Assembly: GCA_019240525.1 (NCBI GenBank)
Contig: JAFAYE010000001.1
Location: 97,300 to 161,299 of the forward strand
Direction of reading: 5' to 3'
Origin: Candidatus Eremiobacterota bacterium
GTDB lineage: Bacteria > Vulcanimicrobiota > Vulcanimicrobiia > Vulcanimicrobiales > Vulcanimicrobiaceae
Length of the DNA stretch: 64,000 nt
Within the stretch, counting starts at the first letter, position 1. Each line of letters begins with the position of its first letter. The position numbers were made by a program, and so were the translations under genes. Below the pieces are notes generated by a model. The model searched no databases and had not been told where the DNA came from. It was given only the letters and a program-made list of their open reading frames with translations. Shown here one piece after another: positions 1 to 64,000 of the stretch.

Positions 1-1
1 T

Positions 2-214
2 CGAGGCACGAAGGTCTGGCCGCAGGGAAATCCGGACACCTATTGGAGCGATCATTGGTGCTGCCGGTTCGAGTCGAACGGGGAGCTCTTTACCGCCGAT
101 CATGTCGTTCGACTCCTGCAGGCCGCCGATCAAGCCGGCTTCGACGTCATCAAGAGCGAGGGGCTCTACACGTTCAACGGCGAGCGGGGCTTCTCGCTGG
201 CGCAAGGCGAGTAG
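2..214 (+). CDS. icd: Isocitrate dehydrogenase (NADP), C-terminal fragment
   Basis: Partial gene entering from the left edge; about 70 codons are visible before a TAG stop. The readable tail contains TYWSDHWCCRF followed by a short alpha/beta segment ending in GFSLAQGE. I recognise this as the C-terminal extension found in the long Thermus/Rickettsia-like form of NADP-dependent isocitrate dehydrogenase, which converts isocitrate to 2-oxoglutarate in the cytosolic TCA cycle. The catalytic residues lie outside the window, so the assignment rests on this tail alone. The next gene starts 29 bp downstream in the same direction. Confidence 0.7.
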   Translation, partial: RGTKVWPQGNPDTYWSDHWCCRFESNGELFTADHVVRLLQAADQAGFDVIKSEGLYTFNGERGFSLAQGE

Positions 215-243
215 CTTCGCTTCAGTAAGCTATTTTCGCGGGC

Positions 244-1110
244 ATGCGAATCGTCAGTTTGCTTCCAAGCGCGACCGAGATTCTTTTTGGCATCGGCGCC
301 GGAGCCGAGGTCGTTGGCGTCACGCATGAGTGCGATTACCCGCCCGAGGCGCTTCATTTACCGCGGCTCACGGCGGCCTCCGCGCCACCTCTCCACGATG
401 CGGGGGCAATCGATCGTCACGTTCGCGCCGCAGTGCATTCCGGGTCGAGCCTCTATTTTCTCAACAATGCGCTGCTCGAACGGCTCGATCCCGATCTGAT
501 CGTAACGCAAGAACTTTGCGCGGTCTGCGCCGTTTCGTATGAGCTAGTCCAGGCGGCCGCAAAGCGTTTGCGCTCCGACATTCGCGTCGTTTCACTGGAG
601 CCCGCGTCATTGGGCGATGTCTTTTCGACGATCGGCTTCCTCGGCGAAATCACGGGCCATTCTCGCGACGCCGCGCGACTGGTGGCGAGCCTCGAGGCGC
701 GTCTGGGCGCGTTCAGCGGCCGTACCGATTTTCGCACGCTGGTTCTCGAGTGGACCGATCCGCCGATGAGCGCCGGCCATTGGATTCCGGAGCTCGTCGA
801 AATCGCCGGCGGAACGCCAGTTCTCGCCAATCCCGGCTCGCGCTCGCAGAGACTGGAATGGAGCGCGATCGTCAGGGCCGATCCCGATGCGATCGTCGTT
901 GCGCCGTGTGGTTTCGATCTGCCAACCAGCGAGCGCGCCACGGCGGAACTCGACGCACTCCACGAATGGCGATCGTTGCGCGCAGTGAAGGAGCGGCGGG
1001 TTCTCGTGCTCGACGGCAATGCGTATCTGAGTCGGCCTGGCCCCCGTTTGGTCGATGCGACCGAGATCCTTGCGCAGTGGTATACTGGCCTGGCGGAGTA
1101 CGCTGGATGA
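244..1110 (+). CDS. BtuF-like cobalamin/metal-chelate binding protein
   Basis: A 288-residue protein beginning MRIVSLLPSATEILFGIG, the typical opening of the helical-backbone substrate-binding proteins that serve vitamin B12 and siderophore ABC transporters. It has no signal peptide: the first beta strand starts at residue 2. It may therefore be the cytosolic 'cobalamin-binding protein' subgroup rather than a periplasmic receptor. The family folds as two Rossmann-like lobes joined by a long helix; a mid-protein Ala/Arg-rich helix near residues 130-160 fits this. No permease or ATPase gene is adjacent, so the ligand is unknown. Its last six codons overlap the 5' strand of RNase P RNA helix P1. 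Confidence 0.72.
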   Translation: MRIVSLLPSATEILFGIGAGAEVVGVTHECDYPPEALHLPRLTAASAPPLHDAGAIDRHVRAAVHSGSSLYFLNNALLERLDPDLIVTQELCAVCAVSYELVQAAAKRLRSDIRVVSLEPASLGDVFSTIGFLGEITGHSRDAARLVASLEARLGAFSGRTDFRTLVLEWTDPPMSAGHWIPELVEIAGGTPVLANPGSRSQRLEWSAIVRADPDAIVVAPCGFDLPTSERATAELDALHEWRSLRAVKERRVLVLDGNAYLSRPGPRLVDATEILAQWYTGLAEYAG

Positions 1111-1460
1111 CCGCTCTTCGCTCGCTCAAAAGCAAGCGAGGAGAGGAAAGTCCGGGCTTCATAGGGCTGGGTGCAGGATAACGTCCTGTCGAGGCGACTC
1201 GAAGGAAAGTGCCACAGAAACATACCGCCTCGCATGCGTAAGCGTTTGAGGTAAGGGTGAAATCGTGAGGTAAGAGCTCACGGAGCTCTGCGGTGACGCA
1301 GGCTCGGGTAAACCCCACCTGAAGCAAGACTGCTCGATCCAACGGACGGCCCGTCCGAACGAGCTACGTCGCACCGAGGCGTTCGGTAACGAGCGCCCCA
1401 GAGAGATGGTCATCGATCGCCAGGCGCGGGAACAGAATCCGGCTTATAGGCGTACTCCGC
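1093..1460 (+). ncRNA. rnpB: RNase P RNA, bacterial class A
   Basis: Catalytic RNA of RNase P, which removes 5' leaders from tRNA precursors. Class A signatures are readable in order: GAGGAAAGTCCGGGC near 1139-1155, ACAGAAA at 1214-1220, GGTAAGGGTGAAA at 1250-1262, and ACAGAATCCGGCTTAT near 1432-1447. The ends were set by a perfect 11-bp P1 helix, GCGGAGTACGC at 1093-1103 with GCGTACTCCGC at 1450-1460. A P3-like hairpin (CTCGCT/AGCGAG) follows P1. The 5' strand of P1 lies inside the upstream coding sequence, so the RNA is either transcribed from within that gene or processed from its mRNA. Confidence 0.95.
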
Positions 1461-1517
1461 GTTCGATCGATGAAACCCGTGGGGCGTCGGCGGCGTTGTA
1501 GCGAAGGAAAACATCCG

Positions 1518-1922
1518 ATGAACAAGCCGCAATTCACCCCCGATATGACCGTCGACGAGGCGTTCAAGCAGCATGCCGGCGCTCGCCGCGTCTTTGCCCG
1601 CTTTCATCTCGGCGGCTGCTCGAACTGCGCGATCAGCGAATCCCACACGATCGGCGCGATCAGCGAAGATTATGGAATTCCGCTTTCGATGCTGCTAGAG
1701 AATCTCAATGCGCTCTTCGACCAGGGCAGCCTCTCGATCGGCGATCGCGTTCGCATTCCCGACGAAATCCGCGCGCGCGTTCCGCAGTTGGCCAACGTGC
1801 CGGAAGTCGGCGAGATCACGGGGGTCGAGAGCGGGGCGTACACCGCCGATTTTGGTGACGTTCGCCTGCAAGGCCTCGCCGAAGACTTCGTGGCGGTCCC
1901 GGCCGGCTCCGCGTCGCAATAG
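1518..1922 (+). CDS. DUF1858 domain protein with a CxxC motif
   Basis: A 134-residue protein. The ATG at 1518 is preferred over one at 1470 because GAAGGAAA sits 7 nt upstream and the DUF1858 domain begins right after it (DMTVDEAFKQHAGARRVF). The domain's hallmark cysteine pair is present as GGCSNC. DUF1858 proteins are small helical proteins often described as hybrid-cluster or disulfide-oxidoreductase-like; their biochemical role is poorly known. The C-terminal half (about residues 70-134) looks like a small beta-rich domain I do not recognise. It lies 57 bp after rnpB and converges on the DUF2203 gene. Confidence 0.7.
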   Translation: MNKPQFTPDMTVDEAFKQHAGARRVFARFHLGGCSNCAISESHTIGAISEDYGIPLSMLLENLNALFDQGSLSIGDRVRIPDEIRARVPQLANVPEVGEITGVESGAYTADFGDVRLQGLAEDFVAVPAGSASQ

Positions 1923-1928
1923 AGGTCG

Positions 1929-2324
1929 CTAAAGCAGCGGCTTTCTGAAGCTAAAGCCTTCATCGAGGCCGTGCCAGTAGCCAACCTGCGGCTCACCGAG
2001 TTTCCAACAAAGATAGACCGGTTCGTCGCCGATCATCGACGGGAAGTCAACGAGCCCCAGGTCGATGTCCTTCACAACACATCCGAGCGCTTCGATCCGG
2101 TAGATCAAGCGGCCGATTTCGCGTTTGAGCTCCGCAAACTTCGGTTGAGGAAGCGCGGAACGCGCGGCCGCCAATCGAGGGCGGCTCGGGGGCAAGTGAT
2201 GGAGCGCCGGATCGGATTCGAGCAACTTAATCGCAAGCTCCCGCCGCCGGCTGAGCAGCTCTTCGATGAGCGGCTCGAGCTTCGGGATGAGGGCGTTGGC
2301 GCGTTCGGGCGAAAAGAGCTTCAT
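1929..2324 (-). CDS. DUF2203 family protein
   Basis: A 131-residue soluble protein starting MKLFSPERANALIPKLEPLI. It has a helical N-terminal half, a DIDLGLVDFPSM segment near residue 86 and a Trp/Tyr-rich end (YLCWKLGEPQVGYWHGLDEG). This is the full-length DUF2203 pattern: N-terminal helices, then a conserved strand pair with acidic and aromatic residues. No function is established. Its start codon abuts that of rapZ with no bases between them (CATATG at 2322-2327), so promoter and ribosome-binding signals for each gene must lie inside the other. Confidence 0.75.
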   Translation of the reverse strand: MKLFSPERANALIPKLEPLIEELLSRRRELAIKLLESDPALHHLPPSRPRLAAARSALPQPKFAELKREIGRLIYRIEALGCVVKDIDLGLVDFPSMIGDEPVYLCWKLGEPQVGYWHGLDEGFSFRKPLL

Positions 2325-3185
2325 ATGGGTGCGCTGCGCATCGTCTTCGTGACGGGCCTCTCGGGGGCGGGCTTAAGTCAGGCGATTAAATCTTTCGAAG
2401 ATTTGGGCTTCTACTGCATCGAACACCTGCCTGCGGTCGTACTCGATTCAGTTATCGCCGCGCTGGAAAGCTCGGCGCCGCGAGACGTCGCCATCGCGCT
2501 CGACATGCGGAGCGGCGCCGAGTTGGGAGACGCGAAGCGAGCGATTGACGCCGTCGCGCGAAGCCACGACTCGCGGCTGCTCTTCTTGGAAGCGTCCGAC
2601 GACCTGCTGGTGCGGCGATTTAGCGAAACCCGGCGCCGCCATCCCTTCGCTTCAGGCGGATCGATTCGCGAAGCGATCGAGGCCGATCGGCGGATGGCAG
2701 CGCCACTGCGCGAACGGGCCGATGTCGTCATCGACACGACGAACCTCACCGCCGGAGCGCTCAAGCAGCGAATCGCCGCCGCTTTTCTCGGGGATCGCCC
2801 GATTCGACTGACGATGACCGTTGTTTCGTTTGGTTTCAAGTATGGCGTGCCCGCCGATCTCGATCTGCTCTTCGACGTTCGTTTCTTGCGCAATCCAAAC
2901 TACGATGAGGCGCTCGCACCGCTGACTGGGGAGGATGAAGCCGTTGCCGCCTTCATCGAACGCGATCCGTCACTTACACCGTTCTTCGCAAAAGTCTCGG
3001 ACTTACTCGATTTCCTTGTGCCGCGCAACCAGGCCGAAGGCAAAACCCAACTGAGTGTCGGCATCGGCTGCACGGGCGGCCGGCACCGCTCGGTCTACGT
3101 CGCTCGCCGGCTGATGCGGCATTTCGCCGACGATCCGCGGCTCGACGTTGCCTTCGAGGCGCGCGATCTCGCGCGGGTTGCATAG
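2325..3185 (+). CDS. rapZ: RapZ-family protein lacking the Walker A lysine
   Basis: A 286-residue protein matching the usual RapZ/YvcJ length. The start at 2325 places the P-loop at residues 9-18, as in the family. RapZ is a nucleotide-binding protein that in E. coli senses glucosamine-6-phosphate and directs decay of the sRNA GlmZ. The N-terminal domain keeps a VVIDTTNLT strand; the C-terminal domain has the conserved GCTGGRHRSV loop. The P-loop reads GLSGAGLSQ, with leucine at position 17 where GxxGxGKS requires lysine, so nucleotide binding may be impaired. Its stop overlaps the yvcK start (TAGTG), implying translational coupling. Confidence 0.88.
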   Translation: MGALRIVFVTGLSGAGLSQAIKSFEDLGFYCIEHLPAVVLDSVIAALESSAPRDVAIALDMRSGAELGDAKRAIDAVARSHDSRLLFLEASDDLLVRRFSETRRRHPFASGGSIREAIEADRRMAAPLRERADVVIDTTNLTAGALKQRIAAAFLGDRPIRLTMTVVSFGFKYGVPADLDLLFDVRFLRNPNYDEALAPLTGEDEAVAAFIERDPSLTPFFAKVSDLLDFLVPRNQAEGKTQLSVGIGCTGGRHRSVYVARRLMRHFADDPRLDVAFEARDLARVA

Positions 3186-4522
3186 TGCGTTCCCGGTTCT
3201 CCGGTTTCGTACAGTGGCTCGTACCGGGCGCCGGCATGAAACGTTGGATTTTCCTCGCGGCCCTCGGCATCGTCGTTCTGCTCGACGCCGCAACGCGATG
3301 GCTGATTGCCGAAGGCACCGGCATCCACGTCAACGAGATTCTCGACGGGATCGTCGTCGATTATTTTCCGCCCGGCTACCTCACGTGGATGTTGGCCATT
3401 GCCGGCGGGGCGCTCGTCGTGACCGGTCTGTGGATGTGGTTACGCGCGGTCGTCCGGATCGCGCGGGCGCGCAATCCCAAAGGTTTCCGCGAAGCGCTTG
3501 CCGGACGCCGGCTCCAACAAGGGTACAAAATCGTCGCCATCGGTGGCGGCACCGGTCTTTCGACCCTGCTGCGCGGCCTCAAACGACGAACCAGCAATCT
3601 AACCGCCGTCGTTACCGTGAGCGATGACGGCGGCTCTTCGGGCCGTCTCCTCAAGGAGCTCGGCGTCTTGCCGCCGGGTGACATTCGCAACTGTCTGGTC
3701 GCGCTGGCCGACGACGAAGCTCTGGTGACCGATCTTTTTCGCTATCGGTTCACCGAAGGTGAGGGATTAAGCGGTCACTCCTTCGGCAATCTTTTCTTGG
3801 CCGCGATGTGCGGCATTACCGGAAACTTCGATCAGGCGGTCAAGGAATCGAGCCGCGTGCTCAATGTCGTGGGCCGCGTTTTGCCCGCGACGCTTGGCAT
3901 CGTCCGCCTTTGCGCCGAGCTCGAGGACGGAACGATTGTCGAGGGGGAGTCGAACATTCCCAGGGCGCATGGCCGGATCGCGCGAGTCTTTTTCGATCCG
4001 CCCGTTGCGTCGCCGCTGGAAGAAGTCATTGCCGCGATTCGCGATGCCGATGCGATCGTGCTCGGACCCGGTTCGCTCTACACCTCGGTGATACCGAACT
4101 TTCTCATCAGTCGCGTCGCGCGTGAAGTCGCGCACGCGCACGCCGTTAAAATGTACGTCTGCAACGTCATGACACAACCGGGTGAGACCGATGGCATGAG
4201 CGCGGCCGATCATGTCGCGGCGTTGCTCGCGAATGCCGGCGAGCGAGTCTGCGATTACGTTATTGTGAACGACGAGCCGCCGTCACGGCTGCTGGGTGCC
4301 TACGCTCAAGAGGGGCAAGTGCCCGTCCAGCCGGACGTCGAGCGCATCGCGTCCCTTGGTGTGGAACCGGTCGGTGCGGCGGTGATTGGAGAAACCGAAA
4401 CGGTGCGCCACGATCCGGAGAAGCTCGCGTCGGTCGTGCTGGGCATTATCGATCGCACGGTCGCCGAGCGCGCGACCTTGGTCAAGTTACGGCCTAGTGT
4501 GGCGACGGCGGCGCGAGCGTGA
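3185..4522 (+). CDS. yvcK: Gluconeogenesis factor YvcK/GlmR, membrane-anchored form
   Basis: A 445-residue protein of the YvcK/GlmR (UPF0052, CofD-like) family, which binds UDP-GlcNAc and controls flux into peptidoglycan precursors. The GTG at 3185 is chosen because the leading FVQWLVPGAGMKRW segment resembles the N-terminus of membrane-anchored family members; the ATG at 3237 would remove it. Two hydrophobic helices (about residues 20-38 and 60-82) precede the catalytic-like core, which opens with KIVAIGGGTGLSTLLRGLK near residue 114 and contains TVSDDGGSSGRL and PPGDIRNCL. The rapZ-yvcK pairing is a classic bacterial operon, but the usual third gene, whiA, is absent. Confidence 0.9.
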   Translation: MRSRFSGFVQWLVPGAGMKRWIFLAALGIVVLLDAATRWLIAEGTGIHVNEILDGIVVDYFPPGYLTWMLAIAGGALVVTGLWMWLRAVVRIARARNPKGFREALAGRRLQQGYKIVAIGGGTGLSTLLRGLKRRTSNLTAVVTVSDDGGSSGRLLKELGVLPPGDIRNCLVALADDEALVTDLFRYRFTEGEGLSGHSFGNLFLAAMCGITGNFDQAVKESSRVLNVVGRVLPATLGIVRLCAELEDGTIVEGESNIPRAHGRIARVFFDPPVASPLEEVIAAIRDADAIVLGPGSLYTSVIPNFLISRVAREVAHAHAVKMYVCNVMTQPGETDGMSAADHVAALLANAGERVCDYVIVNDEPPSRLLGAYAQEGQVPVQPDVERIASLGVEPVGAAVIGETETVRHDPEKLASVVLGIIDRTVAERATLVKLRPSVATAARA

Positions 4523-4841
4523 GGTCGAGCTCGAATTTACCCGGCTCGACGTTCGCCGACGATGTCAGCGTTTGATACCCTTTGGCTGAGACGGCGTAAT
4601 CGGCGAGTCCGCTCGGAACTTTGTCGATAGAGAACTTGCCCGCCGCATCGGTCGTTGCCGTAAGCACCGTATCAACGGTAATAACGGCGCCGGCAATCGG
4701 TGCCTTCGTCGCAGCATCCACGATCACACCGCTAACGTTGGCGAAGCCCGACGCCGGCGGCAGGGAATCGGTATTGCATCCCGCGGTCGCGACGAGCAGC
4801 GACGCGGTCATCAGGTAAAGCGCGCCTGCGAATCGTTTCAT
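4494..4841 (-). CDS. Lipoprotein with carboxypeptidase-regulatory-like fold
   Basis: A 115-residue exported lipoprotein. Residues 1-22 form a signal peptide ending in a lipobox (VATAGC, with Cys-22 as the lipidated residue). The mature part has the repeating pattern VSGVIVDAATKAPIAGAVI...TTDAAGKFSI...YAVSAKGYQ, typical of the CarboxypepD_reg/SdrD B-like seven-stranded beta domain used as a spacer or carbohydrate-contacting module. Its specific partner is unknown. It converges on yvcK and overlaps its last 29 bp on the opposite strand. Confidence 0.7.
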   Translation of the reverse strand: MKRFAGALYLMTASLLVATAGCNTDSLPPASGFANVSGVIVDAATKAPIAGAVITVDTVLTATTDAAGKFSIDKVPSGLADYAVSAKGYQTLTSSANVEPGKFELDLTLAPPSPH

Positions 4842-4878
4842 AGGCGAACTTCTTCGGCACGCCGAAGCCGCCGCTCCT

Positions 4879-6282
4879 ATGGCAAGCCGCGCCCCGTCCT
4901 CCGAGGCGGTCCGCCTAACGTATTGCGAAAACGCGCTCGAAGCGATCGGTCACACGCCGCTTGTCAAGCTTAACAAGGTAGTGGACGACGCTCGGTCTCT
5001 GGTCCTCGCGAAGGTCGAGTACGTCAATCCGGGCGGCAGCGTCAAGGATCGACCGGCGGTTGCGATGCTCGACGCGGCCGAACGGCAAGGGCTACTCAAG
5101 CCCGGCGGCACGATCGTCGAGCCGACGAGCGGGAATACCGGAACCGGTTTGGCCATGGCGGCGGCCATTCGCGGTTATCGCTGCATTCTCGTGATGCCCG
5201 ACAAAATGTCGCGGGAGAAAATCGACCTCTTGCGCGCGTACGGTGCCGACGTTGTCATCACGCCGACCGACGTGCCGCCCGATTCCCCGGAGTCCTACTA
5301 CGGCGTCGCTAATCGTTTGGCCGCCGAAATTCCCGCGGCATTCCAACCGAATCAGTTCCACAATCATTTCAATCCGGACGCGCATTATCACACGACTGGC
5401 CCCGAGATTTGGGAAGCGACCGGCGGAGCCATTACGCATTTCGTCGCCGGCATCGGCACGGGCGGAACGATCTCGGGCGCGGCGCGATACCTGAAGGAGC
5501 GAAACCCCGCGATTTACGTCGTCGGCGCCGACCCGGAGGGCTCGATCTATTCGGGCGACATTCCACGTTCTTACGCCGTCGAGGGCATCGGGATGAGCTA
5601 TCTGCCCGAAACGGTCGACCTGCGGGTAATCGACGAAATGGTGCGGATCTCCGATCGCGATTCTTTCTTGATGGCTCGGCGAATCGCGCGCGAGGAAGGG
5701 CTGCTCGTCGGCGGCTCCTCGGGCACGGCCGCCGTTGCCGCCGTGAAGCTTGCAAAGACGCTGACGGCCGACGCAATCGTCGTCGTTATTTTGCCAGATT
5801 CCGGACGCGGCTACATGTCGAAGATTTTCAATGACGACTGGATGATCGCCAACGGATTTCTTGCCGATTCTAAGCGGCGAGCGACGGTTGGCGACGTGTT
5901 GCGAAGCAAGACGCCGATGCCGCCGATGATCACGGTACAACATGAAGACACGGTCAAAACCGCGCTCGATTTGCTTCGAAAATACGAAATCTCGCAGATT
6001 CCCGTCATGCGGGGGGGCGAGCAGGTCGGCAGCGTCAATGACGTCGGCGTTATGCAGAGCGTCTTCGATCACTCCGACATCCTGCATCAGCCCGTGAGCG
6101 AGGTGATGGGACGTCCGTTCCCGGCGTTGGAACAAGCCGAGGAGATCGAGCGCGCCTACAAGCTCCTCACCTTGGCCAATCCGGCGATTGTGGTTACCGA
6201 CGACGCCGAGCCGATCGGGGTGTTGACGCGCCAAGACGTGATCACATTTCTCTCGACGAGTTCCGACGTCGTGCGCACGTGA
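4879..6282 (+). CDS. cbs: Cystathionine beta-synthase
   Basis: A 467-residue PLP enzyme condensing serine (or O-acetylserine) with homocysteine to cystathionine, the first step of reverse transsulfuration. The fold-type II core spans about residues 10-325: the PLP lysine lies in GGSVKDRPAV, the phosphate-binding loop follows in TSGNTGTG, with GTGGTISG later and LPDSGRGYMSKIFNDDWM at the core's end. Two CBS domains fill residues 340-460; in the family these act as a regulatory module. Its stop overlaps the start of the gamma-lyase-like gene by 4 bp (GTGA), so the two steps are co-translated. Confidence 0.9.
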   Translation: MASRAPSSEAVRLTYCENALEAIGHTPLVKLNKVVDDARSLVLAKVEYVNPGGSVKDRPAVAMLDAAERQGLLKPGGTIVEPTSGNTGTGLAMAAAIRGYRCILVMPDKMSREKIDLLRAYGADVVITPTDVPPDSPESYYGVANRLAAEIPAAFQPNQFHNHFNPDAHYHTTGPEIWEATGGAITHFVAGIGTGGTISGAARYLKERNPAIYVVGADPEGSIYSGDIPRSYAVEGIGMSYLPETVDLRVIDEMVRISDRDSFLMARRIAREEGLLVGGSSGTAAVAAVKLAKTLTADAIVVVILPDSGRGYMSKIFNDDWMIANGFLADSKRRATVGDVLRSKTPMPPMITVQHEDTVKTALDLLRKYEISQIPVMRGGEQVGSVNDVGVMQSVFDHSDILHQPVSEVMGRPFPALEQAEEIERAYKLLTLANPAIVVTDDAEPIGVLTRQDVITFLSTSSDVVRT

Positions 6283-7451
6283 GATTTTCGACCAAAGCGA
6301 TCCACGTCGGTCAAGAGGCCGATCCAACGACCGGCGCGACCATCGTCCCCATTTATCAGACCTCCACCTACACCCAGACGCGCGTCGGCGAGCATAAGGG
6401 TTTCGATTACAGTCGCACCATTAATCCGACGCGCCTTGCACTGGAGCGTCAGCTCGCCTCGCTCGAAGGGGCGCGTTTCGGCAGCGCCTTTGCCAGCGGA
6501 ATGGCCGCGACGACGGCGGTACTCAGCCTGCTATCCGCGGGCGACCATGTCGTCGTCAGCGACGATCTCTACGGCGGTACATATCGGCTCTTCGCGCGCG
6601 TGCTTGAGCGGTACGGTTTGCTCTTTTCCTACGTCGACATGACGGATCTCAACGCGGTAAGCGCCGCGATCCGCCCTGCCACAAAGCTCTTTTGGATCGA
6701 GACCCCGACCAATCCGCTCCTCAAGCTCATCGACATCCACGCGGTCTGCAGGATTGCCGGACGAAGCATCGTCGCCGTCGACAATACGTTTGCAACGCCC
6801 TATTTTCAGCAGCCGCTCGCTCTGGGCGCGCACGTCGTCGTCCACTCGACCACGAAGTACATCGGCGGTCACAGCGATGTCGTCGGCGGCATTGTCATTA
6901 CCGACGATGAGTCGCTGCACGAACAAATTCGCTTCGCGCAAAACGCCACCGGCGGCGTTCCCGGGCCGCAAGATGCCTGGTTGACGATGCGAGGCGCCAA
7001 GACGCTCGCAGTGCGGATGCGCGAGCACGAGCGCAACGCACAGCGCGTCGCTGAATTTCTAGCTTCGCGCGACGACGTGGCACAGGTTCACTATCCGGGC
7101 CTGCCATCGCACCCGCAGCACGAGCTCGCGCAGCGGCAGATGAGCGGCTTTAGCGGAATGCTTTCGTTTGAACTTGCCGGGCCGCCGCAGCGCGCGCTCG
7201 AGTTTGCGAGTCGCTTACGTCTCTTTAGCCTTGCCGAGAGTCTCGGCGGCGTCGAATCGCTCATCTGTCATCCGGCGCGAATGACCCACGGCTCGATTCC
7301 AAAAGAGGAGCGCGAGCGGCGGGGCGTCTCCGACGCGCTCTTGCGACTCTCCGTGGGCATCGAAGACATCGACGACTTGCTCGGCGATCTACGCCAAGCG
7401 CTCGAAGCTATGGCTGACCGGCCGGGTAGCGAACTGCCGACGCCTGTTTGA
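6279..7451 (+). CDS. mccB: Cystathionine gamma-lyase/gamma-synthase family enzyme
   Basis: A 390-residue fold-type I PLP enzyme of the Cys/Met metabolism family. It has the family opening FSTKAIHVGQE, YSRTINPTR, the aspartate-containing VDNTFATPYFQQPL near residue 165, and the Schiff-base lysine in VHSTTKYIGGHSDVVGG. Sequence alone does not separate synthase from lyase. Placement directly behind cbs, with a GTGA overlap, suggests cystathionine gamma-lyase completing cysteine synthesis from homocysteine. The 3' end overlaps the convergent gene at 7408 by 44 bp. Confidence 0.87.
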   Translation: MRFSTKAIHVGQEADPTTGATIVPIYQTSTYTQTRVGEHKGFDYSRTINPTRLALERQLASLEGARFGSAFASGMAATTAVLSLLSAGDHVVVSDDLYGGTYRLFARVLERYGLLFSYVDMTDLNAVSAAIRPATKLFWIETPTNPLLKLIDIHAVCRIAGRSIVAVDNTFATPYFQQPLALGAHVVVHSTTKYIGGHSDVVGGIVITDDESLHEQIRFAQNATGGVPGPQDAWLTMRGAKTLAVRMREHERNAQRVAEFLASRDDVAQVHYPGLPSHPQHELAQRQMSGFSGMLSFELAGPPQRALEFASRLRLFSLAESLGGVESLICHPARMTHGSIPKEERERRGVSDALLRLSVGIEDIDDLLGDLRQALEAMADRPGSELPTPV

Positions 7452-7944
7452 GCGCCGCGCGCGCTTCGTCGGCGGTCGCGTCGCCGAGCCGTACCGTTTC
7501 CGAAAGTACGATTCCACGCTGGCCGTCGGCCCAGACAATTGCGAACTCCTTTTTGGCGTCGAAACCGCTGCCGTACGCCACCTCGACAAAATAGGCCGGC
7601 ATTCCATTGGAGAGAGTCATCGGAGTCCGGTTACGGATCAAGACGCCCTCTTGCGAGCTGTGCGTTTGGCTCTCGAACTGCGATTCCCATTGAGCCGGCG
7701 GGCCGCTATACGCTTCCATCGCAATTTGGATCAAGCGCGCGTCCTCTTGGCCTGCATGGAGCACCCAGGCGGCAACGGGCTGGAGATCTTGACCGAGCGA
7801 TTCAGCCGGCGCCGGTTGACGGTTGACAAGAACCGCGTCTGAGGGCGCGGTAAAGCTCATCGCCGCATCGCTGTAGACGTGCGGATCGGGCGACGGCGTC
7901 GGCTCGGTCACTTGCGCGAGCAGAAGAAAAATTAGGCCGATCAT
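7408..7944 (-). CDS. Exported protein of unknown function
   Basis: A 178-residue protein with a short hydrophobic start (MIGLIFLLLAQ) that may be a signal peptide or anchor, followed by a Pro/Ser linker and a globular domain of roughly 140 residues. It alternates strands and helices and contains the stretch GMPAYFVEVAYGSGFDAKK. I do not recognise the family; the general look resembles small PsbP/Mog1-like beta-sandwich lipoproteins, but that is only an impression. It starts 4 bp inside the stop of the esterase gene, so the two form an operon. Confidence 0.55.
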   Translation of the reverse strand: MIGLIFLLLAQVTEPTPSPDPHVYSDAAMSFTAPSDAVLVNRQPAPAESLGQDLQPVAAWVLHAGQEDARLIQIAMEAYSGPPAQWESQFESQTHSSQEGVLIRNRTPMTLSNGMPAYFVEVAYGSGFDAKKEFAIVWADGQRGIVLSETVRLGDATADEARAALKQASAVRYPAGQP

Positions 7945-8981
7945 TCCTTGTCGAGAACGCCGGCCAGCGCCGGCAGCGAGACTTGGTAGCGATAGTTGAC
8001 GTTGCGGTGATCGTCGTCGAATTCCTCGTGGCGCACCGAGAGACCGAGCTCGCGAATGCGCTCGGCGACGACACGCGCACCGATGTCGAGATTATACTCG
8101 TCGCGCCGTCCACAATCCAAATAGCGAAGGCGAAGACGCTCGAGCTGCTCCCGATGCGTGGCCACGCGCTCCGCCGGATCGAACGCCAGCCAGCGGGCGA
8201 AGACGTCGTCCCGCAACTCGCCGGTCGCTCGATCGAAAGGCAGCTCAATGTCGAAGGCCTTCGCGCTTCGCGGGGAATAGGCTGCGGCATACGCCAGCAT
8301 TTCCATCGTCGTGTATTCGGTGCCGTCGTGCTTGGGCTTGCCTTCGAATGCCTCGACGTAGGACGCGATATCGAATCCATGCGCCTCGAGCGCTCGATGG
8401 ACCGTTGCGAACGCCGGGATGTGGGCGTAACGGAAGTACGAGTCGCCGCTATGCGAGGCGAAGGCGGCAAAGACGCCGGGACGTTCGAAAACGAGGTGCA
8501 TCGCGCCAAAGCCTCCCGACGACTTTCCGAGCACCGCGCGACCGCCTTCCGAGGCAATCGTGCGATAAGCCCGGTCAACGTGGCCGACGACGTCGCGCAC
8601 GGTGTAGGTCGCGTAACGCCCGTTATGCACCGAATCGACGTACTGCGAGCCTCCCAATCGGGTAAAGCCGTCGACGAGCACGATCAACACCGGGGGCATG
8701 CGCCCTTCGCGAATGAGACGATCGGCCCACTGCACGACGTTCGTTTCCCACGGCCGTGACGAGATGAGCGCGGCGGCATCAGCGGTATAGCCATGCAAGA
8801 CGTAGAGCGCCGGATACCGCCGCGTGGCTTGCGCGTCGTACGCGGGCGGCAAATAAACGACGACGGGGCGTGTGGCGGGATCTCCCAGCGGATTCCGCGC
8901 CAGCGCTTCGCTTTCGATCGAATCGATGCGAACATTGCCGTCCAAACCAAGAATGCGCGCGAGATCGGAGCGCTCGTGCAT
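7941..8981 (-). CDS. Esterase D-like alpha/beta hydrolase
   Basis: A 346-residue enzyme with the esterase (Fes/antigen 85-like) hydrolase pattern: RYPALYVLHGYTADAAAL supplies the oxyanion-hole region, VLGKSSGGFGAMHL the nucleophile elbow (GxSxGG), and EEFDDDHRNVNYRY the C-terminal histidine region. Such enzymes cleave carboxyl esters of siderophores, acylated sugars or formyl-glutathione; the substrate here cannot be told. There is no signal peptide, so it is probably cytosolic. It is the first gene of a pair with the exported protein at 7408-7944. Confidence 0.75.
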   Translation of the reverse strand: MHERSDLARILGLDGNVRIDSIESEALARNPLGDPATRPVVVYLPPAYDAQATRRYPALYVLHGYTADAAALISSRPWETNVVQWADRLIREGRMPPVLIVLVDGFTRLGGSQYVDSVHNGRYATYTVRDVVGHVDRAYRTIASEGGRAVLGKSSGGFGAMHLVFERPGVFAAFASHSGDSYFRYAHIPAFATVHRALEAHGFDIASYVEAFEGKPKHDGTEYTTMEMLAYAAAYSPRSAKAFDIELPFDRATGELRDDVFARWLAFDPAERVATHREQLERLRLRYLDCGRRDEYNLDIGARVVAERIRELGLSVRHEEFDDDHRNVNYRYQVSLPALAGVLDKE

Positions 8982-9030
8982 GACGCCGAGCTTCGGCGCA
9001 CGAATCGTTTGGGCCTAGTGACGGGCGGCA

Positions 9031-12000
9031 ATGACTAAGCTCAAACGCGTCATTGATTTGCGCGGCGCGATCTCGATCAACATCATTACGATGATCGGCA
9101 TCGGACCGCTCGTTACGATTCCATTGGTGATCGCGGCGCTCGGTGGTCCGCTCGCATTGGTCGGTTGGATTGCGGGGGCCGTCATCGCGCTCTGCGACGG
9201 TTTGGTCTGGGCGGAACTTTCGTCGCGCTATCCCGGTTCGGGCGGGACGTACGTCTATCTGCGTAACGTATTCGGCCCCGAGAGACTCGGCAAGGTGCTG
9301 GCCTTTCTCTTCAACTGGCAGTTTTTACTGGCCGCGCCGTGTCTGCTCGCCAGTGGCTACATCGGATTTGCGAACTACGTCGCCTACTTGTATCCAGCGA
9401 TTGGCTCGAATGTCGCGCTCCACGATAGCGTCGCGGTTGGGGTCGGCGTTGTGACGCTCGGCTTTCTTTATCGTCGAACGTCGGATGTGGCATGGCTTGG
9501 CGCGGCCCTCGCCATCACCGCAATTCTGACGATCGTCCTCGTTGCGGCCGCAGGCCTTTGGCACGCCGATCTCTCGCGCGCCTTCCATGGTGCGAACCCG
9601 GTAAGTCTCAACATCGGCTTCCTCGCCGGATTGGGTACCGCGCTCTACATTACGCTCTACGACTACGCAGGCTACGCCGAGGCGGCATTCTTGGGCGACG
9701 AAGTGACGCGCCCGGAGCGAACGATTCCGCGCTCGATCGTGCTTTCGGTGTTGATCGTTGCCGTGCTCTACGTGCTGTTGCAAGTCGGCGTGCTGAGTGC
9801 GGTACCCTGGCAATCGTTGCTCGACGCACACGGACAGCCTACCGTCCAGGCGCAGTACGTCGGCGCCTTTGTCGTCGAGCGCAGCTGGGGGCGCGTCGCA
9901 GCGGTTGTGGTGACGCTCTTGGTGCTGGTCACGGCATTCGCCTCGCTTTACGGCAATATGCTCGGCCTGTCGCGCATTCCGTTTGCTGCAGCGCGCGACG
10001 GCGCATTTTTGCCGGCATTCGCCCGATTGCATCCCCGCAAAGACTTTCCGCACATCGCGCTGTTGGTCGTCGGTGCGCTCTCGTTGATAGCCAGCCTCTT
10101 TACACTCGATCAAGTGATCGCGTTTTTGACGGCGGGGATCGTGCTGATCGAAAGCATCGCGCAAATCATCGCGCTCGCCGTGGTGCGGCTGCGCCGCCCT
10201 GCGGCGCCCTTTCGCATGCCGCTCTATCCGCTGCCGGCGCTCGTTGCCCTCGCCGGCTGGTCGTGGGCCTTCGTCGCGAGCGGCCCTGCCGCCATCACCC
10301 TGGGCCTCGGCTGGCTGCTGATCGGTGGCGCTGTCTATCTGATCGCCGCGCGCGCATGGCGGTGGTGGCCGTTCTTGCTTGCGTCACTACTGTTCTTCGC
10401 ACTTCCGGCGGGAGCGCGCGCCGCAGAAACTGCAAGTTGGTCGCACTGGAATGCGTCGCGAGTGGTCTCCGATCGCGGCTATTCGGTCTTGACCGTCGAC
10501 GGGCGACCGTTTTTCGCTTACGGCGCGGCGTTCTTCTACGAGCGCATGCCGCGCGAGCGCTGGCGTCCGGCGCTGCTTGCCTATAAGCAGCTGGGCATCA
10601 ACACGATCGATCTCTACGTCATTTGGAACTGGCACGCTCCGGCGCAAGGCGTGCTCGATTTCACCGGTGCGACCGATCCGCGACGCGACCTCTTGGCGCT
10701 GCTCCGGCTGACGCACGAACTTGGATTCAAGCTGATCGTTCGCCCTGGGCCGGTGATTCGTAACGAATGGCGCAACGGGGGATATCCGGCGTGGCTGCTC
10801 GAGCGCGCGGCGTACGATATGCCGCTGCACGATGTTTTGGAAGGCCGCTACCCCGCGACGGCGACGCTGCAGAATACCGACGCCGACGCCGCGGGCATGG
10901 AGTGGATGACCAATGCCAATCATCTTCGTTCGGCCGGTGATTGGCTGCGCGACGTCTTACGGGCAATCGAGCCGTACTCGAGTGACGTGATCGCTATTGC
11001 ACTCGACGACGATCAGGGCGCCTATCTCGACAACAACACGTGGCCGGCGCCTCACTGGCGCCGGTACGTTGCCTGGCTCGCCTCGACGGTGCGATTCGTA
11101 ACCGGATCACGCATTCCGCTCTTCATCAACACGTATGAGATGAAGGTCCCCGCTGCATCGCCGGTTTGGGCGTGGGGAAACTGGTATCAAGGCAGCTCCT
11201 ATCGCATCGGCGATCACGATCTTGCGGATCTCGACTTCGCCACGGGTTTGCTCCAGACGCAGGCGCACGTGCCCGTGATGCAATCCGAATTTCAAGCCGG
11301 CTGGTTTCAAACCGCCGACGACGCTTTGCCGCGCCCGAGCGATCCCTCCAACACGGTGCTGGCTTTGCACGAACTGTTGCGCGACGGAGCGCATGGCGTG
11401 GTCAATTTTCCGGTTCAAGACACAGTCTATCCCCACGGCTGGGAAGCGCCATGGGCCAATTGGTCCTACGCCTGGGATGCGGCACTCACGCGCGACCTGC
11501 ATGGGTCGGCTCGGTACGCACCGACGTCCGCCTTTGGAGACTTGGTCGGGCGCTACGGTTCGCTCTTGGCACGGACGCACGTCGTCGCCGATGCAGCGAT
11601 TATCTGGCCCCCGACGCTTTTTGCGCCCGGAACTCTAAGCAATGCCGACTTTAGCAACTTTGGCGTTGCGACCGTGGCGGCACAACGGGCCTGTAACGCG
11701 CGTGGCCTGACCTGCACGCTCGTCGATCTCGCCGATGAGGATCGCGCACTTCGCACTGCACCACATCTTCTTCCGCTGGTTTTGTCGACGGCGCTCGAGC
11801 GACGAATGTCGCCATCGGGACTTCGCAAGCTACGCGCGCTGCAGAGAGCGCGGCGACTCTTTTTCGTTGCAGCGGCGGTGCCCGTGGCGCGCCACGAGCT
11901 CAAACCGGCAAACGTGAGTGTGTTGCTCGCCGACGACGGTTCGTATGGTTTCGTCGTGGCAATCAATCCGAATGGCGCTGCGCGCCGAGTTGCCTCAGTC

Positions 12001-12807
12001 GTCGTACCGCTGGGGCGAGGTCCAGTTGTCGTTCCTGCGTTTTCGGTGCCGGCGCGTGGTGCGCGCGTCATTCCGGTTGGCGCGGTCGCTGCCGCTCCGA
12101 GCGTTCGACCTGCTGTTGTGCTCGCAGGGGCGCCGCCGTTTGATGATCCCGATGGAACCGTAATCGCAAACTCGCATTTGCGCATCGTTTTCGCTCCCTT
12201 CGCCGGCGCAAGAATTGCGGAGTTTAGTGAGGGCAGCGGCAATGCGGCAACCAGCATCGGGCTCTTGCGCGACGCAACCGATCCGCCGCCACCGGTTTCG
12301 GCGCGCGATTTCATCGCGGCGTACACGCATCCGCTTACCGCGGGAACGTTCAATCGCGCGTACGAGTGCAGCCGGCTCGATGCATTGACCGCGCAGCAGA
12401 CAATATGCTCGTATGATGCGCCCGATCTGCCGGTTGGCGGCGGGGTTTTCAAACGCACGCTCACGCTCCGCGGCGGGAGCGGCGAGCTGATTGTTGCCGA
12501 GGAGTTCGCACCTCACGATTTGCGCTCGACGGCACGCTTGGAAAGCATCTCGGGTTTTGCATTCGCTCCTGGGGACCGGCTGTTGATCTCGAGCACGCGA
12601 TCGGCGCTCGGAATACTGCACGGCGAACGGCTTATGTTGCTGCAGTGGCGCGCGGGCGACGTGGCGCGATTCGATGTGCGGCCCACGCGCGGCGCGCAGC
12701 TGGTGACGCTCATTTTCGCGCGCCGTTCGATCCAGCTTCGGCTTGGCTTTCACAGCGCTCACGAGGCTGCCGAGGCACAGCGCCTCGTCGACGCGAATCA
12801 GCCGTAG
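9031..12807 (+). CDS. APC permease fused to a GH35-type glycosidase
   Basis: One uninterrupted 1258-codon frame. Residues 1-445 are a 12-helix amino acid-polyamine-organocation permease, with ISINIITMIGIGPLV in helix 1 and the loop DEVTRPERTIPRS. Residues 446-465 form another hydrophobic helix ending PAGARAAE, which looks like a signal peptide with a cleavage site. Residues 470-800 resemble a glycoside hydrolase family 35 barrel: FFAYGAAFFYERMPRERW, GINTIDLYVIWNWH, LIVRPGPVIRNEW and the nucleophile motif MQSEFQAGWF (Glu-753). The acid/base motif, usually ENEYG, reads DDDQG at 659-663. Residues about 900-1258 are beta-rich accessory domains. An in-frame TTG at 10375 could also start a separate secreted glycosidase. 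Confidence 0.85.
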   Translation: MTKLKRVIDLRGAISINIITMIGIGPLVTIPLVIAALGGPLALVGWIAGAVIALCDGLVWAELSSRYPGSGGTYVYLRNVFGPERLGKVLAFLFNWQFLLAAPCLLASGYIGFANYVAYLYPAIGSNVALHDSVAVGVGVVTLGFLYRRTSDVAWLGAALAITAILTIVLVAAAGLWHADLSRAFHGANPVSLNIGFLAGLGTALYITLYDYAGYAEAAFLGDEVTRPERTIPRSIVLSVLIVAVLYVLLQVGVLSAVPWQSLLDAHGQPTVQAQYVGAFVVERSWGRVAAVVVTLLVLVTAFASLYGNMLGLSRIPFAAARDGAFLPAFARLHPRKDFPHIALLVVGALSLIASLFTLDQVIAFLTAGIVLIESIAQIIALAVVRLRRPAAPFRMPLYPLPALVALAGWSWAFVASGPAAITLGLGWLLIGGAVYLIAARAWRWWPFLLASLLFFALPAGARAAETASWSHWNASRVVSDRGYSVLTVDGRPFFAYGAAFFYERMPRERWRPALLAYKQLGINTIDLYVIWNWHAPAQGVLDFTGATDPRRDLLALLRLTHELGFKLIVRPGPVIRNEWRNGGYPAWLLERAAYDMPLHDVLEGRYPATATLQNTDADAAGMEWMTNANHLRSAGDWLRDVLRAIEPYSSDVIAIALDDDQGAYLDNNTWPAPHWRRYVAWLASTVRFVTGSRIPLFINTYEMKVPAASPVWAWGNWYQGSSYRIGDHDLADLDFATGLLQTQAHVPVMQSEFQAGWFQTADDALPRPSDPSNTVLALHELLRDGAHGVVNFPVQDTVYPHGWEAPWANWSYAWDAALTRDLHGSARYAPTSAFGDLVGRYGSLLARTHVVADAAIIWPPTLFAPGTLSNADFSNFGVATVAAQRACNARGLTCTLVDLADEDRALRTAPHLLPLVLSTALERRMSPSGLRKLRALQRARRLFFVAAAVPVARHELKPANVSVLLADDGSYGFVVAINPNGAARRVASVVVPLGRGPVVVPAFSVPARGARVIPVGAVAAAPSVRPAVVLAGAPPFDDPDGTVIANSHLRIVFAPFAGARIAEFSEGSGNAATSIGLLRDATDPPPPVSARDFIAAYTHPLTAGTFNRAYECSRLDALTAQQTICSYDAPDLPVGGGVFKRTLTLRGGSGELIVAEEFAPHDLRSTARLESISGFAFAPGDRLLISSTRSALGILHGERLMLLQWRAGDVARFDVRPTRGAQLVTLIFARRSIQLRLGFHSAHEAAEAQRLVDANQP

Positions 12808-12813
12808 CTTCGC

Positions 12814-12894
12814 GGGGAAGTGGCGGAATGGCAGACGCAGCCGCCTCAAAAGCGGCCGAGGCAACTCATGTGGGTTCGACTCCCACCTTCCCCA
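12814..12894 (+). tRNA. tRNA-Leu (CAA)
   Basis: Class II tRNA with a 7-bp acceptor stem (GGGGAAG with CTTCCCC), anticodon stem GCCGC/GCGGC around loop CTCAAAA giving anticodon CAA, a long variable arm, and T-arm GTGGG-TTCGACT-CCCAC. The discriminator is A. The 3' CCA is not encoded, so it must be added after transcription. It lies 6 bp after the fusion gene and precedes a run of accessory genes. Confidence 0.93.
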
Positions 12895-13053
12895 TAAGAC
12901 TTGAGCACGAAATCGGGCCGAAAACCGGACAATTGGTGACGAATTGGTAACGGCGCCCTGACTAACCACCGTGGCGCTGCGGGCCGCTGAAGAGCGCCTG
13001 GCACGATCGGCGAACCATGCGCCGTCGGCGTCCGATGCCATCGGAGATTAAAA

Positions 13054-14088
13054 ATGAGAAGGCCGGAGTATTCGAGTCGTCGGATGGGCGTAAGACCGAT
13101 CGTCGACCTCGCAGCCGTTATTACTCTATTTATTGGTGCGTCAACCGCCGCGGCGACCTTAGAGCAACTAGGCGAAATAAATCGGTACCAATTGCCAATA
13201 ACATTGCTTGAGATTCCGACGTCTACGATCATAACATCTGGCGTACTCTTGCTCCTTCTTCTGGTTTTGTTCTTGCCTGCGATATACATGCAAAAGCGGA
13301 CGAGCCTTCGCCGATCGCAACGCTCGCTGGTAGTCCTGCAGTTCGATATTACGTTCGCCGCGCTCTTGCTAGTGGGCGTCTCACTCCTAAATGGTATCTC
13401 TTGGCACGTAGCACACGAATACTTCCCTTTGAACATCCTTAACGATCTTGCAGCGGCTATTGTTGCCTTGACACCACTTATTGTCTTGGCGATTGCGTTG
13501 TCGCCGCTCCGAATGGGGGTGCTGCTGCGGCAGCTTCGCGGCAACAGAAAGAAGTACTTTTCAGCTCTGAACGCCGCGCCGCAATCCAAGGAACAAGAGC
13601 GCAGGATCACCAGGATTCGAAAAGCACGCGTCCGCCTGCGTCAGCTTTCACTGCGTTTGCGACCAGGCGAAATTATGTCCGCGCGGGTCAGCCCATCGTT
13701 TTTCTACGTGTTTTATATCGCTTGTTTTTTCCTCATTTCCGCGTACGCTTTCGGCTTCTCTAAGAGCTATACTAGCTCTTATGCCGTCCTAACGGAGGAC
13801 AATACTTTGCAGTTGGTGATCTTAGCCTACCCGGATCTCTTGATCAGCACGTGTTATAACGACCAAAAGCACACATTCGCGCCCGGATACACTATTCGGC
13901 GTCCAATAGGCGTGACGCGAATTGTTTACAAGGAGCCTTCTCCTATGGCGCGGTATGTGCCGCGTGTCGCAGATGACCGTTTGACTTGCAGAATGGGGTC
14001 GTTTAGAGCGCCGCGGAACAGGCGGTCGAAAGCAGCTAGAGACTGGCGGCTCGATGCGGCACACCCACGCTTAAGCGCGGCGCGCTAG
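13054..14088 (+). CDS. Multi-pass membrane protein of unknown function
   Basis: A 344-residue protein; the ATG at 13054 follows a GGAG 7 nt upstream. Four hydrophobic segments are readable at about residues 15-32, 58-80, 98-118 and 135-155, then a basic helical stretch (RRITRIRKARVRLRQLSLRLR) and another hydrophobic segment near 210-230. The C-terminal 60 residues are very Arg-rich and may be read past a natural end. I recognise no family. Codon choice and base composition are visibly more A+T-rich than the neighbours, and the gene sits just after a tRNA, so it is a candidate for horizontal acquisition. Confidence 0.5.
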   Translation: MRRPEYSSRRMGVRPIVDLAAVITLFIGASTAAATLEQLGEINRYQLPITLLEIPTSTIITSGVLLLLLLVLFLPAIYMQKRTSLRRSQRSLVVLQFDITFAALLLVGVSLLNGISWHVAHEYFPLNILNDLAAAIVALTPLIVLAIALSPLRMGVLLRQLRGNRKKYFSALNAAPQSKEQERRITRIRKARVRLRQLSLRLRPGEIMSARVSPSFFYVFYIACFFLISAYAFGFSKSYTSSYAVLTEDNTLQLVILAYPDLLISTCYNDQKHTFAPGYTIRRPIGVTRIVYKEPSPMARYVPRVADDRLTCRMGSFRAPRNRRSKAARDWRLDAAHPRLSAAR

Positions 14089-14290
14089 TGTTCTTTCGCG
14101 GTGTCACGCGCTGCTTCGTCAATACGGTGGGGGCCATCGCGCGTTAGTGAGTCGGTGACGTGAGCTAATATCCGCCCTCGAGATGGTCGAGTACACGGAC
14201 CCAAGGTCCGCCTGCGGATACCAGACCTTAGACGACGCCTACGGCACCTTGAGAAAAGCCTTCTGTGGACTAAGCTTGAATCTCTAAATC

Positions 14291-15331
14291 ATGAAGCTCT
14301 CGCGGAAAGCGTTCGTTCTCGGCATGGGTTCAATGGCGTCATTTGCGGCGCTACGCGGAGCAGCGCATGGAACGGCTCTGACCTTCGACTTTAAGAGTTC
14401 GTTTTGGGTCAATCTGCATCACCGCCTTTTCATGCAGGCGCAGGCCACCGCAGTGCAACGACGGTCGCCGCTGCAGCCCGGCGGAAGTTCCTGGAACGCT
14501 CTTGCATTTGCATCGCTACACGAAATGCAACTCAGTGCGGAGCAAGGTTCGCAATGGGCTCGTGCAGTCGATGGTTACGCGCCTTACGCGGATTTCGACT
14601 TGCTGGACCCACCGATGCCACGCATCGCAGCTGCGCTGACGATCGCCGACGAGGCCCTGCCAGCGACTGGCCCCGCGCTACACCCGCCGCTCGTCGAGGC
14701 GCTGTTAGCTGCGGCCGACGTGTATCGCAAGACTCAGTGGCCCGTCGACGACCGCCTGAACCGCCAATGGATTACCGAAATCGAACAGCGCGCGGCCACG
14801 GTATCGCCGGCAATGACGGCATCACTCCAGGCGGCCTACGGTGACCCTTTCCCCGTGGGACCATTTCGCGTAGACGTGACCACGTTCGCAAATTGGGCCG
14901 GCTGTTATACCAACACAGATCCGATCCAAATATTCATCTCACCGCGCGGTCTTCGCAACGCCGTCACCCATGAGTCGGTTCCAAACCGCGGCGAACTTTC
15001 GTTGGAACTGCTCTTTCACGAGGCCTCGCATACCGTCGTAACGCCCGGCTACGGAGCCATCGGCCGCGGAATCGAAGATGCGGCTACCCGACTTGGCGTG
15101 CATGAACCGGCGGGATTATGGCATGCATTTATCTTTTACACAGCCGGCGCGGTCGCGCGGCGCCAGCTAGGCAACGCGAAGTATAAAATGGCCGCCGATG
15201 CACTCGACCTATGGAGCGGTCCATGGAAGGATTATGGTGAAACGTTGGCCCAGCATTGGCAGCCGTTTCTTGACGGGAAAGGCACTCGTTCAGATGCTAT
15301 TGATAATGTTGTAACGTCAATCGGTTCATGA
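14291..15331 (+). CDS. Exported HExxH-containing putative metallopeptidase
   Basis: A 346-residue protein with an N-terminal export signal (KLSRKAFVLGMGSMASFAAL, a twin-arginine-like SRK-x-F with a hydrophobic core). Around residue 240 it has ELLFHEASHTVV, a match to the zinc-binding HExxH helix of metallopeptidases, followed by GRGIEDAATRLG, which may provide a third ligand. I do not recognise the family, so peptidase activity is inference from the motif. No clear ribosome-binding site precedes the ATG. A 15-bp inverted repeat at the 3' end overlaps the stop codon. Confidence 0.6.
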   Translation: MKLSRKAFVLGMGSMASFAALRGAAHGTALTFDFKSSFWVNLHHRLFMQAQATAVQRRSPLQPGGSSWNALAFASLHEMQLSAEQGSQWARAVDGYAPYADFDLLDPPMPRIAAALTIADEALPATGPALHPPLVEALLAAADVYRKTQWPVDDRLNRQWITEIEQRAATVSPAMTASLQAAYGDPFPVGPFRVDVTTFANWAGCYTNTDPIQIFISPRGLRNAVTHESVPNRGELSLELLFHEASHTVVTPGYGAIGRGIEDAATRLGVHEPAGLWHAFIFYTAGAVARRQLGNAKYKMAADALDLWSGPWKDYGETLAQHWQPFLDGKGTRSDAIDNVVTSIGS

Positions 15332-15347
15332 CGAACCGATTGACGTT
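15313..15347. terminator. Bidirectional hairpin between convergent genes
   Basis: Perfect 15-bp inverted repeat: AACGTCAATCGGTTC at 15313-15327 pairs with GAACCGATTGACGTT at 15333-15347 around a 5-nt loop that includes the stop codon of the upstream gene. A short T run (TTT) follows on the + strand. Its position between convergent genes suggests shared transcription termination, although the stem is not very GC-rich. Confidence 0.65.
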
Positions 15348-15374
15348 TCGTTCATCCCAGCGCTGTGCGCCGTA

Positions 15375-16781
15375 TTAGAGATCGTCGCTGGGCGGTTTCT
15401 TCGGACCTGGATGCTTGAGGAAATACTCGCGTGACCGGGAGGCGGGAATCGGACTGAACTTAGCAGGCGGCCGATTGAAGTCGAAGCAGTCGGCGAGGTC
15501 GTCGGCGCGTTGATCCGTCGTCCCGAGCGATCCTAAGTTGAAGGTCTCTTCCGTGAACTTCAAGATGCTTCCGAATTCATGTTGCACGGGCGAAATGTAG
15601 TGCAGCTTGGCGTACGGAGAGATGACGAGCAGCGGAACGCGGAAGCCGAGCTCGTACGAGGTGTACTGCTTCGGCGCGATCGGATCGTACCAGCCGCCCC
15701 AGTCGTCCCAGGTCACGAAGATCGCCGTGTTATTCCAATACGAGCTTTCGCCGATTGCATTTACGATCGACGCGACCCACGAAGGCCCCGTCCCGTCCGT
15801 GCCGCCCGCATGATCCGACTCGGCATCGGTCGGCGTCACCCAGACGACATTGGCAAGCTGACCCGCCGGAATGTCATTGAGGATTTGCGAAGGCGGTGAA
15901 ACGACGTCGGTCGCAAACTGCGAGCTGCTATAAACCGGCTGAATCGCGTCGGGGCCATGCCAGAGTCCAGGCCCAGTGCCGGCCTGGTAGTAGCGCCAGC
16001 TCAACGATGCATTTTCCACGAGTTGAATCAGCGAGTTCCGGTCGAAGCACGGATAGGTGCTTTGATTTTCGTTACCATAGGGATCGATCAGCGTAACCAG
16101 CGATCCGGCGGGTGAATCACAGCCCCCGGTCGGATCGCCCGCCGGCGTGCGGGGGTTCTCAGAAGCCAGGAGGGTCGAGCCGTCGCTGACCGTCGACGTC
16201 CCGCTCAAAATGTACTGATGGGCGGGAAAGCTCGGGCCTTGATTTGTCTGAAACATTCTCTTGCCAAACGTATAACGCAATGCCATCGTATAGTATGGCT
16301 CGACCTCGGAACGCGGGACAAATCCGTAAGCGCGCACGTTCGCGGGCGGACAGCCCGAGGGTTGCAAACACTTCGAAAACACTTGATCGAAGCCGTTTAT
16401 CGCGCCATCGGCGTACTCCGTCGTAAATGCCGTGTGCGTGTGGCTGATATCGTACGGCGCCGTCATCGATATGGGCCGCAGTCGAACGATTTGGCCTTGC
16501 GAATTTCTGCCCGTCGTGGACGTATCCGCTCCGGGAAGGAGGTTGAAGAGATTGTTCGTCGTCCGATTCTCCTGAAAGATAATCACGACATGGGTGATCT
16601 TCGACGACGAACCGTCTAAACTACGTAGATTATTACGTGCGTGCTGCGCCGACGGCGCCGAGCCGATCGTAGCATCATGCAACGCACCTGCCTGAGTCGC
16701 AGGCGGAGAAACGTCAGAATTTTGGCTACATCCAACGAACGCCAGCACCGAGAGAAGGGTCGTATACCGCGTCGCATTCAT
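15375..16781 (-). CDS. Phosphoesterase-family (AcpA/PLC-like) lipoprotein
   Basis: A 468-residue lipoprotein; the ATG at 16781 is chosen because GCGGAGG lies about 9 nt upstream and a lipobox follows (LAFVGC). The mature enzyme has the phosphoesterase/phospholipase C family opening HVVIIFQENRTTNNLF, in which the Glu-Asn pair supplies metal and nucleophile-region residues. Later come the metal-site strand IFVTWDDWGGWYD and GFRVPLLVISPYAK. Family members are acid phosphatases or phospholipases C acting outside the cytoplasm; the substrate here is unknown. A paralogue lies at 32658-34079. It converges on the metallopeptidase-like gene. Confidence 0.82.
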   Translation of the reverse strand: MNATRYTTLLSVLAFVGCSQNSDVSPPATQAGALHDATIGSAPSAQHARNNLRSLDGSSSKITHVVIIFQENRTTNNLFNLLPGADTSTTGRNSQGQIVRLRPISMTAPYDISHTHTAFTTEYADGAINGFDQVFSKCLQPSGCPPANVRAYGFVPRSEVEPYYTMALRYTFGKRMFQTNQGPSFPAHQYILSGTSTVSDGSTLLASENPRTPAGDPTGGCDSPAGSLVTLIDPYGNENQSTYPCFDRNSLIQLVENASLSWRYYQAGTGPGLWHGPDAIQPVYSSSQFATDVVSPPSQILNDIPAGQLANVVWVTPTDAESDHAGGTDGTGPSWVASIVNAIGESSYWNNTAIFVTWDDWGGWYDPIAPKQYTSYELGFRVPLLVISPYAKLHYISPVQHEFGSILKFTEETFNLGSLGTTDQRADDLADCFDFNRPPAKFSPIPASRSREYFLKHPGPKKPPSDDL

Positions 16782-17019
16782 GCTCTCGAACCTCCGCAAC
16801 CGTAGCTATTTGAATCAGTCTACGCGTGCGTTTGCGAGGTCGTCAATACAATTTTTTGAGAAGTTATTCTAAAGGTGATGTGGGTGCAATGACTTCCATC
16901 AATTGCGTGTCGTTGCACGCACAAGATAAATAACGTGAGTAATCATCGCGTCAGGTCTTTTTCGGAAATCGATTTCGTACGGGCGGCTTTGCGTAAGAGC
17001 GCATCGTGGCGCTGCGTCG

Positions 17020-17724
17020 CTACGGCTTGGCCGGAGTACCCTTCGCAACTTCGGTCGCACGGAACGACCCATTCGCGTTATAAACCCAGAACGTCCACGT
17101 TCCGCCGGCATTGATCTGCGCGACGCCGTTCTGTGCTTCGGCGGCGCTGCCGAGTGGAACCGAGATGATCGAAGGTTCGTTCGGGCGCACTCCGCGATCG
17201 AGCCAGGAGCATTGACCCGGCAAGAGGCTCTGCACGGCTGGATGGTCGGCTTTTTCGAAGCGAACCGTCAACGTAAGGCCTTGCGCCGACGCCATGCCGC
17301 CGTGACCGCGACATCGCATCGCGAAGACCGCCGGAGTTGAATGACCGGCCGAGCTTGAGGCACCCGACGTCAGCGCCGTTTGCGTACCGCTCACGAGTCC
17401 GGAATTCGCGAAAGGATTGCTCGTTCGTTTGCGCTGTTCGTACGAAAGATAGGCTTTGGGACATTGATGGACGACCCCGCGGTAGAGGGCGACCGCAACG
17501 GGATTCGCGTCGGCAAGATCCTCGTCCAGCAGCAGCAAGTACTGAAGAGTCTGGCTGTCGGCTTTGCGTTCACCAGACATGACGGCGCACGTCTTATCGA
17601 CGGCAGCGGCCACGTCGGCCGCAGTCTGCGCTTGCGCGATTCTCGCCCCGCAGAGCGTGGCGGCGAGGATTGCTGCTGCCACCCCGAAGCCCGCCAAACG
17701 CGCCCGACTCGCGAGTTTTGACAT
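17020..17724 (-). CDS. Exported protein of unknown function
   Basis: A 234-residue protein with a clear signal peptide (basic start, hydrophobic residues 11-28, Ala-Gln-Ala cleavage region near 33). The mature part begins with a helical segment (VAAAVDKTCAVMSGERK), has a low-complexity Ser/Gly/Thr linker around residues 110-130, and ends in a beta-rich domain with two likely disulfide cysteines (MRCRGHGG and PGQCSWLDRG) and WTFWVYNANG. No known family is recognised. About 220 bp between it and the phosphoesterase gene hold nothing I can identify. Confidence 0.6.
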   Translation of the reverse strand: MSKLASRARLAGFGVAAAILAATLCGARIAQAQTAADVAAAVDKTCAVMSGERKADSQTLQYLLLLDEDLADANPVAVALYRGVVHQCPKAYLSYEQRKRTSNPFANSGLVSGTQTALTSGASSSAGHSTPAVFAMRCRGHGGMASAQGLTLTVRFEKADHPAVQSLLPGQCSWLDRGVRPNEPSIISVPLGSAAEAQNGVAQINAGGTWTFWVYNANGSFRATEVAKGTPAKP

Positions 17725-17775
17725 TGGCAGCTAGCTTCGCCGGGCAGCAAACTAAAGCTTGGTTAGGAAGGCTGT

Positions 17776-18300
17776 TTGAGCCGCGCTAGGGGGTTGCGCG
17801 AAAGCGAGGGGCCATCCGATAATGCCCTCTGGCAAGACTACACTCACTCGGCTGCTTTGCAGTCAACTAAGGAAAAGGAGCTGACCGCAAGCCCGGTCTC
17901 CGCGCAGACCCTCGCCAGCGCACCCGCCGCAACGCCCGTCCCCGGTGGCGCGTATCAACGCTCGTCGGCCGAAGGCTGCATCAACGAGCTGCTTTTTGAC
18001 GTGTCACCATCCGTGCGCAGCTTCGCAACGGCACCAACCGCGAACTAGATCCGGTGCAGACCGGAGTGAACGTGAACGGCGACGGCGTCGATCTCATCAT
18101 GTCGGATGACTCGAGCTACAACATTTACAATGGCGGCAACGCCTTCACGAACTTCGTTGCCGACAAGCACATCGCGCCGGGGGCGCTCAATACGGTCTCT
18201 CGTGGGCTTTACGGATTTGGCCGAACGCGAGCAGCAGTTTCACGTTCATTTTCCGGTGAGCGATCCAAGTTTCCGCGTTCACCTCGACTGCACGAAGTAA
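17776..18300 (+). pseudogene. Broken exported beta-sandwich protein gene
   Basis: Three consecutive reading-frame pieces appear to be one decayed gene. The first ends in EGCINELLFD (stop at 18048). The second, in another frame, reads TIRAQLRNGTNRELDPVQ onward through DDSSYNIYNGGN and GALNTV. The third, in a third frame, reads TDLAEREQQFHVHFPVSD and stops at 18300. Together they resemble a DUF4352/Telokin-like secreted immunoglobulin-fold domain. At least two frameshifts, near 18010 and 18210, and no convincing signal peptide argue against function, unless the shifts are sequencing errors. A strong terminator follows directly. Confidence 0.55.
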
Positions 18301-18308
18301 CAACGACA

Positions 18309-18336
18309 AAACGGGCCCGCAACCGCGGGCCCGTTT
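18309..18336. terminator. Rho-independent, bidirectional terminator
   Basis: Perfect 12-bp stem: AAACGGGCCCGC at 18309-18320 and GCGGGCCCGTTT at 18325-18336, with loop AACC. A-rich and T-rich flanks on each side allow action on both strands. It separates the decayed + strand gene from the convergent Kelch-like lipoprotein gene. Confidence 0.88.
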
Positions 18337-18359
18337 CCTCTAGCGCCGTCCGGCGGAGG

Positions 18360-19955
18360 TTACTTGATCGTTACGCTGACCGCCGGCGATGCGATTCCGT
18401 TGGCGACGACCACTAAGCTGCTCGATCCCTTCTCGATAGTTTTAGGAACGTCGAACATCGTCGAGACTTTACTCGGTGACGCAACGCCCATGAAACTGTG
18501 ATTGTGAGTGCGGCAATAGAACACGTGTCCCGTCGAACCGTTCGTGACTCGCACCAGCGGGAAGTTTGTCGCCTGCTGATCGTCGTCGCCGTAGAAGTTC
18601 GCCTGCGACATGCCGTTGAAGAGCCGGCCCTGGATCTGATACGTGGTGCCGTGAGTGAGCGTCGTAGGAACGCTCGTGATGTGCGGCGCGTAACGCGCGC
18701 CGCCCGTTGTCTTCGGCGTGTAAATCTCGATGTCGGTCGAGCCATCGGTCTCTAAGACCTGCCCGGTCGGCAGCACCAAGAGACGAACGGCATACGACGA
18801 ATCGTTCGGCGCGTTGGGTGGGCCCGTTATGCTCTTGAGCTTCTTTCCGTTGAAGAGAAAGTAGTATGAGGGTGGATAATAGACGGGGCTCGCCGCAATC
18901 AGCACGGATCCATCGGTGAGTAAACTCGACGGGCCGTCTCCGACCGCGAGCTGCTGTCCGCCCTCGACTGGAAATGTCGGGCCTTGTGTCCAGGCCGCGG
19001 TCTTGGAGTTATAGACGGCGGAATAGCCGTTGGCACCCGCCACAAAAACGGTTCCGTCCGGCCGAAGCGTTTGGGGACCGATCTCGTCGTTCGAGCTGAC
19101 GAGGCTGACCGGCGTCTGACCCGCCGATTGCCAAGCGTTCGCTGTTGGATTATAGACTTGCGCGTAGGGCGGATCGAAGACGTTCGTTTCCAGCACGTCG
19201 CCGTTGGGAAGCAGCGTCCATCCTTCCTCGCTATTCGTATCCTGCTTGCCGTTTCCAATAATCGTCCAGCTCATCGACGCTTCATTCAACAGCGCCTGCT
19301 CCTTATAACAGCAGTTGCCGAGCATGTACGTTCCATTGCTGAGGACGGCGCTCTGAGCGTCGCCGATTTGGCTCCAGCCGCTCGGTCCGCTGACGGCGCT
19401 CCAGCTATTGGCAACTGGATCGTAGATCGCGCCAAGAGTCGTTTCAGCGCCTTTGCAGAAGTTGTACTCGCCGCCTTGGACGATCACTTTGTCGTCGGCC
19501 AGCACGGCGGAGGCGAAGTAAAGCGGGCCGTATGTCGACGGCATCGCGGCGATCTTCGACCACGTTCCGGTCGTGTAGTTGCCGTTCTGGTCAGGCGTGA
19601 GCTTGAACCAATTCGGCGTACAAAGGTCCGCGACCAGCACGCTCCCATCGGTCATGAGCAGTTCCGTCGACGGTCCCTGCGTGAACGACGGCACCGTCAC
19701 CACCGGCTGCCAACCCGCTTTGCGGGCTCGCGCACGCAGTGCGGCCGTGATCTTGTGCGTCGGCCGCGGGGGATACGGCGGGGTGCGAAAGAGCGAAAGC
19801 ACGCGCGGCTTGCCGTAATCGATACTACGAACTTGCGTCCCAGCCGAACCGAACGCTGACGACGTGCCGGCGCTCGGCGTCGTAGGGGTGCCGCCGCTGC
19901 AACCAGCAGCGAGCACAAAAAGTAGCGCCGATAGCGCTAGGGATAGACGTCGCAT
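18360..19955 (-). CDS. Kelch/galactose-oxidase-like lipoprotein
   Basis: A 531-residue lipoprotein preceded by a strong GAGGAGGTAAG ribosome-binding site. The signal peptide ends in LAAGC. Residues 90-400 contain repeated beta-propeller blades of the Kelch type (for example GSVLVADLC, DKVIVQGGEYNFC, GDVLETNVFDPPYAQVYNP, GTVFVAGANGYSAVYN). The last 110 residues (ITSVPTTLTHGTTYQIQGRL to the end) resemble the immunoglobulin-like DUF1929 domain of galactose oxidases, including RTHNHSFMGVAS. The copper-radical residues of true galactose oxidase cannot be confirmed by eye, so enzymatic activity is uncertain. Confidence 0.75.
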   Translation of the reverse strand: MRRLSLALSALLFVLAAGCSGGTPTTPSAGTSSAFGSAGTQVRSIDYGKPRVLSLFRTPPYPPRPTHKITAALRARARKAGWQPVVTVPSFTQGPSTELLMTDGSVLVADLCTPNWFKLTPDQNGNYTTGTWSKIAAMPSTYGPLYFASAVLADDKVIVQGGEYNFCKGAETTLGAIYDPVANSWSAVSGPSGWSQIGDAQSAVLSNGTYMLGNCCYKEQALLNEASMSWTIIGNGKQDTNSEEGWTLLPNGDVLETNVFDPPYAQVYNPTANAWQSAGQTPVSLVSSNDEIGPQTLRPDGTVFVAGANGYSAVYNSKTAAWTQGPTFPVEGGQQLAVGDGPSSLLTDGSVLIAASPVYYPPSYYFLFNGKKLKSITGPPNAPNDSSYAVRLLVLPTGQVLETDGSTDIEIYTPKTTGGARYAPHITSVPTTLTHGTTYQIQGRLFNGMSQANFYGDDDQQATNFPLVRVTNGSTGHVFYCRTHNHSFMGVASPSKVSTMFDVPKTIEKGSSSLVVVANGIASPAVSVTIK

Positions 19956-20020
19956 CTTACCTCCTCAAAGCGGGGGAAGCGCTACTGATTAGCGTTTGCG
20001 CGCGTATATCCCGTTTCCGA

Positions 20021-20398
20021 TTAGCGCCGCTTTCGGCCGGCCGGCTTACGGCTCGTCGCGGGCGCTTTGCGCGCAGTCGATTTCGCTCCGGCTTTTTTGC
20101 GCGTTCCGGCGCGGCTGCCACGTTTCGACATGACGGCTTCCTTGAGCGCCTTCGCGGGCAAAAACTTGAAGACTCGCTTCGCGGGAACCTTGACTTGCTC
20201 GCCCGTTGCCGGGTTGCGCGCCATTCGCGCCGCGCGATCGCGTACCTTGAACTGGCCGAAACCAGGAATCTTGACGGCCTCTCCGGCCATGCACGCCGAT
20301 TGGATATCCTCGAAGACGCCGTCGATCAGCGCCACCGCGTCCTTGCGCGCAAGGTCGAGGCGGTCGACCGCCGAGCGCACCAAATCTAGTTTATTCAT
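20021..20398 (-). CDS. hup: HU-family DNA-binding protein with basic tail
   Basis: A 125-residue nucleoid protein. Residues 1-90 are an HU/IHF fold: MNKLDLVRSAVDRL, then GEAVKIPGFGQFKVRDRAAR, the DNA-inserting arm RNPATGEQVKVPAKRV, and FKFLPAKALKEAV. Residues 91-125 form a Lys/Ala/Arg-rich tail (KKAGAKSTARKAPATSRKPA) like the histone-H1-like extensions seen in actinobacterial and Deinococcus HU. HU bends and compacts DNA. A GGAAC ribosome-binding site precedes the start. The gene is divergent from aroA, with 99 bp between the starts. Confidence 0.93.
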   Translation of the reverse strand: MNKLDLVRSAVDRLDLARKDAVALIDGVFEDIQSACMAGEAVKIPGFGQFKVRDRAARMARNPATGEQVKVPAKRVFKFLPAKALKEAVMSKRGSRAGTRKKAGAKSTARKAPATSRKPAGRKRR

Positions 20399-20497
20399 TA
20401 GTTCCTTTCGTATAGAAAAATTAGCCGCGCGTGACGAAATACTTCGCGCTGCTTGCTACAGCATGATGATGGACTCCTTGTCTGAAATCGAGTAAAT

Positions 20498-21778
20498 ATG
20501 CCTGAAAACGGGCTAATTTTTCGTCCCGGACCGTTGCGCGGCAGCATCGGCGTTCCCGGCGATAAGTCGATCTCCCATCGAGCGTTGATCGCCGGTGCCC
20601 GCTGTGAAGCGCCGCTGCATATCGCCAACCTCAACCCAGGACGCGACGTGCGCGCGACGCGTGAGGCTCTCAACGCGCTGGGAGCGAGCGTTCGAACCGA
20701 AAACGGGCGCGTTGTCGTACGCGGCGGAGCTTTGGTCGCACCCTCGGCAGCGCTCGACTGCATGAACTCCGGTTCGACGGTGAGGATGCTGCTCGGGCTC
20801 TGCGCGGGTGCAAATCTGCCGGTCGGCTTCGACGGGGACGCCTCATTGCGCCGGCGTCCGATGGAGCCGGTTGCCGCGCAACTACGCGCCTTCGGCGCGC
20901 GGATCGAAACGACCGATGGACGTCTGCCTGTCAGGTTACGCGGAACCCCCGAGGTGCAGACGCGGCACTTCATTCTGTTGACGCCATCGGCGCAGGTAAA
21001 GACGGCCTTGCTGTTCGCAGGGCTCTTCGGCGGGGTCGGGTTGCGGGTCGACGGCGACCGCGGATCGCGCGATCACACCGAGCGCCTTTTGCGCTACCTC
21101 GGTGCCGACATTGAGTGGAACGAGCACAGCGTTACGCTGGTGAGCGCCGCGCCCTTACGCGGAGGTGTCGTCAATGTCGCCGGCGACTTTTCCGCAGCCG
21201 CGTTTTTTATCACCGGCGCCGCGATTACACCCGGTAGCGCGATTCTCGTTCGCGATGTCGGCGTGAACGCGACGCGCACCGGCCTTCTCGAGGCGCTCGG
21301 AGCCATGGGAGCGGGCATCGAGCTTCGAAATCAACGCACGATTTCGGGGGAGCCGGTTGCCGATATCGCGGTCGAGCATCGGCCTCTCGGGCCGACGAAC
21401 ATTAATCGCGACCTGGCGTTGCGCGCGATCGATGAGATCCCGCTTTTGGCACTCGCCGCCGCCTTCGCGCCGGGCACCACGAGCATCGCCGGCGTCTCGG
21501 AGCTTCGTTCGAAGGAATCCGACCGTATCGCCGGGATCGAGCGGCTGCTGGGCGCCGTGAGCGTCGGAGTGGCCTACGACGCCGGCACGTTGCGAATAGC
21601 CGGAGGCAGCGCCAATCCGCGAAGCACGATAGTTCAGACCGACGACGACCATCGGATCGCTATGGCCGCTGCCATTCTGGCTTGTGCGTCCGGCCCGCTC
21701 CGTATCGATAGCGCTAAGAGCCTGGATGTGAGCTTCCCGAGCTTCGTCAGCGCCTTGGACGAGCTCCAGAAGGGCTAG
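20498..21778 (+). CDS. aroA: 3-phosphoshikimate 1-carboxyvinyltransferase (EPSP synthase)
   Basis: A 426-residue enzyme of normal length that joins shikimate-3-phosphate and phosphoenolpyruvate, step six of the shikimate pathway. Key segments are the Lys/Ser-binding start PGDKSISHRALIAGA, MNSGSTVRMLLGLCAG, LRRRPMEPVAAQLRAFG, DFSAAAFFITGAA, and the C-terminal ELRSKESDRIAGI and DDHRIAMAAAI motifs. Glyphosate-contacting residues look conventional. It overlaps the convergent fmdB-like gene by 4 bp. Confidence 0.95.
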   Translation: MPENGLIFRPGPLRGSIGVPGDKSISHRALIAGARCEAPLHIANLNPGRDVRATREALNALGASVRTENGRVVVRGGALVAPSAALDCMNSGSTVRMLLGLCAGANLPVGFDGDASLRRRPMEPVAAQLRAFGARIETTDGRLPVRLRGTPEVQTRHFILLTPSAQVKTALLFAGLFGGVGLRVDGDRGSRDHTERLLRYLGADIEWNEHSVTLVSAAPLRGGVVNVAGDFSAAAFFITGAAITPGSAILVRDVGVNATRTGLLEALGAMGAGIELRNQRTISGEPVADIAVEHRPLGPTNINRDLALRAIDEIPLLALAAAFAPGTTSIAGVSELRSKESDRIAGIERLLGAVSVGVAYDAGTLRIAGGSANPRSTIVQTDDDHRIAMAAAILACASGPLRIDSAKSLDVSFPSFVSALDELQKG

Positions 21779-22104
21779 GCGGCGGAACCTGAAGCTTTTG
21801 ACGGGGTCGAGGCGTCGCCGGATGCCGCCGGCGTTTCGGCCTTCGTCGCGTCGGCCTTGGTCGATTCGGCCTTCGGCGTACTCGTTTCGTCCTTGGGCTT
21901 GTCGCTCTTGGTCCCCGTGGCGCTCGAACGGCGGGAGTCGGTCACATAGAAGCCCGAGCCTTTGAAGAGCACGGGGGCCGGATTGAAAACGCGGCGCATC
22001 GGCGCACCGCATGACTCGCACGGCCGATCGTAGGTCTCGTCGAAGCCGTGTCGGACTTCGTGGACCCGCCCGCACGCCGTGCAGGCATAGTCATAGAGCG
22101 GCAT
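21775..22104 (-). CDS. FmdB-family zinc ribbon protein under CIRCE control
   Basis: A 109-residue protein. The ATG at 22104 is used because MPLYDYACTACGRVHEV is the standard start of the FmdB regulatory-protein family; an upstream ATG at 22140 would add 12 unrelated residues and lies inside the operator. Two CxxC knuckles (CTACG and CESCG) form the zinc ribbon in residues 1-45. Residues 60-109 are a Lys/Thr/Ala/Ser-rich disordered tail. The family is widespread but of unclear function. A sigma-A-like promoter overlapped by a CIRCE element places it in the predicted HrcA heat-shock regulon, apparently with a leaderless mRNA. Confidence 0.85.
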   Translation of the reverse strand: MPLYDYACTACGRVHEVRHGFDETYDRPCESCGAPMRRVFNPAPVLFKGSGFYVTDSRRSSATGTKSDKPKDETSTPKAESTKADATKAETPAASGDASTPSKASGSAA

Positions 22105-22110
22105 CCTCAG

Positions 22111-22150
22111 AGTATAACGGAGTTTAGCACTCTGGGTCAATGAGTGCTAG
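22111..22150 (-). promoter_or_regulatory. CIRCE operator over the fmdB promoter
   Basis: The inverted repeat TTAGCACTC-N9-GAGTGCTAG at 22124-22150 matches the CIRCE consensus (TTAGCACTC-N9-GAGTGCTAA) at 17 of 18 arm positions; CIRCE is the binding site of the HrcA repressor. On the minus strand a promoter reads TTGACC (22140-22135), an 18-bp spacer, and TATACT (22116-22111). The operator covers the -35 box and most of the spacer. Seven bases past the -10 box is position 22104, the A of the fmdB ATG. Confidence 0.9.
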
Positions 22151-22153
22151 CGG

Positions 22154-22654
22154 CTAGAAGTCCGCCAGCACGGGGTCGTCGCGCTTGTACTCGACGAGGC
22201 CCTTGAAGTGCACCAAAGAATCGTCGAGCGCGTTGGCCACCTTGCGCCCTCGCTGCCAGCGGTTGAGCAGAGTTCCGAAACGCCCATGATACGCAGGGTA
22301 GGCCAGTCGAACGTGGAGCTTCGAGCACGAGGTGCGGCGTTCGATGCGAAACTCGAAGCTGCGTCGCAGCGAGTACGCGCCCACCAGCGAGAGGCGGTAA
22401 TTCGCGATGAGACCGTCGACTTCATACAGCTCTTCTTCTTCGCCCGGCAGCCACGAACGAATGATGACCTCGCTCCCGACGCTCAATTCGCGATCGTTCG
22501 CACCGCGGCGCGCGCTGCGCAAAAATGCCAACCAAACCGGCCATTTCTCGACGGCGCAGAGTAGCGCGAATGCCTCCTCGGCGGAACAATTGAGATCGAG
22601 ACTGGCGCTGTGCGTTTGCAGATTTCGAGCAATTGCATTATCGCTAACGGCCAT
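22154..22654 (-). CDS. SRPBCC (START/Bet v 1-like) family protein
   Basis: A 166-residue protein. The ATG at 22654 (MAVSDNAIARNL) is preferred to an upstream one because the SRPBCC fold starts about 15 residues later (HSASLDLNCSAEEAFALLCAVEKWPVW). The pattern of a first strand, two short helices with a Trp, a curved sheet (SEVIIRSWLPGEEEELYEVDG) and a long C-terminal helix (WQRGRKVANALDDSLVHFK) matches polyketide-cyclase/START-like ligand-binding proteins. The ligand is unknown. It ends just upstream of the CIRCE promoter, so fmdB need not depend on its transcript. Confidence 0.65.
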   Translation of the reverse strand: MAVSDNAIARNLQTHSASLDLNCSAEEAFALLCAVEKWPVWLAFLRSARRGANDRELSVGSEVIIRSWLPGEEEELYEVDGLIANYRLSLVGAYSLRRSFEFRIERRTSCSKLHVRLAYPAYHGRFGTLLNRWQRGRKVANALDDSLVHFKGLVEYKRDDPVLADF

Positions 22655-22722
22655 ATCAAAGCTACTTTTCCGCGCGAGAATCGTATCCTTTCGCGGCGAT
22701 ATCCACAACGAATTGTGGATGC

Positions 22723-23898
22723 TTATGAACGAATTTCGCCGGCTGCGACTGCCTTTGCAAAGAGCGCCAAGGTCGTCACGCCCAGCGGCAACGCCGCTTC
22801 GTCGATGCGAAAGAGCGCACTATGTCCTGGATGCACCGCGCCTGATGCCTCACTCCGGACACCTAACCGAATCAAAAGCCCAGGCACCCGATCGGCGAAA
22901 TAGGCGAAATCCTCTGCGCCCATCGTCGCTGCCGGTCGCTCGACGCGTAGCGAGCTGTGCTCGCGCACGTACTGCGCGAACTGCTCGGCGAGTTGCGCGT
23001 CGTTCCGTACCGGCGGATAACCCCGCACGATGCGCACCTCCGCACCAACGTTGTATGCCGTCGCAACGCCGGCAACGATTCGTCGCAACCGCGTTTCGAG
23101 CGCCTCGCGTACCTCGGGATCGTGCGAACGCAGCGTCCCGCCCAGGGTTACGTCGTCGGCGATGACGTTGTTGCGATATCCGCCCGCGATGGTTCCGACC
23201 GTGACGACGGCACTCGCGAGCGGATCCGTTTCGCGCGCCACGACGTTTTGCAGGGCAAGTACCATTGCGGCTGCCGCCGGAATGGCGTCGATGGCCGTGT
23301 GCGGATAGCCGCCATGTCCGCCCGATCCTCGAATGCTCACGTAGAACTCGTCCGCAGCGGCGTTCACCGCACCGGGCGTGATGCCGACGACGCCCACATC
23401 GAGGCGAGTATCGACGTGCAACATCGCGATTGCGTCGACGCGCGGATCGTCGAGGACGCCTTCCTCGATCATCGGCAGTGCTCCGCCCGGTCCTTCTTCA
23501 GCCGGTTGGAAGATGAGGACGACACTACCGGCGAGCTCGTTCTTCATCTCCGCAAACGCGCATGCGGCACCGAGCAGCATTGCGGTGTGAGCGTCGTGTC
23601 CGCAAGCATGCATTTTGCCGTCGACCTCAGATGAAAAAGATACGCCGCTTCGCTCTCCGATCGGTAGCGCATCCATGTCGGCGCGCAACGCGGCGACGCG
23701 TCCGGCGCGGCCGCCCACGATACGCGCGACGATACCGGTTTTGGCGACGCGCCGATGCTCGATTCCCAAGATATCGAGCTCGCGCTCGACCAGCGCCGCC
23801 GTCTCGAACTCTTCGAAGCCAAGCTCTGGGCGACGATGAATCGCGCGCCGGAGCGCGACGACCCTCTCGACGAGCGGTTCGTTTACTTCAATAGCCAT
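22723..23898 (-). CDS. M20-family amidohydrolase (hippuricase type)
   Basis: A 391-residue peptidase M20D-type enzyme. The ATG at 23898 (MAIEVNEPLVERVVALRRAI) gives the usual family length. Metal-site and active-site segments are RRPELGFEEFET, ALRADMDALP, MHACGHDAHTAMLLGAA, the catalytic glutamate pair in FQPAEEGPGGA, and a final histidine in HPGHSALFRID. Members hydrolyse N-acyl amino acids, hippurate or indole-acetyl conjugates; the exact substrate cannot be given. A lid/dimerisation domain lies at about residues 180-290 (GSGGHGGYPHTAIDAI). Confidence 0.88.
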   Translation of the reverse strand: MAIEVNEPLVERVVALRRAIHRRPELGFEEFETAALVERELDILGIEHRRVAKTGIVARIVGGRAGRVAALRADMDALPIGERSGVSFSSEVDGKMHACGHDAHTAMLLGAACAFAEMKNELAGSVVLIFQPAEEGPGGALPMIEEGVLDDPRVDAIAMLHVDTRLDVGVVGITPGAVNAAADEFYVSIRGSGGHGGYPHTAIDAIPAAAAMVLALQNVVARETDPLASAVVTVGTIAGGYRNNVIADDVTLGGTLRSHDPEVREALETRLRRIVAGVATAYNVGAEVRIVRGYPPVRNDAQLAEQFAQYVREHSSLRVERPAATMGAEDFAYFADRVPGLLIRLGVRSEASGAVHPGHSALFRIDEAALPLGVTTLALFAKAVAAGEIRS

Positions 23899-23956
23899 CG
23901 AGGACGACTTAACGTACCGGTACTTTCGTTCCCGCCGCCGAAAGAACGGCGACGTC

Positions 23957-24703
23957 ATGATGACCGCCGACCTTGCCTTCGCGATGCTGATTAACCGTAC
24001 CAGCGCGTTCTATCAGGCCAATCCGCCGACGTACATGACCTACATCGAGCACACCCACGTCAGCGCGCCCACGCTCGGACGGGCGCAAGACATCGACCGC
24101 TCGATCGCCGTTCGGATCGCCGATAATTTCGCGGTCATGAAAGATCTTCCCAACGGCTCGGAGCGTGCCGGGCAGGCCTTCCCGATCGTTGCCTATTTCG
24201 ATCCGCTCTCGAACTTCAAATTCGGCTACTTTGCCAATCTCAAACGCGTCGACATCACGCTCGACCGTGGCGCGCCGTTCTTTTTGTCGATACCTGGCCC
24301 CGACCCGGGCGTCAATGTAGTGGTTCCGTATAACAGTTACTGGGCTGCGCACTACGCGAGCGATTCTACCGATACCGCGATCCATCTGCTGATCGATCCG
24401 ACGCCCCGCGTGGCGCAAGGACTCTATCCATCCGACGTCGTCGAGGATGGCACGAGTCATTTGCCGTCGCACATCGAGATGCGGGTCGCCGGCGCCGGCG
24501 ATGAGTCATTCTCTCTCGATTATTCACTGCTCGACGGGCACTGGGTTATCGTGCACGGCACGTTCAGCCAAACCATGCACGTCGCATTTCTTACCTATAA
24601 GATCATCGCTGACGTAACATTTCACGACATCGCCTTCCCGAGCGAGCCACCCGATCCGCGACTGGCGGGGACGCCGGCGCCATCGTCGGCGCCGTCGCCG
24701 TGA
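23957..24703 (+). CDS. Protein of unknown function
   Basis: A 248-residue protein beginning with two consecutive ATGs (23957 and 23960). No signal peptide or membrane helix is visible. It looks mostly beta-stranded, with segments such as YMTYIEHTHVSAPTLGRAQ, HLPSHIEMRVAGAGDESFS and YSLLDGHWVIVHGTFSQ suggesting a lipoprotein-sorting or outer-membrane-associated beta fold, and a Pro/Ser tail. I do not recognise the family. It is divergent from the M20 gene and stops 2 bp before the stop of the convergent RND permease gene. Confidence 0.6.
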   Translation: MMTADLAFAMLINRTSAFYQANPPTYMTYIEHTHVSAPTLGRAQDIDRSIAVRIADNFAVMKDLPNGSERAGQAFPIVAYFDPLSNFKFGYFANLKRVDITLDRGAPFFLSIPGPDPGVNVVVPYNSYWAAHYASDSTDTAIHLLIDPTPRVAQGLYPSDVVEDGTSHLPSHIEMRVAGAGDESFSLDYSLLDGHWVIVHGTFSQTMHVAFLTYKIIADVTFHDIAFPSEPPDPRLAGTPAPSSAPSP

Positions 24704-24705
24704 GG

Positions 24706-27700
24706 TTACGTCGCGGCCGGCAGCTCGGGCACGGCGTGAGTTTGTAAAGCCAGCGGTTCGGGTCCAGGATGCGCTTCGCCGTTCGGCGACGGCTGATCTT
24801 TGGGCGCGACCCATAAATAGATGTTCGGAATGAGCACGAGCGTCAAGATTAGCGAGCTCAAAACGCCGCCGATGACCACGATGCCGAGGCTCGAGCGCGA
24901 CGAAGCGCCAGGATCGAGTGAGAGGGCCAGCGGTATATTTCCGGCAACGACCGAGACGCTGGTCATGATGATCGGGCGGAATCGCGTGTGCGCGCTCTCC
25001 TTAATGGCCGAAAGCTTATCTAGGCCGCGCGCGCGCAGCGTGTTGGCGTAGTCCACCAGCAGAATGCCGTTCTTCGTCGCGATCCCGATGAGCAATATCG
25101 TGCCGATCAAGGAGAAAAGATTGAGGGTGCGATGCGTGAGAAAGAGCGCTCCGATCGCACCGATGGCCGCCACCGGTACCGAGAAAATAATTATGAACGG
25201 AGAGACGTAGCTGTTGTAAAGGGCGACCATCAAAAGATACACGAGGATCACCGATACGATCATCGACAAGCCGATGCCCACCAAAGTCTGGTGCATGAAA
25301 TCTTGCTGGCCGAGCGGAGCCGGCCGCACGACGATTGTCGGTGGAAGATGCAGCGACGGAAGACGCTTGAGCAAACCCGCTTCGACAGCCGATAGCGACG
25401 AGCCGGGCAGGTAGTTGGCATCCACGTGAATCACGTTGTTGCGATTCGTCCGCGTGATTAGCGGCGCCGTGGGCGTCGAAACGAAACGCGCGATGTCGCC
25501 CAAATAAACGATCGCACCGCTCGTCGAACGCACCGTGACCGATTTGAGGATGTCGAGGCTGGTTTGGTACGACTGCGGATAGATCACTTGCACTTGCTCG
25601 AGGCCGGCGGTCGTTTCGAACTGCGTCGCCACGTTTCCGCCGAAGGCGGAGCCCGCGGCTTCGGCAGCCTGGCCGAGATCGACGCCAAGCGCTTGCGCTT
25701 TATTGCGATCGAACTGAATCGAGACTTCGGGACCCAGCTCCGTCCCCGTGCTATTGACGCTGGTCGCGCCCTTTACTCGGCTCAAGAGCTGCGTTACCTG
25801 TTGAGCGTAGGGGGTCGGATCGCCCCCCGTAACATCGGTTACAAGAAAGTCGATTGGCTGCGCGTTCCCGCCGCCGGTCGACGTTGCCGGAACGACGACC
25901 GACTGCACGCCGCGCGGCAGCGTTTGCGAAACGACCTTGCGGAACTGCTGCACCCACCACGCGGTTGGATGCGAGCGCCGATCCTTCAGCCAAACGTGTA
26001 CCTGGCCCACGTTACTCTGCGATACGAAGCCACCGAATGACGCGGCATAAGCACCCGAGACCGCGGTGTTCGCGAAGACGTCGGGAGCTTGGAGTATCTT
26101 CCGCTGCACGGCGAAGACGCCGCGGCTAACGGTTTGAATCGGCGTTCCGATCGGATAGATCATCTGCATGAAGATCTCGCCGCGGTCGACCGGCGGAATA
26201 AACTCTTCGCCGACGAGGCCGACGGCAACCATGCCCAGCGCCAAAACGAAGGTACCACCGCAGAAAAGCGCGACGAGCCGCCCGTGGTCGAGGCTCCAGG
26301 GAAGGGCCCGTTGCGTATACCACGTTCGCGCGTCGTCGAACTTACGCCCGAACCAGTCGACGATGCGCCACGGCTTCCAATGCGAGCGCAGCGCCCACAA
26401 TCCGGCAAGCGTCGGCGTGATGGTGAACGAGACGAAGAGCGACGTGAGCGTGGAAATGACGACCACGATTGCGAACTCGGAGATCTGGCGGCCGACTTGG
26501 CCTTGAATGAAAGCGATCGGCAGAAAAACGACGACGTCGACCAGGGTGATGACGACCGCCGCGGCACCGATCTCCTCGCGGCCGCTGACCGCGGCCTCTG
26601 CCGGGGGCTGTTTGAGCTCGGTAAAGTGCCGCTCGATGTTTTCGAGCACGACCGTCGAGTCGTCGACGAGAATCCCAATGACCAACGACATGCCCAGCAT
26701 CGAGATCGTGTCGATCGTGAGATGCATCGCCTTCATCGCCGCGATCGCGATCGCGAGCGACGTCGGGATCGAAACGCAGACCACAATCGCGCTGCGCCAC
26801 GACCGCAGAAAGAAAATCATCGCCACGGCGGTGAGCAGAATCGCGAGCATCAGCGTCCGAGTCACCGCGTCGATCTGCTGCTCGGTGAATTTTGATTGGA
26901 CGTTGATGACGCGGAAGCTGATCTCGGGGAACTGGCGCTCAACCTGCGGCAAGGCGCGAAGCACGTTCGTCGAGGCGGTCACCTCGCTTCCGGTCGCGTC
27001 CTTTTGAATCTGCATGAAAAGGCCCGGCCGGCCGCTGATCTGCGCGTATTGCAGCCGCGGTTCGTAGCTTTCGGTCACCGTTGCGACGTCGCCGACCCGA
27101 ACGACAGCATTAGTGGCGCTCCAGGGGTTAATAACGCCCGGCAACGCCGAAACTCCGCCGAAATAACTCTCCACTTGCGCCCCAGTGGAGTTTGCGAGCC
27201 CCGATCCGCTCGTGCCGCCGGTCGGAATGACTGCGAGGTTGCGGACCGTGTCGAGGTTATAAATGTCGCCGCGCACGTCGATCGTCGTCTGACGATTGGG
27301 CTCGTAGGCGAAGCCACCCGGGACGCGCTGATTGTTTTGCTGCAGCGTGTTGACCACGTCGTTCAGGGTCAGGTTCGCGGCCGCCAGGCGGACCGGATCG
27401 ACGACGACCTCATAGGCCGGCGTCACCAGACCGCCGACGTTGGCGAACGAAATGCCGGGAACTTGCTCCAGCGCCGGAGCGATGACATTTTGTGCGTACA
27501 GGGCCAGGCGCGAGAGCGAGAGTTTTTGCGAATAAATGGCAAGCGTTACGACGACCGATTGCGTCGGGTCGTAGAGGTTGACCGTCGGCGGGGTGAGATT
27601 CGTGGGCAAATACTTCTCGGCGGCTTGAATCGCCTTATTCGTCAGCGCAAGGTCCGTCGCCGTGTCGGAATTGATGTCGAAAATCGCGCTGATCGAAGCT

Positions 27701-27969
27701 TGGCCCTGCTGCACGACCGAGTTCACCGTCTGCAAATCTGCGGTGCCGGAAAGGCTCTGTTCGATCGGTTGAACGATGTTGTCGCGCATCTCCGTAACCG
27801 ATGCGCCGCTGTACCCTACCTGGATCGTGACCGTCGGCTGCGAAACGTCAGGATAGAGCTCCTTGACGATCGTCATCGTCGACAAAACACCGGCAAACAT
27901 CATCAAAGCGACGATGACGAAGACGAGTGTGGGCCGCTTGATGAAGAGCCGGGTAAGGCTGAATTTCAC
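24706..27969 (-). CDS. RND efflux permease (HAE1 type)
   Basis: A 1087-residue inner-membrane transporter, the usual length for the AcrB/MexB family. The two-fold layout is readable: helix 1 near residues 13-33, a large periplasmic domain to about 330, helices 2-6 (ILLTAVAMIFFLRSWRSA onward) including the proton-relay acidic pair in ILVDDSTVVLENIERH, then a second repeat with helix 7 near 570 and the last helices after about 890. A Pro-rich tail ends the protein. It exports hydrophobic compounds using proton flow, with the adaptor encoded immediately upstream (4-bp overlap). No outer-membrane channel gene is present in the window. Confidence 0.93.
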   Translation of the reverse strand: MKFSLTRLFIKRPTLVFVIVALMMFAGVLSTMTIVKELYPDVSQPTVTIQVGYSGASVTEMRDNIVQPIEQSLSGTADLQTVNSVVQQGQASISAIFDINSDTATDLALTNKAIQAAEKYLPTNLTPPTVNLYDPTQSVVVTLAIYSQKLSLSRLALYAQNVIAPALEQVPGISFANVGGLVTPAYEVVVDPVRLAAANLTLNDVVNTLQQNNQRVPGGFAYEPNRQTTIDVRGDIYNLDTVRNLAVIPTGGTSGSGLANSTGAQVESYFGGVSALPGVINPWSATNAVVRVGDVATVTESYEPRLQYAQISGRPGLFMQIQKDATGSEVTASTNVLRALPQVERQFPEISFRVINVQSKFTEQQIDAVTRTLMLAILLTAVAMIFFLRSWRSAIVVCVSIPTSLAIAIAAMKAMHLTIDTISMLGMSLVIGILVDDSTVVLENIERHFTELKQPPAEAAVSGREEIGAAAVVITLVDVVVFLPIAFIQGQVGRQISEFAIVVVISTLTSLFVSFTITPTLAGLWALRSHWKPWRIVDWFGRKFDDARTWYTQRALPWSLDHGRLVALFCGGTFVLALGMVAVGLVGEEFIPPVDRGEIFMQMIYPIGTPIQTVSRGVFAVQRKILQAPDVFANTAVSGAYAASFGGFVSQSNVGQVHVWLKDRRSHPTAWWVQQFRKVVSQTLPRGVQSVVVPATSTGGGNAQPIDFLVTDVTGGDPTPYAQQVTQLLSRVKGATSVNSTGTELGPEVSIQFDRNKAQALGVDLGQAAEAAGSAFGGNVATQFETTAGLEQVQVIYPQSYQTSLDILKSVTVRSTSGAIVYLGDIARFVSTPTAPLITRTNRNNVIHVDANYLPGSSLSAVEAGLLKRLPSLHLPPTIVVRPAPLGQQDFMHQTLVGIGLSMIVSVILVYLLMVALYNSYVSPFIIIFSVPVAAIGAIGALFLTHRTLNLFSLIGTILLIGIATKNGILLVDYANTLRARGLDKLSAIKESAHTRFRPIIMTSVSVVAGNIPLALSLDPGASSRSSLGIVVIGGVLSSLILTLVLIPNIYLWVAPKDQPSPNGEAHPGPEPLALQTHAVPELPAAT

Positions 27970-29243
27970 TGGCGAAACGAAACCTTTTCGCCGTCGCCCA
28001 AGCTCATCTGACCGTTGCTCACGATACGCGCTCCGGCTGCCACGCCGCTCACCACCGAAACGGTCCCATCCGTGCCGATCTCGCTGACGCGAACGGTCTT
28101 CACCGTATCGTCGGCCTCAATCGCCATGACGGCATCGTGATTGTCGTCGGTGAAGGCGGTTACCGGCACGCGAACGCCGCGTATTGGAAGCGTGGCGATC
28201 GTGCCCTGCACGACCATGCCCGGGCGCAGGCGCTGGCCGGGATTGGCGAGCAGCACCTTTACTTGAAAATCCGTCGAACCGGGATTGATTTGATTGAGAA
28301 CTCCAACCACGCGCCCGGTAAAGCTCGCGCGTCCGGTCAGGTCGGCCGCACGGATGGCAGCCGGGGCGCCATTGACGATCCGCGCTACCTCTTCACTCGA
28401 AGCGTGGAGCACGGCGTATATCGGATCGACTTGCTGCAGCGTAAAGATTTGACGGGAGCCCGGATACTCGCCGGGATTGATGTTTCGATTCACGACCACG
28501 CCGTCGATCGGCGAAACGATTTCCGCCTTGCCGATTTGGACGCGTACTTGTTGCGATTGCGCGAGGGCGACGTCTTCTTGCGCGCTCGACTGTTGCACGG
28601 CCGCCGATTGCAGTCCCTGTCCCGACAGCGTGCCATTCGCTTGAACCGTCGAGCGAGCCGAGGCCACGTTGGCATTTGCGGTGTTGAGCGCCTGTTCGTC
28701 GTTCTTGACCAGCGTTGCTTGCGCGTCGACGGCCTGCTGCGACACATAGCCCTGGCCGAGCAAGTTCTGATCGCGCTGCAAGTTCTTCTGATCGTTGCTC
28801 AGGGTCTGTTGGGCCTGTTGGACAGCAGCCTGGTCGGTGCGCAGCGCATCGTAGCCTTGCGCAATCGTCAAGGTACCCTGATAGACCGTATGCACGGTGT
28901 TGGCGTGATTGCTGTTGGCGGTGGCAAGGTCGGATTGAAGCTGCGCTTGCAGGTCGGACGTGTCCAGCTGTGCGAGCAACTCGCCCGTATGAACGGTATC
29001 GCCTTCGCGAACGTAGACGGCGTCGGCAGGCTCGGCAAGAGTGCTTTGCACCGCCACGTTCTGATAGGGCGCCACGACCCCGGCCAAGCTACGCGACGGC
29101 TCGATCGAGCCGAAACTCGTGACGGCGGTTTGGACGTACGCGGCGGCCGTTGGAGCAGGAGCGGGCCGTCCGCCGCAGCCGCCGGCGGCGAGCATCGCGA
29201 AGAGACCTAGGAGCGAGCGCGGAAGGGGATTCCTGCGGTTCAT
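27966..29243 (-). CDS. RND periplasmic adaptor (membrane fusion protein)
   Basis: A 425-residue lipoprotein. The ATG at 29243 is followed by a signal peptide with lipobox AAGGC. The domain order is that of AcrA-type adaptors: a first half-lipoyl strand (PYQNVAVQSTLAEPADAVYV), a long alpha-helical hairpin rich in Gln and Ala (residues about 100-235), the second half-lipoyl (EIVSPIDGVVVNRNINPGE), beta-barrel, and membrane-proximal domain. It links the RND permease to an outer-membrane channel. A TACAAT box ends 10 nt before the start codon. That ATG overlaps an in-frame ATG of the divergent response regulator (CATG). Confidence 0.9.
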   Translation of the reverse strand: MNRRNPLPRSLLGLFAMLAAGGCGGRPAPAPTAAAYVQTAVTSFGSIEPSRSLAGVVAPYQNVAVQSTLAEPADAVYVREGDTVHTGELLAQLDTSDLQAQLQSDLATANSNHANTVHTVYQGTLTIAQGYDALRTDQAAVQQAQQTLSNDQKNLQRDQNLLGQGYVSQQAVDAQATLVKNDEQALNTANANVASARSTVQANGTLSGQGLQSAAVQQSSAQEDVALAQSQQVRVQIGKAEIVSPIDGVVVNRNINPGEYPGSRQIFTLQQVDPIYAVLHASSEEVARIVNGAPAAIRAADLTGRASFTGRVVGVLNQINPGSTDFQVKVLLANPGQRLRPGMVVQGTIATLPIRGVRVPVTAFTDDNHDAVMAIEADDTVKTVRVSEIGTDGTVSVVSGVAAGARIVSNGQMSLGDGEKVSFRQ

Positions 29244-29304
29244 GGCTGACTCGATTGTAGCGAAAACTTCACTTTCTAGTCCTGGAGTGAATCTGAGAAC
29301 AGGC

Positions 29305-29994
29305 GTGGCGGTCAACCCCGCTCGGGTGCTCGTGGTCGACGACGAGCGCGCTTTGCGGGAACTTCTCGAGTACGGGCTAGGGCAAGCCGGCTTTGACGTG
29401 CGCAGTGTGCCCGACGGATCCGACGCCTTTCCGCTTCTCGAAGCGTGGGACCCGGACGTTATCGTGCTCGATGTCATGCTACCCGGGAAAGACGGGCTTA
29501 CGCTCCTGCCGGAGATCCGGACCTTGACCACCGCTCCGGTCATCATGCTGACCGCACGTACGGAACTGCCCGAGAAAATCGCCGGCTTTACGGCGGGGGC
29601 CGACGACTACGTCGGCAAGCCCTTCGATTTGGAAGAACTGGTGGCGCGCCTGCGCACGCTGTTGCGGCGCCCTCGAATCGAGCATCACGAGCGGTTGACG
29701 TATGCCGATCTCACCATCGATGCGTCGAGCCGCTCGGTCTATCGCGGCAACCGGCGCATCGATCTCTCTCCACGCGAGTTCGACCTGTTGCGCGTCTTTG
29801 CCGAGCACGCCGAAGAGGTGCTGACGCGTTCGGAGCTTCTCGACCTCGTATGGGGGGTCGATCGAGACGTCATTCCCAACACGGTCGAAACCTATGTTTC
29901 CTTTCTGCGGGCAAAGATTGACAGCGGCGAAAGCGTGAAACTGATTCACACATTGCGCGGCGCCGGTTATTCGTTGCGGACCACGCCCTCGTGA
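29305..29994 (+). CDS. OmpR/PhoB-family response regulator
   Basis: A 229-residue two-component regulator from GTG 29305; an ATG at 29242 would add 21 residues and overlap the adaptor start, so the start is uncertain. The receiver domain (residues 5-118) has the acidic pair in VLVVDDE, phospho-acceptor Asp-56 in DVIVLDVMLPGKDG, Thr in IMLTAR and Lys in VGKPFDLEEL. The winged-helix effector (about 130-227) contains RRIDLSPREFDLLRVF and NTVETYVSFLRAKI. Its head-to-head position with the RND operon suggests it controls that pump, together with the kinase that overlaps its 3' end by 4 bp. Confidence 0.9.
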   Translation: MAVNPARVLVVDDERALRELLEYGLGQAGFDVRSVPDGSDAFPLLEAWDPDVIVLDVMLPGKDGLTLLPEIRTLTTAPVIMLTARTELPEKIAGFTAGADDYVGKPFDLEELVARLRTLLRRPRIEHHERLTYADLTIDASSRSVYRGNRRIDLSPREFDLLRVFAEHAEEVLTRSELLDLVWGVDRDVIPNTVETYVSFLRAKIDSGESVKLIHTLRGAGYSLRTTPS

Positions 29995-31385
29995 GCACGC
30001 GGCTCGCCCGGCGGATTCAAACGCTTGCAGCGATCGAAATCTCGCTCGTGTTGGTCGCGGTGCTGGTGGCTGGAGCGCTCTTGGCGTTCGGTTTTTACAC
30101 TCGCGCACTCTCCAACGAGCTGAGCGGCACCTTGAGCCAGCTCGAGGCCGCACTGGCAACCAGCACGCCGACAAATGCGCGGGCCGGCGGGGAGTTCGCG
30201 TCGCGGCTGCTCCTGGGCACCGGAAGTGAAATCGTCTTTCTCGACGCCGACACGCGGGTAGCCGTCTACCGTTTGCACCGCGGCGACGCGCGCCCCGTTG
30301 TTGCGGTCCGCCGGCGGGGGGACCTATCGGGAGATCCGCATCCGCGCGGACCGTTGGCACGCGTGATCCTGGGCCTTGCGACCGCATTCGGCCTGCAATC
30401 GCTCTACGCGCACGTCGGCACGGTCTACATCATCGTTCACGCGAACGATGCCACCCTGGTCGCGACGATCCGCGCATTTCTGATACCGCTGCTGGTGGCA
30501 CTGCTGATCGCCGTCGGGTGCGGCATCTTGATCGCGCGAGCGCTGACACGCCAAGCGTTGAGTCCGCTCGACGATGTTACGACCGCGTTGCGCCGCTTTG
30601 CCTCGGGGGATCTGACGCCGCAACCGATCGCGGCCGACGAGCGTCACGAACTTGGCGCGCTGGCCGTCGCCTACAACGGGGCAATCGAGCAAATGGAGCG
30701 CGCATTTGCCGCGCGCGACCGCGCCAACCTGTCGATGCGGCAGTTCATCGCCGATGCCGGACACCAACTGCGAACGCCGCTGACGGTCGTACAAGGATTC
30801 ATCGCCATTCTGCGTCGCGGCGGCTTTGAAAAGCCGGCCGATCGCGAGCACATCCTCGACACCATGAACGATCAAAGCCGGATCATGGGCTCGCTCATCG
30901 ACAAACTCATCTTGCTCGAGCGCTGGGAAAGTCCCGACGCAGATACGGTCAAGACGACGATCGACGTCGGAACATTGGTGGCCGATCTCGTTGCTCCGAT
31001 CGCCGACGCACACCCCGAACGCCGTTTCGCCGTCTCAACCGAGAACGGTATCCTCGCGGAGATCGATCCGACCGAGCTCGGCTACGTCGTTACGAATCTG
31101 GCCGATAACGCGCTGAAGTATGGCGCCGGCGACATCGGCGTGCACGTACGCGCCCAGGATTCGAGTGCGGTCATCGAGGTTTCCGATCACGGCCCGGGCA
31201 TCCCGTCGAGCGATGTTTCCCGCGTTTTCGACCGTTTCTATCGCGGCGCGCAGCGCGACGTCCCCGGATCGGGCCTCGGTCTCGCCATCGTCAAGCGCGC
31301 CGTCGAACGCGCGCACGGCACAATCGCGCTCGACACGAGTCCATACGGCTCGCGCTTCATCGTGCAACTTCCGCGCACTGCCTAG
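29991..31385 (+). CDS. Membrane sensor histidine kinase
   Basis: A 464-residue kinase translated from a GTGA overlap with the regulator. Topology: helix at residues 15-37, an extracytoplasmic sensor of about 130 residues, helix at about 163-183, a HAMP linker (RQALSPLDDVTTALRRFA), then HisKA with phospho-acceptor His-258 in ADAGHQLRTPL and the HATPase domain with N box NLADNALKYG, G1 box DHGPGIPSSD and G2 box GSGLGLAIVKRAVE. It would phosphorylate the adjacent OmpR-type regulator. The signal sensed is unknown. Confidence 0.9.
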   Translation: MSTRLARRIQTLAAIEISLVLVAVLVAGALLAFGFYTRALSNELSGTLSQLEAALATSTPTNARAGGEFASRLLLGTGSEIVFLDADTRVAVYRLHRGDARPVVAVRRRGDLSGDPHPRGPLARVILGLATAFGLQSLYAHVGTVYIIVHANDATLVATIRAFLIPLLVALLIAVGCGILIARALTRQALSPLDDVTTALRRFASGDLTPQPIAADERHELGALAVAYNGAIEQMERAFAARDRANLSMRQFIADAGHQLRTPLTVVQGFIAILRRGGFEKPADREHILDTMNDQSRIMGSLIDKLILLERWESPDADTVKTTIDVGTLVADLVAPIADAHPERRFAVSTENGILAEIDPTELGYVVTNLADNALKYGAGDIGVHVRAQDSSAVIEVSDHGPGIPSSDVSRVFDRFYRGAQRDVPGSGLGLAIVKRAVERAHGTIALDTSPYGSRFIVQLPRTA

Positions 31386-31392
31386 CGCGTGG

Positions 31393-31480
31393 CGGAGAGG
31401 GTGAGATTCGAACTCACGGAACGCTCAACACGTTCGCCCGCTTTCGAGGCGGGTGCCTTCAACCACTCGACCACCTCTCC
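31393..31480 (-). tRNA. tRNA-Ser (CGA)
   Basis: 88-nt class II tRNA. Acceptor stem GGAGAGG/CCTCTCC, discriminator G as expected for serine, anticodon loop CTCGAAA giving CGA, a long variable arm, and T-arm with TTCGAAT. CCA is not encoded. It is the first of five tRNA genes on the minus strand between 31.4 and 34.2 kb, and directly follows the convergent kinase gene. Confidence 0.93.
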
Positions 31481-31500
31481 GAGGCTGTGGGTTGGGACGG

Positions 31501-31974
31501 TCAGTCCTTGATACCTTCTTGAGCGCCCGCGCGCCGCGTCGCGAAAAATCGCTGCAGCTGCGATGAAGTTTCGCCTTCCAAGACTCCCGATGTGACCTCT
31601 AAGCGATGATTTGTTTTGGTCGAGCGGAGCACGTCGAAGGCGCTCCCGTCAGCCCCGCCTTTGGGATCTTTGGCGCCGTAGACAAGACGTTTGATCCGTG
31701 CCGCAACGATCGCGCCGGCGCACATGACGCACGGCTCCTTGGTAACGTAGAGCGTCGCATCCGAAAGCCGCCACGCGCCTCGACGCTGCGAGGCCTCGCG
31801 CAGCACCAACATCTCGGCGTGCGCGGTTGGATCGTTGCGCAATTCTTTTTCGTTCTTCGCTTCGAACACGAAATCGCCGGTGAGCAAAACTGCACCGATG
31901 GGAACGTCACCGGCGCGCGCAGCCTGATCGGCGAGGGCAATCGCGCGCCTCACGTGCGCTTCGTCGACGCTCAT
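31501..31974 (-). CDS. tadA: tRNA adenosine(34) deaminase
   Basis: A 157-residue zinc deaminase that converts A34 to inosine in the wobble position of tRNA-Arg(ACG). The zinc and catalytic motif TAHAEMLVLREAS (HAE) and the second zinc motif EPCVMCAGAIV (PCxxC) are intact, and the C-terminal helix region (SQLQRFFATRR) fits TadA. Its only essential substrate, tRNA-Arg(ACG), is encoded about 550 bp away in the same tRNA cluster on the same strand. Confidence 0.94.
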   Translation of the reverse strand: MSVDEAHVRRAIALADQAARAGDVPIGAVLLTGDFVFEAKNEKELRNDPTAHAEMLVLREASQRRGAWRLSDATLYVTKEPCVMCAGAIVAARIKRLVYGAKDPKGGADGSAFDVLRSTKTNHRLEVTSGVLEGETSSQLQRFFATRRAGAQEGIKD

Positions 31975-32001
31975 CTGCGTTCGTGGTCCATTCGGGGAGT
32001 G

Positions 32002-32075
32002 CGCGCCCGGAGGGATTCGAACCCCCGATCCCAGCCTTCGGAGGGCTGTGCGTTATCCAGCTACGCTACGGGCGC
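32002..32075 (-). tRNA. tRNA-Arg (CCG)
   Basis: 74-nt tRNA with acceptor stem GCGCCCG/CGGGCGC, D-arm GCGTAGCTGGATAACGC, anticodon stem CAGCC/GGCTG around CTCCGAA (anticodon CCG), T-loop TTCGAAT, and discriminator G. No encoded CCA. It reads CGG codons, complementing tRNA-Arg(ACG) at 32518-32591. Confidence 0.92.
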
Positions 32076-32089
32076 ACAACGCGGCGCGG

Positions 32090-32326
32090 CTATCGCGACG
32101 CATCCGGTGGCGCGCCGGCGCTCGGAATGTGCTTGAAGAGATCGAGCTTGTGATCGACGAGCGTACGATAAAACTTACGCACGCAATCGGGGTGTCCAAA
32201 AAAGTACGTACGTGCGTAGGCGAGATCTTCGCCGGAACTATCCGGGACGTAGTGCGAGATCTCGATTTCCTCCATCTGACCGCGATCCACCGGATGTGGG
32301 CAGAAATCGCACGGAATCGTTGACAT
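32090..32326 (-). CDS. Small cysteine-containing protein, unknown
   Basis: A 78-residue protein supported by a good ribosome-binding site (AGGTGG, 6 nt before ATG). It begins MSTIPCDFCPHPVDRGQ, a CxxC-x-H cluster, and has a later HPDC motif, together suggesting one zinc site. The rest is acidic then aromatic (EEIEISHYVPDSSGED, ARTYFFGH). No family is recognised. It lies between two tRNA genes on the same strand and could share their transcript. Confidence 0.6.
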   Translation of the reverse strand: MSTIPCDFCPHPVDRGQMEEIEISHYVPDSSGEDLAYARTYFFGHPDCVRKFYRTLVDHKLDLFKHIPSAGAPPDASR

Positions 32327-32353
32327 GAAATACCACCTGGCCTTTGTTCGTTG

Positions 32354-32425
32354 TGGCTCGGGTAGGACTTGAACCTACGACCAAGGGCTTATGAGTCCCC
32401 TGCTCTACCACTGAGCTACCGAGCC
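32354..32425 (-). tRNA. tRNA-Met (CAT), possibly tRNA-Ile2
   Basis: 72-nt tRNA with acceptor stem GGCTCGG/CCGAGCC, D-arm GCTCAGTGGTAGAGC, anticodon loop CTCATAA (anticodon CAT) and T-arm with TTCAAGT; discriminator A; CCA not encoded. The first base pair is G-C, so it is not initiator tRNA. The lowest anticodon-stem pair is an A-G mismatch. Elongator Met is most likely; an Ile tRNA with lysidine-modified CAT cannot be excluded by eye. Confidence 0.85.
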
Positions 32426-32461
32426 CGGCGAGCCCTCACGACGACGCCAATTCGACACCGC

Positions 32462-32491
32462 AGTATATCAAAACCCCGGCGTCAATGACAA
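32462..32491 (-). promoter_or_regulatory. Promoter upstream of tRNA-Met
   Basis: On the minus strand TTGTCA (32491-32486), an 18-bp spacer and TATACT (32467-32462) match sigma-A boxes at 5 of 6 positions each. Predicted initiation near 32455 gives a leader of about 30 nt before the mature tRNA, to be removed by RNase P. Confidence 0.65.
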
Positions 32492-32517
32492 CCGTTGCAA
32501 CGACCTTGTTGGTATGG

Positions 32518-32591
32518 CGCGGTCGGAGGGACTCGAACCCCCAACCTACAAGTTCGTAGCCTGTTGCTCTATCCAATTGAGCTACGACCGC
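32518..32591 (-). tRNA. tRNA-Arg (ACG), substrate of TadA
   Basis: 74-nt tRNA: acceptor stem GCGGTCG/CGACCGC, D-arm GCTCAATTGGATAGAGC, anticodon stem ACAGG/CTTGT around CTACGAA (anticodon ACG, read as ICG after deamination), T-loop TTCGAGT, discriminator G. Uniquely among the tRNAs here, a CCA follows in the DNA (32517-32515). Confidence 0.93.
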
Positions 32592-32657
32592 GCGTCGCTA
32601 TCCCGCGGTTTACCCTTTTTTTCAGGTGGCGCCGCGCTCCTGTGCGCGACGATGACG

Positions 32658-34079
32658 CTACCAGTCGTTATCGGGCGCTCGGTACGAATGCTTCTCGTGG
32701 AGGAAGTACGATTTACCGAGGCTCGAAGCTATCGGCTGGAACGGGATCGGCGATTGACTGTAATCGAAGCAATCGATGATGCTGTTCACGCCCGTGTCGG
32801 TCGTATGCAGCGATCCTAGATTCCAGTTCTTCTCGATGTAGTAAAGGATGCTCCCAAACTGATACGTCGTGGTCGAGATGTAACCGGCTTTGGCGTAGGG
32901 TGACACGATGATCGCCGGCACGCGTTCGCCGGGACCGCCGTATTTATCCAGCGTTCCCCCCATGTTGTCGTAGAAGCCGCCCCAATCGTCCCAGACGATG
33001 ATGATCGCCGTGGAGTTCCAATACTGACTCTCCCCGATCGCATTAACGACGCTTGCAACCCACTGTGGGCCCATGTCGGACGATGAGCCCGGATGATCGG
33101 AGTTGTTCTCCTCAGGTATCACCCACGACATCGATGCGAGCTGCCCGCTCGAAATGTCGTTGAAGATGTTCGTCTCCGGCGAGGAAATGTTCGTCGTCCA
33201 CTCCGGCCCTGAGTACACCGGCCAGATCACCCGAAACGCGCTAAGCAGCTTGCCGTTGACGGTATTGCTTGGCGGAACGTAATACTTCCACGACACGGGA
33301 GGGGACTTTGCATCGAGCAAATCTCCGAGCGTTTTATACTTCGCTCGAAACTTGAAGTCTTTCGAGCATGGGTACGGCCCCAGTTTCTTGGTAACCCAAA
33401 CGTTCGCACTGGTGATGAGATGGGTGCGCGTTCCGGGCGGCGCGTTGCAACCCCAGTAACACGATCCGCCGGAGCACCCCGGAAAGTCTACCATGGCTTC
33501 ATTCGGTGCGACGATCGTGCCGCCACGTATCAAGTCTTGGTGAGCCGTAAAACTGTCGCTGCCTTGCGTGGTGTACATGTGCTCGGCTAGGGCGTACTGC
33601 GAAGCCATTGTCCAATACGGCAGAATCTGCTCGGGATTCGTGTACTGGTACGGATAGGAACACTCGTACTGGCCGTCTCCAAGCTGAACCAGGTCGAACG
33701 CATCCATGTTGCCTCCGTCGCGCGCGACGGAGTACCCGGTCTTCCATGAATGATTCAAATCCTGCGGCAACAGGAGTGGCATCTCCGTCAAAGCGATCGG
33801 GCCGGCAGCGATCGGCGGACTACAGTTCGGGTTCGCGACCGCCTGCCCAGTGGTGGTGCCGTCGGCGCCGGGAAACGTTGCAAAGAAGTCGTTGAAGCTG
33901 CGATTCTCCTGCACGATAAGAACCACGTGCTGAATTGGGCTCGAGCTGCCCGAACCCGATGCATGGCGAGCTTGCGTCACCGGCGGGCTCGCCGGCGACG
34001 TGTTCCCGCCATTGCAAGCCGCGAGCGCCAGGTTTGCAGCGCAAAACATCAGGACGCTGCTCAGCGCGGTGACTCTCAT
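32658..34079 (-). CDS. Phosphoesterase-family lipoprotein, second copy
   Basis: A 473-residue paralogue of the gene at 15375-16781. The ATG at 34079 is chosen because AAAGGAG lies 9 nt upstream; an ATG at 34088 abuts that site. The signal peptide ends with a lipobox ALAAC. The conserved family segments are HVVLIVQENRSFNDFF, the cysteine-containing CSYPYQYTNPEQILPYW, IIIVWDDWGGFYDN and RVPAIIVSPYAKAGYIS. It has extra cysteines (GCSGGSCYWGC), probably disulfides. It should be an exported acid phosphatase or phospholipase C. It sits between two tRNA genes, an unusual setting for a secreted enzyme. Confidence 0.82.
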   Translation of the reverse strand: MRVTALSSVLMFCAANLALAACNGGNTSPASPPVTQARHASGSGSSSPIQHVVLIVQENRSFNDFFATFPGADGTTTGQAVANPNCSPPIAAGPIALTEMPLLLPQDLNHSWKTGYSVARDGGNMDAFDLVQLGDGQYECSYPYQYTNPEQILPYWTMASQYALAEHMYTTQGSDSFTAHQDLIRGGTIVAPNEAMVDFPGCSGGSCYWGCNAPPGTRTHLITSANVWVTKKLGPYPCSKDFKFRAKYKTLGDLLDAKSPPVSWKYYVPPSNTVNGKLLSAFRVIWPVYSGPEWTTNISSPETNIFNDISSGQLASMSWVIPEENNSDHPGSSSDMGPQWVASVVNAIGESQYWNSTAIIIVWDDWGGFYDNMGGTLDKYGGPGERVPAIIVSPYAKAGYISTTTYQFGSILYYIEKNWNLGSLHTTDTGVNSIIDCFDYSQSPIPFQPIASSLGKSYFLHEKHSYRAPDNDW

Positions 34080-34110
34080 TCTTTCCATCTCCTTTGCGCG
34101 ACGCGGTCTT

Positions 34111-34200
34111 CGGAGAGGGAGGGATTCGAACCCTCGATACGACTTGACATCGTATAACGGTTTAGCAAACCGCCGCCTTCAGCCGCTCGGCCACCTCTCC
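34111..34200 (-). tRNA. tRNA-Ser (GCT)
   Basis: 90-nt class II tRNA with acceptor stem GGAGAGG/CCTCTCC, anticodon loop TTGCTAA (anticodon GCT), long variable arm with an ACGA-rich hairpin, T-loop TTCGAAT and discriminator G. CCA is not encoded. Its 5' side borders an A+T-richer accessory patch starting near 34.3 kb. Confidence 0.93.
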
Positions 34201-34324
34201 ACGTACCGCACCTATTTTACCGATAGAGCGACCTGCACATTGTCTCACCACGGGCAGGTTACCTTCGCCGACGCGGTCGCGCGGTGGGACGCACTCGGAA
34301 CAAACTCCTCAAGCCTCCCTGCCT

Positions 34325-36219
34325 CTACTGTCCGATCATCAGGAACGGAAGGGCCAGTCCCGCACCGCTGTACGTGATCGTCGCATAAGGCGTTGAGCCT
34401 GGCGGTAATGTAAAAGCACCCGACGTGAGATGAGTTCCATACCCTTGAATTTGAATCGCCGAAATGGTGAAACCACCGCCGCTGTTAGTGTAAAATACGA
34501 CCGGGCCGTAGTAGCCATACGTCACACCGTTGAAGTTATGATTGTTCCCTGGCCCTGTGGTCGACAGTTCGACATTCAAATCATTGTAGCCCGCGCAATC
34601 CGTCACTTCAATATTGGACAGATTGGACGCGGCCCCGGACACATTAATTGCGGTATTGTAAGCCCAAGCTCCGCTAGCGTTGCAATCGCGTATGAAAACG
34701 TTTGCGACGGCCTTGGTAGACCCGTTGACCGTGATACCGTTCGTAGCATTCTCGGTTACATCACAATCACCTAGGATCACATTTGATGCTCCGCCATCAA
34801 CATATACTCCAACACCTTGGTGCGGTGACTCAGTCTCCTTGCCAATCGTTATGTACCTGTATTCCCCGATGCAGCTGGTGCCTACGATGCGGATGTATTG
34901 CGCGCCATTTCCCACGTAGATACCGTATGGTTGACTCGCGGAATAGCCTCCTTCGACTGTATAGTTATTTCCCGCGTACATTCCACCAAGAATTTCAATG
35001 TTGTTCGCATAGGGGCCGGGACCGCCGCCTGCGCCTATCACGTACAGGCCGGGGCCGGCCCACCGCGCCGAATAACACGAAATAAGACGGACGGTGTCGA
35101 TCGTTCCGTTTGTTGCATCAATCACGACGCCGGCCGGAATCGGGCCGGCCTCGGTCGGCGCAAAGCTCTTACCGGGTTCGAATAGGCAGCTAGTGAACTC
35201 TATTTGACCGACGTCTAACTGCTGAGTTTCGCTCGCTTGTGGCTGAATGAGGACGGCAGCGCCCATGTAGCCGCCGCTCGGAAAAGCGCTCGTGCAACCG
35301 TATATCGTCACTGCCGTAAAGGTATGACGCAACGCGTTGGAGCCATAAGGTCCGGGCGCTATCAGGATGCCGTAAAGAAACGTATCAATGTGACAGTTAT
35401 CGAGTCGAACATGCTCGCTTCCCAGGATATGGATAGCGGTAGTGACACCGCCAGGGCCGCCGGCTGCATTGAATAGGGAATCGGAGATGAAAATCTCTTT
35501 GGCAGTCGAGCTATCACCCGCGTTCGATCCGTTGCCTAACATCACGCCCGTGCCTGCGTTACTCGCATAGTAGACGGTGCAGTGAAGCATACTGCACTGG
35601 AGGGCTTGTTCAAACCAAACACCGATAGGGCAATCGGCAAAACGCAGCGGATAATCCTTACGTTCTGCGCGCCGCCGCCTGTCATGCCGCTATTGGGCAC
35701 CGTGTGGATCGCGGCATAGTTTGGAATTCCCGCACTCTCGTTTATGGGGGGATAAGCGAACGTCAAGTCCTCGAAGGTCATTCCGCCTGTGTTGTCGCCG
35801 GCAGCGGTGTTCAATGCGAACATGTCTCCAGGCTCGAACGTTTGGTCGCCGGGCGGGATGTAGTAAACCAATTTTGCGCTACCTGTGCCGAGAAATCGTA
35901 TCGGCCAGTTGCTATCAATGGATATGAGGGCGCTTCCGTCGCCTGCGGCCTGAAGATAATATTCGCCGCCGCTATCTTCGCCAGTTCCCCCCTGCTCAGT
36001 AGGCTGGCTGTGGCCCGGAAAGACGATAATAGCTCCGTAGTATGGGCCACTTTGGTCATCGCTCGCTTGAGCGAGGTTGATGATCTCCTGCAGGACTAGA
36101 GTGTTTGTAGGAGCGTCCATCTTGCTGTTGGGAATCATCGGAACAAAAACGCCGGGCGATGCTTCGTACCAGGGATCTAGCACATTGAAAATCGCTGGTT
36201 GCGACCACATTATGGACAC
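34325..36219 (-). pseudogene. Right-handed beta-helix protein, one frameshift
   Basis: Two minus-strand frames form one gene. The first (from 36219) reads MDAPTNTLVLQEIIN and YYGAIIVFPGHSQP, typical of the pectate-lyase-3/tailspike start where a short helix precedes the parallel beta-helix, and runs to VRIIRC. The rest (to 34325) carries beta-helix rungs such as ILGSEHVRLDNCHIDTF and VFIRDCNASGAWAYN. Adding one T to the TTTT run at 35639-35642 would restore a continuous product passing through VFADCPIGVWFEQALQCS. It is therefore a recent mutation or a sequencing error. Family members are polysaccharide lyases, hydrolases or adhesins; no signal peptide is seen. Composition is A+T-richer than surrounding genes. 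Confidence 0.72.
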
Positions 36220-36277
36220 AGATTATTGCCCCCCACAAGATGTTTGCGCCCTCGCATCAGCGTACGCTGCCGTGCGG

Positions 36278-37255
36278 CTACCGTGCAACGCTAACTGTAG
36301 CGCCGAAGAAGCCGATTGTTTTTTTGGAAAAGTTACCAAACTTCGTTATTCGTCTTGTAGGTCTACCACCGTTTGGGTATTGCCAGATGCCGACATTTTT
36401 TGCATACGGACCGTGGTTGCCATACGGCACGACTACGGTGCCCTCGTAGATCCAGGATTGCAAAGCATTCCGACGAATGCCTTGCAGCGAGGTCGTTCCC
36501 ACGACGGTTGCCATCGAACCAGAGATTTGCAGCTGCGAGATTTTATTGTTATTGCTTCTTCCTCCAGACTCGTAGGTAATGTGACTGCCGTCCCATTGGA
36601 CCTGTCCGGCAACACCGACACTCTGACTTATTGACAGTTTCAAGAATGTTTGGCCGCCTTTGGGCAACTCTGCAAGTCCTGGAGCTTGTCCGTTGGAGCC
36701 GTCCACAAACAGATTTCCCGCATCGTCATAACCGCAATAGTTTGCCTCTAAGGTGGAGTTGTAGATGGCTGGTGCCCCTGAACTAGGCGTGAAGATGGCG
36801 ACTTCTGTAATACCGAAGACTACGGCGAGGCTTCCGGTTGTCCGGTCCACAGAACAGCCTTCAGCGTTATCGCCCGGAAGGCTGAAGGTCGCGATGGGCG
36901 TTGTCCCAGCGTGCGCGAACTCGACCACTGCGGCGTTGTTCGAAATAAAAACGTTTCCAATTGCGTCCGAGCAAGCGGCACTGAAAACCCCGTGATAACC
37001 TTCTATGGTTCCTACGAGCTTGCCCTTGGGATAGGAAAGCACGCAGCTTCCGCCACAGCCTCCGACGACGTATATCAAGTCCTCCGCGCGTGCTTCGGGA
37101 AGCATCCAAGATCTGCTTTTTACCCCATGGCTCGTCAGCACTCTAGCGCGAAACCCAGCCCGCGGCTCCATGCCCTGCCCTTGTAAGCCGCTGCATGCCG
37201 ATAACATTGAAATGACCGCCACAACAGGAATTGCGCGGCCGAACAGGAGTTTCAC
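36278..37255 (-). CDS. Beta-propeller-like lipoprotein
   Basis: A 325-residue lipoprotein. The GTG at 37255 is supported by a strong AAGGAGGG site 7 nt upstream and an immediate signal peptide with lipobox MLSAC; the long upstream extension of the frame is rejected. The mature part repeats short strands containing YPKGKLVGTI, DAIGNVFISNN, VDRTTGSLAVVF, DDAGNLFVDGSNG and WQYPNGGRPTRRI, a pattern of NHL/six-bladed propeller proteins common in soil bacteria. Ligand unknown. It lies in the same A+T-richer patch as the beta-helix gene. Confidence 0.65.
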   Translation of the reverse strand: MKLLFGRAIPVVAVISMLSACSGLQGQGMEPRAGFRARVLTSHGVKSRSWMLPEARAEDLIYVVGGCGGSCVLSYPKGKLVGTIEGYHGVFSAACSDAIGNVFISNNAAVVEFAHAGTTPIATFSLPGDNAEGCSVDRTTGSLAVVFGITEVAIFTPSSGAPAIYNSTLEANYCGYDDAGNLFVDGSNGQAPGLAELPKGGQTFLKLSISQSVGVAGQVQWDGSHITYESGGRSNNNKISQLQISGSMATVVGTTSLQGIRRNALQSWIYEGTVVVPYGNHGPYAKNVGIWQYPNGGRPTRRITKFGNFSKKTIGFFGATVSVAR

Positions 37256-37339
37256 AGCGCAGCCCTCCTTGTTTGAAGCGAGTTCGACGACTGGAAACGC
37301 TTCCCCGCGCTCGGCAACCCTTGTCGGTGCCGACATAGG

Positions 37340-37530
37340 CTGTGCCGGCGCGCCCGGCCGCTCCCGGGGGCGCTCCGGCGCAACTTCTGCAATGACTTTC
37401 GGCCTCCGCGTTGTGCGCAGCGAGCTCGGCCGCACCTGCGCGGTGCTATGGCGGAGCGGTGGGGCGATCGAGAGGCCGCTCCGGCACGACTTCGGCAATG
37501 ACTTTGGGCCGACGCGGTGCGCGCGGCGTT
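37340..37530. repeat. Imperfect duplication of the doxX 3' end
   Basis: Two diverged copies about 106 bp apart share GCTCCGGC...ACTTC..GCAATGACTTT at about 37370-37402 and 37476-37508. On the minus strand both encode RPKVIAEV-x-PERP followed by a Pro/Arg tail. The copy at 37446-37530 is the real end of the DoxX gene; the other lies in the gap before the lipoprotein gene, with no coding role. It looks like a tandem duplication at the edge of the accessory patch. Confidence 0.6.
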
Positions 37531-37985
37531 CGTAAGCCGTCGAATCCGGCAACGCGTCCGGTTGGCAAGATCAAGCTAATGGCGCCGAGCAATGCGAGGG
37601 TCGCATCGGCCGATCCCCAACCGCTCAAGGTCGCGACCGCGCCCCGGGCCGCCATATAGTTCAGCGGTAGCAGCACCCCGAAAAACGCGCCGAGGCGAGT
37701 AAACAGGCCGAGCACCAGCGATATTCCAACGAGGAGTTCGCCGAGTCGCACGAGCTCTGCGAAGATCGCTGCATTCGGCGCAACGACGCCGACCATGAAG
37801 TCGTGGTACGGTCCGCTCGTCGACGCGATGCCTTGCTGCACGTACGTGCTAAAGCGTCCGTTCGGTGGCAGAAAACTCGCGCCGTTCAGAAACTTGGGTA
37901 TCGCATGAATGATCCAAACCGCTCCGGTAAGGATCCGCGCAATAGCAAGCCACCCGGCATAGGTTCGCGATGCCGGCAAGATCAT
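37446..37985 (-). CDS. DoxX-family membrane protein
   Basis: A 179-residue four-helix membrane protein of the DoxX family: helix 1 with ARILTGAVWIIHAIPKF, then FAELVRLGELLVGISLVLGL, FGVLLPLNYMAARG and a last helix LALLGAISLILPTG. A Pro/Arg-rich tail of about 30 residues follows and is partly duplicated downstream. DoxX-like proteins are linked to thiosulfate:quinone oxidoreductases and redox stress, but most members are uncharacterised. Its start overlaps the upstream glycosyltransferase stop by 4 bp, placing it last in a long operon. Confidence 0.8.
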   Translation of the reverse strand: MILPASRTYAGWLAIARILTGAVWIIHAIPKFLNGASFLPPNGRFSTYVQQGIASTSGPYHDFMVGVVAPNAAIFAELVRLGELLVGISLVLGLFTRLGAFFGVLLPLNYMAARGAVATLSGWGSADATLALLGAISLILPTGRVAGFDGLRTPRAPRRPKVIAEVVPERPLDRPTAPP

Positions 37986-39118
37986 GCGACGACTTCCTTT
38001 CGCGTTTGAATGAGGCGCGCAATCATGGAGGCGGCGTCCTCCGCCGCATGGGGACGGCCTAGTGTGGCTGCCGCGGCGAGCATGCGCTCACGTTCGCCGG
38101 GGTCGAGCAGAAGCGATTCGACCGTTCGCGTGAGCTCCGCGAAGCGGCGCGTCCGCACGGCGGCTCCGGTTTCGACGAGCACCCGAGCGTTGCGTTCTTC
38201 TTGCCCCGGCAATGGTTTGCAAATGACCAGCGGGATTTGCGCGACCAGCGCTTCGGCCGTCGTGAGTCCCCCGGGCTTGGTGATCAGCACGTCGGCGGCA
38301 TGCATGTAATCGTAGACGTTCTCCACGAAGGGCAACACGCGCACGGGATAGTTGAGCGTTTCCGCCGTCTGCGCCAGCCGCGTTCCGATGCGCGCGTTTC
38401 TTCCGGCGATCACAACGGCGGCCAACGGCGCATCGACATCGCGCAGCGCCACCAATAGGCGCTCGATCGGCGCGATCCCCAAGCCGCCGCCCATCAGCAA
38501 CGTTACGTGACGGTCGCGCGGAAGGTCGAGCCGTTCGCGCAGCGACGCACGGCTTTCTTGCGTCGGCACGAACTCACGCCGAACGGGGATGCCACTGGCA
38601 ACGATGATCTCCGCGGCAACGCCGCGTGCCAGCATCGACTCGCGCACTTCTTCGCTCGCAACCACGTAGCGCTCGATATTCTCGTGTATCCAAAAGCCAT
38701 GCGCTGCGAAATCCGTGATGACCGCGACCACCGGAGGTGCGTCGGCGAAGCGATTCTTGTACTCGGCCATTGCGCCGCACGGAAATGCGTGCGTGCAGAC
38801 CACGACGTCCGGACGCTCGCGAACGATTAAAGACCGAAGGTTGCTCGCGGTGAACTGGTGCGCCCAGGTGCGAAAGCGTCCGACCTCGGTCGCGCGCTCG
38901 GCACGGTGATAAATATAGCGGTAAAGCTGCGGCGTCGTCTTGACCATCCGAATGTAGCCGTCTGCGACAATCCGCGAAACGACGAGCGCGGCGTACCGAT
39001 ATGAATCGACGACGGTCGTCGTCGCGTCCGGCTCGATGCGGTGAAGCTCGTCTGCCACCGCGTTGGCGGCCGACAAGTGACCCACCCCGACACTGGCAGA
39101 GAGAAAAAGTACGCGAAT
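37982..39118 (-). CDS. MGDG synthase/MurG-like glycosyltransferase, ATT start
   Basis: A GT28-type enzyme of the monogalactosyldiacylglycerol synthase family, which adds sugar to diacylglycerol. The first conventional start (GTG 39085) falls inside the essential N-terminal glycine loop; homology demands RVLFLSASVGVGHLSAAN. The codon before this is ATT at 39118, with GGGGAG 8 nt upstream and a 1-nt overlap with the preceding stop (TAATT), so ATT is proposed; the product is then 378 residues. Other motifs are VVAVITDFAAHGFW, the nucleotide-site loop LLMGGGLGIAPIE, and LITKPGGLTTAEALV for the UDP-sugar. It likely makes glycolipids at the membrane. Confidence 0.82.
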   Translation of the reverse strand: MRVLFLSASVGVGHLSAANAVADELHRIEPDATTTVVDSYRYAALVVSRIVADGYIRMVKTTPQLYRYIYHRAERATEVGRFRTWAHQFTASNLRSLIVRERPDVVVCTHAFPCGAMAEYKNRFADAPPVVAVITDFAAHGFWIHENIERYVVASEEVRESMLARGVAAEIIVASGIPVRREFVPTQESRASLRERLDLPRDRHVTLLMGGGLGIAPIERLLVALRDVDAPLAAVVIAGRNARIGTRLAQTAETLNYPVRVLPFVENVYDYMHAADVLITKPGGLTTAEALVAQIPLVICKPLPGQEERNARVLVETGAAVRTRRFAELTRTVESLLLDPGERERMLAAAATLGRPHAAEDAASMIARLIQTRKEVVA

Positions 39119-39429
39119 TATCCGATCTCCCCGTTGTGCCCGCTACGCTCCTCTTCTTCTTGCGCATAGGCAATGAAATCGTCGAGGATCTCCTGCGCCA
39201 GCTGCTCGTCCTCGAGCAAGTTGCCGTTCAGATCGGTAACAATGAAGTCATCGTCTTCCGCCTCGGATCGTTCGTGACGCAGCACGGCATAGGAGAGTTC
39301 GCTCTCCGGATCTTCGAGAATTCCGATGACTTCAAACGGCAATGTCGTGCCGTCCTCGGTCTCAATGGTCAGCGTCTCGCTCAGTTCCAGAGCGTGCGGC
39401 GCATCGCTCTCCGCGTTTGAAGTTGTCAT
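39118..39429 (-). CDS. DUF1292 protein (YrzB-like)
   Basis: A 103-residue acidic protein. The DUF1292 core is visible: LTIETEDGTTLPFEVIGIL, SYAVLRHERSE, and DDDFIVTDLNGNLLEDEQLAQEI. The family is of unknown function. Its position after ruvX and mltG mirrors the Bacillus order yrrK-yrzB-yrrL. Its stop overlaps the proposed ATT start of the glycosyltransferase. Confidence 0.8.
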   Translation of the reverse strand: MTTSNAESDAPHALELSETLTIETEDGTTLPFEVIGILEDPESELSYAVLRHERSEAEDDDFIVTDLNGNLLEDEQLAQEILDDFIAYAQEEEERSGHNGEIG

Positions 39430-39449
39430 CGAAAGCTTCCTTTCCGCCG

Positions 39450-40436
39450 TTACTGCAAGCAGCGCGCCACGTTGGCTTGGTGTTCCGCAAGCGTTTTCGC
39501 GAAGACGTGACGGCCGTTTCCGCAGTAGACGTAGTAGAGATCGTCGCCCTTCGACGGATCGAACGCAGCTTCCAGTGAAAGCCGCCCGGGATTGGCGATT
39601 GGCGTGGGCGGAAGCCCGGCGTGTTCGTACGTATTATACGGCGAATCGACTTTCAGATCGCCATACGTAAGTAGGCTCTTGTGCGCCGGCAGGGCGTATT
39701 CGATGGCCGCATCCACTTGAAGCGGCATTCCCAGCGCGAGCCGATTATAAATCACCTCGGCAATTCGCGGCCGATCGATTTCGCTCTTGGCTTCGCGCTC
39801 CACGAGCGACGCCACGATCACGGCTTGCGGCACGGTCAGGTGCAAAGCCCGAGCCGCTGAGGCCGCGCCCGCGGGCAGCTCCTTGAAGAACTCGGCGATC
39901 ATCGGCGCCGAGGCCTGTTGCGGGGAGGCGCCAAGCGGCAGCAGGTAGGTGCTGGGAAAGAGAAACCCTTCGAGATTGCGTGTGGGGGTGCCGTCGACCA
40001 CCAGCCGATGGTCCAAGAACTCCCGCAGGAACGCTTTCGCGGAACCGATGCCGCTGTTTTGCAGGCGTTCGGCAATTTGAGCCGCGGTAAACCCCTCGGG
40101 GATCGTCACCCAGGCGGCGACTTGGGCGCCGCCGGTGACCAGCGCGTGCAGCACCTCACTCTGCGTCAGATGCGGCGCGAATTCATACTCGCCGGCGCGA
40201 ACGTCGGCTTCTTCTCCGCGCACGTGCGCGAGGATTCGAAATGTCGTGACGTTGCCGATGATCCCCGCGGCCGCGAGTTGTTGTTCCGCCTGGGTGAAGG
40301 TCAGGCCTCGATCGATGATCACTCGGCCGCCGGCGGTTGGATGCGAACGGTCGGCGTAAACGAGAAACCAAAGCCATCCCAAGCTCGCAACGATCAAGAG
40401 CACAAGCACGGCTGCGGCCAGCAAAGCTCGGCGCAT
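39450..40436 (-). CDS. mltG: Endolytic murein transglycosylase MltG
   Basis: A 328-residue inner-membrane lytic transglycosylase that cuts nascent glycan strands and sets their length. One membrane helix at residues 5-27 is followed by a LysM-like domain (IIDRGLTFTQAEQQLAAAGI) and the catalytic domain with NLEGFLFPSTYLLP, the catalytic glutamate in VASLVEREAKSE, and NTYEHAGLPPTPIANPG near the end. Length and motif order are normal. It is co-directional with ruvX, 5 bp apart. Confidence 0.94.
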   Translation of the reverse strand: MRRALLAAAVLVLLIVASLGWLWFLVYADRSHPTAGGRVIIDRGLTFTQAEQQLAAAGIIGNVTTFRILAHVRGEEADVRAGEYEFAPHLTQSEVLHALVTGGAQVAAWVTIPEGFTAAQIAERLQNSGIGSAKAFLREFLDHRLVVDGTPTRNLEGFLFPSTYLLPLGASPQQASAPMIAEFFKELPAGAASAARALHLTVPQAVIVASLVEREAKSEIDRPRIAEVIYNRLALGMPLQVDAAIEYALPAHKSLLTYGDLKVDSPYNTYEHAGLPPTPIANPGRLSLEAAFDPSKGDDLYYVYCGNGRHVFAKTLAEHQANVARCLQ

Positions 40437-40441
40437 CGACG

Positions 40442-40864
40442 CTATTCACCGGACTTTCTGCGGCGACGGAGCAGAAACGACTCTAGAATAAGCGCGGCGG
40501 CCATTCGGTCGACGATCTGACGCCGTTTGCCGCGGGAGACATCGGCGGCGATAAGGCTCTTCGTCGCCTGCGCAGTCGTTAGACGTTCGTCCACGCGGTG
40601 AATCACGCCAGTAAAAACGCCGCGCAAAGACTCGACGAACTCATCCATAGCTCGGGCCGCAATACCGCGTTCGCCCTGCAGCGTGATCGGATCGCCGACT
40701 ACCAATTCCTTCACGTCGTATGACTCCAAGTATTCCTTGATTGCGGCAAGATCTTCACGGCGGTTGCGGCGCTCGATCGTCGCAACGGGCAGACCGAAAC
40801 TGGCGCTTGGGTCGGCGACGGCAACGCCGATGCGCTTACTGCCGACGTCGAGTGCCATGAGCAT
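40442..40864 (-). CDS. ruvX: Holliday junction resolvase-like RuvX (YqgF)
   Basis: A 140-residue RNase H-fold nuclease, the usual length. The start at 40864 (MLMALDVGSKRIGVAVAD) is used; a second ATG at 40858 is equally possible, and the long upstream reading frame is an artefact over recO. Conserved residues include Asp in ALDVGSKRIG, the glutamate strand VKELVVGDPITLQGERG and VDERLTTAQATKSL with a final Asp in KRRQIVDRMAAALIL. It functions in 16S rRNA 5' maturation and possibly recombination. Confidence 0.92.
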   Translation of the reverse strand: MLMALDVGSKRIGVAVADPSASFGLPVATIERRNRREDLAAIKEYLESYDVKELVVGDPITLQGERGIAARAMDEFVESLRGVFTGVIHRVDERLTTAQATKSLIAADVSRGKRRQIVDRMAAALILESFLLRRRRKSGE

Positions 40865-40866
40865 CG

Positions 40867-41577
40867 CTATGCCTTCAGGCTCGCCAACTGCGCGAGCGCC
40901 CGCGGCCGTTTCCCGAGATGATGCGCGACCAGCTCGTCGATCGCGCTCGCGGCCGAAGGCGTTGATGCGATCGCGGCTCCGTCGCTCGCTTTGGGCCGCG
41001 CGAGCGCGCGAAGGTTGAGTACGTCGTCCTCTTGGAGCTCGGGAAGATTTTGCCAGCCTTCGCGACAGCCGGGGTCGATCAGGCCGCCGGCTTGAGCGTC
41101 GAGCCAAACCGCTCCCGAGGGCAATGCCTTCCCACAGCGCACGCACGTCGTCAGCGGGGGACTCAAACCGAGCATTTGCAGCAAACGAAGCGAGAAGCGC
41201 GGCAGCAGGCGGCGCGGGGAGGACGAGGCTGCGATCGCTCCGATAACGCCCGTCAGCAGCGCGTAGACGTCGGGCAGCGCGAGATCCGGTTCGCAGAAGG
41301 CGTCGATCAGTTCGGCGGCAACGGCCGCCACGCCGTACCGTTCCGGCTCGACTAGCCGCGTCCACGGCGTCGCGACGATGTCCGCCGACGCGATCACGTC
41401 GAGCGACCGGCCGCGATGCATCACGAACTGGCACTCGTTCAGAAACTCCACTCGTCCCGCGAGGTGACTGCGCGGACGGCGTACGCCCTTGGCAACCCCG
41501 TCGAGCTTTCCGCATTCGAGCGTAAATAACGTGAGGATGCGATCGGCTTCGCCGAGTTGCCGTCCCCGCAACACCAC
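40867..41577 (-). CDS. recO: DNA repair protein RecO
   Basis: A 236-residue RecO, which with RecR loads RecA onto SSB-coated DNA. The OB fold opens with VLRGRQLGEADRILTLFT, followed by RRPRSHLAGRVEFLNECQF; the helical domain contains LLQMLGLSPPLTTCVRC. Of the four expected zinc cysteines, three are visible (CVRC and one at PGC). The first conventional start (GTG 41577) removes the usual YKTRG strand, which is encoded just upstream; initiation may be further up, for example at a CTG 33 bases upstream following GGAGGAGA. I keep the conservative start. Confidence 0.85.
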   Translation of the reverse strand: MVLRGRQLGEADRILTLFTLECGKLDGVAKGVRRPRSHLAGRVEFLNECQFVMHRGRSLDVIASADIVATPWTRLVEPERYGVAAVAAELIDAFCEPDLALPDVYALLTGVIGAIAASSSPRRLLPRFSLRLLQMLGLSPPLTTCVRCGKALPSGAVWLDAQAGGLIDPGCREGWQNLPELQEDDVLNLRALARPKASDGAAIASTPSAASAIDELVAHHLGKRPRALAQLASLKA

Positions 41578-41587
41578 GCCTCGCGTC

Positions 41588-42943
41588 TTATAGGCGCGCG
41601 GCTGCGTCAGTCTCCTCCGCTTCCGGCGCCTGCGCCATTGCGCCGTTGGTGTAAACGCGAACCGCCAGAATTCGCCGCCCTCGCGTGCGGTCGACCCGCA
41701 AGCGCGTATGGTCGGCCCCTTCGATCTCCTCGCCCTCCTTGGGAAGGCGCCCGAAAAGGCCGACCGTATATCCGCCTATCGTCTCAAAATCTTCGGTCGG
41801 CAGCTGGGTTCCGAGTTTCGCGTTGACGTCTTCGATGTTCGTGCCGGCTTCGACGACCGCTTCGTTTCCGGAAACGACCGAGATCGACTCTTGCTCGTCC
41901 TCGTCGTGCTCGTCTCGAATCTCACCCACGATCTCCTCGAGCAAGTCTTCCATCGTCACGAGCCCGGCGGTGCCGCCATATTCGTCGACGACGATCGCAA
42001 GCGAGAATTTATCGCGCTGCATCTCGCGCAGCAAGTCCGCGATTTTTTTCATCTCAGGAACGTGAACGACCGGACGCATCAGCGACCGCACGTTGGCGTG
42101 CGCGAGCGAACCATTGGCGAGCGCGACGAGCAGCTCGCGGTCGTGAATGACGCCGACGATATCGTCTTTGGATTCCTGATAGACCGGCAGCTTTGAATAT
42201 CCCTCAGCGACGACGACGTCGAGCACGCGGCGGGGCGAATCGTCCACCGAGACGGCGACCATCTCGGGCCGCGGCTTCATGACCTCGCGCACGATCGTAT
42301 CGCCAAACTCCATCACCGAATGGATGAGCTCTCGCTCTTGTTCTTCGATTACTCGCTGCTCGGCGCCGACGTTGACGAGCGCGCGAATATCTTCTTCGGT
42401 CACGTACGGCCGGTGCGCGTGCTTCACGCCGAACAATCGAAGGATGAGGTCGGTGGTCACTTGGAACGTTCGCGCGACCGGCGTGAGCAGCGACGCCGCA
42501 TAGCGCATCGGCAGCGCCAATCGCAGCGCCCAACGTTCGCTATCGCCGGTCGCCACGGTCTTAGGCACGATTTCGCCAAAGAGCAGAAACACCACGGCCA
42601 TGACCGCGGTTGAAATGACGGCGCCCGACGGAATCCCGAGCTTTAGCGCGATGTACGTTGCGAGCGAATCGGCGGCCAGCAACACGATCGTGTTTCCAAC
42701 CAAGATGGCGGTAAGAAAGCGCATCTTATCGTCGACAAGCCGCTGAAGGTTCACCGATCCCTTGACGCGTCGCTCGGCGATTGCGCGGGCCCGTAAGCGC
42801 GAGATGGAGACGAGCGCTGCCTCGGAGGCGGCGAAGAAGCCCGCCAATAGGACGAGGACGACCAGCGCGGCGATCTCGTAAGGGAGGGCTTCGGGACTCC
42901 TAGGGACCGGGTCCGTGTTCAAATCGGCGCCATTATAGCACAA
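41588..42943 (-). CDS. CorC/HlyC-type CNNM transporter (hemolysin family)
   Basis: A 451-residue membrane protein implicated in Mg2+/Co2+ efflux. A CNNM/DUF21 transmembrane domain occupies residues 20-200 (ALVVLVLLAGFFAASEAALVSISR is its first helix), a tandem CBS module lies at about 220-340 (VMKPRPEMVAV, VMRPVVHVPEM), and the CorC_HlyC domain closes it (DVNAKLGTQLPTEDFETIGG). Both possible starts are TTG: 42943, overlapping the upstream gene, or 42922, which lies 9 nt past an extended -10 (TGCTATAAT). It occupies the slot taken by cdd/era in Bacillus. Confidence 0.87.
   Translation of the reverse strand: MCYNGADLNTDPVPRSPEALPYEIAALVVLVLLAGFFAASEAALVSISRLRARAIAERRVKGSVNLQRLVDDKMRFLTAILVGNTIVLLAADSLATYIALKLGIPSGAVISTAVMAVVFLLFGEIVPKTVATGDSERWALRLALPMRYAASLLTPVARTFQVTTDLILRLFGVKHAHRPYVTEEDIRALVNVGAEQRVIEEQERELIHSVMEFGDTIVREVMKPRPEMVAVSVDDSPRRVLDVVVAEGYSKLPVYQESKDDIVGVIHDRELLVALANGSLAHANVRSLMRPVVHVPEMKKIADLLREMQRDKFSLAIVVDEYGGTAGLVTMEDLLEEIVGEIRDEHDEDEQESISVVSGNEAVVEAGTNIEDVNAKLGTQLPTEDFETIGGYTVGLFGRLPKEGEEIEGADHTRLRVDRTRGRRILAVRVYTNGAMAQAPEAEETDAAARL
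42932..42940 (-). promoter_or_regulatory. Extended -10 promoter before corC-like gene
   Basis: TGCTATAAT on the minus strand (42940-42932) at the 3' end of the kinase/phosphatase gene. No -35 box is visible. Initiation 7 nt downstream would be near 42925, three bases before the TTG at 42922. An internal promoter would let the downstream genes be expressed independently. Confidence 0.5.
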
Positions 42944-43697
42944 CGTGAGGGCGCACTAGCACGTAGATCGCCAGGGCGCTCAGCGTGCCGAGAACCGCTC
43001 CCCAAAAAACCTCGAATGGACGATGGATTCGCGCTTCAACCCGGCTCTGCGCGACGAGGAAGGCGATAAAGTACGCCAGGATCGCTGCCAGAGGCTTCTG
43101 ATAGAAGAATGCCAGCATCGTGGCGCCGGCAAAGGCCAACGCGGTATGGCCTGAGACGGCCCCGCCCTGCAGCGCCGATCCCCGGCCGACCCAGGCCTTA
43201 GCGAAAACGGTGGCGATGGCGACGACCGCCAAACAAATAAGGGCGACGTTCGCGGGCACCGACTGCACCGCGGCGAAGACGCGTTCGCCGCCGCTAATGA
43301 TCCCCTGATACAGGATCAAGTAGCCCGCAAGCGCCGCACCGATCGCCGCGATCAAGACCGCGCCGGCCGCGGCATCCTTCGCGCTCTTTGCCAGCGGATG
43401 GTGCGCAACCGTGAGCAGATCGACGATCGCCTCGACCGCCGTGTTCATCAGCTCGAGGCTCAGTACGAGCGCGACCAACGCGATGGTAGCGACGACGTAA
43501 TAACGGTCGAGGCGAAGAATGAGCGTCGCCAACAGCACCAGCGCGGCAATGAGAAAATGCACGCGCATGTTCGGCTCGCTGCGCGTGGCGTAGATAATTC
43601 CTTCGAATGCATGGTGGAACGACCGTAAGAAACGGCTCTGATCGATCGGCAGATAGTGCGGCGGTCGTTTACCGCGATCGTCGACCGGCTGTTGCAT
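42933..43697 (-). CDS. dgkA: Diacylglycerol/undecaprenol kinase fused to PAP2 phosphatase
   Basis: A 254-residue fusion. Start 43697 is chosen because its ATG overlaps the ybeY stop (TGATG). Residues 20-135 form a three-helix DgkA/UndPK kinase with the signature ELMNTAVEAIVDLL and HPLAKSAKDAAAGAVL. Residues 140-254 form a PAP2-type phosphatase with SGHTALAFAGAT (motif 2) and SRVEARIHRPFEV (motif 3); motif 1 is degenerate (KAWVGRG). One protein would thus hold the kinase and phosphatase that interconvert undecaprenol and its phosphate, the lipid carrier of wall synthesis. The gene is where Bacillus has dgkA alone. Confidence 0.88.
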   Translation of the reverse strand: MQQPVDDRGKRPPHYLPIDQSRFLRSFHHAFEGIIYATRSEPNMRVHFLIAALVLLATLILRLDRYYVVATIALVALVLSLELMNTAVEAIVDLLTVAHHPLAKSAKDAAAGAVLIAAIGAALAGYLILYQGIISGGERVFAAVQSVPANVALICLAVVAIATVFAKAWVGRGSALQGGAVSGHTALAFAGATMLAFFYQKPLAAILAYFIAFLVAQSRVEARIHRPFEVFWGAVLGTLSALAIYVLVRPHVVL

Positions 43698-44148
43698 CAA
43701 CCGTTCCGCCCATACGGCCACGGCAGTGCGATTGCCTGGGCGAGACGCCGTTCTTCCCGCCGCATCATCCGCCGCTCGGCCGGCTCGATATGATCGTGCC
43801 CCTGGAGATGAAGCAACCCGTGAATGAGCAACCGGTAGAGCTCAGATTGCAACGAAGCGTCGTACGCCTTGGCTTGACGTTGGGCCGTCTCTACCGAGAT
43901 GACGACGTCGCCCAGCAACCGTTCGCGGACGAGCGGCTCGCTGTCGCCCGCCAGCGGAAAGCTGAGGACGTCGGTTGCGGCATCCTTTCCGCGATACTCG
44001 CGATTGAGCGTACGAATCTCCTCGTCGGCCACCAAGGTCAGCGAAAGTGCGTCGTCCTTTTCAGCGGCGACGGCGAGCAACCGTTGTGCAGTCGCGACCA
44101 GCGCGCGCCCGTTGACGCCGCTGCGCCGAACGCCGTTGCGATAGTAAA

Positions 44149-44152
<4 letters not shown>
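43697..44152 (-). CDS. ybeY: Endoribonuclease YbeY
   Basis: A 151-residue metal-dependent RNase that matures 16S rRNA 3' ends and takes part in ribosome quality control. The triple-histidine zinc motif is intact (HGLLHLQGHDH), preceded by the conserved EIRTLNREYRGKDAATDVLSFP. It overlaps phoH by 4 bp upstream and the kinase/phosphatase gene by 1 bp downstream, so all three are likely translationally coupled. Confidence 0.95.
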
Positions 44153-45087
<935 letters not shown>

Positions 45088-45096
45088 GCACGGGAC

Positions 45097-45435
45097 CTAT
45101 TCGTCGCGAAGCGCCAGGGGCTTTCCGAGAACCTCGGCCGCGAGGACGGCCTGCACCAGAGCGCGGCGATCGCCGAAGAAACGCCTCGGCCGGCGTGGCG
45201 GCTCCGGCGGCGGCTCAATGCTACCCGGCGGCGACGACCGTCGCGGGGCGGCAGCCGGCGCTACAACCGGCGCTGGGGGCGGGGTCATGACGGCGGGCGA
45301 AGGCCGCGGAACCTGGCGTAGACGGCTCGCGGGCGCTTGGCGCAGCTGCGCCTGCTTACGCAGACTGGAAACCATGCTTCCGATCACGCCGACGATCAGC
45401 AGCACGATCCAAACTACCATGCCGATATCGCGCAC
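45097..45435 (-). CDS. Small membrane-anchored proline-rich protein
   Basis: A 112-residue protein with one N-terminal membrane helix (MVVWIVLLIVGVIGSMVSSL), a long Pro/Ala-rich middle (residues 35-80) and a short helical end (RRALVQAVLAAEVLGKPLAL). No family is recognised. It lies between floA and phoH, a position held by a small uncharacterised gene in Bacillus-type operons (yqfB). Confidence 0.6.
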   Translation of the reverse strand: MRDIGMVVWIVLLIVGVIGSMVSSLRKQAQLRQAPASRLRQVPRPSPAVMTPPPAPVVAPAAAPRRSSPPGSIEPPPEPPRRPRRFFGDRRALVQAVLAAEVLGKPLALRDE

Positions 45436-45440
45436 GAAGG

Positions 45441-46454
45441 TTACTTCTGAATCGGGCCGGTGATTGGCGGCTGCTGCTGCGCGTCGGTCTGCGCCTCGGT
45501 TGACGTGCCGATCGCGCCGCGCATCTCCGTATCGGCCTGCACGTTCTTGAGCCGATAGTAATCCATAACGCCGAGGTTGCCCCGAACGAACGCTTGGGCA
45601 ATCGCCTGGGGAATGGCAGCCTCCGCCTCGACCACCTTGGCGCGCATCGCTTGAGTCTCGGCTTTCTGTTCTTGTTCGGCCGCCAAGGCCGCATATTGCC
45701 GCTCCGCGGCTTTCGCCTGAGCGATCCGGCGGTCGGCTTCGGCCTGACTCGTCTGCAACTCGGCGCCGATATTTTTACCGACGTCCACGTCGGCAATGTC
45801 GATCGAAACGATTTCGAACGCCGTCCCCGCATCGAGACCTTTTGCCAGCACCGTCTTGCTGATCCGATCGGGATACTCCAGCACTTCTTTGTGATCGATC
45901 GCCGCGCCGACGGCGGAAACGACACCTTCGCCGACCCGCGCTACGATCGTTGGCTCGCCGGCTCCCCCGACGTATCGATCCAAATTGCTTCGCACGGTAA
46001 TTCGCGCCTTGACGTTGAGCTGAATACCGTTTTGAGCGACGCCTTGGAAGATGGGCGTTTCGATCACTTTGGGAGTCACCGACGTCTGCAACGCTTCGAG
46101 GACGTTGCGCCCCGCCAAATCGATCGCCGCAGCGCGCTGCCATTCGAGTGGAATTTGGGCGCGCTGAGCTGCGATCATTGCCAAGGTAACGTTCTCGACG
46201 TTTCCGCCGGCGAGATAATGCGACTGCATTTGATCGACCGTAAGATTGAGACCGGCTTTACGCGCTCGCACGTAGTTGGTGACGATGATACCCGGCGGTA
46301 TCCCGATCAGGCGCATGCGCACAAGGGCGACGATACCGAGCGGAACGCCAGCCGCAATCGTTCGAATCCACAGACCGATCGGAAAATAGTAGAGAAACGC
46401 GAAGAACGCGATAACGGCGATCACGAAGATGATCGCGCCGCTGACGGCTATCAT
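45441..46454 (-). CDS. floA: Flotillin-like protein FloA
   Basis: A 337-residue YqfA/FloA scaffold of membrane microdomains. A membrane-inserted N-terminus (residues 4-60, two hydrophobic stretches ending in [21 protein letters not shown]) is followed by the PHB/flotillin domain ([38 protein letters not shown]) and a coiled-coil Ala/Glu/Gln region ([20 protein letters not shown]). Length and order match FloA. It follows nfeD, its usual partner. Confidence 0.93.
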
Positions 46455-46465
46455 GAGGTCTGCTC

Positions 46466-47761
46466 CTATCCTGAGACCGGCTCGACGAATATGCGCGCGC
46501 CCTCGACGCGCACGACGCGAATGGGTGTTCCTTGCGCGATGAACTCACCCTCGGTAAGCACGTCGACGCGACGGCCTTCGATGGAAGCGATTCCCGCCGG
46601 ACGCAGGTAGCTCGCTGCGGTACCGGCACGTCCGCGCAAATCTCGATAGTCACCGCTCGCCACATACTCCGGACCCTGGGCGGCCGCGAGCGCCAGCCGG
46701 TGCGCCCAAGCATTCTGCGGCACGGCGCGCACTGCGAGCGTAAAGGCAATGACGGTCAGGACGATCGCCGTCGCAATCGTTTCTATGCCCACAAAGAAGA
46801 ATGGCATGCCGAACGCAAAGAGCACCGCCGCCAGCAGCGCCCCCACGCCGAGTATGCCGGGCAAGCCATGACCCGGGACGACGTGTAACTCCCAGAGGAT
46901 CCCCAAGAGTCCGAGAATGGCCAGCACGATCACGAAGCCATTCGAAAAACCGGCGTAGACGTGGCTTCCGAAGAACAATGCGAAGGCGCCGATGCCGACG
47001 ATGCCCGCGATGCCGTGCATCGTTTGCATCTCGATCAGGAGCCCAAGCATTCCGATGCTCAAGAGCAGCCCGCTGACGATGGGATCGGTCGCAAACCGCG
47101 CGATGCTCTCGGCCCAGGAAAACTCTTCGACCACTCGGGGAGCGCCCGCGAGATGGAGTTGCATCAGCGCTAGGTCGAGCGTGGGCGCGGTGCCCGAGGC
47201 AATTCCCGAACGAACGGCGTCGTCGGTATTGAGCGTCAGAATCGAGCCCGATCGCTTATACTGCGCGACGTCCACGTTCTTATCCACCATCGCCGCGGCC
47301 AGCTTTGGGTCGCGATGATTTCGCAGCGCCGTCGATTCGAACTCGGCCCGTAGGGCCGATATCGTTTTGACCGTCGCGGGAATCGGTTCGGCTGCGCCAA
47401 TCGACGCCCCAGGCGCCATGATGATGCGACTTGCCGTCAGCGATATGAGCGCCGCCGCGGAATAGGCGCGCTCGCCGACGTACGCATCGACCGGCTCCTG
47501 TGCCGAAAAAAGCGCGTCGCGAATGCGAAACGCCGCATCGACGAGTCCGCCGGGACTATTGACGTCGAGCACGATCGCCTGCGCGTGCTGCTGATTTGCT
47601 TGCTCGACCGAACGCTCCACGAGGTGCGCCATGCCGGCGTCGACCGTTCCTGTGATCGGCACGACCACGATGGGGCGCGCCGGCGACTGGGCTAACGCCA
47701 GCCCCGTGAGCCCGAACAGCACCAACCAGAACCAGAGGCAGGTCCGCGCTCGCACTACCAT
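46466..47761 (-). CDS. nfeD: NfeD-family protein with ClpP-like protease domain
   Basis: A 431-residue membrane protein. The ATG at 47761 gives a clean signal peptide ([18 protein letters not shown]); a TTG at 47809 would prepend a basic segment. Residues about 30-230 form a ClpP/crotonase-class serine-protease domain ([59 protein letters not shown] with the Ser nucleophile). Several membrane helices follow, then a C-terminal OB-fold NfeD domain ([14 protein letters not shown]). It works with flotillin in membrane quality control. Confidence 0.92.
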
Positions 47762-47809
47762 GTCGTGAACTACCGGAGGGCGGCGCCCGGAGTTACGTTT
47801 GGGCGGCAA

Positions 47810-48259
47810 CTAGCCCGATGAAAGCAGCTCGGTCACGATCTGACGCACGAGATTTCCGTCGGCCTGACCTTTGAGCTGCGGCATGACGACTTTCATCACC
47901 GAGCCCGCGTTGCGCGATGCCGGCGGCAGCTCGGCCAAGACGCTCTGAGCGATCTCGCGGATTTCGGCAGCGGATCGTTGGGCCGGCAGATAGGCGAGCA
48001 GAATTTCGCGCTCGCGGCGCTCCTTATCGGCCAGATCCACACGCCCGGCCCGCTCGAACTCCGCGAGCGAATCACCACGCTGCTTCACCAGACGACCCAC
48101 CACCTCGAGTTCCTCGGCATCGGATACGTCGCGGCCGCTCTCTGTGCGCTTGTAGGTAAAACCGGAGAGCACGGAGCGGAGCGTATCGAGGCGCAATTGG
48201 TCGCGCGCGCGCATCGCATCTTTCAAATCCGAGCCGATGCGATCTTTGAGCGATCCCAC
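47810..48259 (-). CDS. yqeY: GatB/YqeY domain protein
   Basis: A 149-residue YqeY protein consisting mainly of the helical domain also found at the C-terminus of GatB (tRNA amidotransferase). It reads LKDRIGSDLKDAMRARDQ, SAAEIREIAQSVLAELP, MKVVMPQLKGQADGNLVRQIV. The role is presumed tRNA-related. It is second in the rpsU-yqeY-nfeD-floA order typical of Bacillus relatives. Confidence 0.92.
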   Translation of the reverse strand: MGSLKDRIGSDLKDAMRARDQLRLDTLRSVLSGFTYKRTESGRDVSDAEELEVVGRLVKQRGDSLAEFERAGRVDLADKERREREILLAYLPAQRSAAEIREIAQSVLAELPPASRNAGSVMKVVMPQLKGQADGNLVRQIVTELLSSG

Positions 48260-48268
48260 GAAGAGAGC

Positions 48269-48439
48269 TTACGCGCGGCGCTTGCGCGCTGCAGCAGATT
48301 TCTTCTTGCGGCGAACGCTCGGCTTTTCGTAGTGCTCGTGCTTGCGCGCTTCCGCTAGAATACCCGCCTTTTGGGTGGCCTTCTTAAAGCGCCGCAGCGC
48401 GCTCTCAATCGTTTCGCCTGGAGCGATGCGAACTTCCAT
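48269..48439 (-). CDS. rpsU: 30S ribosomal protein bS21
   Basis: A 56-residue basic protein: [20 protein letters not shown], then a [18 protein letters not shown] helix and a Lys/Arg tail ending KRRA. This is complete, normal bS21, which helps the 30S subunit accept mRNA. The start is ATG at 48439 with a G-rich ribosome-binding site (GGGG about 11 nt upstream). It leads the conserved rpsU-yqeY operon and is separated from the HIT gene upstream by a terminator. Confidence 0.95.
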
Positions 48440-48490
48440 TTATTGACGACCCCCCTTTCGGCGCGCTTCTTCCCAAAGGTCGGAAGCACG

Positions 48491-48513
48491 AAAAATTAGG
48501 CCCAGTTGGGCCT
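48491..48513 (-). terminator. Rho-independent terminator after the HIT gene
   Basis: On the minus strand, AGGCCCA-AC-TGGGCCT (7-bp stem, 48513-48498) is followed by AATTTTT (to 48491). It separates the pyrG/HIT operon from the rpsU operon. Confidence 0.78.
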
Positions 48514-48571
48514 GCGACCAGGTTAACATAGCGCGAGTCGAGCGTCAAATCAACGAACGCCGAACGGTTCC

Positions 48572-48907
48572 TTACCCGGGCGGCCACGCCATGCGGCGTC
48601 CGGCGAGCACGTGCACGTGGACGTGCCCGACCGTCTGACCGCCGTCGGTACCGGTGTTCACGACCAAGCGAAATCCGCTCTCGCTGCATCGCACGCCCAA
48701 GGTGGAGGCCACACTCATCAATCGTGCGGTCAGCGGGCCATTCTCTGCCGCTTCGACGACCGTGTCGTGGTGCGCGAGCGGCAGCACGAGCAGATGCGTC
48801 GGTGCCTGCGGATTGAGATCTTCGATCGCGACCACGGCCTCGTCGCGATAGACTTCTTTCGCTGCGACCTCGCGGGCGCCGATCTTGCAGAAGATGCAAT
48901 CTTCCAT
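48572..48907 (-). CDS. hinT: HIT-family nucleotide hydrolase (HinT-like)
   Basis: A 111-residue histidine-triad protein, normal HinT length. The start at 48907 (MEDCIFCKIGAREV) overlaps the stop of the upstream gene (TGATG). The CxxC-containing opening and the catalytic triad GHVHVHVLAGR are intact. HinT cleaves aminoacyl- or other nucleoside phosphoramidates in the cytosol. It ends the pyrG-proximal run of genes and is followed by a terminator. Confidence 0.93.
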   Translation of the reverse strand: MEDCIFCKIGAREVAAKEVYRDEAVVAIEDLNPQAPTHLLVLPLAHHDTVVEAAENGPLTARLMSVASTLGVRCSESGFRLVVNTGTDGGQTVGHVHVHVLAGRRMAWPPG

Positions 48908-50406
48908 CAGCGCGTCCGAATGCTGAAACTCCACGATTTGGTCGTCGTGTTTCCGGCTTGATCGGCAACGCGAACGGTGACGCGTATGGGGCCGTCGGGG
49001 TAGCTGTACGAAGGCAGATATTGAATGAACTGCGTCGTGCGCACGCACTCCGACGTTACGTCCCGCCCGTCGATCCAGAGTAGCGCGCTCGATGGATTGA
49101 CGGGCACCGCGTCCGAAGCAAAGCTCGCGTAAACGGCCGGACGATTCGTATTAATCGTGCTGCCAGCGTCCGGCGCAAAATCGGATATGCCTGGCCCGAC
49201 GCTCGAGGCAGAGATCGTTTGCGGGGCCGGCGCCTGGGCGGTTGCGACTCCGAGCGTCAAGTGCCCAATCAAGGCCACGTCGTCGAAGTTTGCGCCGCGC
49301 GGAATCGTGTAGCTGCCCTCGTAGACTCCCGGCCCGCGCTGCTGCATCGCTTGGTCCACGACGTCGGAGCCGATGTCGAAGGTGGCCGAACCGCCGGGCG
49401 TTCCTTGCAAGGTGACGTGAATCGTCTCGCCGGGCCGCAGCGGACGATTGGCATCGCTCTGCACGGCGGCAATCTGCACCGCCCCGGTGGTACCCGTCGT
49501 TGCCTTCACGACGCTGCGGCTCGCCAGAATCTCCCGAACTTCATTGCTCTCAACGTTATAGCGCACCGTCACTTCGTCGTCGGGCCGAAGCTGATCGAAC
49601 GATGCCGCTTTGCCGTTGAGCGAGATTTCCGTCATTCGCTCTGCCCTAATGACTTGACCGTCGTCGAGAACGAACTGATTCCCGGCAATGGCGACGATAT
49701 GGCCGTTGCGCGAGCCGTACTCGTCGACGACACGCGTCACGCGTCCGTCCTTTCGCATCTCGATGCGTGCGAAATCGCCAGGTCGCACGTCACCGAGCTC
49801 CCCCGGCGAGGTGACGTCGACGTTGACGTCGAGCATGTCGATCGTAGCGTTGGCATCGACTCGAATCGTCTTTGGGCTGCCATTGTACTCCAAGGTGATC
49901 GACGGCGGATCGGAGAGTACGTCAATGCCAGCGACCGTGCCGAAGCGTTCGTAGCCGTTGCCGGACGCGATCAGGCCGTTTGCCGAACGGCCGACCAACT
50001 GCGCGACGATATTGACCGTGTTCGTCCGGCGATCGAAGTGTGCTTGAGCGCCGAGCGCCTCGGTGAAATAGCGTAGCGGCGCATACAGCACGTCCTTGAC
50101 CTGGAATGGCGCAGCTTCGAGCATCAGCTCCTGACGATCGATGGTCGCGATTCGGCTGCCGACGGTCAAGGTAACGGTCCTCGATCCCACTTGCGTGCTC
50201 ACGCGATCCCCCGTGCGCTCGAAGGGTAAGCCGAGCGCTTCAATAGTTCGCCGCACGGGGACGAAGAGAATGTTCCGGTCGACGCGCGGCGGCGGTTCGA
50301 GCGAGAGCGTATCGCCGTTGATGACGATGGCAATCGCGCGTGGTGCGGCGCCCAGCACGAACACGGTGGCGAGCAATAGGCTCGCGAGCGCGAGAGCGCG
50401 TCTCAT
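48907..50406 (-). CDS. Exported protein with copper-amine-oxidase stalk domain
   Basis: A 499-residue secreted protein. A signal peptide (residues 1-25) is followed by a copper amine oxidase N-terminal-type domain (residues 26-140: FVPVRRTIEALGL, YAPLRYFTEALGAQAHFD), a domain that in Firmicutes and allied groups binds cell-wall material rather than oxidising amines. The remainder is a series of beta domains (PGELGDVRPGDFARIEMRK; later an Ig-like domain with YSYPDGPIRVTVRVADQAG). Probable envelope-binding protein; no catalytic motif seen. It starts 4 bp inside the glycosyltransferase stop. Confidence 0.75.
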   Translation of the reverse strand: MRRALALASLLLATVFVLGAAPRAIAIVINGDTLSLEPPPRVDRNILFVPVRRTIEALGLPFERTGDRVSTQVGSRTVTLTVGSRIATIDRQELMLEAAPFQVKDVLYAPLRYFTEALGAQAHFDRRTNTVNIVAQLVGRSANGLIASGNGYERFGTVAGIDVLSDPPSITLEYNGSPKTIRVDANATIDMLDVNVDVTSPGELGDVRPGDFARIEMRKDGRVTRVVDEYGSRNGHIVAIAGNQFVLDDGQVIRAERMTEISLNGKAASFDQLRPDDEVTVRYNVESNEVREILASRSVVKATTGTTGAVQIAAVQSDANRPLRPGETIHVTLQGTPGGSATFDIGSDVVDQAMQQRGPGVYEGSYTIPRGANFDDVALIGHLTLGVATAQAPAPQTISASSVGPGISDFAPDAGSTINTNRPAVYASFASDAVPVNPSSALLWIDGRDVTSECVRTTQFIQYLPSYSYPDGPIRVTVRVADQAGNTTTKSWSFSIRTR

Positions 50407-51422
50407 CGCTCTTCCAGCACCTCGCGGTAGACGTCCGCGGTCGCGCGCGCGCAGCGATCCCAGGTCAACTCCTCCGCGATGCGGCGACCGCTGCTTATCG
50501 AACGCAAACGCAGCCCCTCATTGCCCAGCACTTCTTCCAACCTTGCGCGCAGGTTGACGGCATCGCGCGTTTCGTAGGTGAGCGCGGCCGCTCGCAGCGG
50601 CCCCGGCACGGCATCCCGCGACGCGACAACCGGACAACCTGCGGCCATTGCCTCGAGCATCGGCAGGCCGAAGCCCTCGCGCAGCGCCGGCTGCACGAGC
50701 GCGCGCGCACCCGAGTAGTAGGCGAGGAGCCGGTCCACCGGCAGCTCGCCGAGGGCGACGATCGAGCGGCTGCGTACACGACGGCGCTCCAATTCGCCCC
50801 CGAAATCATCGATTCCGGTGAGATAGAGATCGACTTCCCACGACTCCGGCAGACTCGACCACGCATCGAAGAGCGTCGCAAGGTCCTTATGCTCGCGGTG
50901 ATTCCCGACGTAGAGCAGATACGGGCGCGGGCCCACGTGCGGAATGGCCGGCCGGCGAAACGTCTCGCTGACCCCCAGCGGAACGACGCGCACCTTCGTG
51001 CGTTTGACGCCGAGCAGCGCTTCGAGATCGTCGACCGTCCGCTCATCGTCGGTGATGACGCGTTTTGCACGCGCGCATGCCCGGCGGACGACCGTAGCGT
51101 AGTACGGTCGGACCTTCGTCTTGAAGTACTGCGGGAACCGCAGATGGATGAGATCGTGAACGGTCATCACAAAGCGCTGCGGCAACAGCAGCGGCACGTA
51201 CTGTGAAAGAAAATGGACGAGGTCGAGCCGAGCGCGGCGGAAAGCCTGCGGCAGCGCGACTTGCTCGCTCCAACCAAAGTTGACGCCCCGGGTGAATGGC
51301 ACGTACGCGTACTCGGGCGCCACACGCGGCAGGCGCACGACGAGCTCGCGCACGTAGGTCTGCATTCCAACCGAGAGTTGACGCGTCAATCTCGCATCGA
51401 GGCCGACGCGCGCGCCGCTCAC
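50403..51422 (-). CDS. GT4-type glycosyltransferase
   Basis: A 339-residue glycosyltransferase of the GT-B fold. The GTG at 51422 overlaps the preceding stop (GTGA). The N-terminal lobe has LDARLTRQLSVGMQTYVREL and VMTVHDLIHLRFPQYF; the C-terminal lobe has RPYLLYVGNHREHKDLATL and the nucleotide-sugar site REGFGLPMLEAMAAGCPVVAS (E-x7-E). Such enzymes transfer mannose or related sugars from nucleotide donors. Pairing with a GT2 gene and pyrG suggests surface polysaccharide work, but the acceptor is unknown. Confidence 0.88.
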   Translation of the reverse strand: MSGARVGLDARLTRQLSVGMQTYVRELVVRLPRVAPEYAYVPFTRGVNFGWSEQVALPQAFRRARLDLVHFLSQYVPLLLPQRFVMTVHDLIHLRFPQYFKTKVRPYYATVVRRACARAKRVITDDERTVDDLEALLGVKRTKVRVVPLGVSETFRRPAIPHVGPRPYLLYVGNHREHKDLATLFDAWSSLPESWEVDLYLTGIDDFGGELERRRVRSRSIVALGELPVDRLLAYYSGARALVQPALREGFGLPMLEAMAAGCPVVASRDAVPGPLRAAALTYETRDAVNLRARLEEVLGNEGLRLRSISSGRRIAEELTWDRCARATADVYREVLEER

Positions 51423-52146
51423 GCGAGCAATGCTTTCCGCGCCGCCACTGCGGGATAGACCGCCGAACGATACGCAACGTACCAACCGCGCGGACCGTCG
51501 AGCAATGCACCGCGCCCGAGCAATAACCATCCGAATCTGGGCAGGCTCAAGAGGGATGCGCCCAGCCACGCCGGGATTGACCGCCGCATCATCTGCGCTT
51601 CGATCGTCGTATAACGCTCGTACTTTGCGCGGTACGACGATAGGTCGGGATACGAATAGTGCAGCAACGTGCCCGCTAAATCTCCGGTCGTGCCCTCGCA
51701 CGACCAACCCTCATGGACCGGTGCATCGCGCGCCGCCGCCGGATGCGCTTCGAGCCGCGCGCGGCCAGTCCGGAAGAGTCGCAGCAGCGGCTCGCGCCGC
51801 CACATGCGCATCGGTTTGCCGCAAAAATAGGTCGTTCGCGACAGCCGGTACCCGTCGACGTCGGGTGAGGCTCCCAGAATGGACTCGCAAAGAACGTCGT
51901 CCAAGGCCTCGTCGGCGTCGATCATCAACGTCCACGGCGTCTCCACGTGCTGGGCTGCGTATCGGCGGGCTTCGAGAAAGTCGGTCCAACCTCGCTGAAC
52001 CACGCGCGCTCCGGCGCCACGCGCGAACGCGACGGTGTGATCCCGCGAGCCGGCGTCGAGGACGAAAACGTGCATTCCCCGCGGCAAGCTTGTCAGCGCG
52101 CGCGGCAAATTGCGCTCTTCGTCGCGGGTGAGGACGACGGCGGTGA

Positions 52147-52147
<1 letters not shown>
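51419..52147 (-). CDS. GT2-family glycosyltransferase, proposed ATC start
   Basis: A GT-A enzyme. The first conventional codon (TTG 52108) would remove the invariant first strand; upstream in frame lies TAVVLTRDEERNLPRALTSL, the normal GT2 start. The only initiator-like codon is ATC at 52147, which overlaps the pyrG stop by 1 nt (TAATC), the same arrangement as TAATG at leuC-leuD. Catalytic features are VLDAGSRDHTVA and the metal-binding DAD in LMIDADEALDD; a C-terminal amphipathic helix follows (LGASLLSLPRFGWLLLGRG). With ATC the product is 242 residues. Confidence 0.82.
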
Positions 52148-54702
<2,555 letters not shown>

Positions 54703-54706
<4 letters not shown>

Positions 54707-55776
54707 GTGACCGGTTCGCCCGCGAGCAGGCGCGCCCGCTCGTCGGCAATGAGTTCGTCGCTGATCGTTGCGAGATTGCCGTCCATCAGCCCGCGAATAT
54801 TCCCGAAGCTGCGGTTGATCCGGTGATCGGTGACGCGGTCCTGCGGAAAATTGTACGTGCGGATCTTCTCGGCGCGCTCGCCGCTGCCCACTTGCGATCG
54901 GCGCATCGAGCCGACCGCCTCTTCCTGCTCGCGCCGCTTGCGATCGTAGAGCGTCGCGCGGAGCATCTGCATCGCTTTCTCGCGATTCTGCTGCTGCGAA
55001 CGTTCCTGCTGCGACGCGACGACGACGCCCGTCGGCACGTGGGTGATACGAATTGCCGATTCCGTCTTGTTCACGTATTGGCCCCCGGCTCCGGAGGCCT
55101 TGAACGTATCGATCTCGAGGTCGGCACTCTTGATCTCCACCTCGACGTCGTCTTCGACTTGCGGAAGCACTGCAACGGTGGCCGTGCTCGTGTGAATGCG
55201 CCCCTGCGCCTCCGTCGCCGGAACGCGTTGAACGCGATGAACCCCGGATTCGTGTTTCAGATAGCGATACGGCTCGCGGCCGGTCACGGCGAAGACGATT
55301 TCCTTATAACCGCCGGCCTCGCTTGGACTCTCCGATACGAGCTCGGTCTTCATCCCTTTGCTCTCGGCAAAGCGCATGTACATGCGCGCCAAATCGCCGG
55401 CGAAGATCGCCGCCTCGTCGCCGCCGGTACCGGCGCGGACCTCGACGAAGACGTCCTTTGCGTCGTTGGGGTCGCGCGGCACCATCAAGTGGGAGAGCTC
55501 GGCTTCGAGCTCGGTAACGCGCTGTCGCAGCTGCGCGTTCTCTTCTTCAGCCAACTCGCGCAGATCGCCGTCGCCATCGCGAACGAGTGCTTGATTCGCT
55601 TCGATTTGTTGGCGCAATCGCGCGAGCTCGCGATGCGTTTGCACCGGCGCTTCTAATTGAGCGCGTTCCTTTACCAGTGACGTGTAACGGTTTTGGTCGA
55701 ACGCACCCGAAGGGTTGGCGAGTTGCGCCTCGATCTCGTCGAAGCGCCGCGCCATCGAATGCAGCCTATCGATCAG
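54703..55776 (-). CDS. prfA: Peptide chain release factor 1, proposed CTG start
   Basis: RF1 reads UAA and UAG stops. The tripeptide anticodon region and GGQ are intact: [17 protein letters not shown] and domain 2 [14 protein letters not shown]. An ATG at 55755 gives 350 residues but drops the first helix; six codons upstream [18 protein letters not shown] aligns with the usual RF1 N-terminus, preceded by CTG at 55776 overlapping the rpmE stop (CTGA). CTG as start gives 357 residues, close to the family's 360. The alternative ATG remains possible. Confidence 0.92.
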
Positions 55777-56045
55777 AAAGCAGTTGCCGCCTTCTTCGCG
55801 TCGCGCGTCGCCTTTCGAGCCGCGGCCTCTTCTTGTTTCTTCTTTGCAGCGGCGGAACGCTGATTGAATTTGTCGACTCGGCCGGCGGTGTCGACCAACT
55901 TCTGTTGTCCGGTAAAGAGCGGATGGCAGGCGGCGCAAATCTCGACGGAGATTTCCGGCAAGGTCGATCCCGTGACGAAGCTGTTGCCGCACGCACAATG
56001 GACGCGGGCCTCGGGGAACCACTTGGGATGGATTTGGGTCTTCAC
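55773..56045 (-). CDS. rpmE: 50S ribosomal protein bL31, zinc form
   Basis: A 90-residue L31 with the zinc-binding cysteines of the C+ type: VHCACGNSF and [15 protein letters not shown]. Residues 65-90 are an Ala/Lys-rich tail longer than usual. The start is GTG at 56045, preceded by GGAG and, only 9 nt upstream, by an extended -10 (TGCTATAAT). It leads rpmE-prfA-prmC-pyrG, an order familiar from Firmicutes. Confidence 0.93.
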
Positions 56046-56054
56046 AACTCCTGC

Positions 56055-56063
56055 ATTATAGCA
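56055..56063 (-). promoter_or_regulatory. Extended -10 promoter of rpmE
   Basis: TGCTATAAT on the minus strand; the -10 hexamer (56060-56055) ends 9 nt before the rpmE GTG, so transcription probably begins about three nucleotides before the start codon. No -35 box with normal spacing is visible. Confidence 0.55.
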
Positions 56064-56108
56064 AGCGTGTCAAAAGGAGCCGCTCCGGCCGTCCACAAAG
56101 CCCTGCGC

Positions 56109-56738
56109 GTGAAACCGTCTTCCTTTTTCGTCGCGACGGCCGGCAGCGCCGCACTCCTCGCTCTTGCGCTCATCGCGGCACCGTCGGCTAGACTTGCGGC
56201 CGCCGCCGCAACGCCGCCCCCGACCCCGCCACCGATCGCGCAACCCGCTACGCCTCCGCCGCCGCTGGGAACGCCGGGCACGCCCGGTCCCGCCGCTTCC
56301 GTCTTTACGTTACCAGCCGCAACTCCGGCTCCCGCCGGCAAGGCGACCCCCACCCCGCCTCCCGATGCGCGAAAAGGGCTCGATGGCGTTTGGGAGGTGC
56401 AAATCCAGCACGCGAACGGGACGGACTACACCCATTTTCAAGTCAAGCAGCAAGGCGACTCGCTTGCCGGCACCTATCTCGACACGGCCGGCAAGAAATA
56501 TCCGCTCTCAGGGAGCATCGACGGAGCTGCCGTGCGCATGATCGTTACCATGCCCAACGGAACGACCATTCTGCTCGAGGGCAAGCTCGACGGAACGACC
56601 GACATGGTCGGCATGTTGACCACGCCCCAGGGTCAGACGGCGTTTACGGCAGCCTACCGCGCCAAAGGCAAATGGATTGACAACATCAATCCGTCACCGG
56701 GCGGCATTCCTCAACCTGGCAGCTACACGCCACCGTAG
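56109..56738 (+). CDS. Exported proline-rich protein of unknown function
   Basis: A 209-residue protein from GTG 56109 (an in-frame GTG at 56067 is an alternative). The signal peptide core is ATAGSAALLALALIAAPSA. Residues 35-90 are a Pro/Thr/Ala-rich linker; residues 95-209 form a compact beta domain (GLDGVWEVQIQHANGTDY, DSLAGTYLDTAGKKYPLSGS, MVGMLTTPQGQTAF), resembling lipocalin-like or extracellular repeat domains. Function unknown. It converges on leuD with a 16-bp overlap. Confidence 0.6.
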   Translation: MKPSSFFVATAGSAALLALALIAAPSARLAAAAATPPPTPPPIAQPATPPPPLGTPGTPGPAASVFTLPAATPAPAGKATPTPPPDARKGLDGVWEVQIQHANGTDYTHFQVKQQGDSLAGTYLDTAGKKYPLSGSIDGAAVRMIVTMPNGTTILLEGKLDGTTDMVGMLTTPQGQTAFTAAYRAKGKWIDNINPSPGGIPQPGSYTPP

Positions 56739-57232
56739 TTGAGCCGCTTTTCGACGTACGGCACGAGGCCGCCGGCGTCGATGAGCGATTGCATGAACGG
56801 CGGCAACTCAGCCGCGCGATACTCCGTGCCGCGCGTGAGATTGCGCACGATCCCGCTGGCCGGTTGGACCTCGATCTCGTCTCCCGACTGAATACCGTCG
56901 ACGGCCTCGGGCGACTCGAAGATGGGGAGTCCGATGTTGAGCGCGTTACGATAGAATATCCGCGCGAAACTCTTGGCGATCACCGCGGACGTTCCTGAAG
57001 CTTTGATCGCGATGGGCGCAACCTCGCGGCTGGAACCGCAGCCGAAGTTCGTATCGGCGACGATGATGTCGCCGGACGTCATTCGGGCGACGTACTCCGG
57101 ATCGAGACCCTCCAGCGCGTGCTTCCCGAGTTCCGTCTGATCCACGATATTGCAATACTTTCCGGGAATGATTACGTCGGTGTCGACGTTCTTGCCGTAT
57201 TTATGGGCTCGGCCTCGCAACGTCGCCTCCAT
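56723..57232 (-). CDS. leuD: 3-isopropylmalate dehydratase, small subunit
   Basis: A 169-residue swivelling subunit of isopropylmalate isomerase (leucine biosynthesis). The start at 57232 shares one base with the leuC stop (TAATG). Typical segments are [34 protein letters not shown] and [16 protein letters not shown]. Its length is that of the short archaeal/LeuD2 type. It pairs with LeuC to form the 4Fe-4S enzyme. Confidence 0.93.
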
Positions 57233-58515
57233 TACGCAAGCACCGCTTCGACCACTCGCGGGTCGGTGATTCTTCCGGTCAGCGCACTCGCGGCGCACGT
57301 GGCCGGCGACGCGAGATAAATCTCGGCTTTCGGGGAACCCATCCGGCCAACATAGTTGCGGTTTGTCGTTGAGATCGCGCGCTCGCCGTCGCCGAGCGTT
57401 CCCATGTGACCGCCAAAGCAGGCACCGCAACCGGGCGTGTTGACCGCGCACCCGGCCGCTGCGAGCGTCGTCAAAACGCCCTCCTGCGCCGCCTGCATCC
57501 AGACCTTCTGCGAACCGGGGTTGACGATGACCCGAAGATTCGACGCGATGTGTTTACCCTCGAGAATCTTCGCGACGACGCGCAAATCGTCGATGTAACC
57601 GTTCGTGCACGAGCCGATGAAGACCTGATCGACGCGCAGATCGTCGCGCGTCACCTCCGAGATGGGATGAACGTTGTCGGGCGTATGCGGGCACGCGATT
57701 TGCGGTTCCAGCGATCCGATGTCGATTCGGATTTCACGCTCGTACGTCGCGTCGGGATCGGCGCGCTCGACGATGAACGGACGATCCGTCCGCTCCTTGA
57801 CGTAGGCGATTGTCTTTTCGTCGGCGTGAAAGATCCCGTTTTTCGCGCCGGCTTCAATAGCCATGTTCGCCATGGTGATACGGCCGGTAATCGAAAGTTC
57901 GTCGATTGTCGTTCCGTGATACTCGATTGCGCGGTACGTCGCGCCGTCGATGCCGAGCTCGCCGACGGTGCGCAGCATGATATCTTTGGCATAGACCATC
58001 GGTCCGGGAGAACCGCTATAGACGAGCTTGATCGAGGCCGGCACTTTGAGCCAGACTTCGCCGAGCACGAAGGCGGCGGCGATGTCGGTCGATCCCATTC
58101 CCGTCGCGAAGGCGCCGAACGCCCCGTACGTACAGGTGTGCGAATCACCGCCGACGATCAACTCTCCCGGAGCGACAAGCCCTTCCTCGGGAAGAACGAC
58201 GTGTTCGATGCCACCGCGGCCGACGTCAAAAAAATGTTCGATCCGCTGTTCGGCGGCGAAATCTTTCATGAGCTTCGCAAGACCCGCCGATTGCGCGTCT
58301 TTTGCCGGTACGAAGTGATCGGCGACGAGCGCAATCTTGCTTGGATCGAAGACCGTGGTGGCGCCTTTGATTTTGCGCATCACGCCGATTGCGACCGCGG
58401 CCGAGAGCTCGTTCGCGAGGACGAGATCGACCTTCCCGTTGACGATCTGCCCCGGCTCCACAGACTCGAGCCCGGCGTGGCGCGCTAAGATTTTTTCAGT
58501 CAATGTCATGCCCAT
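57232..58515 (-). CDS. leuC: 3-isopropylmalate dehydratase, large subunit
   Basis: A 427-residue aconitase-family catalytic subunit of the HacA/LeuC2 type. Substrate and Fe-S motifs are readable: GGDSHTCTYGAFGAFATGMG, the first cluster cysteine in FIGSCTNGYIDDL and the last two in NTPGCGACFGGHMG. The start at 58515 (an alternative ATG lies 6 nt further in) is 9 nt from a TATAAT, so the leader is very short. The gene is divergent from metY. Confidence 0.93.
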   Translation of the reverse strand: MGMTLTEKILARHAGLESVEPGQIVNGKVDLVLANELSAAVAIGVMRKIKGATTVFDPSKIALVADHFVPAKDAQSAGLAKLMKDFAAEQRIEHFFDVGRGGIEHVVLPEEGLVAPGELIVGGDSHTCTYGAFGAFATGMGSTDIAAAFVLGEVWLKVPASIKLVYSGSPGPMVYAKDIMLRTVGELGIDGATYRAIEYHGTTIDELSITGRITMANMAIEAGAKNGIFHADEKTIAYVKERTDRPFIVERADPDATYEREIRIDIGSLEPQIACPHTPDNVHPISEVTRDDLRVDQVFIGSCTNGYIDDLRVVAKILEGKHIASNLRVIVNPGSQKVWMQAAQEGVLTTLAAAGCAVNTPGCGACFGGHMGTLGDGERAISTTNRNYVGRMGSPKAEIYLASPATCAASALTGRITDPRVVEAVLA

Positions 58516-58524
58516 GATACGACC

Positions 58525-58530
58525 ATTATA
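58525..58530 (-). promoter_or_regulatory. -10 box of leuCD, very short leader
   Basis: TATAAT on the minus strand; it ends 9 nt before the leuC ATG at 58515, predicting a leader of about three nucleotides. There is no ribosome-binding site between box and start. A -35 box is not evident. Confidence 0.55.
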
Positions 58531-58557
58531 AGGCGAAGTAGCCCGACGGGCCTACTA

Positions 58558-59814
58558 GTGACGACTCACGCCATGCAACAAGAGCGAGAATTCGGTTTTG
58601 CGACCCGCGCGCTCCACGCCGGGACGCCGCCCGACCCGGCGACCGGCGCGCGGGCAATGCCGATTTATCAAACCTCCGCATTCGTCTTCAGCTCGACCGA
58701 GCAGGCGGCGGAACTCTTTGCTCTGCGCAGCTACGGCCACATTTATAGCCGCATCAGCAATCCCACCGTCGCGGCGTTCGAAGAGCGCATGGCCAGCCTC
58801 GAGGGCGGACTCGGCGCCGTCGCCTTCTCCAGCGGCTTGGCGGCCCAGCTCTGTCTGGTGTTATCGCTCGCGCAATCGGGCGATCATCTCGTCTGCACGC
58901 AGAGCGTCTACGGCGGTACCGTCACGCAGCTCACCGTCACGATCGGCCGAATGGGAATCGCTACGACGTTCGTCGCGCCCGACGACCTCGCTGCCGTGCG
59001 CGCGGCGATTCGACCCGAGACGAAGCTCGTCTTTGTCGAGACCGTCGGCAATCCGTCCGGGGTCGTTGCCGATCTGTCGGCGTTGGCCGAAGTCGCGCAC
59101 GCCGCCGGAGTTCCCTTGGCCGTCGACAATACTTTTGCAACTCCGTATTTTTGCCGGCCGATCGAGCTCGGCGCCGATATCGTCGTGCATTCGGCGACCA
59201 AATTCATCAACGGCCACGGCACGTCGATCGGTGGAGTGCTGGTCGAATCGGGGCGCTTTCCTTGGCAGAATGGGCGCTTTCCTCTGCTATCGCTGCCGAG
59301 TCCCGGATACCACGGCAAAGTCTTCACCGAGACATTCGCCGAGTACGCCTTCTTGATGCGCGTGCGCGCGGAAGTGTTGCGCGACGTCGGCGCCCAGATG
59401 TCGCCGATGGACGCCTGGCTACTGCTCCTCGGGCTCGAAACGCTGCCACTGCGAATGGAGCGCCACGTCGCCAACGCGCGCGCCGTCGCCGCATTTCTCA
59501 AGGCGCGCCCCGAGGTCGCATGGGTACGCGATGCGCAGCTTGGGTCGATCTTCACTTTCGGATTGCGCGCCGGCCGCGATGCGGGACGTCGCTTCATCGA
59601 CGCGCTCGAACTCTGGAGTCACCTCGCCAACGTCGGCGATTCGAAGAGTCTGGTGATTCATCCGGCCTCAACCACCCATTCACAACTATCGGACGAAGCG
59701 ATGTGCAAGGCCGGCGTCGAGCCCGAGTCGGTGCGGCTTTCGGTCGGGCTGGAAGAGATCGACGATCTACTCTGGGATTTGGACAACGCGCTGCGCGCCG
59801 CTGCAGGCAAGTGA
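58558..59814 (+). CDS. metY: O-acetylhomoserine aminocarboxypropyltransferase (MetY-like)
   Basis: A 418-residue fold-type I PLP enzyme that would make homocysteine from O-acetylhomoserine and sulfide. Start GTG 58558 or ATG 58573. Key residues: SRISNPTVAAFEER, VDNTFATPYFCRPIELGAD, the PLP lysine in VHSATKFINGHGTSIGG, and the long GFPW-type insert (PSPGYHGKVFTETF) that marks O-acetylhomoserine sulfhydrylases and separates it from the cystathionine enzyme at 6279. Stop overlaps the next start (GTGA). Confidence 0.9.
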   Translation: MTTHAMQQEREFGFATRALHAGTPPDPATGARAMPIYQTSAFVFSSTEQAAELFALRSYGHIYSRISNPTVAAFEERMASLEGGLGAVAFSSGLAAQLCLVLSLAQSGDHLVCTQSVYGGTVTQLTVTIGRMGIATTFVAPDDLAAVRAAIRPETKLVFVETVGNPSGVVADLSALAEVAHAAGVPLAVDNTFATPYFCRPIELGADIVVHSATKFINGHGTSIGGVLVESGRFPWQNGRFPLLSLPSPGYHGKVFTETFAEYAFLMRVRAEVLRDVGAQMSPMDAWLLLLGLETLPLRMERHVANARAVAAFLKARPEVAWVRDAQLGSIFTFGLRAGRDAGRRFIDALELWSHLANVGDSKSLVIHPASTTHSQLSDEAMCKAGVEPESVRLSVGLEEIDDLLWDLDNALRAAAGK

Positions 59815-60290
59815 TCCTCGCCACGCCGTCGCAGCGTCGCGATTTGCTCGAGCGAGCGCGGAGCATCGCGATTGTCGGCGCCTCCGATAATCCGCTGCGC
59901 CCGAGTTATACGGTATTCTCGTACCTTCGCCGGCAACGCGAATACGACGTGACGCCGATCAATCCAAACATCCACGATATCGACGGTATCGTAGCCTTTC
60001 CATCGCTTCGGTCGTACGCGTCCGAGCGCGGAGCACCGGACATCGTCGACGTTTTTCGGCGGCCCAGCGAGCTCGCGGGTGTCGTTGAGGAGGCGATCGC
60101 GGTGGGGGCGCGCACGATTTGGCTGCAATACGGCGTCGTCGATGGCGATGCAATTGCCCGGGCAGATCGAAGCGGTTTGAACGTCGTGGTCGACCGTTGC
60201 ATGAAAGTCGAGCACGCGCGCTTTCGCGGTGGACTTTCAACGGGCGGCCTCAACAGCGGAATCATCACGTCGCGGCGGCGGACGCCATGA
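59811..60290 (+). CDS. CoA-binding domain protein (YccU-type)
   Basis: A 159-residue Rossmann-fold protein from a GTG overlapping the metY stop. It shows the CoA-binding pattern SIAIVGASDNPLRPSYTVF, DVTPINPN, and IWLQYGVVDGDAI with a Cys-containing VDRCMKVEHAR end. The family is small and uncharacterised; it is often next to O-acetylhomoserine sulfhydrylase genes, as here. A role in CoA-ester handling or persulfide stress is only conjecture. Confidence 0.85.
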   Translation: MILATPSQRRDLLERARSIAIVGASDNPLRPSYTVFSYLRRQREYDVTPINPNIHDIDGIVAFPSLRSYASERGAPDIVDVFRRPSELAGVVEEAIAVGARTIWLQYGVVDGDAIARADRSGLNVVVDRCMKVEHARFRGGLSTGGLNSGIITSRRRTP

Positions 60291-60352
60291 GAGTTTTCTA
60301 AGCAAGCGGCCTCGGGGAAAAACGCGAGCGCTGTCGCAATACGCAACGAATC

Positions 60353-61573
60353 ATGCGAAGATTCGTTCTTCTCCTTTGCAGCGCGCTGCTCACGTGCTGC
60401 GCTCACCAAAGCGGTTTCTCCCCGCTTCCCGGAAACGCACAAAGCGGTGACTCCGCAACGCAGTACGAGCTGCCGCTTGCCGGAACCGGCTATAAGCTTC
60501 TCTACAGTTTTAAAGGCGGCAGCGACGCAGCGTATCCGTACGCGCCACTGACCGAAATCAACGGCGAGTTTTACGGCACGACATACGGCGGCGGGGGCGG
60601 TTCGCAGTGGGGCACCGTCTTTAAGGTTAGTAAGACGGGACAAGAACACGTGCTCTACCGTTTCAAAGCCGGTAGTGACGGCGCGCATCCATTCGCGGGA
60701 TTAACGAACCTCAATGGCACGCTGTACGGCACGACGTATCAAGGGGGCACCAAAGGTTCGGGCACGGTCTTCAAAATCAGCACGGCCGGCGAAGAGCACG
60801 TCGTTTACAGCTTCAAAGGCGGCAGCGATGGACAGTACCCGTACTGCCGGCTGCTGGCGCTCAACGGTGAGCTTTATGGCACAACCTACCAAGGCGGCGT
60901 TTCATCCGGTTGGGGCGTCGTCTTCAAGGTAAGCGACTCGGGGCAGGAAGACGTGCTCTACCGCTTCATCGCTGACGACAAGGGAACGAACGATGGCGCG
61001 CACCCGTACGCCGGGCTAACCGACGTCGGCGGAACGCTGTACGGAACGACCAATCAAGGCGGCACGACCGGTTCCGGGACCGTCTTTAAGGTGAGCACGG
61101 CGGGCAAAGAAGCAGTCGTTTACAGCTTCAAGGGCGGCAGCGACGGACAATACCCGTTTGCGCGCCTGCTCTACTCGAAGGGCCAGCTCTATGGAACCAC
61201 TTATCAAGGTGGCGTTGCAAACGGATGGGGCACGGTCTTCAAGGTGAGCACCTCGGGCACCGAACGCGTCCTCTACCGGTTTAACGCCAACGACAAGGGA
61301 ACGCACGACGGCGCGCATCCCTACTATGGTGGACTCGTCGCGATCGGCAGCTACCTGTACGGCACGACGTATCAAGGCGGCGGCCCCGGCGACGGTACCG
61401 TCTACAAGCTGAGCGTCGCGGGGGGCAAAGATCAGATCCTGTACGCGTTCAAGGGTGGCAGCGACGGCCAATATCCCTACGCGGGGGTTGACGATTCCAG
61501 CGGTACGCTCTACGGCACGACCTATGTCGGCGGGGGAAGCGGCGCCGGAACCGTCTTTAAAATCTCGCCGTAA
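60353..61573 (+). CDS. GloVer-type tandem-repeat lipoprotein
   Basis: A 406-residue lipoprotein with lipobox LLTCC near residue 16. The rest consists of seven repeats of about 45-55 residues with the pattern Y-x-F...SDG-x-YP-x-A...G-x-LYGTT-x-x-GG...GTVFK-x-S. This is the repeat of the 'choice-of-anchor tandem repeat GloVer' family. Copies alternate between a short form (YSFKGGSDGQYP) and one with an extra DDKGT/NDKGT insert. They probably build a beta-propeller on the cell surface. Function unknown. It converges on the LuxE-like gene with a 17-bp overlap. Confidence 0.85.
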   Translation: MRRFVLLLCSALLTCCAHQSGFSPLPGNAQSGDSATQYELPLAGTGYKLLYSFKGGSDAAYPYAPLTEINGEFYGTTYGGGGGSQWGTVFKVSKTGQEHVLYRFKAGSDGAHPFAGLTNLNGTLYGTTYQGGTKGSGTVFKISTAGEEHVVYSFKGGSDGQYPYCRLLALNGELYGTTYQGGVSSGWGVVFKVSDSGQEDVLYRFIADDKGTNDGAHPYAGLTDVGGTLYGTTNQGGTTGSGTVFKVSTAGKEAVVYSFKGGSDGQYPFARLLYSKGQLYGTTYQGGVANGWGTVFKVSTSGTERVLYRFNANDKGTHDGAHPYYGGLVAIGSYLYGTTYQGGGPGDGTVYKLSVAGGKDQILYAFKGGSDGQYPYAGVDDSSGTLYGTTYVGGGSGAGTVFKISP

Positions 61574-62567
61574 GCGAGCGACGCTGAAGGTCCTCGGCGT
61601 CGAGCGAGCATCCCCGCAACGGCGCTTCGCGGTCTCGGCCAAGCGAGACGAAACCACGGTCGTCGGTCATCACGCCGAGATCCTCGGTTTGAATCGCAAG
61701 GCACGATGACCGATTCGCCAAGTCGACGTGCAACAGCGTGCCGATCTCCCCGCGGGCGAGGTTTTGCCGGTCGGGTCCGACAACGCGTGCGCGCAACCAC
61801 GGGGGCCCTGCGTACGCGCCGCCGGCGACCGCATAGTATTGCGAAGTGAGTTCGGTCATTCCATACTCCGCGACGATGGCGTCCGGCGCGACTGCGAACC
61901 GGTCGCACGCGCGTGCATAGAGCCGATCCGGCGACTCGATCCGCGCGCGGCCCTTAAAGCCGCCGGTCACCATCAGCCGGGAGCCTGCCGGCAGCGCATA
62001 TCGTTCGCCACGCGCCTGCAGGGTGTCGAGCAGATGCGCGAGCGCAAACGCGGTCGCGCCGATGAAAACGGACTGCCGCTGCGCGATCGCGGAGTTCAGA
62101 TCGGCAACGAACGATTCGACAAGCAACTCCTCGTCGCGCAGATACCAGCCGGTCATTGGATCGCCGCAACGGCGCGAGACCTGCGCCATCATGTAACCCA
62201 AGGAGGAGCTTGGGCGCAGTGCCGGGTTCGGCACTAAATTGAAATAGCGCAAGCGGGCGCCGTCGGGCAATGCGAAGCGTTCGAAGCCGGCAAGCAACGC
62301 CGCATCGTACAAGCTCGTAGTTTCCATGAAATGGCGTCCCGGAACACCCGTTGTGCCGCTCGTCTCAAAGACGATCGCGGCGTTGGCGGGGTCGAATGTG
62401 GTTAGCGTAAATTCTTTGAACGCGGGTGCCGGTACCGCTGGAATTTGCTCCCACGATTTTGGCGCGGTAGCCCCGAGCCGCAAGCAGTAGCGCGCGTACG
62501 GTTCGTTATGACGGAGCTGATAATCGAAGAGCCGCAGTGCCAGATCCGTAAATCGATCTTCCTGCAG
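61557..62567 (-). CDS. LuxE-like acyl-protein synthetase, proposed CTG start
   Basis: An ANL-superfamily protein with the LuxE/acyl-protein-synthetase domain. Its core reads IVFETSGTTGVPGRHF, the Ser/Thr/Gly-rich ATP loop, GGFKGRARIES, and AEYGMTELTSQYYAV. The first ordinary codon (TTG 62483) cuts off TDLALRLFDYQLRHNEPYAR, which belongs to the family start; between it and the rplQ stop there is no ATG/GTG/TTG in frame. CTG at 62567 has GGAG 5 nt upstream and is proposed. Product 336 residues. No other lux-like genes are nearby; it may activate a fatty acid or a carboxylate for another pathway. Confidence 0.8.
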   Translation of the reverse strand: MQEDRFTDLALRLFDYQLRHNEPYARYCLRLGATAPKSWEQIPAVPAPAFKEFTLTTFDPANAAIVFETSGTTGVPGRHFMETTSLYDAALLAGFERFALPDGARLRYFNLVPNPALRPSSSLGYMMAQVSRRCGDPMTGWYLRDEELLVESFVADLNSAIAQRQSVFIGATAFALAHLLDTLQARGERYALPAGSRLMVTGGFKGRARIESPDRLYARACDRFAVAPDAIVAEYGMTELTSQYYAVAGGAYAGPPWLRARVVGPDRQNLARGEIGTLLHVDLANRSSCLAIQTEDLGVMTDDRGFVSLGRDREAPLRGCSLDAEDLQRRSLTARF

Positions 62568-62641
62568 CGGCTCTCCGTCACGCCGCCAGCGCTCGATTAC
62601 CTCGAGGATTTTCGCGTCGAGCGCGCCCGATTCAGGCGAGG

Positions 62642-62995
62642 CTACGTCAGTAGCTCGATTTGCGATAGTTCTGCGGCATCGCCCCGGCGTACGCGCGTCT
62701 TGGTGATGCGGGTATAGCCGCCGGAACGCGCCTTGAGTGCCGGCGCAATTTGCTCGACGAGCTTCTTCACTACTGCCGGTTCGGTGATGTATTCGGCCAA
62801 TCGACGGCGCGCGGCGAGATCGCCGGCCATTGCCGTCGTGATCAACCGCTCGGCGACGCGGCTGATCTCCTTTGCTTTTGCCGACGTCGTTTCGATCCGG
62901 TCGTGCTTGAAGAGCGACGTCGCCAAGTTGCGCAGCAGCGCCTTGCGATGGCCGTCGGTGCGGGACAGACGTTTATACGCGATCGAATGCGGCAT
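62642..62995 (-). CDS. rplQ: 50S ribosomal protein bL17
   Basis: A 117-residue bL17, normal length: MPHSIAYKRLSRTDGHRKAL, LFKHDRIETTSAKAKEISRV, and GGYTRITKTRVRRGDAAELS with the conserved GGYTRI/RRGD end. It follows rpoA by 12 bp, the standard end of the alpha operon. Confidence 0.96.
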   Translation of the reverse strand: MPHSIAYKRLSRTDGHRKALLRNLATSLFKHDRIETTSAKAKEISRVAERLITTAMAGDLAARRRLAEYITEPAVVKKLVEQIAPALKARSGGYTRITKTRVRRGDAAELSQIELLT

Positions 62996-63007
62996 CGTTC
63001 TCTATCG

Positions 63008-63937
63008 CTACGATTGACGCAGCGACAGCCCCCTCTCTGCAAGTACTTGCTTGATTTCGTCGAGCGACTTCTTGCCGAAGTTACGCATCTTCATGATCTC
63101 GTCCTCGGTCAGATCCAGGAGCTCGGAGACCTTCGAGATGCCCGCGCGCTTCAGACAGTTGAACGAGCGTACCGAGAGGTTGAGCGTTTCGACGGGAACG
63201 TCCCACTCGTTGGGCGGCGTCTCGGGCAACGGCTCCGACCGATTCGTAAAGGAGACGAACAGATCGAGCTCCTCCTGCATGATCGACGCCGCCGTTGAAA
63301 GGGCGTCATCCGGCGTGATGGAGCCATTCGTCTCTACTTCAACCGTGAGACGATCGTAATCGACGCTTTGTCCGACGCGTGTGTCGTCGACCGTGAAGTT
63401 CACCTTGCGAATCGGTGAGAAGATCGAATCGATCGGAATCAAGCCGATCATGTGCTCGACGTTGCGCTGGCGATCCGCCATTACGTAGCCGCGCCCGCGC
63501 TCGACGCCAATCTCCATCGTCAGTTTCGCATCCTTTGCGGAAAGGGTGCAGAGCCGGTAGCTGGGGTCGAGAATCTCGACGTCGGCATCGGGCACGATGT
63601 CCGCCGCGGTGACCTCGCGCGCGCCGCTGACCGAGAGCGTCAGAACCTTTGGCTCGTCGCTATTGAGTTTTACCGGCAAGCCCTTGAGATTGAGCATCAA
63701 TGCGATCGTATCTTCGACCATCCCAGGGATGGTAGAAAACTCGTGCAACACGCCGTCGATTTTCATATAGGTCACGGCAGCCCCGGGAATGGAGCTCAAC
63801 AGCACCCGCCGCAGCGCGTTACCGAGCGTAATTCCGAAGCCGCGCTCGAGGGGCTCGATCACGAACTTCGCGCCATTATCGCGACGTTCGCGTACTTCGA
63901 TAGTCGCCCCAACGGGCGCTTCCAACATCGTGGTCAT
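63008..63937 (-). CDS. rpoA: RNA polymerase alpha subunit
   Basis: A 309-residue alpha subunit. The N-terminal dimerisation domain has FVIEPLERGFGITLGNALRR and SSIPGAAVTYMKIDGVLHEF; the C-terminal domain, which contacts UP elements and activators, ends with LSVRSFNCLKRAGI and MRNFGKKSLDEIKQVLAERG. An AAAGGAAAC ribosome-binding site lies about 11 nt before the ATG. It is followed by rplQ, giving the common rpoA-rplQ order. Confidence 0.97.
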   Translation of the reverse strand: MTTMLEAPVGATIEVRERRDNGAKFVIEPLERGFGITLGNALRRVLLSSIPGAAVTYMKIDGVLHEFSTIPGMVEDTIALMLNLKGLPVKLNSDEPKVLTLSVSGAREVTAADIVPDADVEILDPSYRLCTLSAKDAKLTMEIGVERGRGYVMADRQRNVEHMIGLIPIDSIFSPIRKVNFTVDDTRVGQSVDYDRLTVEVETNGSITPDDALSTAASIMQEELDLFVSFTNRSEPLPETPPNEWDVPVETLNLSVRSFNCLKRAGISKVSELLDLTEDEIMKMRNFGKKSLDEIKQVLAERGLSLRQS

Positions 63938-64000
63938 TTCTGGTATGTGTTTCCTTTATTGCTGCTTACGTTATCCGCCGCCCGGCCCAGCCGGTGACGA

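Follow-up and report, generated by a model that had tools for sequence, protein, structure and literature searches.

An APC permease and a GH35-like glycosidase joined through an internal signal peptide in one conserved gene of Vulcanimicrobiota

The window, a 64,000-nucleotide stretch of a Candidatus Eremiobacterota genome, contains a single reading frame of 1258 codons that runs from the ATG at 9031 to the stop at 12807 with zero internal stops (Table 1). A preliminary description had read this frame as an APC permease joined to a GH35-type glycosidase, and Pfam domains, codon bias and the distribution of the gene among related genomes bear out that reading. Residues 14-417 match AA_permease_2 (PF13520) with an E value of 2.5e-35, above the curated cut-off (122.7 bits versus 27) and over profile positions 9-408 of 427. 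Residues 487-593 match Glyco_hydro_35 (PF01301) with an E value of 4.8e-30, also above the curated cut-off (105.7 bits versus 27), but this match covers only profile positions 2-104 of 319; the same profile is matched by 46 of 46 members. Codon bias follows the same frame throughout the join and is negative in the remaining two forward frames. Pfam searches found no family for the beta-rich part at the C-terminal end. A tRNA-Leu gene lies directly after the fused gene, at 12814.

Table 1. Position and supporting evidence of the features at and around the fused gene (coordinates of the window).
Feature	Position	Strand	Evidence
rapZ	2199-3182	+	locus comparison
yvcK/glmR, recurs upstream of the enzyme locus	3236-4519	+	locus comparison
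Cystathionine beta-synthase and cystathionine gamma-lyase/synthase-type gene, conserved flanking genes by which the locus is fixed	4879-7448	+	Pfam; locus comparison
Divergent esterase gene (PF00756), kept beside the enzyme gene in both its fused and its separate form	7944-8981	-	Pfam; locus comparison
Fused gene, 1258 aa: APC permease, signal-peptide-like segment, GH35-like enzyme, beta-rich domains	9031-12807	+	open frame; Pfam; joined in 48 genomes
Permease half, residues 1-444, 12 predicted transmembrane helices	9031-10362	+	Pfam match 14-417; AlphaFold helices; PDB relatives xCT, BasC, LAT and AdiC
D211, Asp in TM6 (LYDYxGY); 49/49 orthologues, Ala/Ser/Ile in 11 paralogues	9661-9663	+	alignment of orthologues and paralogues
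Junction: WPF end of permease, then signal-peptide core with AxA site (WPFLLASLLFFALPAGARA/AE)	10366-10422	+	ends and starts of stand-alone homologues; AxA in 34/36; low pLDDT
GH35-like TIM barrel, about residues 486-850	10486-11580	+	Pfam; AlphaFold; PDB fold matches
D660-D661, counterparts of Asp178 (binds the amine) and Glu179 (acid/base; replaced by Asp) in GlmA	11008-11013	+	56/56 conserved; GlmA alignment; PMC6566704
E753, predicted catalytic nucleophile on strand beta7 (SEFQAGW)	11287-11289	+	56/56 conserved; model strand 304-310; alignment with Bacteroides GH35
C-terminal linker and beta-rich domains, without Pfam match	11581-12804	+	secondary structure of AlphaFold model

We compared 99 genomes of the bacterial family to which the window belongs (phylum Vulcanimicrobiota, alias Eremiobacterota). 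A search for homologues carrying both domains in one protein, as the preliminary description had proposed, found them in 48 of the 99, with the frame joined through the same junction, and the permease-glycosidase fusion is genuine. The recurrence of one joined frame in 48 genomes rules out a chance open frame or an assembly error. In five further genomes the joined gene is broken at contig edges or by frameshifts, and in 29 genomes the enzyme is encoded on its own and starts with a signal peptide. Such two-gene orthologues had been named beforehand as evidence against a fusion; because 48 other genomes are joined, the split forms mark the boundary between the two parts and do not speak against the fusion. 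A separate permease orthologue is present in 19 of the 29 split genomes versus none of the 53 joined ones (Fisher p 1e-11, a value that ignores kinship and draft assemblies that may miss genes), and this replacement of one form by the other firmly links permease and enzyme in function. The joined and split states are interspersed: with the labels corrected for loci falsely called split at contig edges (L023/L033, L026, L027/L031, L043 and L082), the permease tree requires at least 4 changes of state and the enzyme tree at least 8. Both states occur within one genus (g9). Given this interspersion, we claim neither a number of fusions or fissions nor a single fusion. Within the phylum the enzyme is restricted to this family, except for one weak match. 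Beyond the phylum, GTDB was scanned with one pattern, which distant relatives would escape, and all 46 loci recovered were in MAGs titled Candidatus Eremiobacterota, Vulcanimicrobiota or only "bacterium". The host family consists of uncultured soil bacteria, with MAGs that came from peat and soil sites, and the fusion is conserved across many of its genera. We found no published account of an APC permease and a glycosidase encoded as one chain; the architecture is conserved, apparently undescribed and assembled from known parts.

The stand-alone homologues locate the join. Stand-alone permeases end in RxWPF and a few further residues at the join point, which is also where the signal peptide of stand-alone enzymes starts. 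In the joined proteins W446-P447-F448 is almost invariant and is followed directly by a hydrophobic core and an AxA site. The hydrophobic segment ending in PAGARAAE, noted earlier as resembling a signal peptide, is therefore the signal peptide of the enzyme, and the join consists of the permease C-terminus followed by the enzyme's own signal peptide. A signal-peptidase site of the AxA type is present in 34 of 36 junctions in its strict form and in 36 of 36 in a relaxed form. The pattern P-x(0-4)-[AVSGT]-x-A, also present in 34 of the 36, was found in a mean of 19.4 and a maximum of 29 shuffled junctions over 2000 trials, a comparison in which related sequences are not independent; the core itself is variable while this pattern is retained. 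The uncharged run is short in most sequences, about 15-20 residues. In the AlphaFold model of the full-length protein both halves fold with no confident packing between them (pTM 0.53), and pLDDT falls below 50 at residues 446-449 and 454-471.

The AlphaFold model of the enzyme half (pLDDT 85.7, pTM 0.87) has as its best four fold matches in the PDB archaeal exo-beta-D-glucosaminidases (PDB 5gsm, 5gsl, 6jow and 8oug), which are also among its best sequence matches. In Thermococcus GlmA, Asp178 binds the C2 amine of glucosamine, the D178N mutant is inactive and Glu179 is the acid/base (PMC6566704). A weak second-domain alignment places the IDDE of Pyrococcus horikoshii GlmA opposite LDDD in the window, so that D660 is the counterpart of Asp178 and D661 stands in place of the acid/base Glu. 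As in GH35, the TIM barrel carries a predicted catalytic Glu on beta7 (E753), and the residues around it align with SEFWSGW of Bacteroides GH35; the acid/base Glu that GH35 has after beta4 is here an Asp. The enzyme thus shares with GlmA the barrel, catalytic residues after beta4 and on beta7, and, before the acid/base, the Asp that in GlmA binds the amine. It differs in that the sequence match covers only the first third of the barrel, in having Asp where GlmA has Glu, in a nucleophile that matches the SEF motif of beta-galactosidases and not the sequence position of GlmA Glu347, and in the joined permease that GlmA lacks. The equivalog cut-off of the NCBIfam model for GlmA, NF041127, is not reached (117.1 bits versus 1500). 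An Asp acid/base has a precedent in the exo-beta-D-glucosaminidase CsxA, which belongs to the same clan (GH-A) and to another family (GH2), and in which a distant Glu, instead of an adjacent Asp, binds the amine. Because the nearest folds are GlmA-like, D660 corresponds to Asp178, E753 lies on beta7 and CsxA has an Asp acid/base, the enzyme probably acts on an amino sugar. With Asp substituted for Glu as the acid/base, its activity might be weak or of another kind.

The AxA site survives in 34 of 36 junctions, and for this reason we favour a polyprotein that is cut there by signal peptidase I, judging this about twice as probable as an uncut, tethered enzyme. The chain would insert with 12 helices and with the C-terminal end of the permease in the cytoplasm, the signal peptide behind it would then direct the enzyme out to the periplasm, and signal peptidase I would usually cut at the AxA site, so that one message would give equal amounts of permease and periplasmic enzyme. 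A cytoplasmic C-terminus is found in xCT and is usual for APC permeases (PMC4192586); for this reason the enzyme would be periplasmic whether the chain is cut or not, in line with the outward orientation first proposed for it. If the chain stayed whole, the hydrophobic segment would be a thirteenth membrane helix anchoring the enzyme at the mouth of the permease, a single-chain counterpart of the eukaryotic SLC7 and SLC3 pair. We regard this as possible, if somewhat unlikely. The order and topology are those of a light plus a heavy chain, the permease has its best PDB relative among the SLC7 proteins, a heavy chain consists of a single helix and a glucosidase-like TIM-barrel ectodomain (PMC4192586), and joining would hold enzyme and permease together. 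However, the AxA site is retained together with its preceding Pro, the uncharged run is short, the same segment is an ordinary signal peptide in stand-alone enzymes, the halves lack confident packing, and the ectodomain belongs to GH35 with invariant catalytic positions, unlike the catalytically dead 4F2hc. The fuller proposal, in which an active glycosidase tethered at the mouth of the permease hands its product straight to an amino-sugar importer, we consider doubtful. Heteromeric transporters have a separate type II heavy chain without catalytic residues, whereas the enzyme here is part of the same chain and keeps its catalytic positions. An internal signal peptide with an AxA site at the join, as expected of a polyprotein cut by signal peptidase, is present. 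Such a polyprotein is FbcH of Bradyrhizobium, the cytochrome b/c1 precursor in which a membrane protein and an exported protein are joined via an internal signal peptide and cut by signal peptidase; its parts are respiratory subunits of families unrelated to the permease and GH35.

The substrate was approached through the permease and its neighbours. The permease shares the 12-helix APC fold and the GxG motif in TM1 with SLC7/LAT, BasC/AdiC and FrlA, but it belongs to a clade of its own in which the usual amino-acid motif is missing. Where the common GSG-type motif is followed by I-F (GSGIF), nearly all of the 49 orthologues have GIGPL; those 10 APC paralogues of the phylum that can be aligned there have G[STA]GIF. 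D56 in TM2 is found in all 49 orthologues, joined or not, and is mostly Gly in the 11 paralogues. D211, likewise invariant, would give the presumed substrate site an acidic side chain; together with the loss of the usual motif, this agrees with a substrate that is cationic without being an alpha-amino acid. To our knowledge no APC permease has been described for amino-sugar substrates.

In the genomes checked, the locus of the split enzyme is mostly the same as that of the joined gene: yvcK/glmR, the cystathionine genes, a small gene, the opposite-strand esterase and the enzyme. Among the stand-alone permeases, 8 loci have beside the permease an SIS-domain gene that is NagB-II/GlmS-like, which in 4 cases overlaps the permease by a base or so. 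In 4 other loci a mannose-6-phosphate-isomerase-like gene adjoins the permease, and a GH20 hexosaminidase and a CarboxypepD_reg receptor-like gene lie near 2; the remaining stand-alone permeases have none of these neighbours. Neighbouring genes and permease motif on balance point to amino-sugar use. In the window, rapZ and yvcK/glmR lie 5-7 kb upstream of the fused gene; the pair is common and the link weak, and the counterparts in B. subtilis act on GlmS (PMC7525490). NagB was not found in the window genome, where the only PF01182 match lies beside pentose-phosphate genes and was rejected as a 6-phosphogluconolactonase, and an orthologue of the NagB-II-like SIS gene is absent from this genome and its genus. 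Imported glucosamine would therefore need wall synthesis or another route. Since a ROK glucokinase-like gene is present, it could enter wall synthesis as glucosamine-6-phosphate.

The preliminary description had proposed a glycosylated amino compound as the substrate, cleaved outside and its product imported. The general idea is supported, as is the outward-facing enzyme; the compound itself is not supported as the best guess, as the nearest relatives of the enzyme are exo-beta-D-glucosaminidases, the permease lacks the usual motif and several of its stand-alone relatives lie next to amino-sugar genes. We consider it unlikely that beta-glycosides of amino compounds or of amino acids are the substrates, with the enzyme trimming off the sugar and the amino part entering through the permease. 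The membership of the permease in AA_permease_2 and its kinship with FrlA, the fructoselysine permease, would suit such a role, as would the SIS-domain genes, which have the fold of FrlB, beside stand-alone permeases. Those SIS genes, however, score far better as GlmS/NagB-II (E 1e-39 and 7e-27) than as FrlB (3e-4), GIGPL and the Asp in TM6 depart from the amino-acid type, and D660 matches the amine-binding Asp of GlmA.

It is less likely still that the enzyme half is a sugar-binding or scaffold domain and no longer a hydrolase. All 56 sequences have Asp as the acid/base residue, which would agree with a lost activity, but the nucleophile and about 100 other enzyme positions, active-site loops included, are also invariant, and CsxA too has an Asp acid/base (PMC6566704). 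Most improbable is the earlier suggestion that ribosomes restart inside the gene at the TTG at 10375, which has a GGTGG stretch upstream, and so make the enzyme separately: only 4 of the 36 fused relatives have a start codon at that position, 8 of the 36 have no in-frame start near the join, and the GG-rich stretch encodes the conserved WPF motif that also ends stand-alone permeases.

The reading we prefer combines a distinct APC permease with a GlmA-like GH35 enzyme, cut apart at the AxA site, that would release and import glucosamine or a similar amino sugar, and as a whole we give it about an even chance. Its less certain steps are that the enzyme would be an exo-acting beta-glucosaminidase with an Asp acid/base, and that the permease would import the glucosamine, or similar amino sugar, which the enzyme releases. 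The join is a naturally occurring example of a signal peptide that lies inside a chain, behind a protein of twelve helices. Among bacteria it is also a counterpart of the SLC7-SLC3 transporters, which are similar in combining an APC permease with a glycosidase-like TIM barrel that faces outward from a single membrane helix and differ in having two chains and a catalytically dead heavy chain, where here one gene encodes a GH35-like enzyme with its catalytic positions and a signal-peptidase site. The joined and split forms tie permease and enzyme to one task, and they lead to the prediction of an APC permease that would import an amino sugar and of a GH35 enzyme that would work with Asp as its acid/base.

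In other bacteria the products of rapZ and yvcK/glmR regulate glucosamine-6-phosphate synthase, and yvcK was again found upstream of the enzyme gene in many relatives. In most relatives, the pair formed by a 178-aa protein and an esterase likewise points away from the enzyme gene. Downstream of the joined permease-enzyme gene is an open frame of 344 codons, at which the codon model called no gene.

Features flanking the joined gene
Feature	Window position	Strand	Family	Location
rapZ and yvcK/glmR	2199-4519			upstream
178-aa protein, paired with esterase	7411-8981	-	none (178-aa protein); PF00756 (esterase)	upstream
Open frame	13053-14085	+	none	downstream

One genome carries the joined gene twice (G090:C47 and G090:C137, 47% and 51% identity to the window's copy). 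At loci L043 (G033:C49) and L044/L090 (G016:C78) the joined genes are broken by frame changes or unread bases, the result of decay or assembly faults.

At L121, L122, L129 and L130 the stand-alone permease gene is adjoined by those for a receptor-like CarboxypepD_reg protein of ∼1170 aa and a ∼490-aa partner without a family. At L107-L110, all from one genus, the neighbour of the stand-alone permease is an ACR3-type arsenite exporter gene, which takes the place of sugar genes. The stand-alone permeases L128 and L129 (genomes G049 and G046) belong to another family of the same class and are placed within the split clade of the window's family, suggesting transfer between families.
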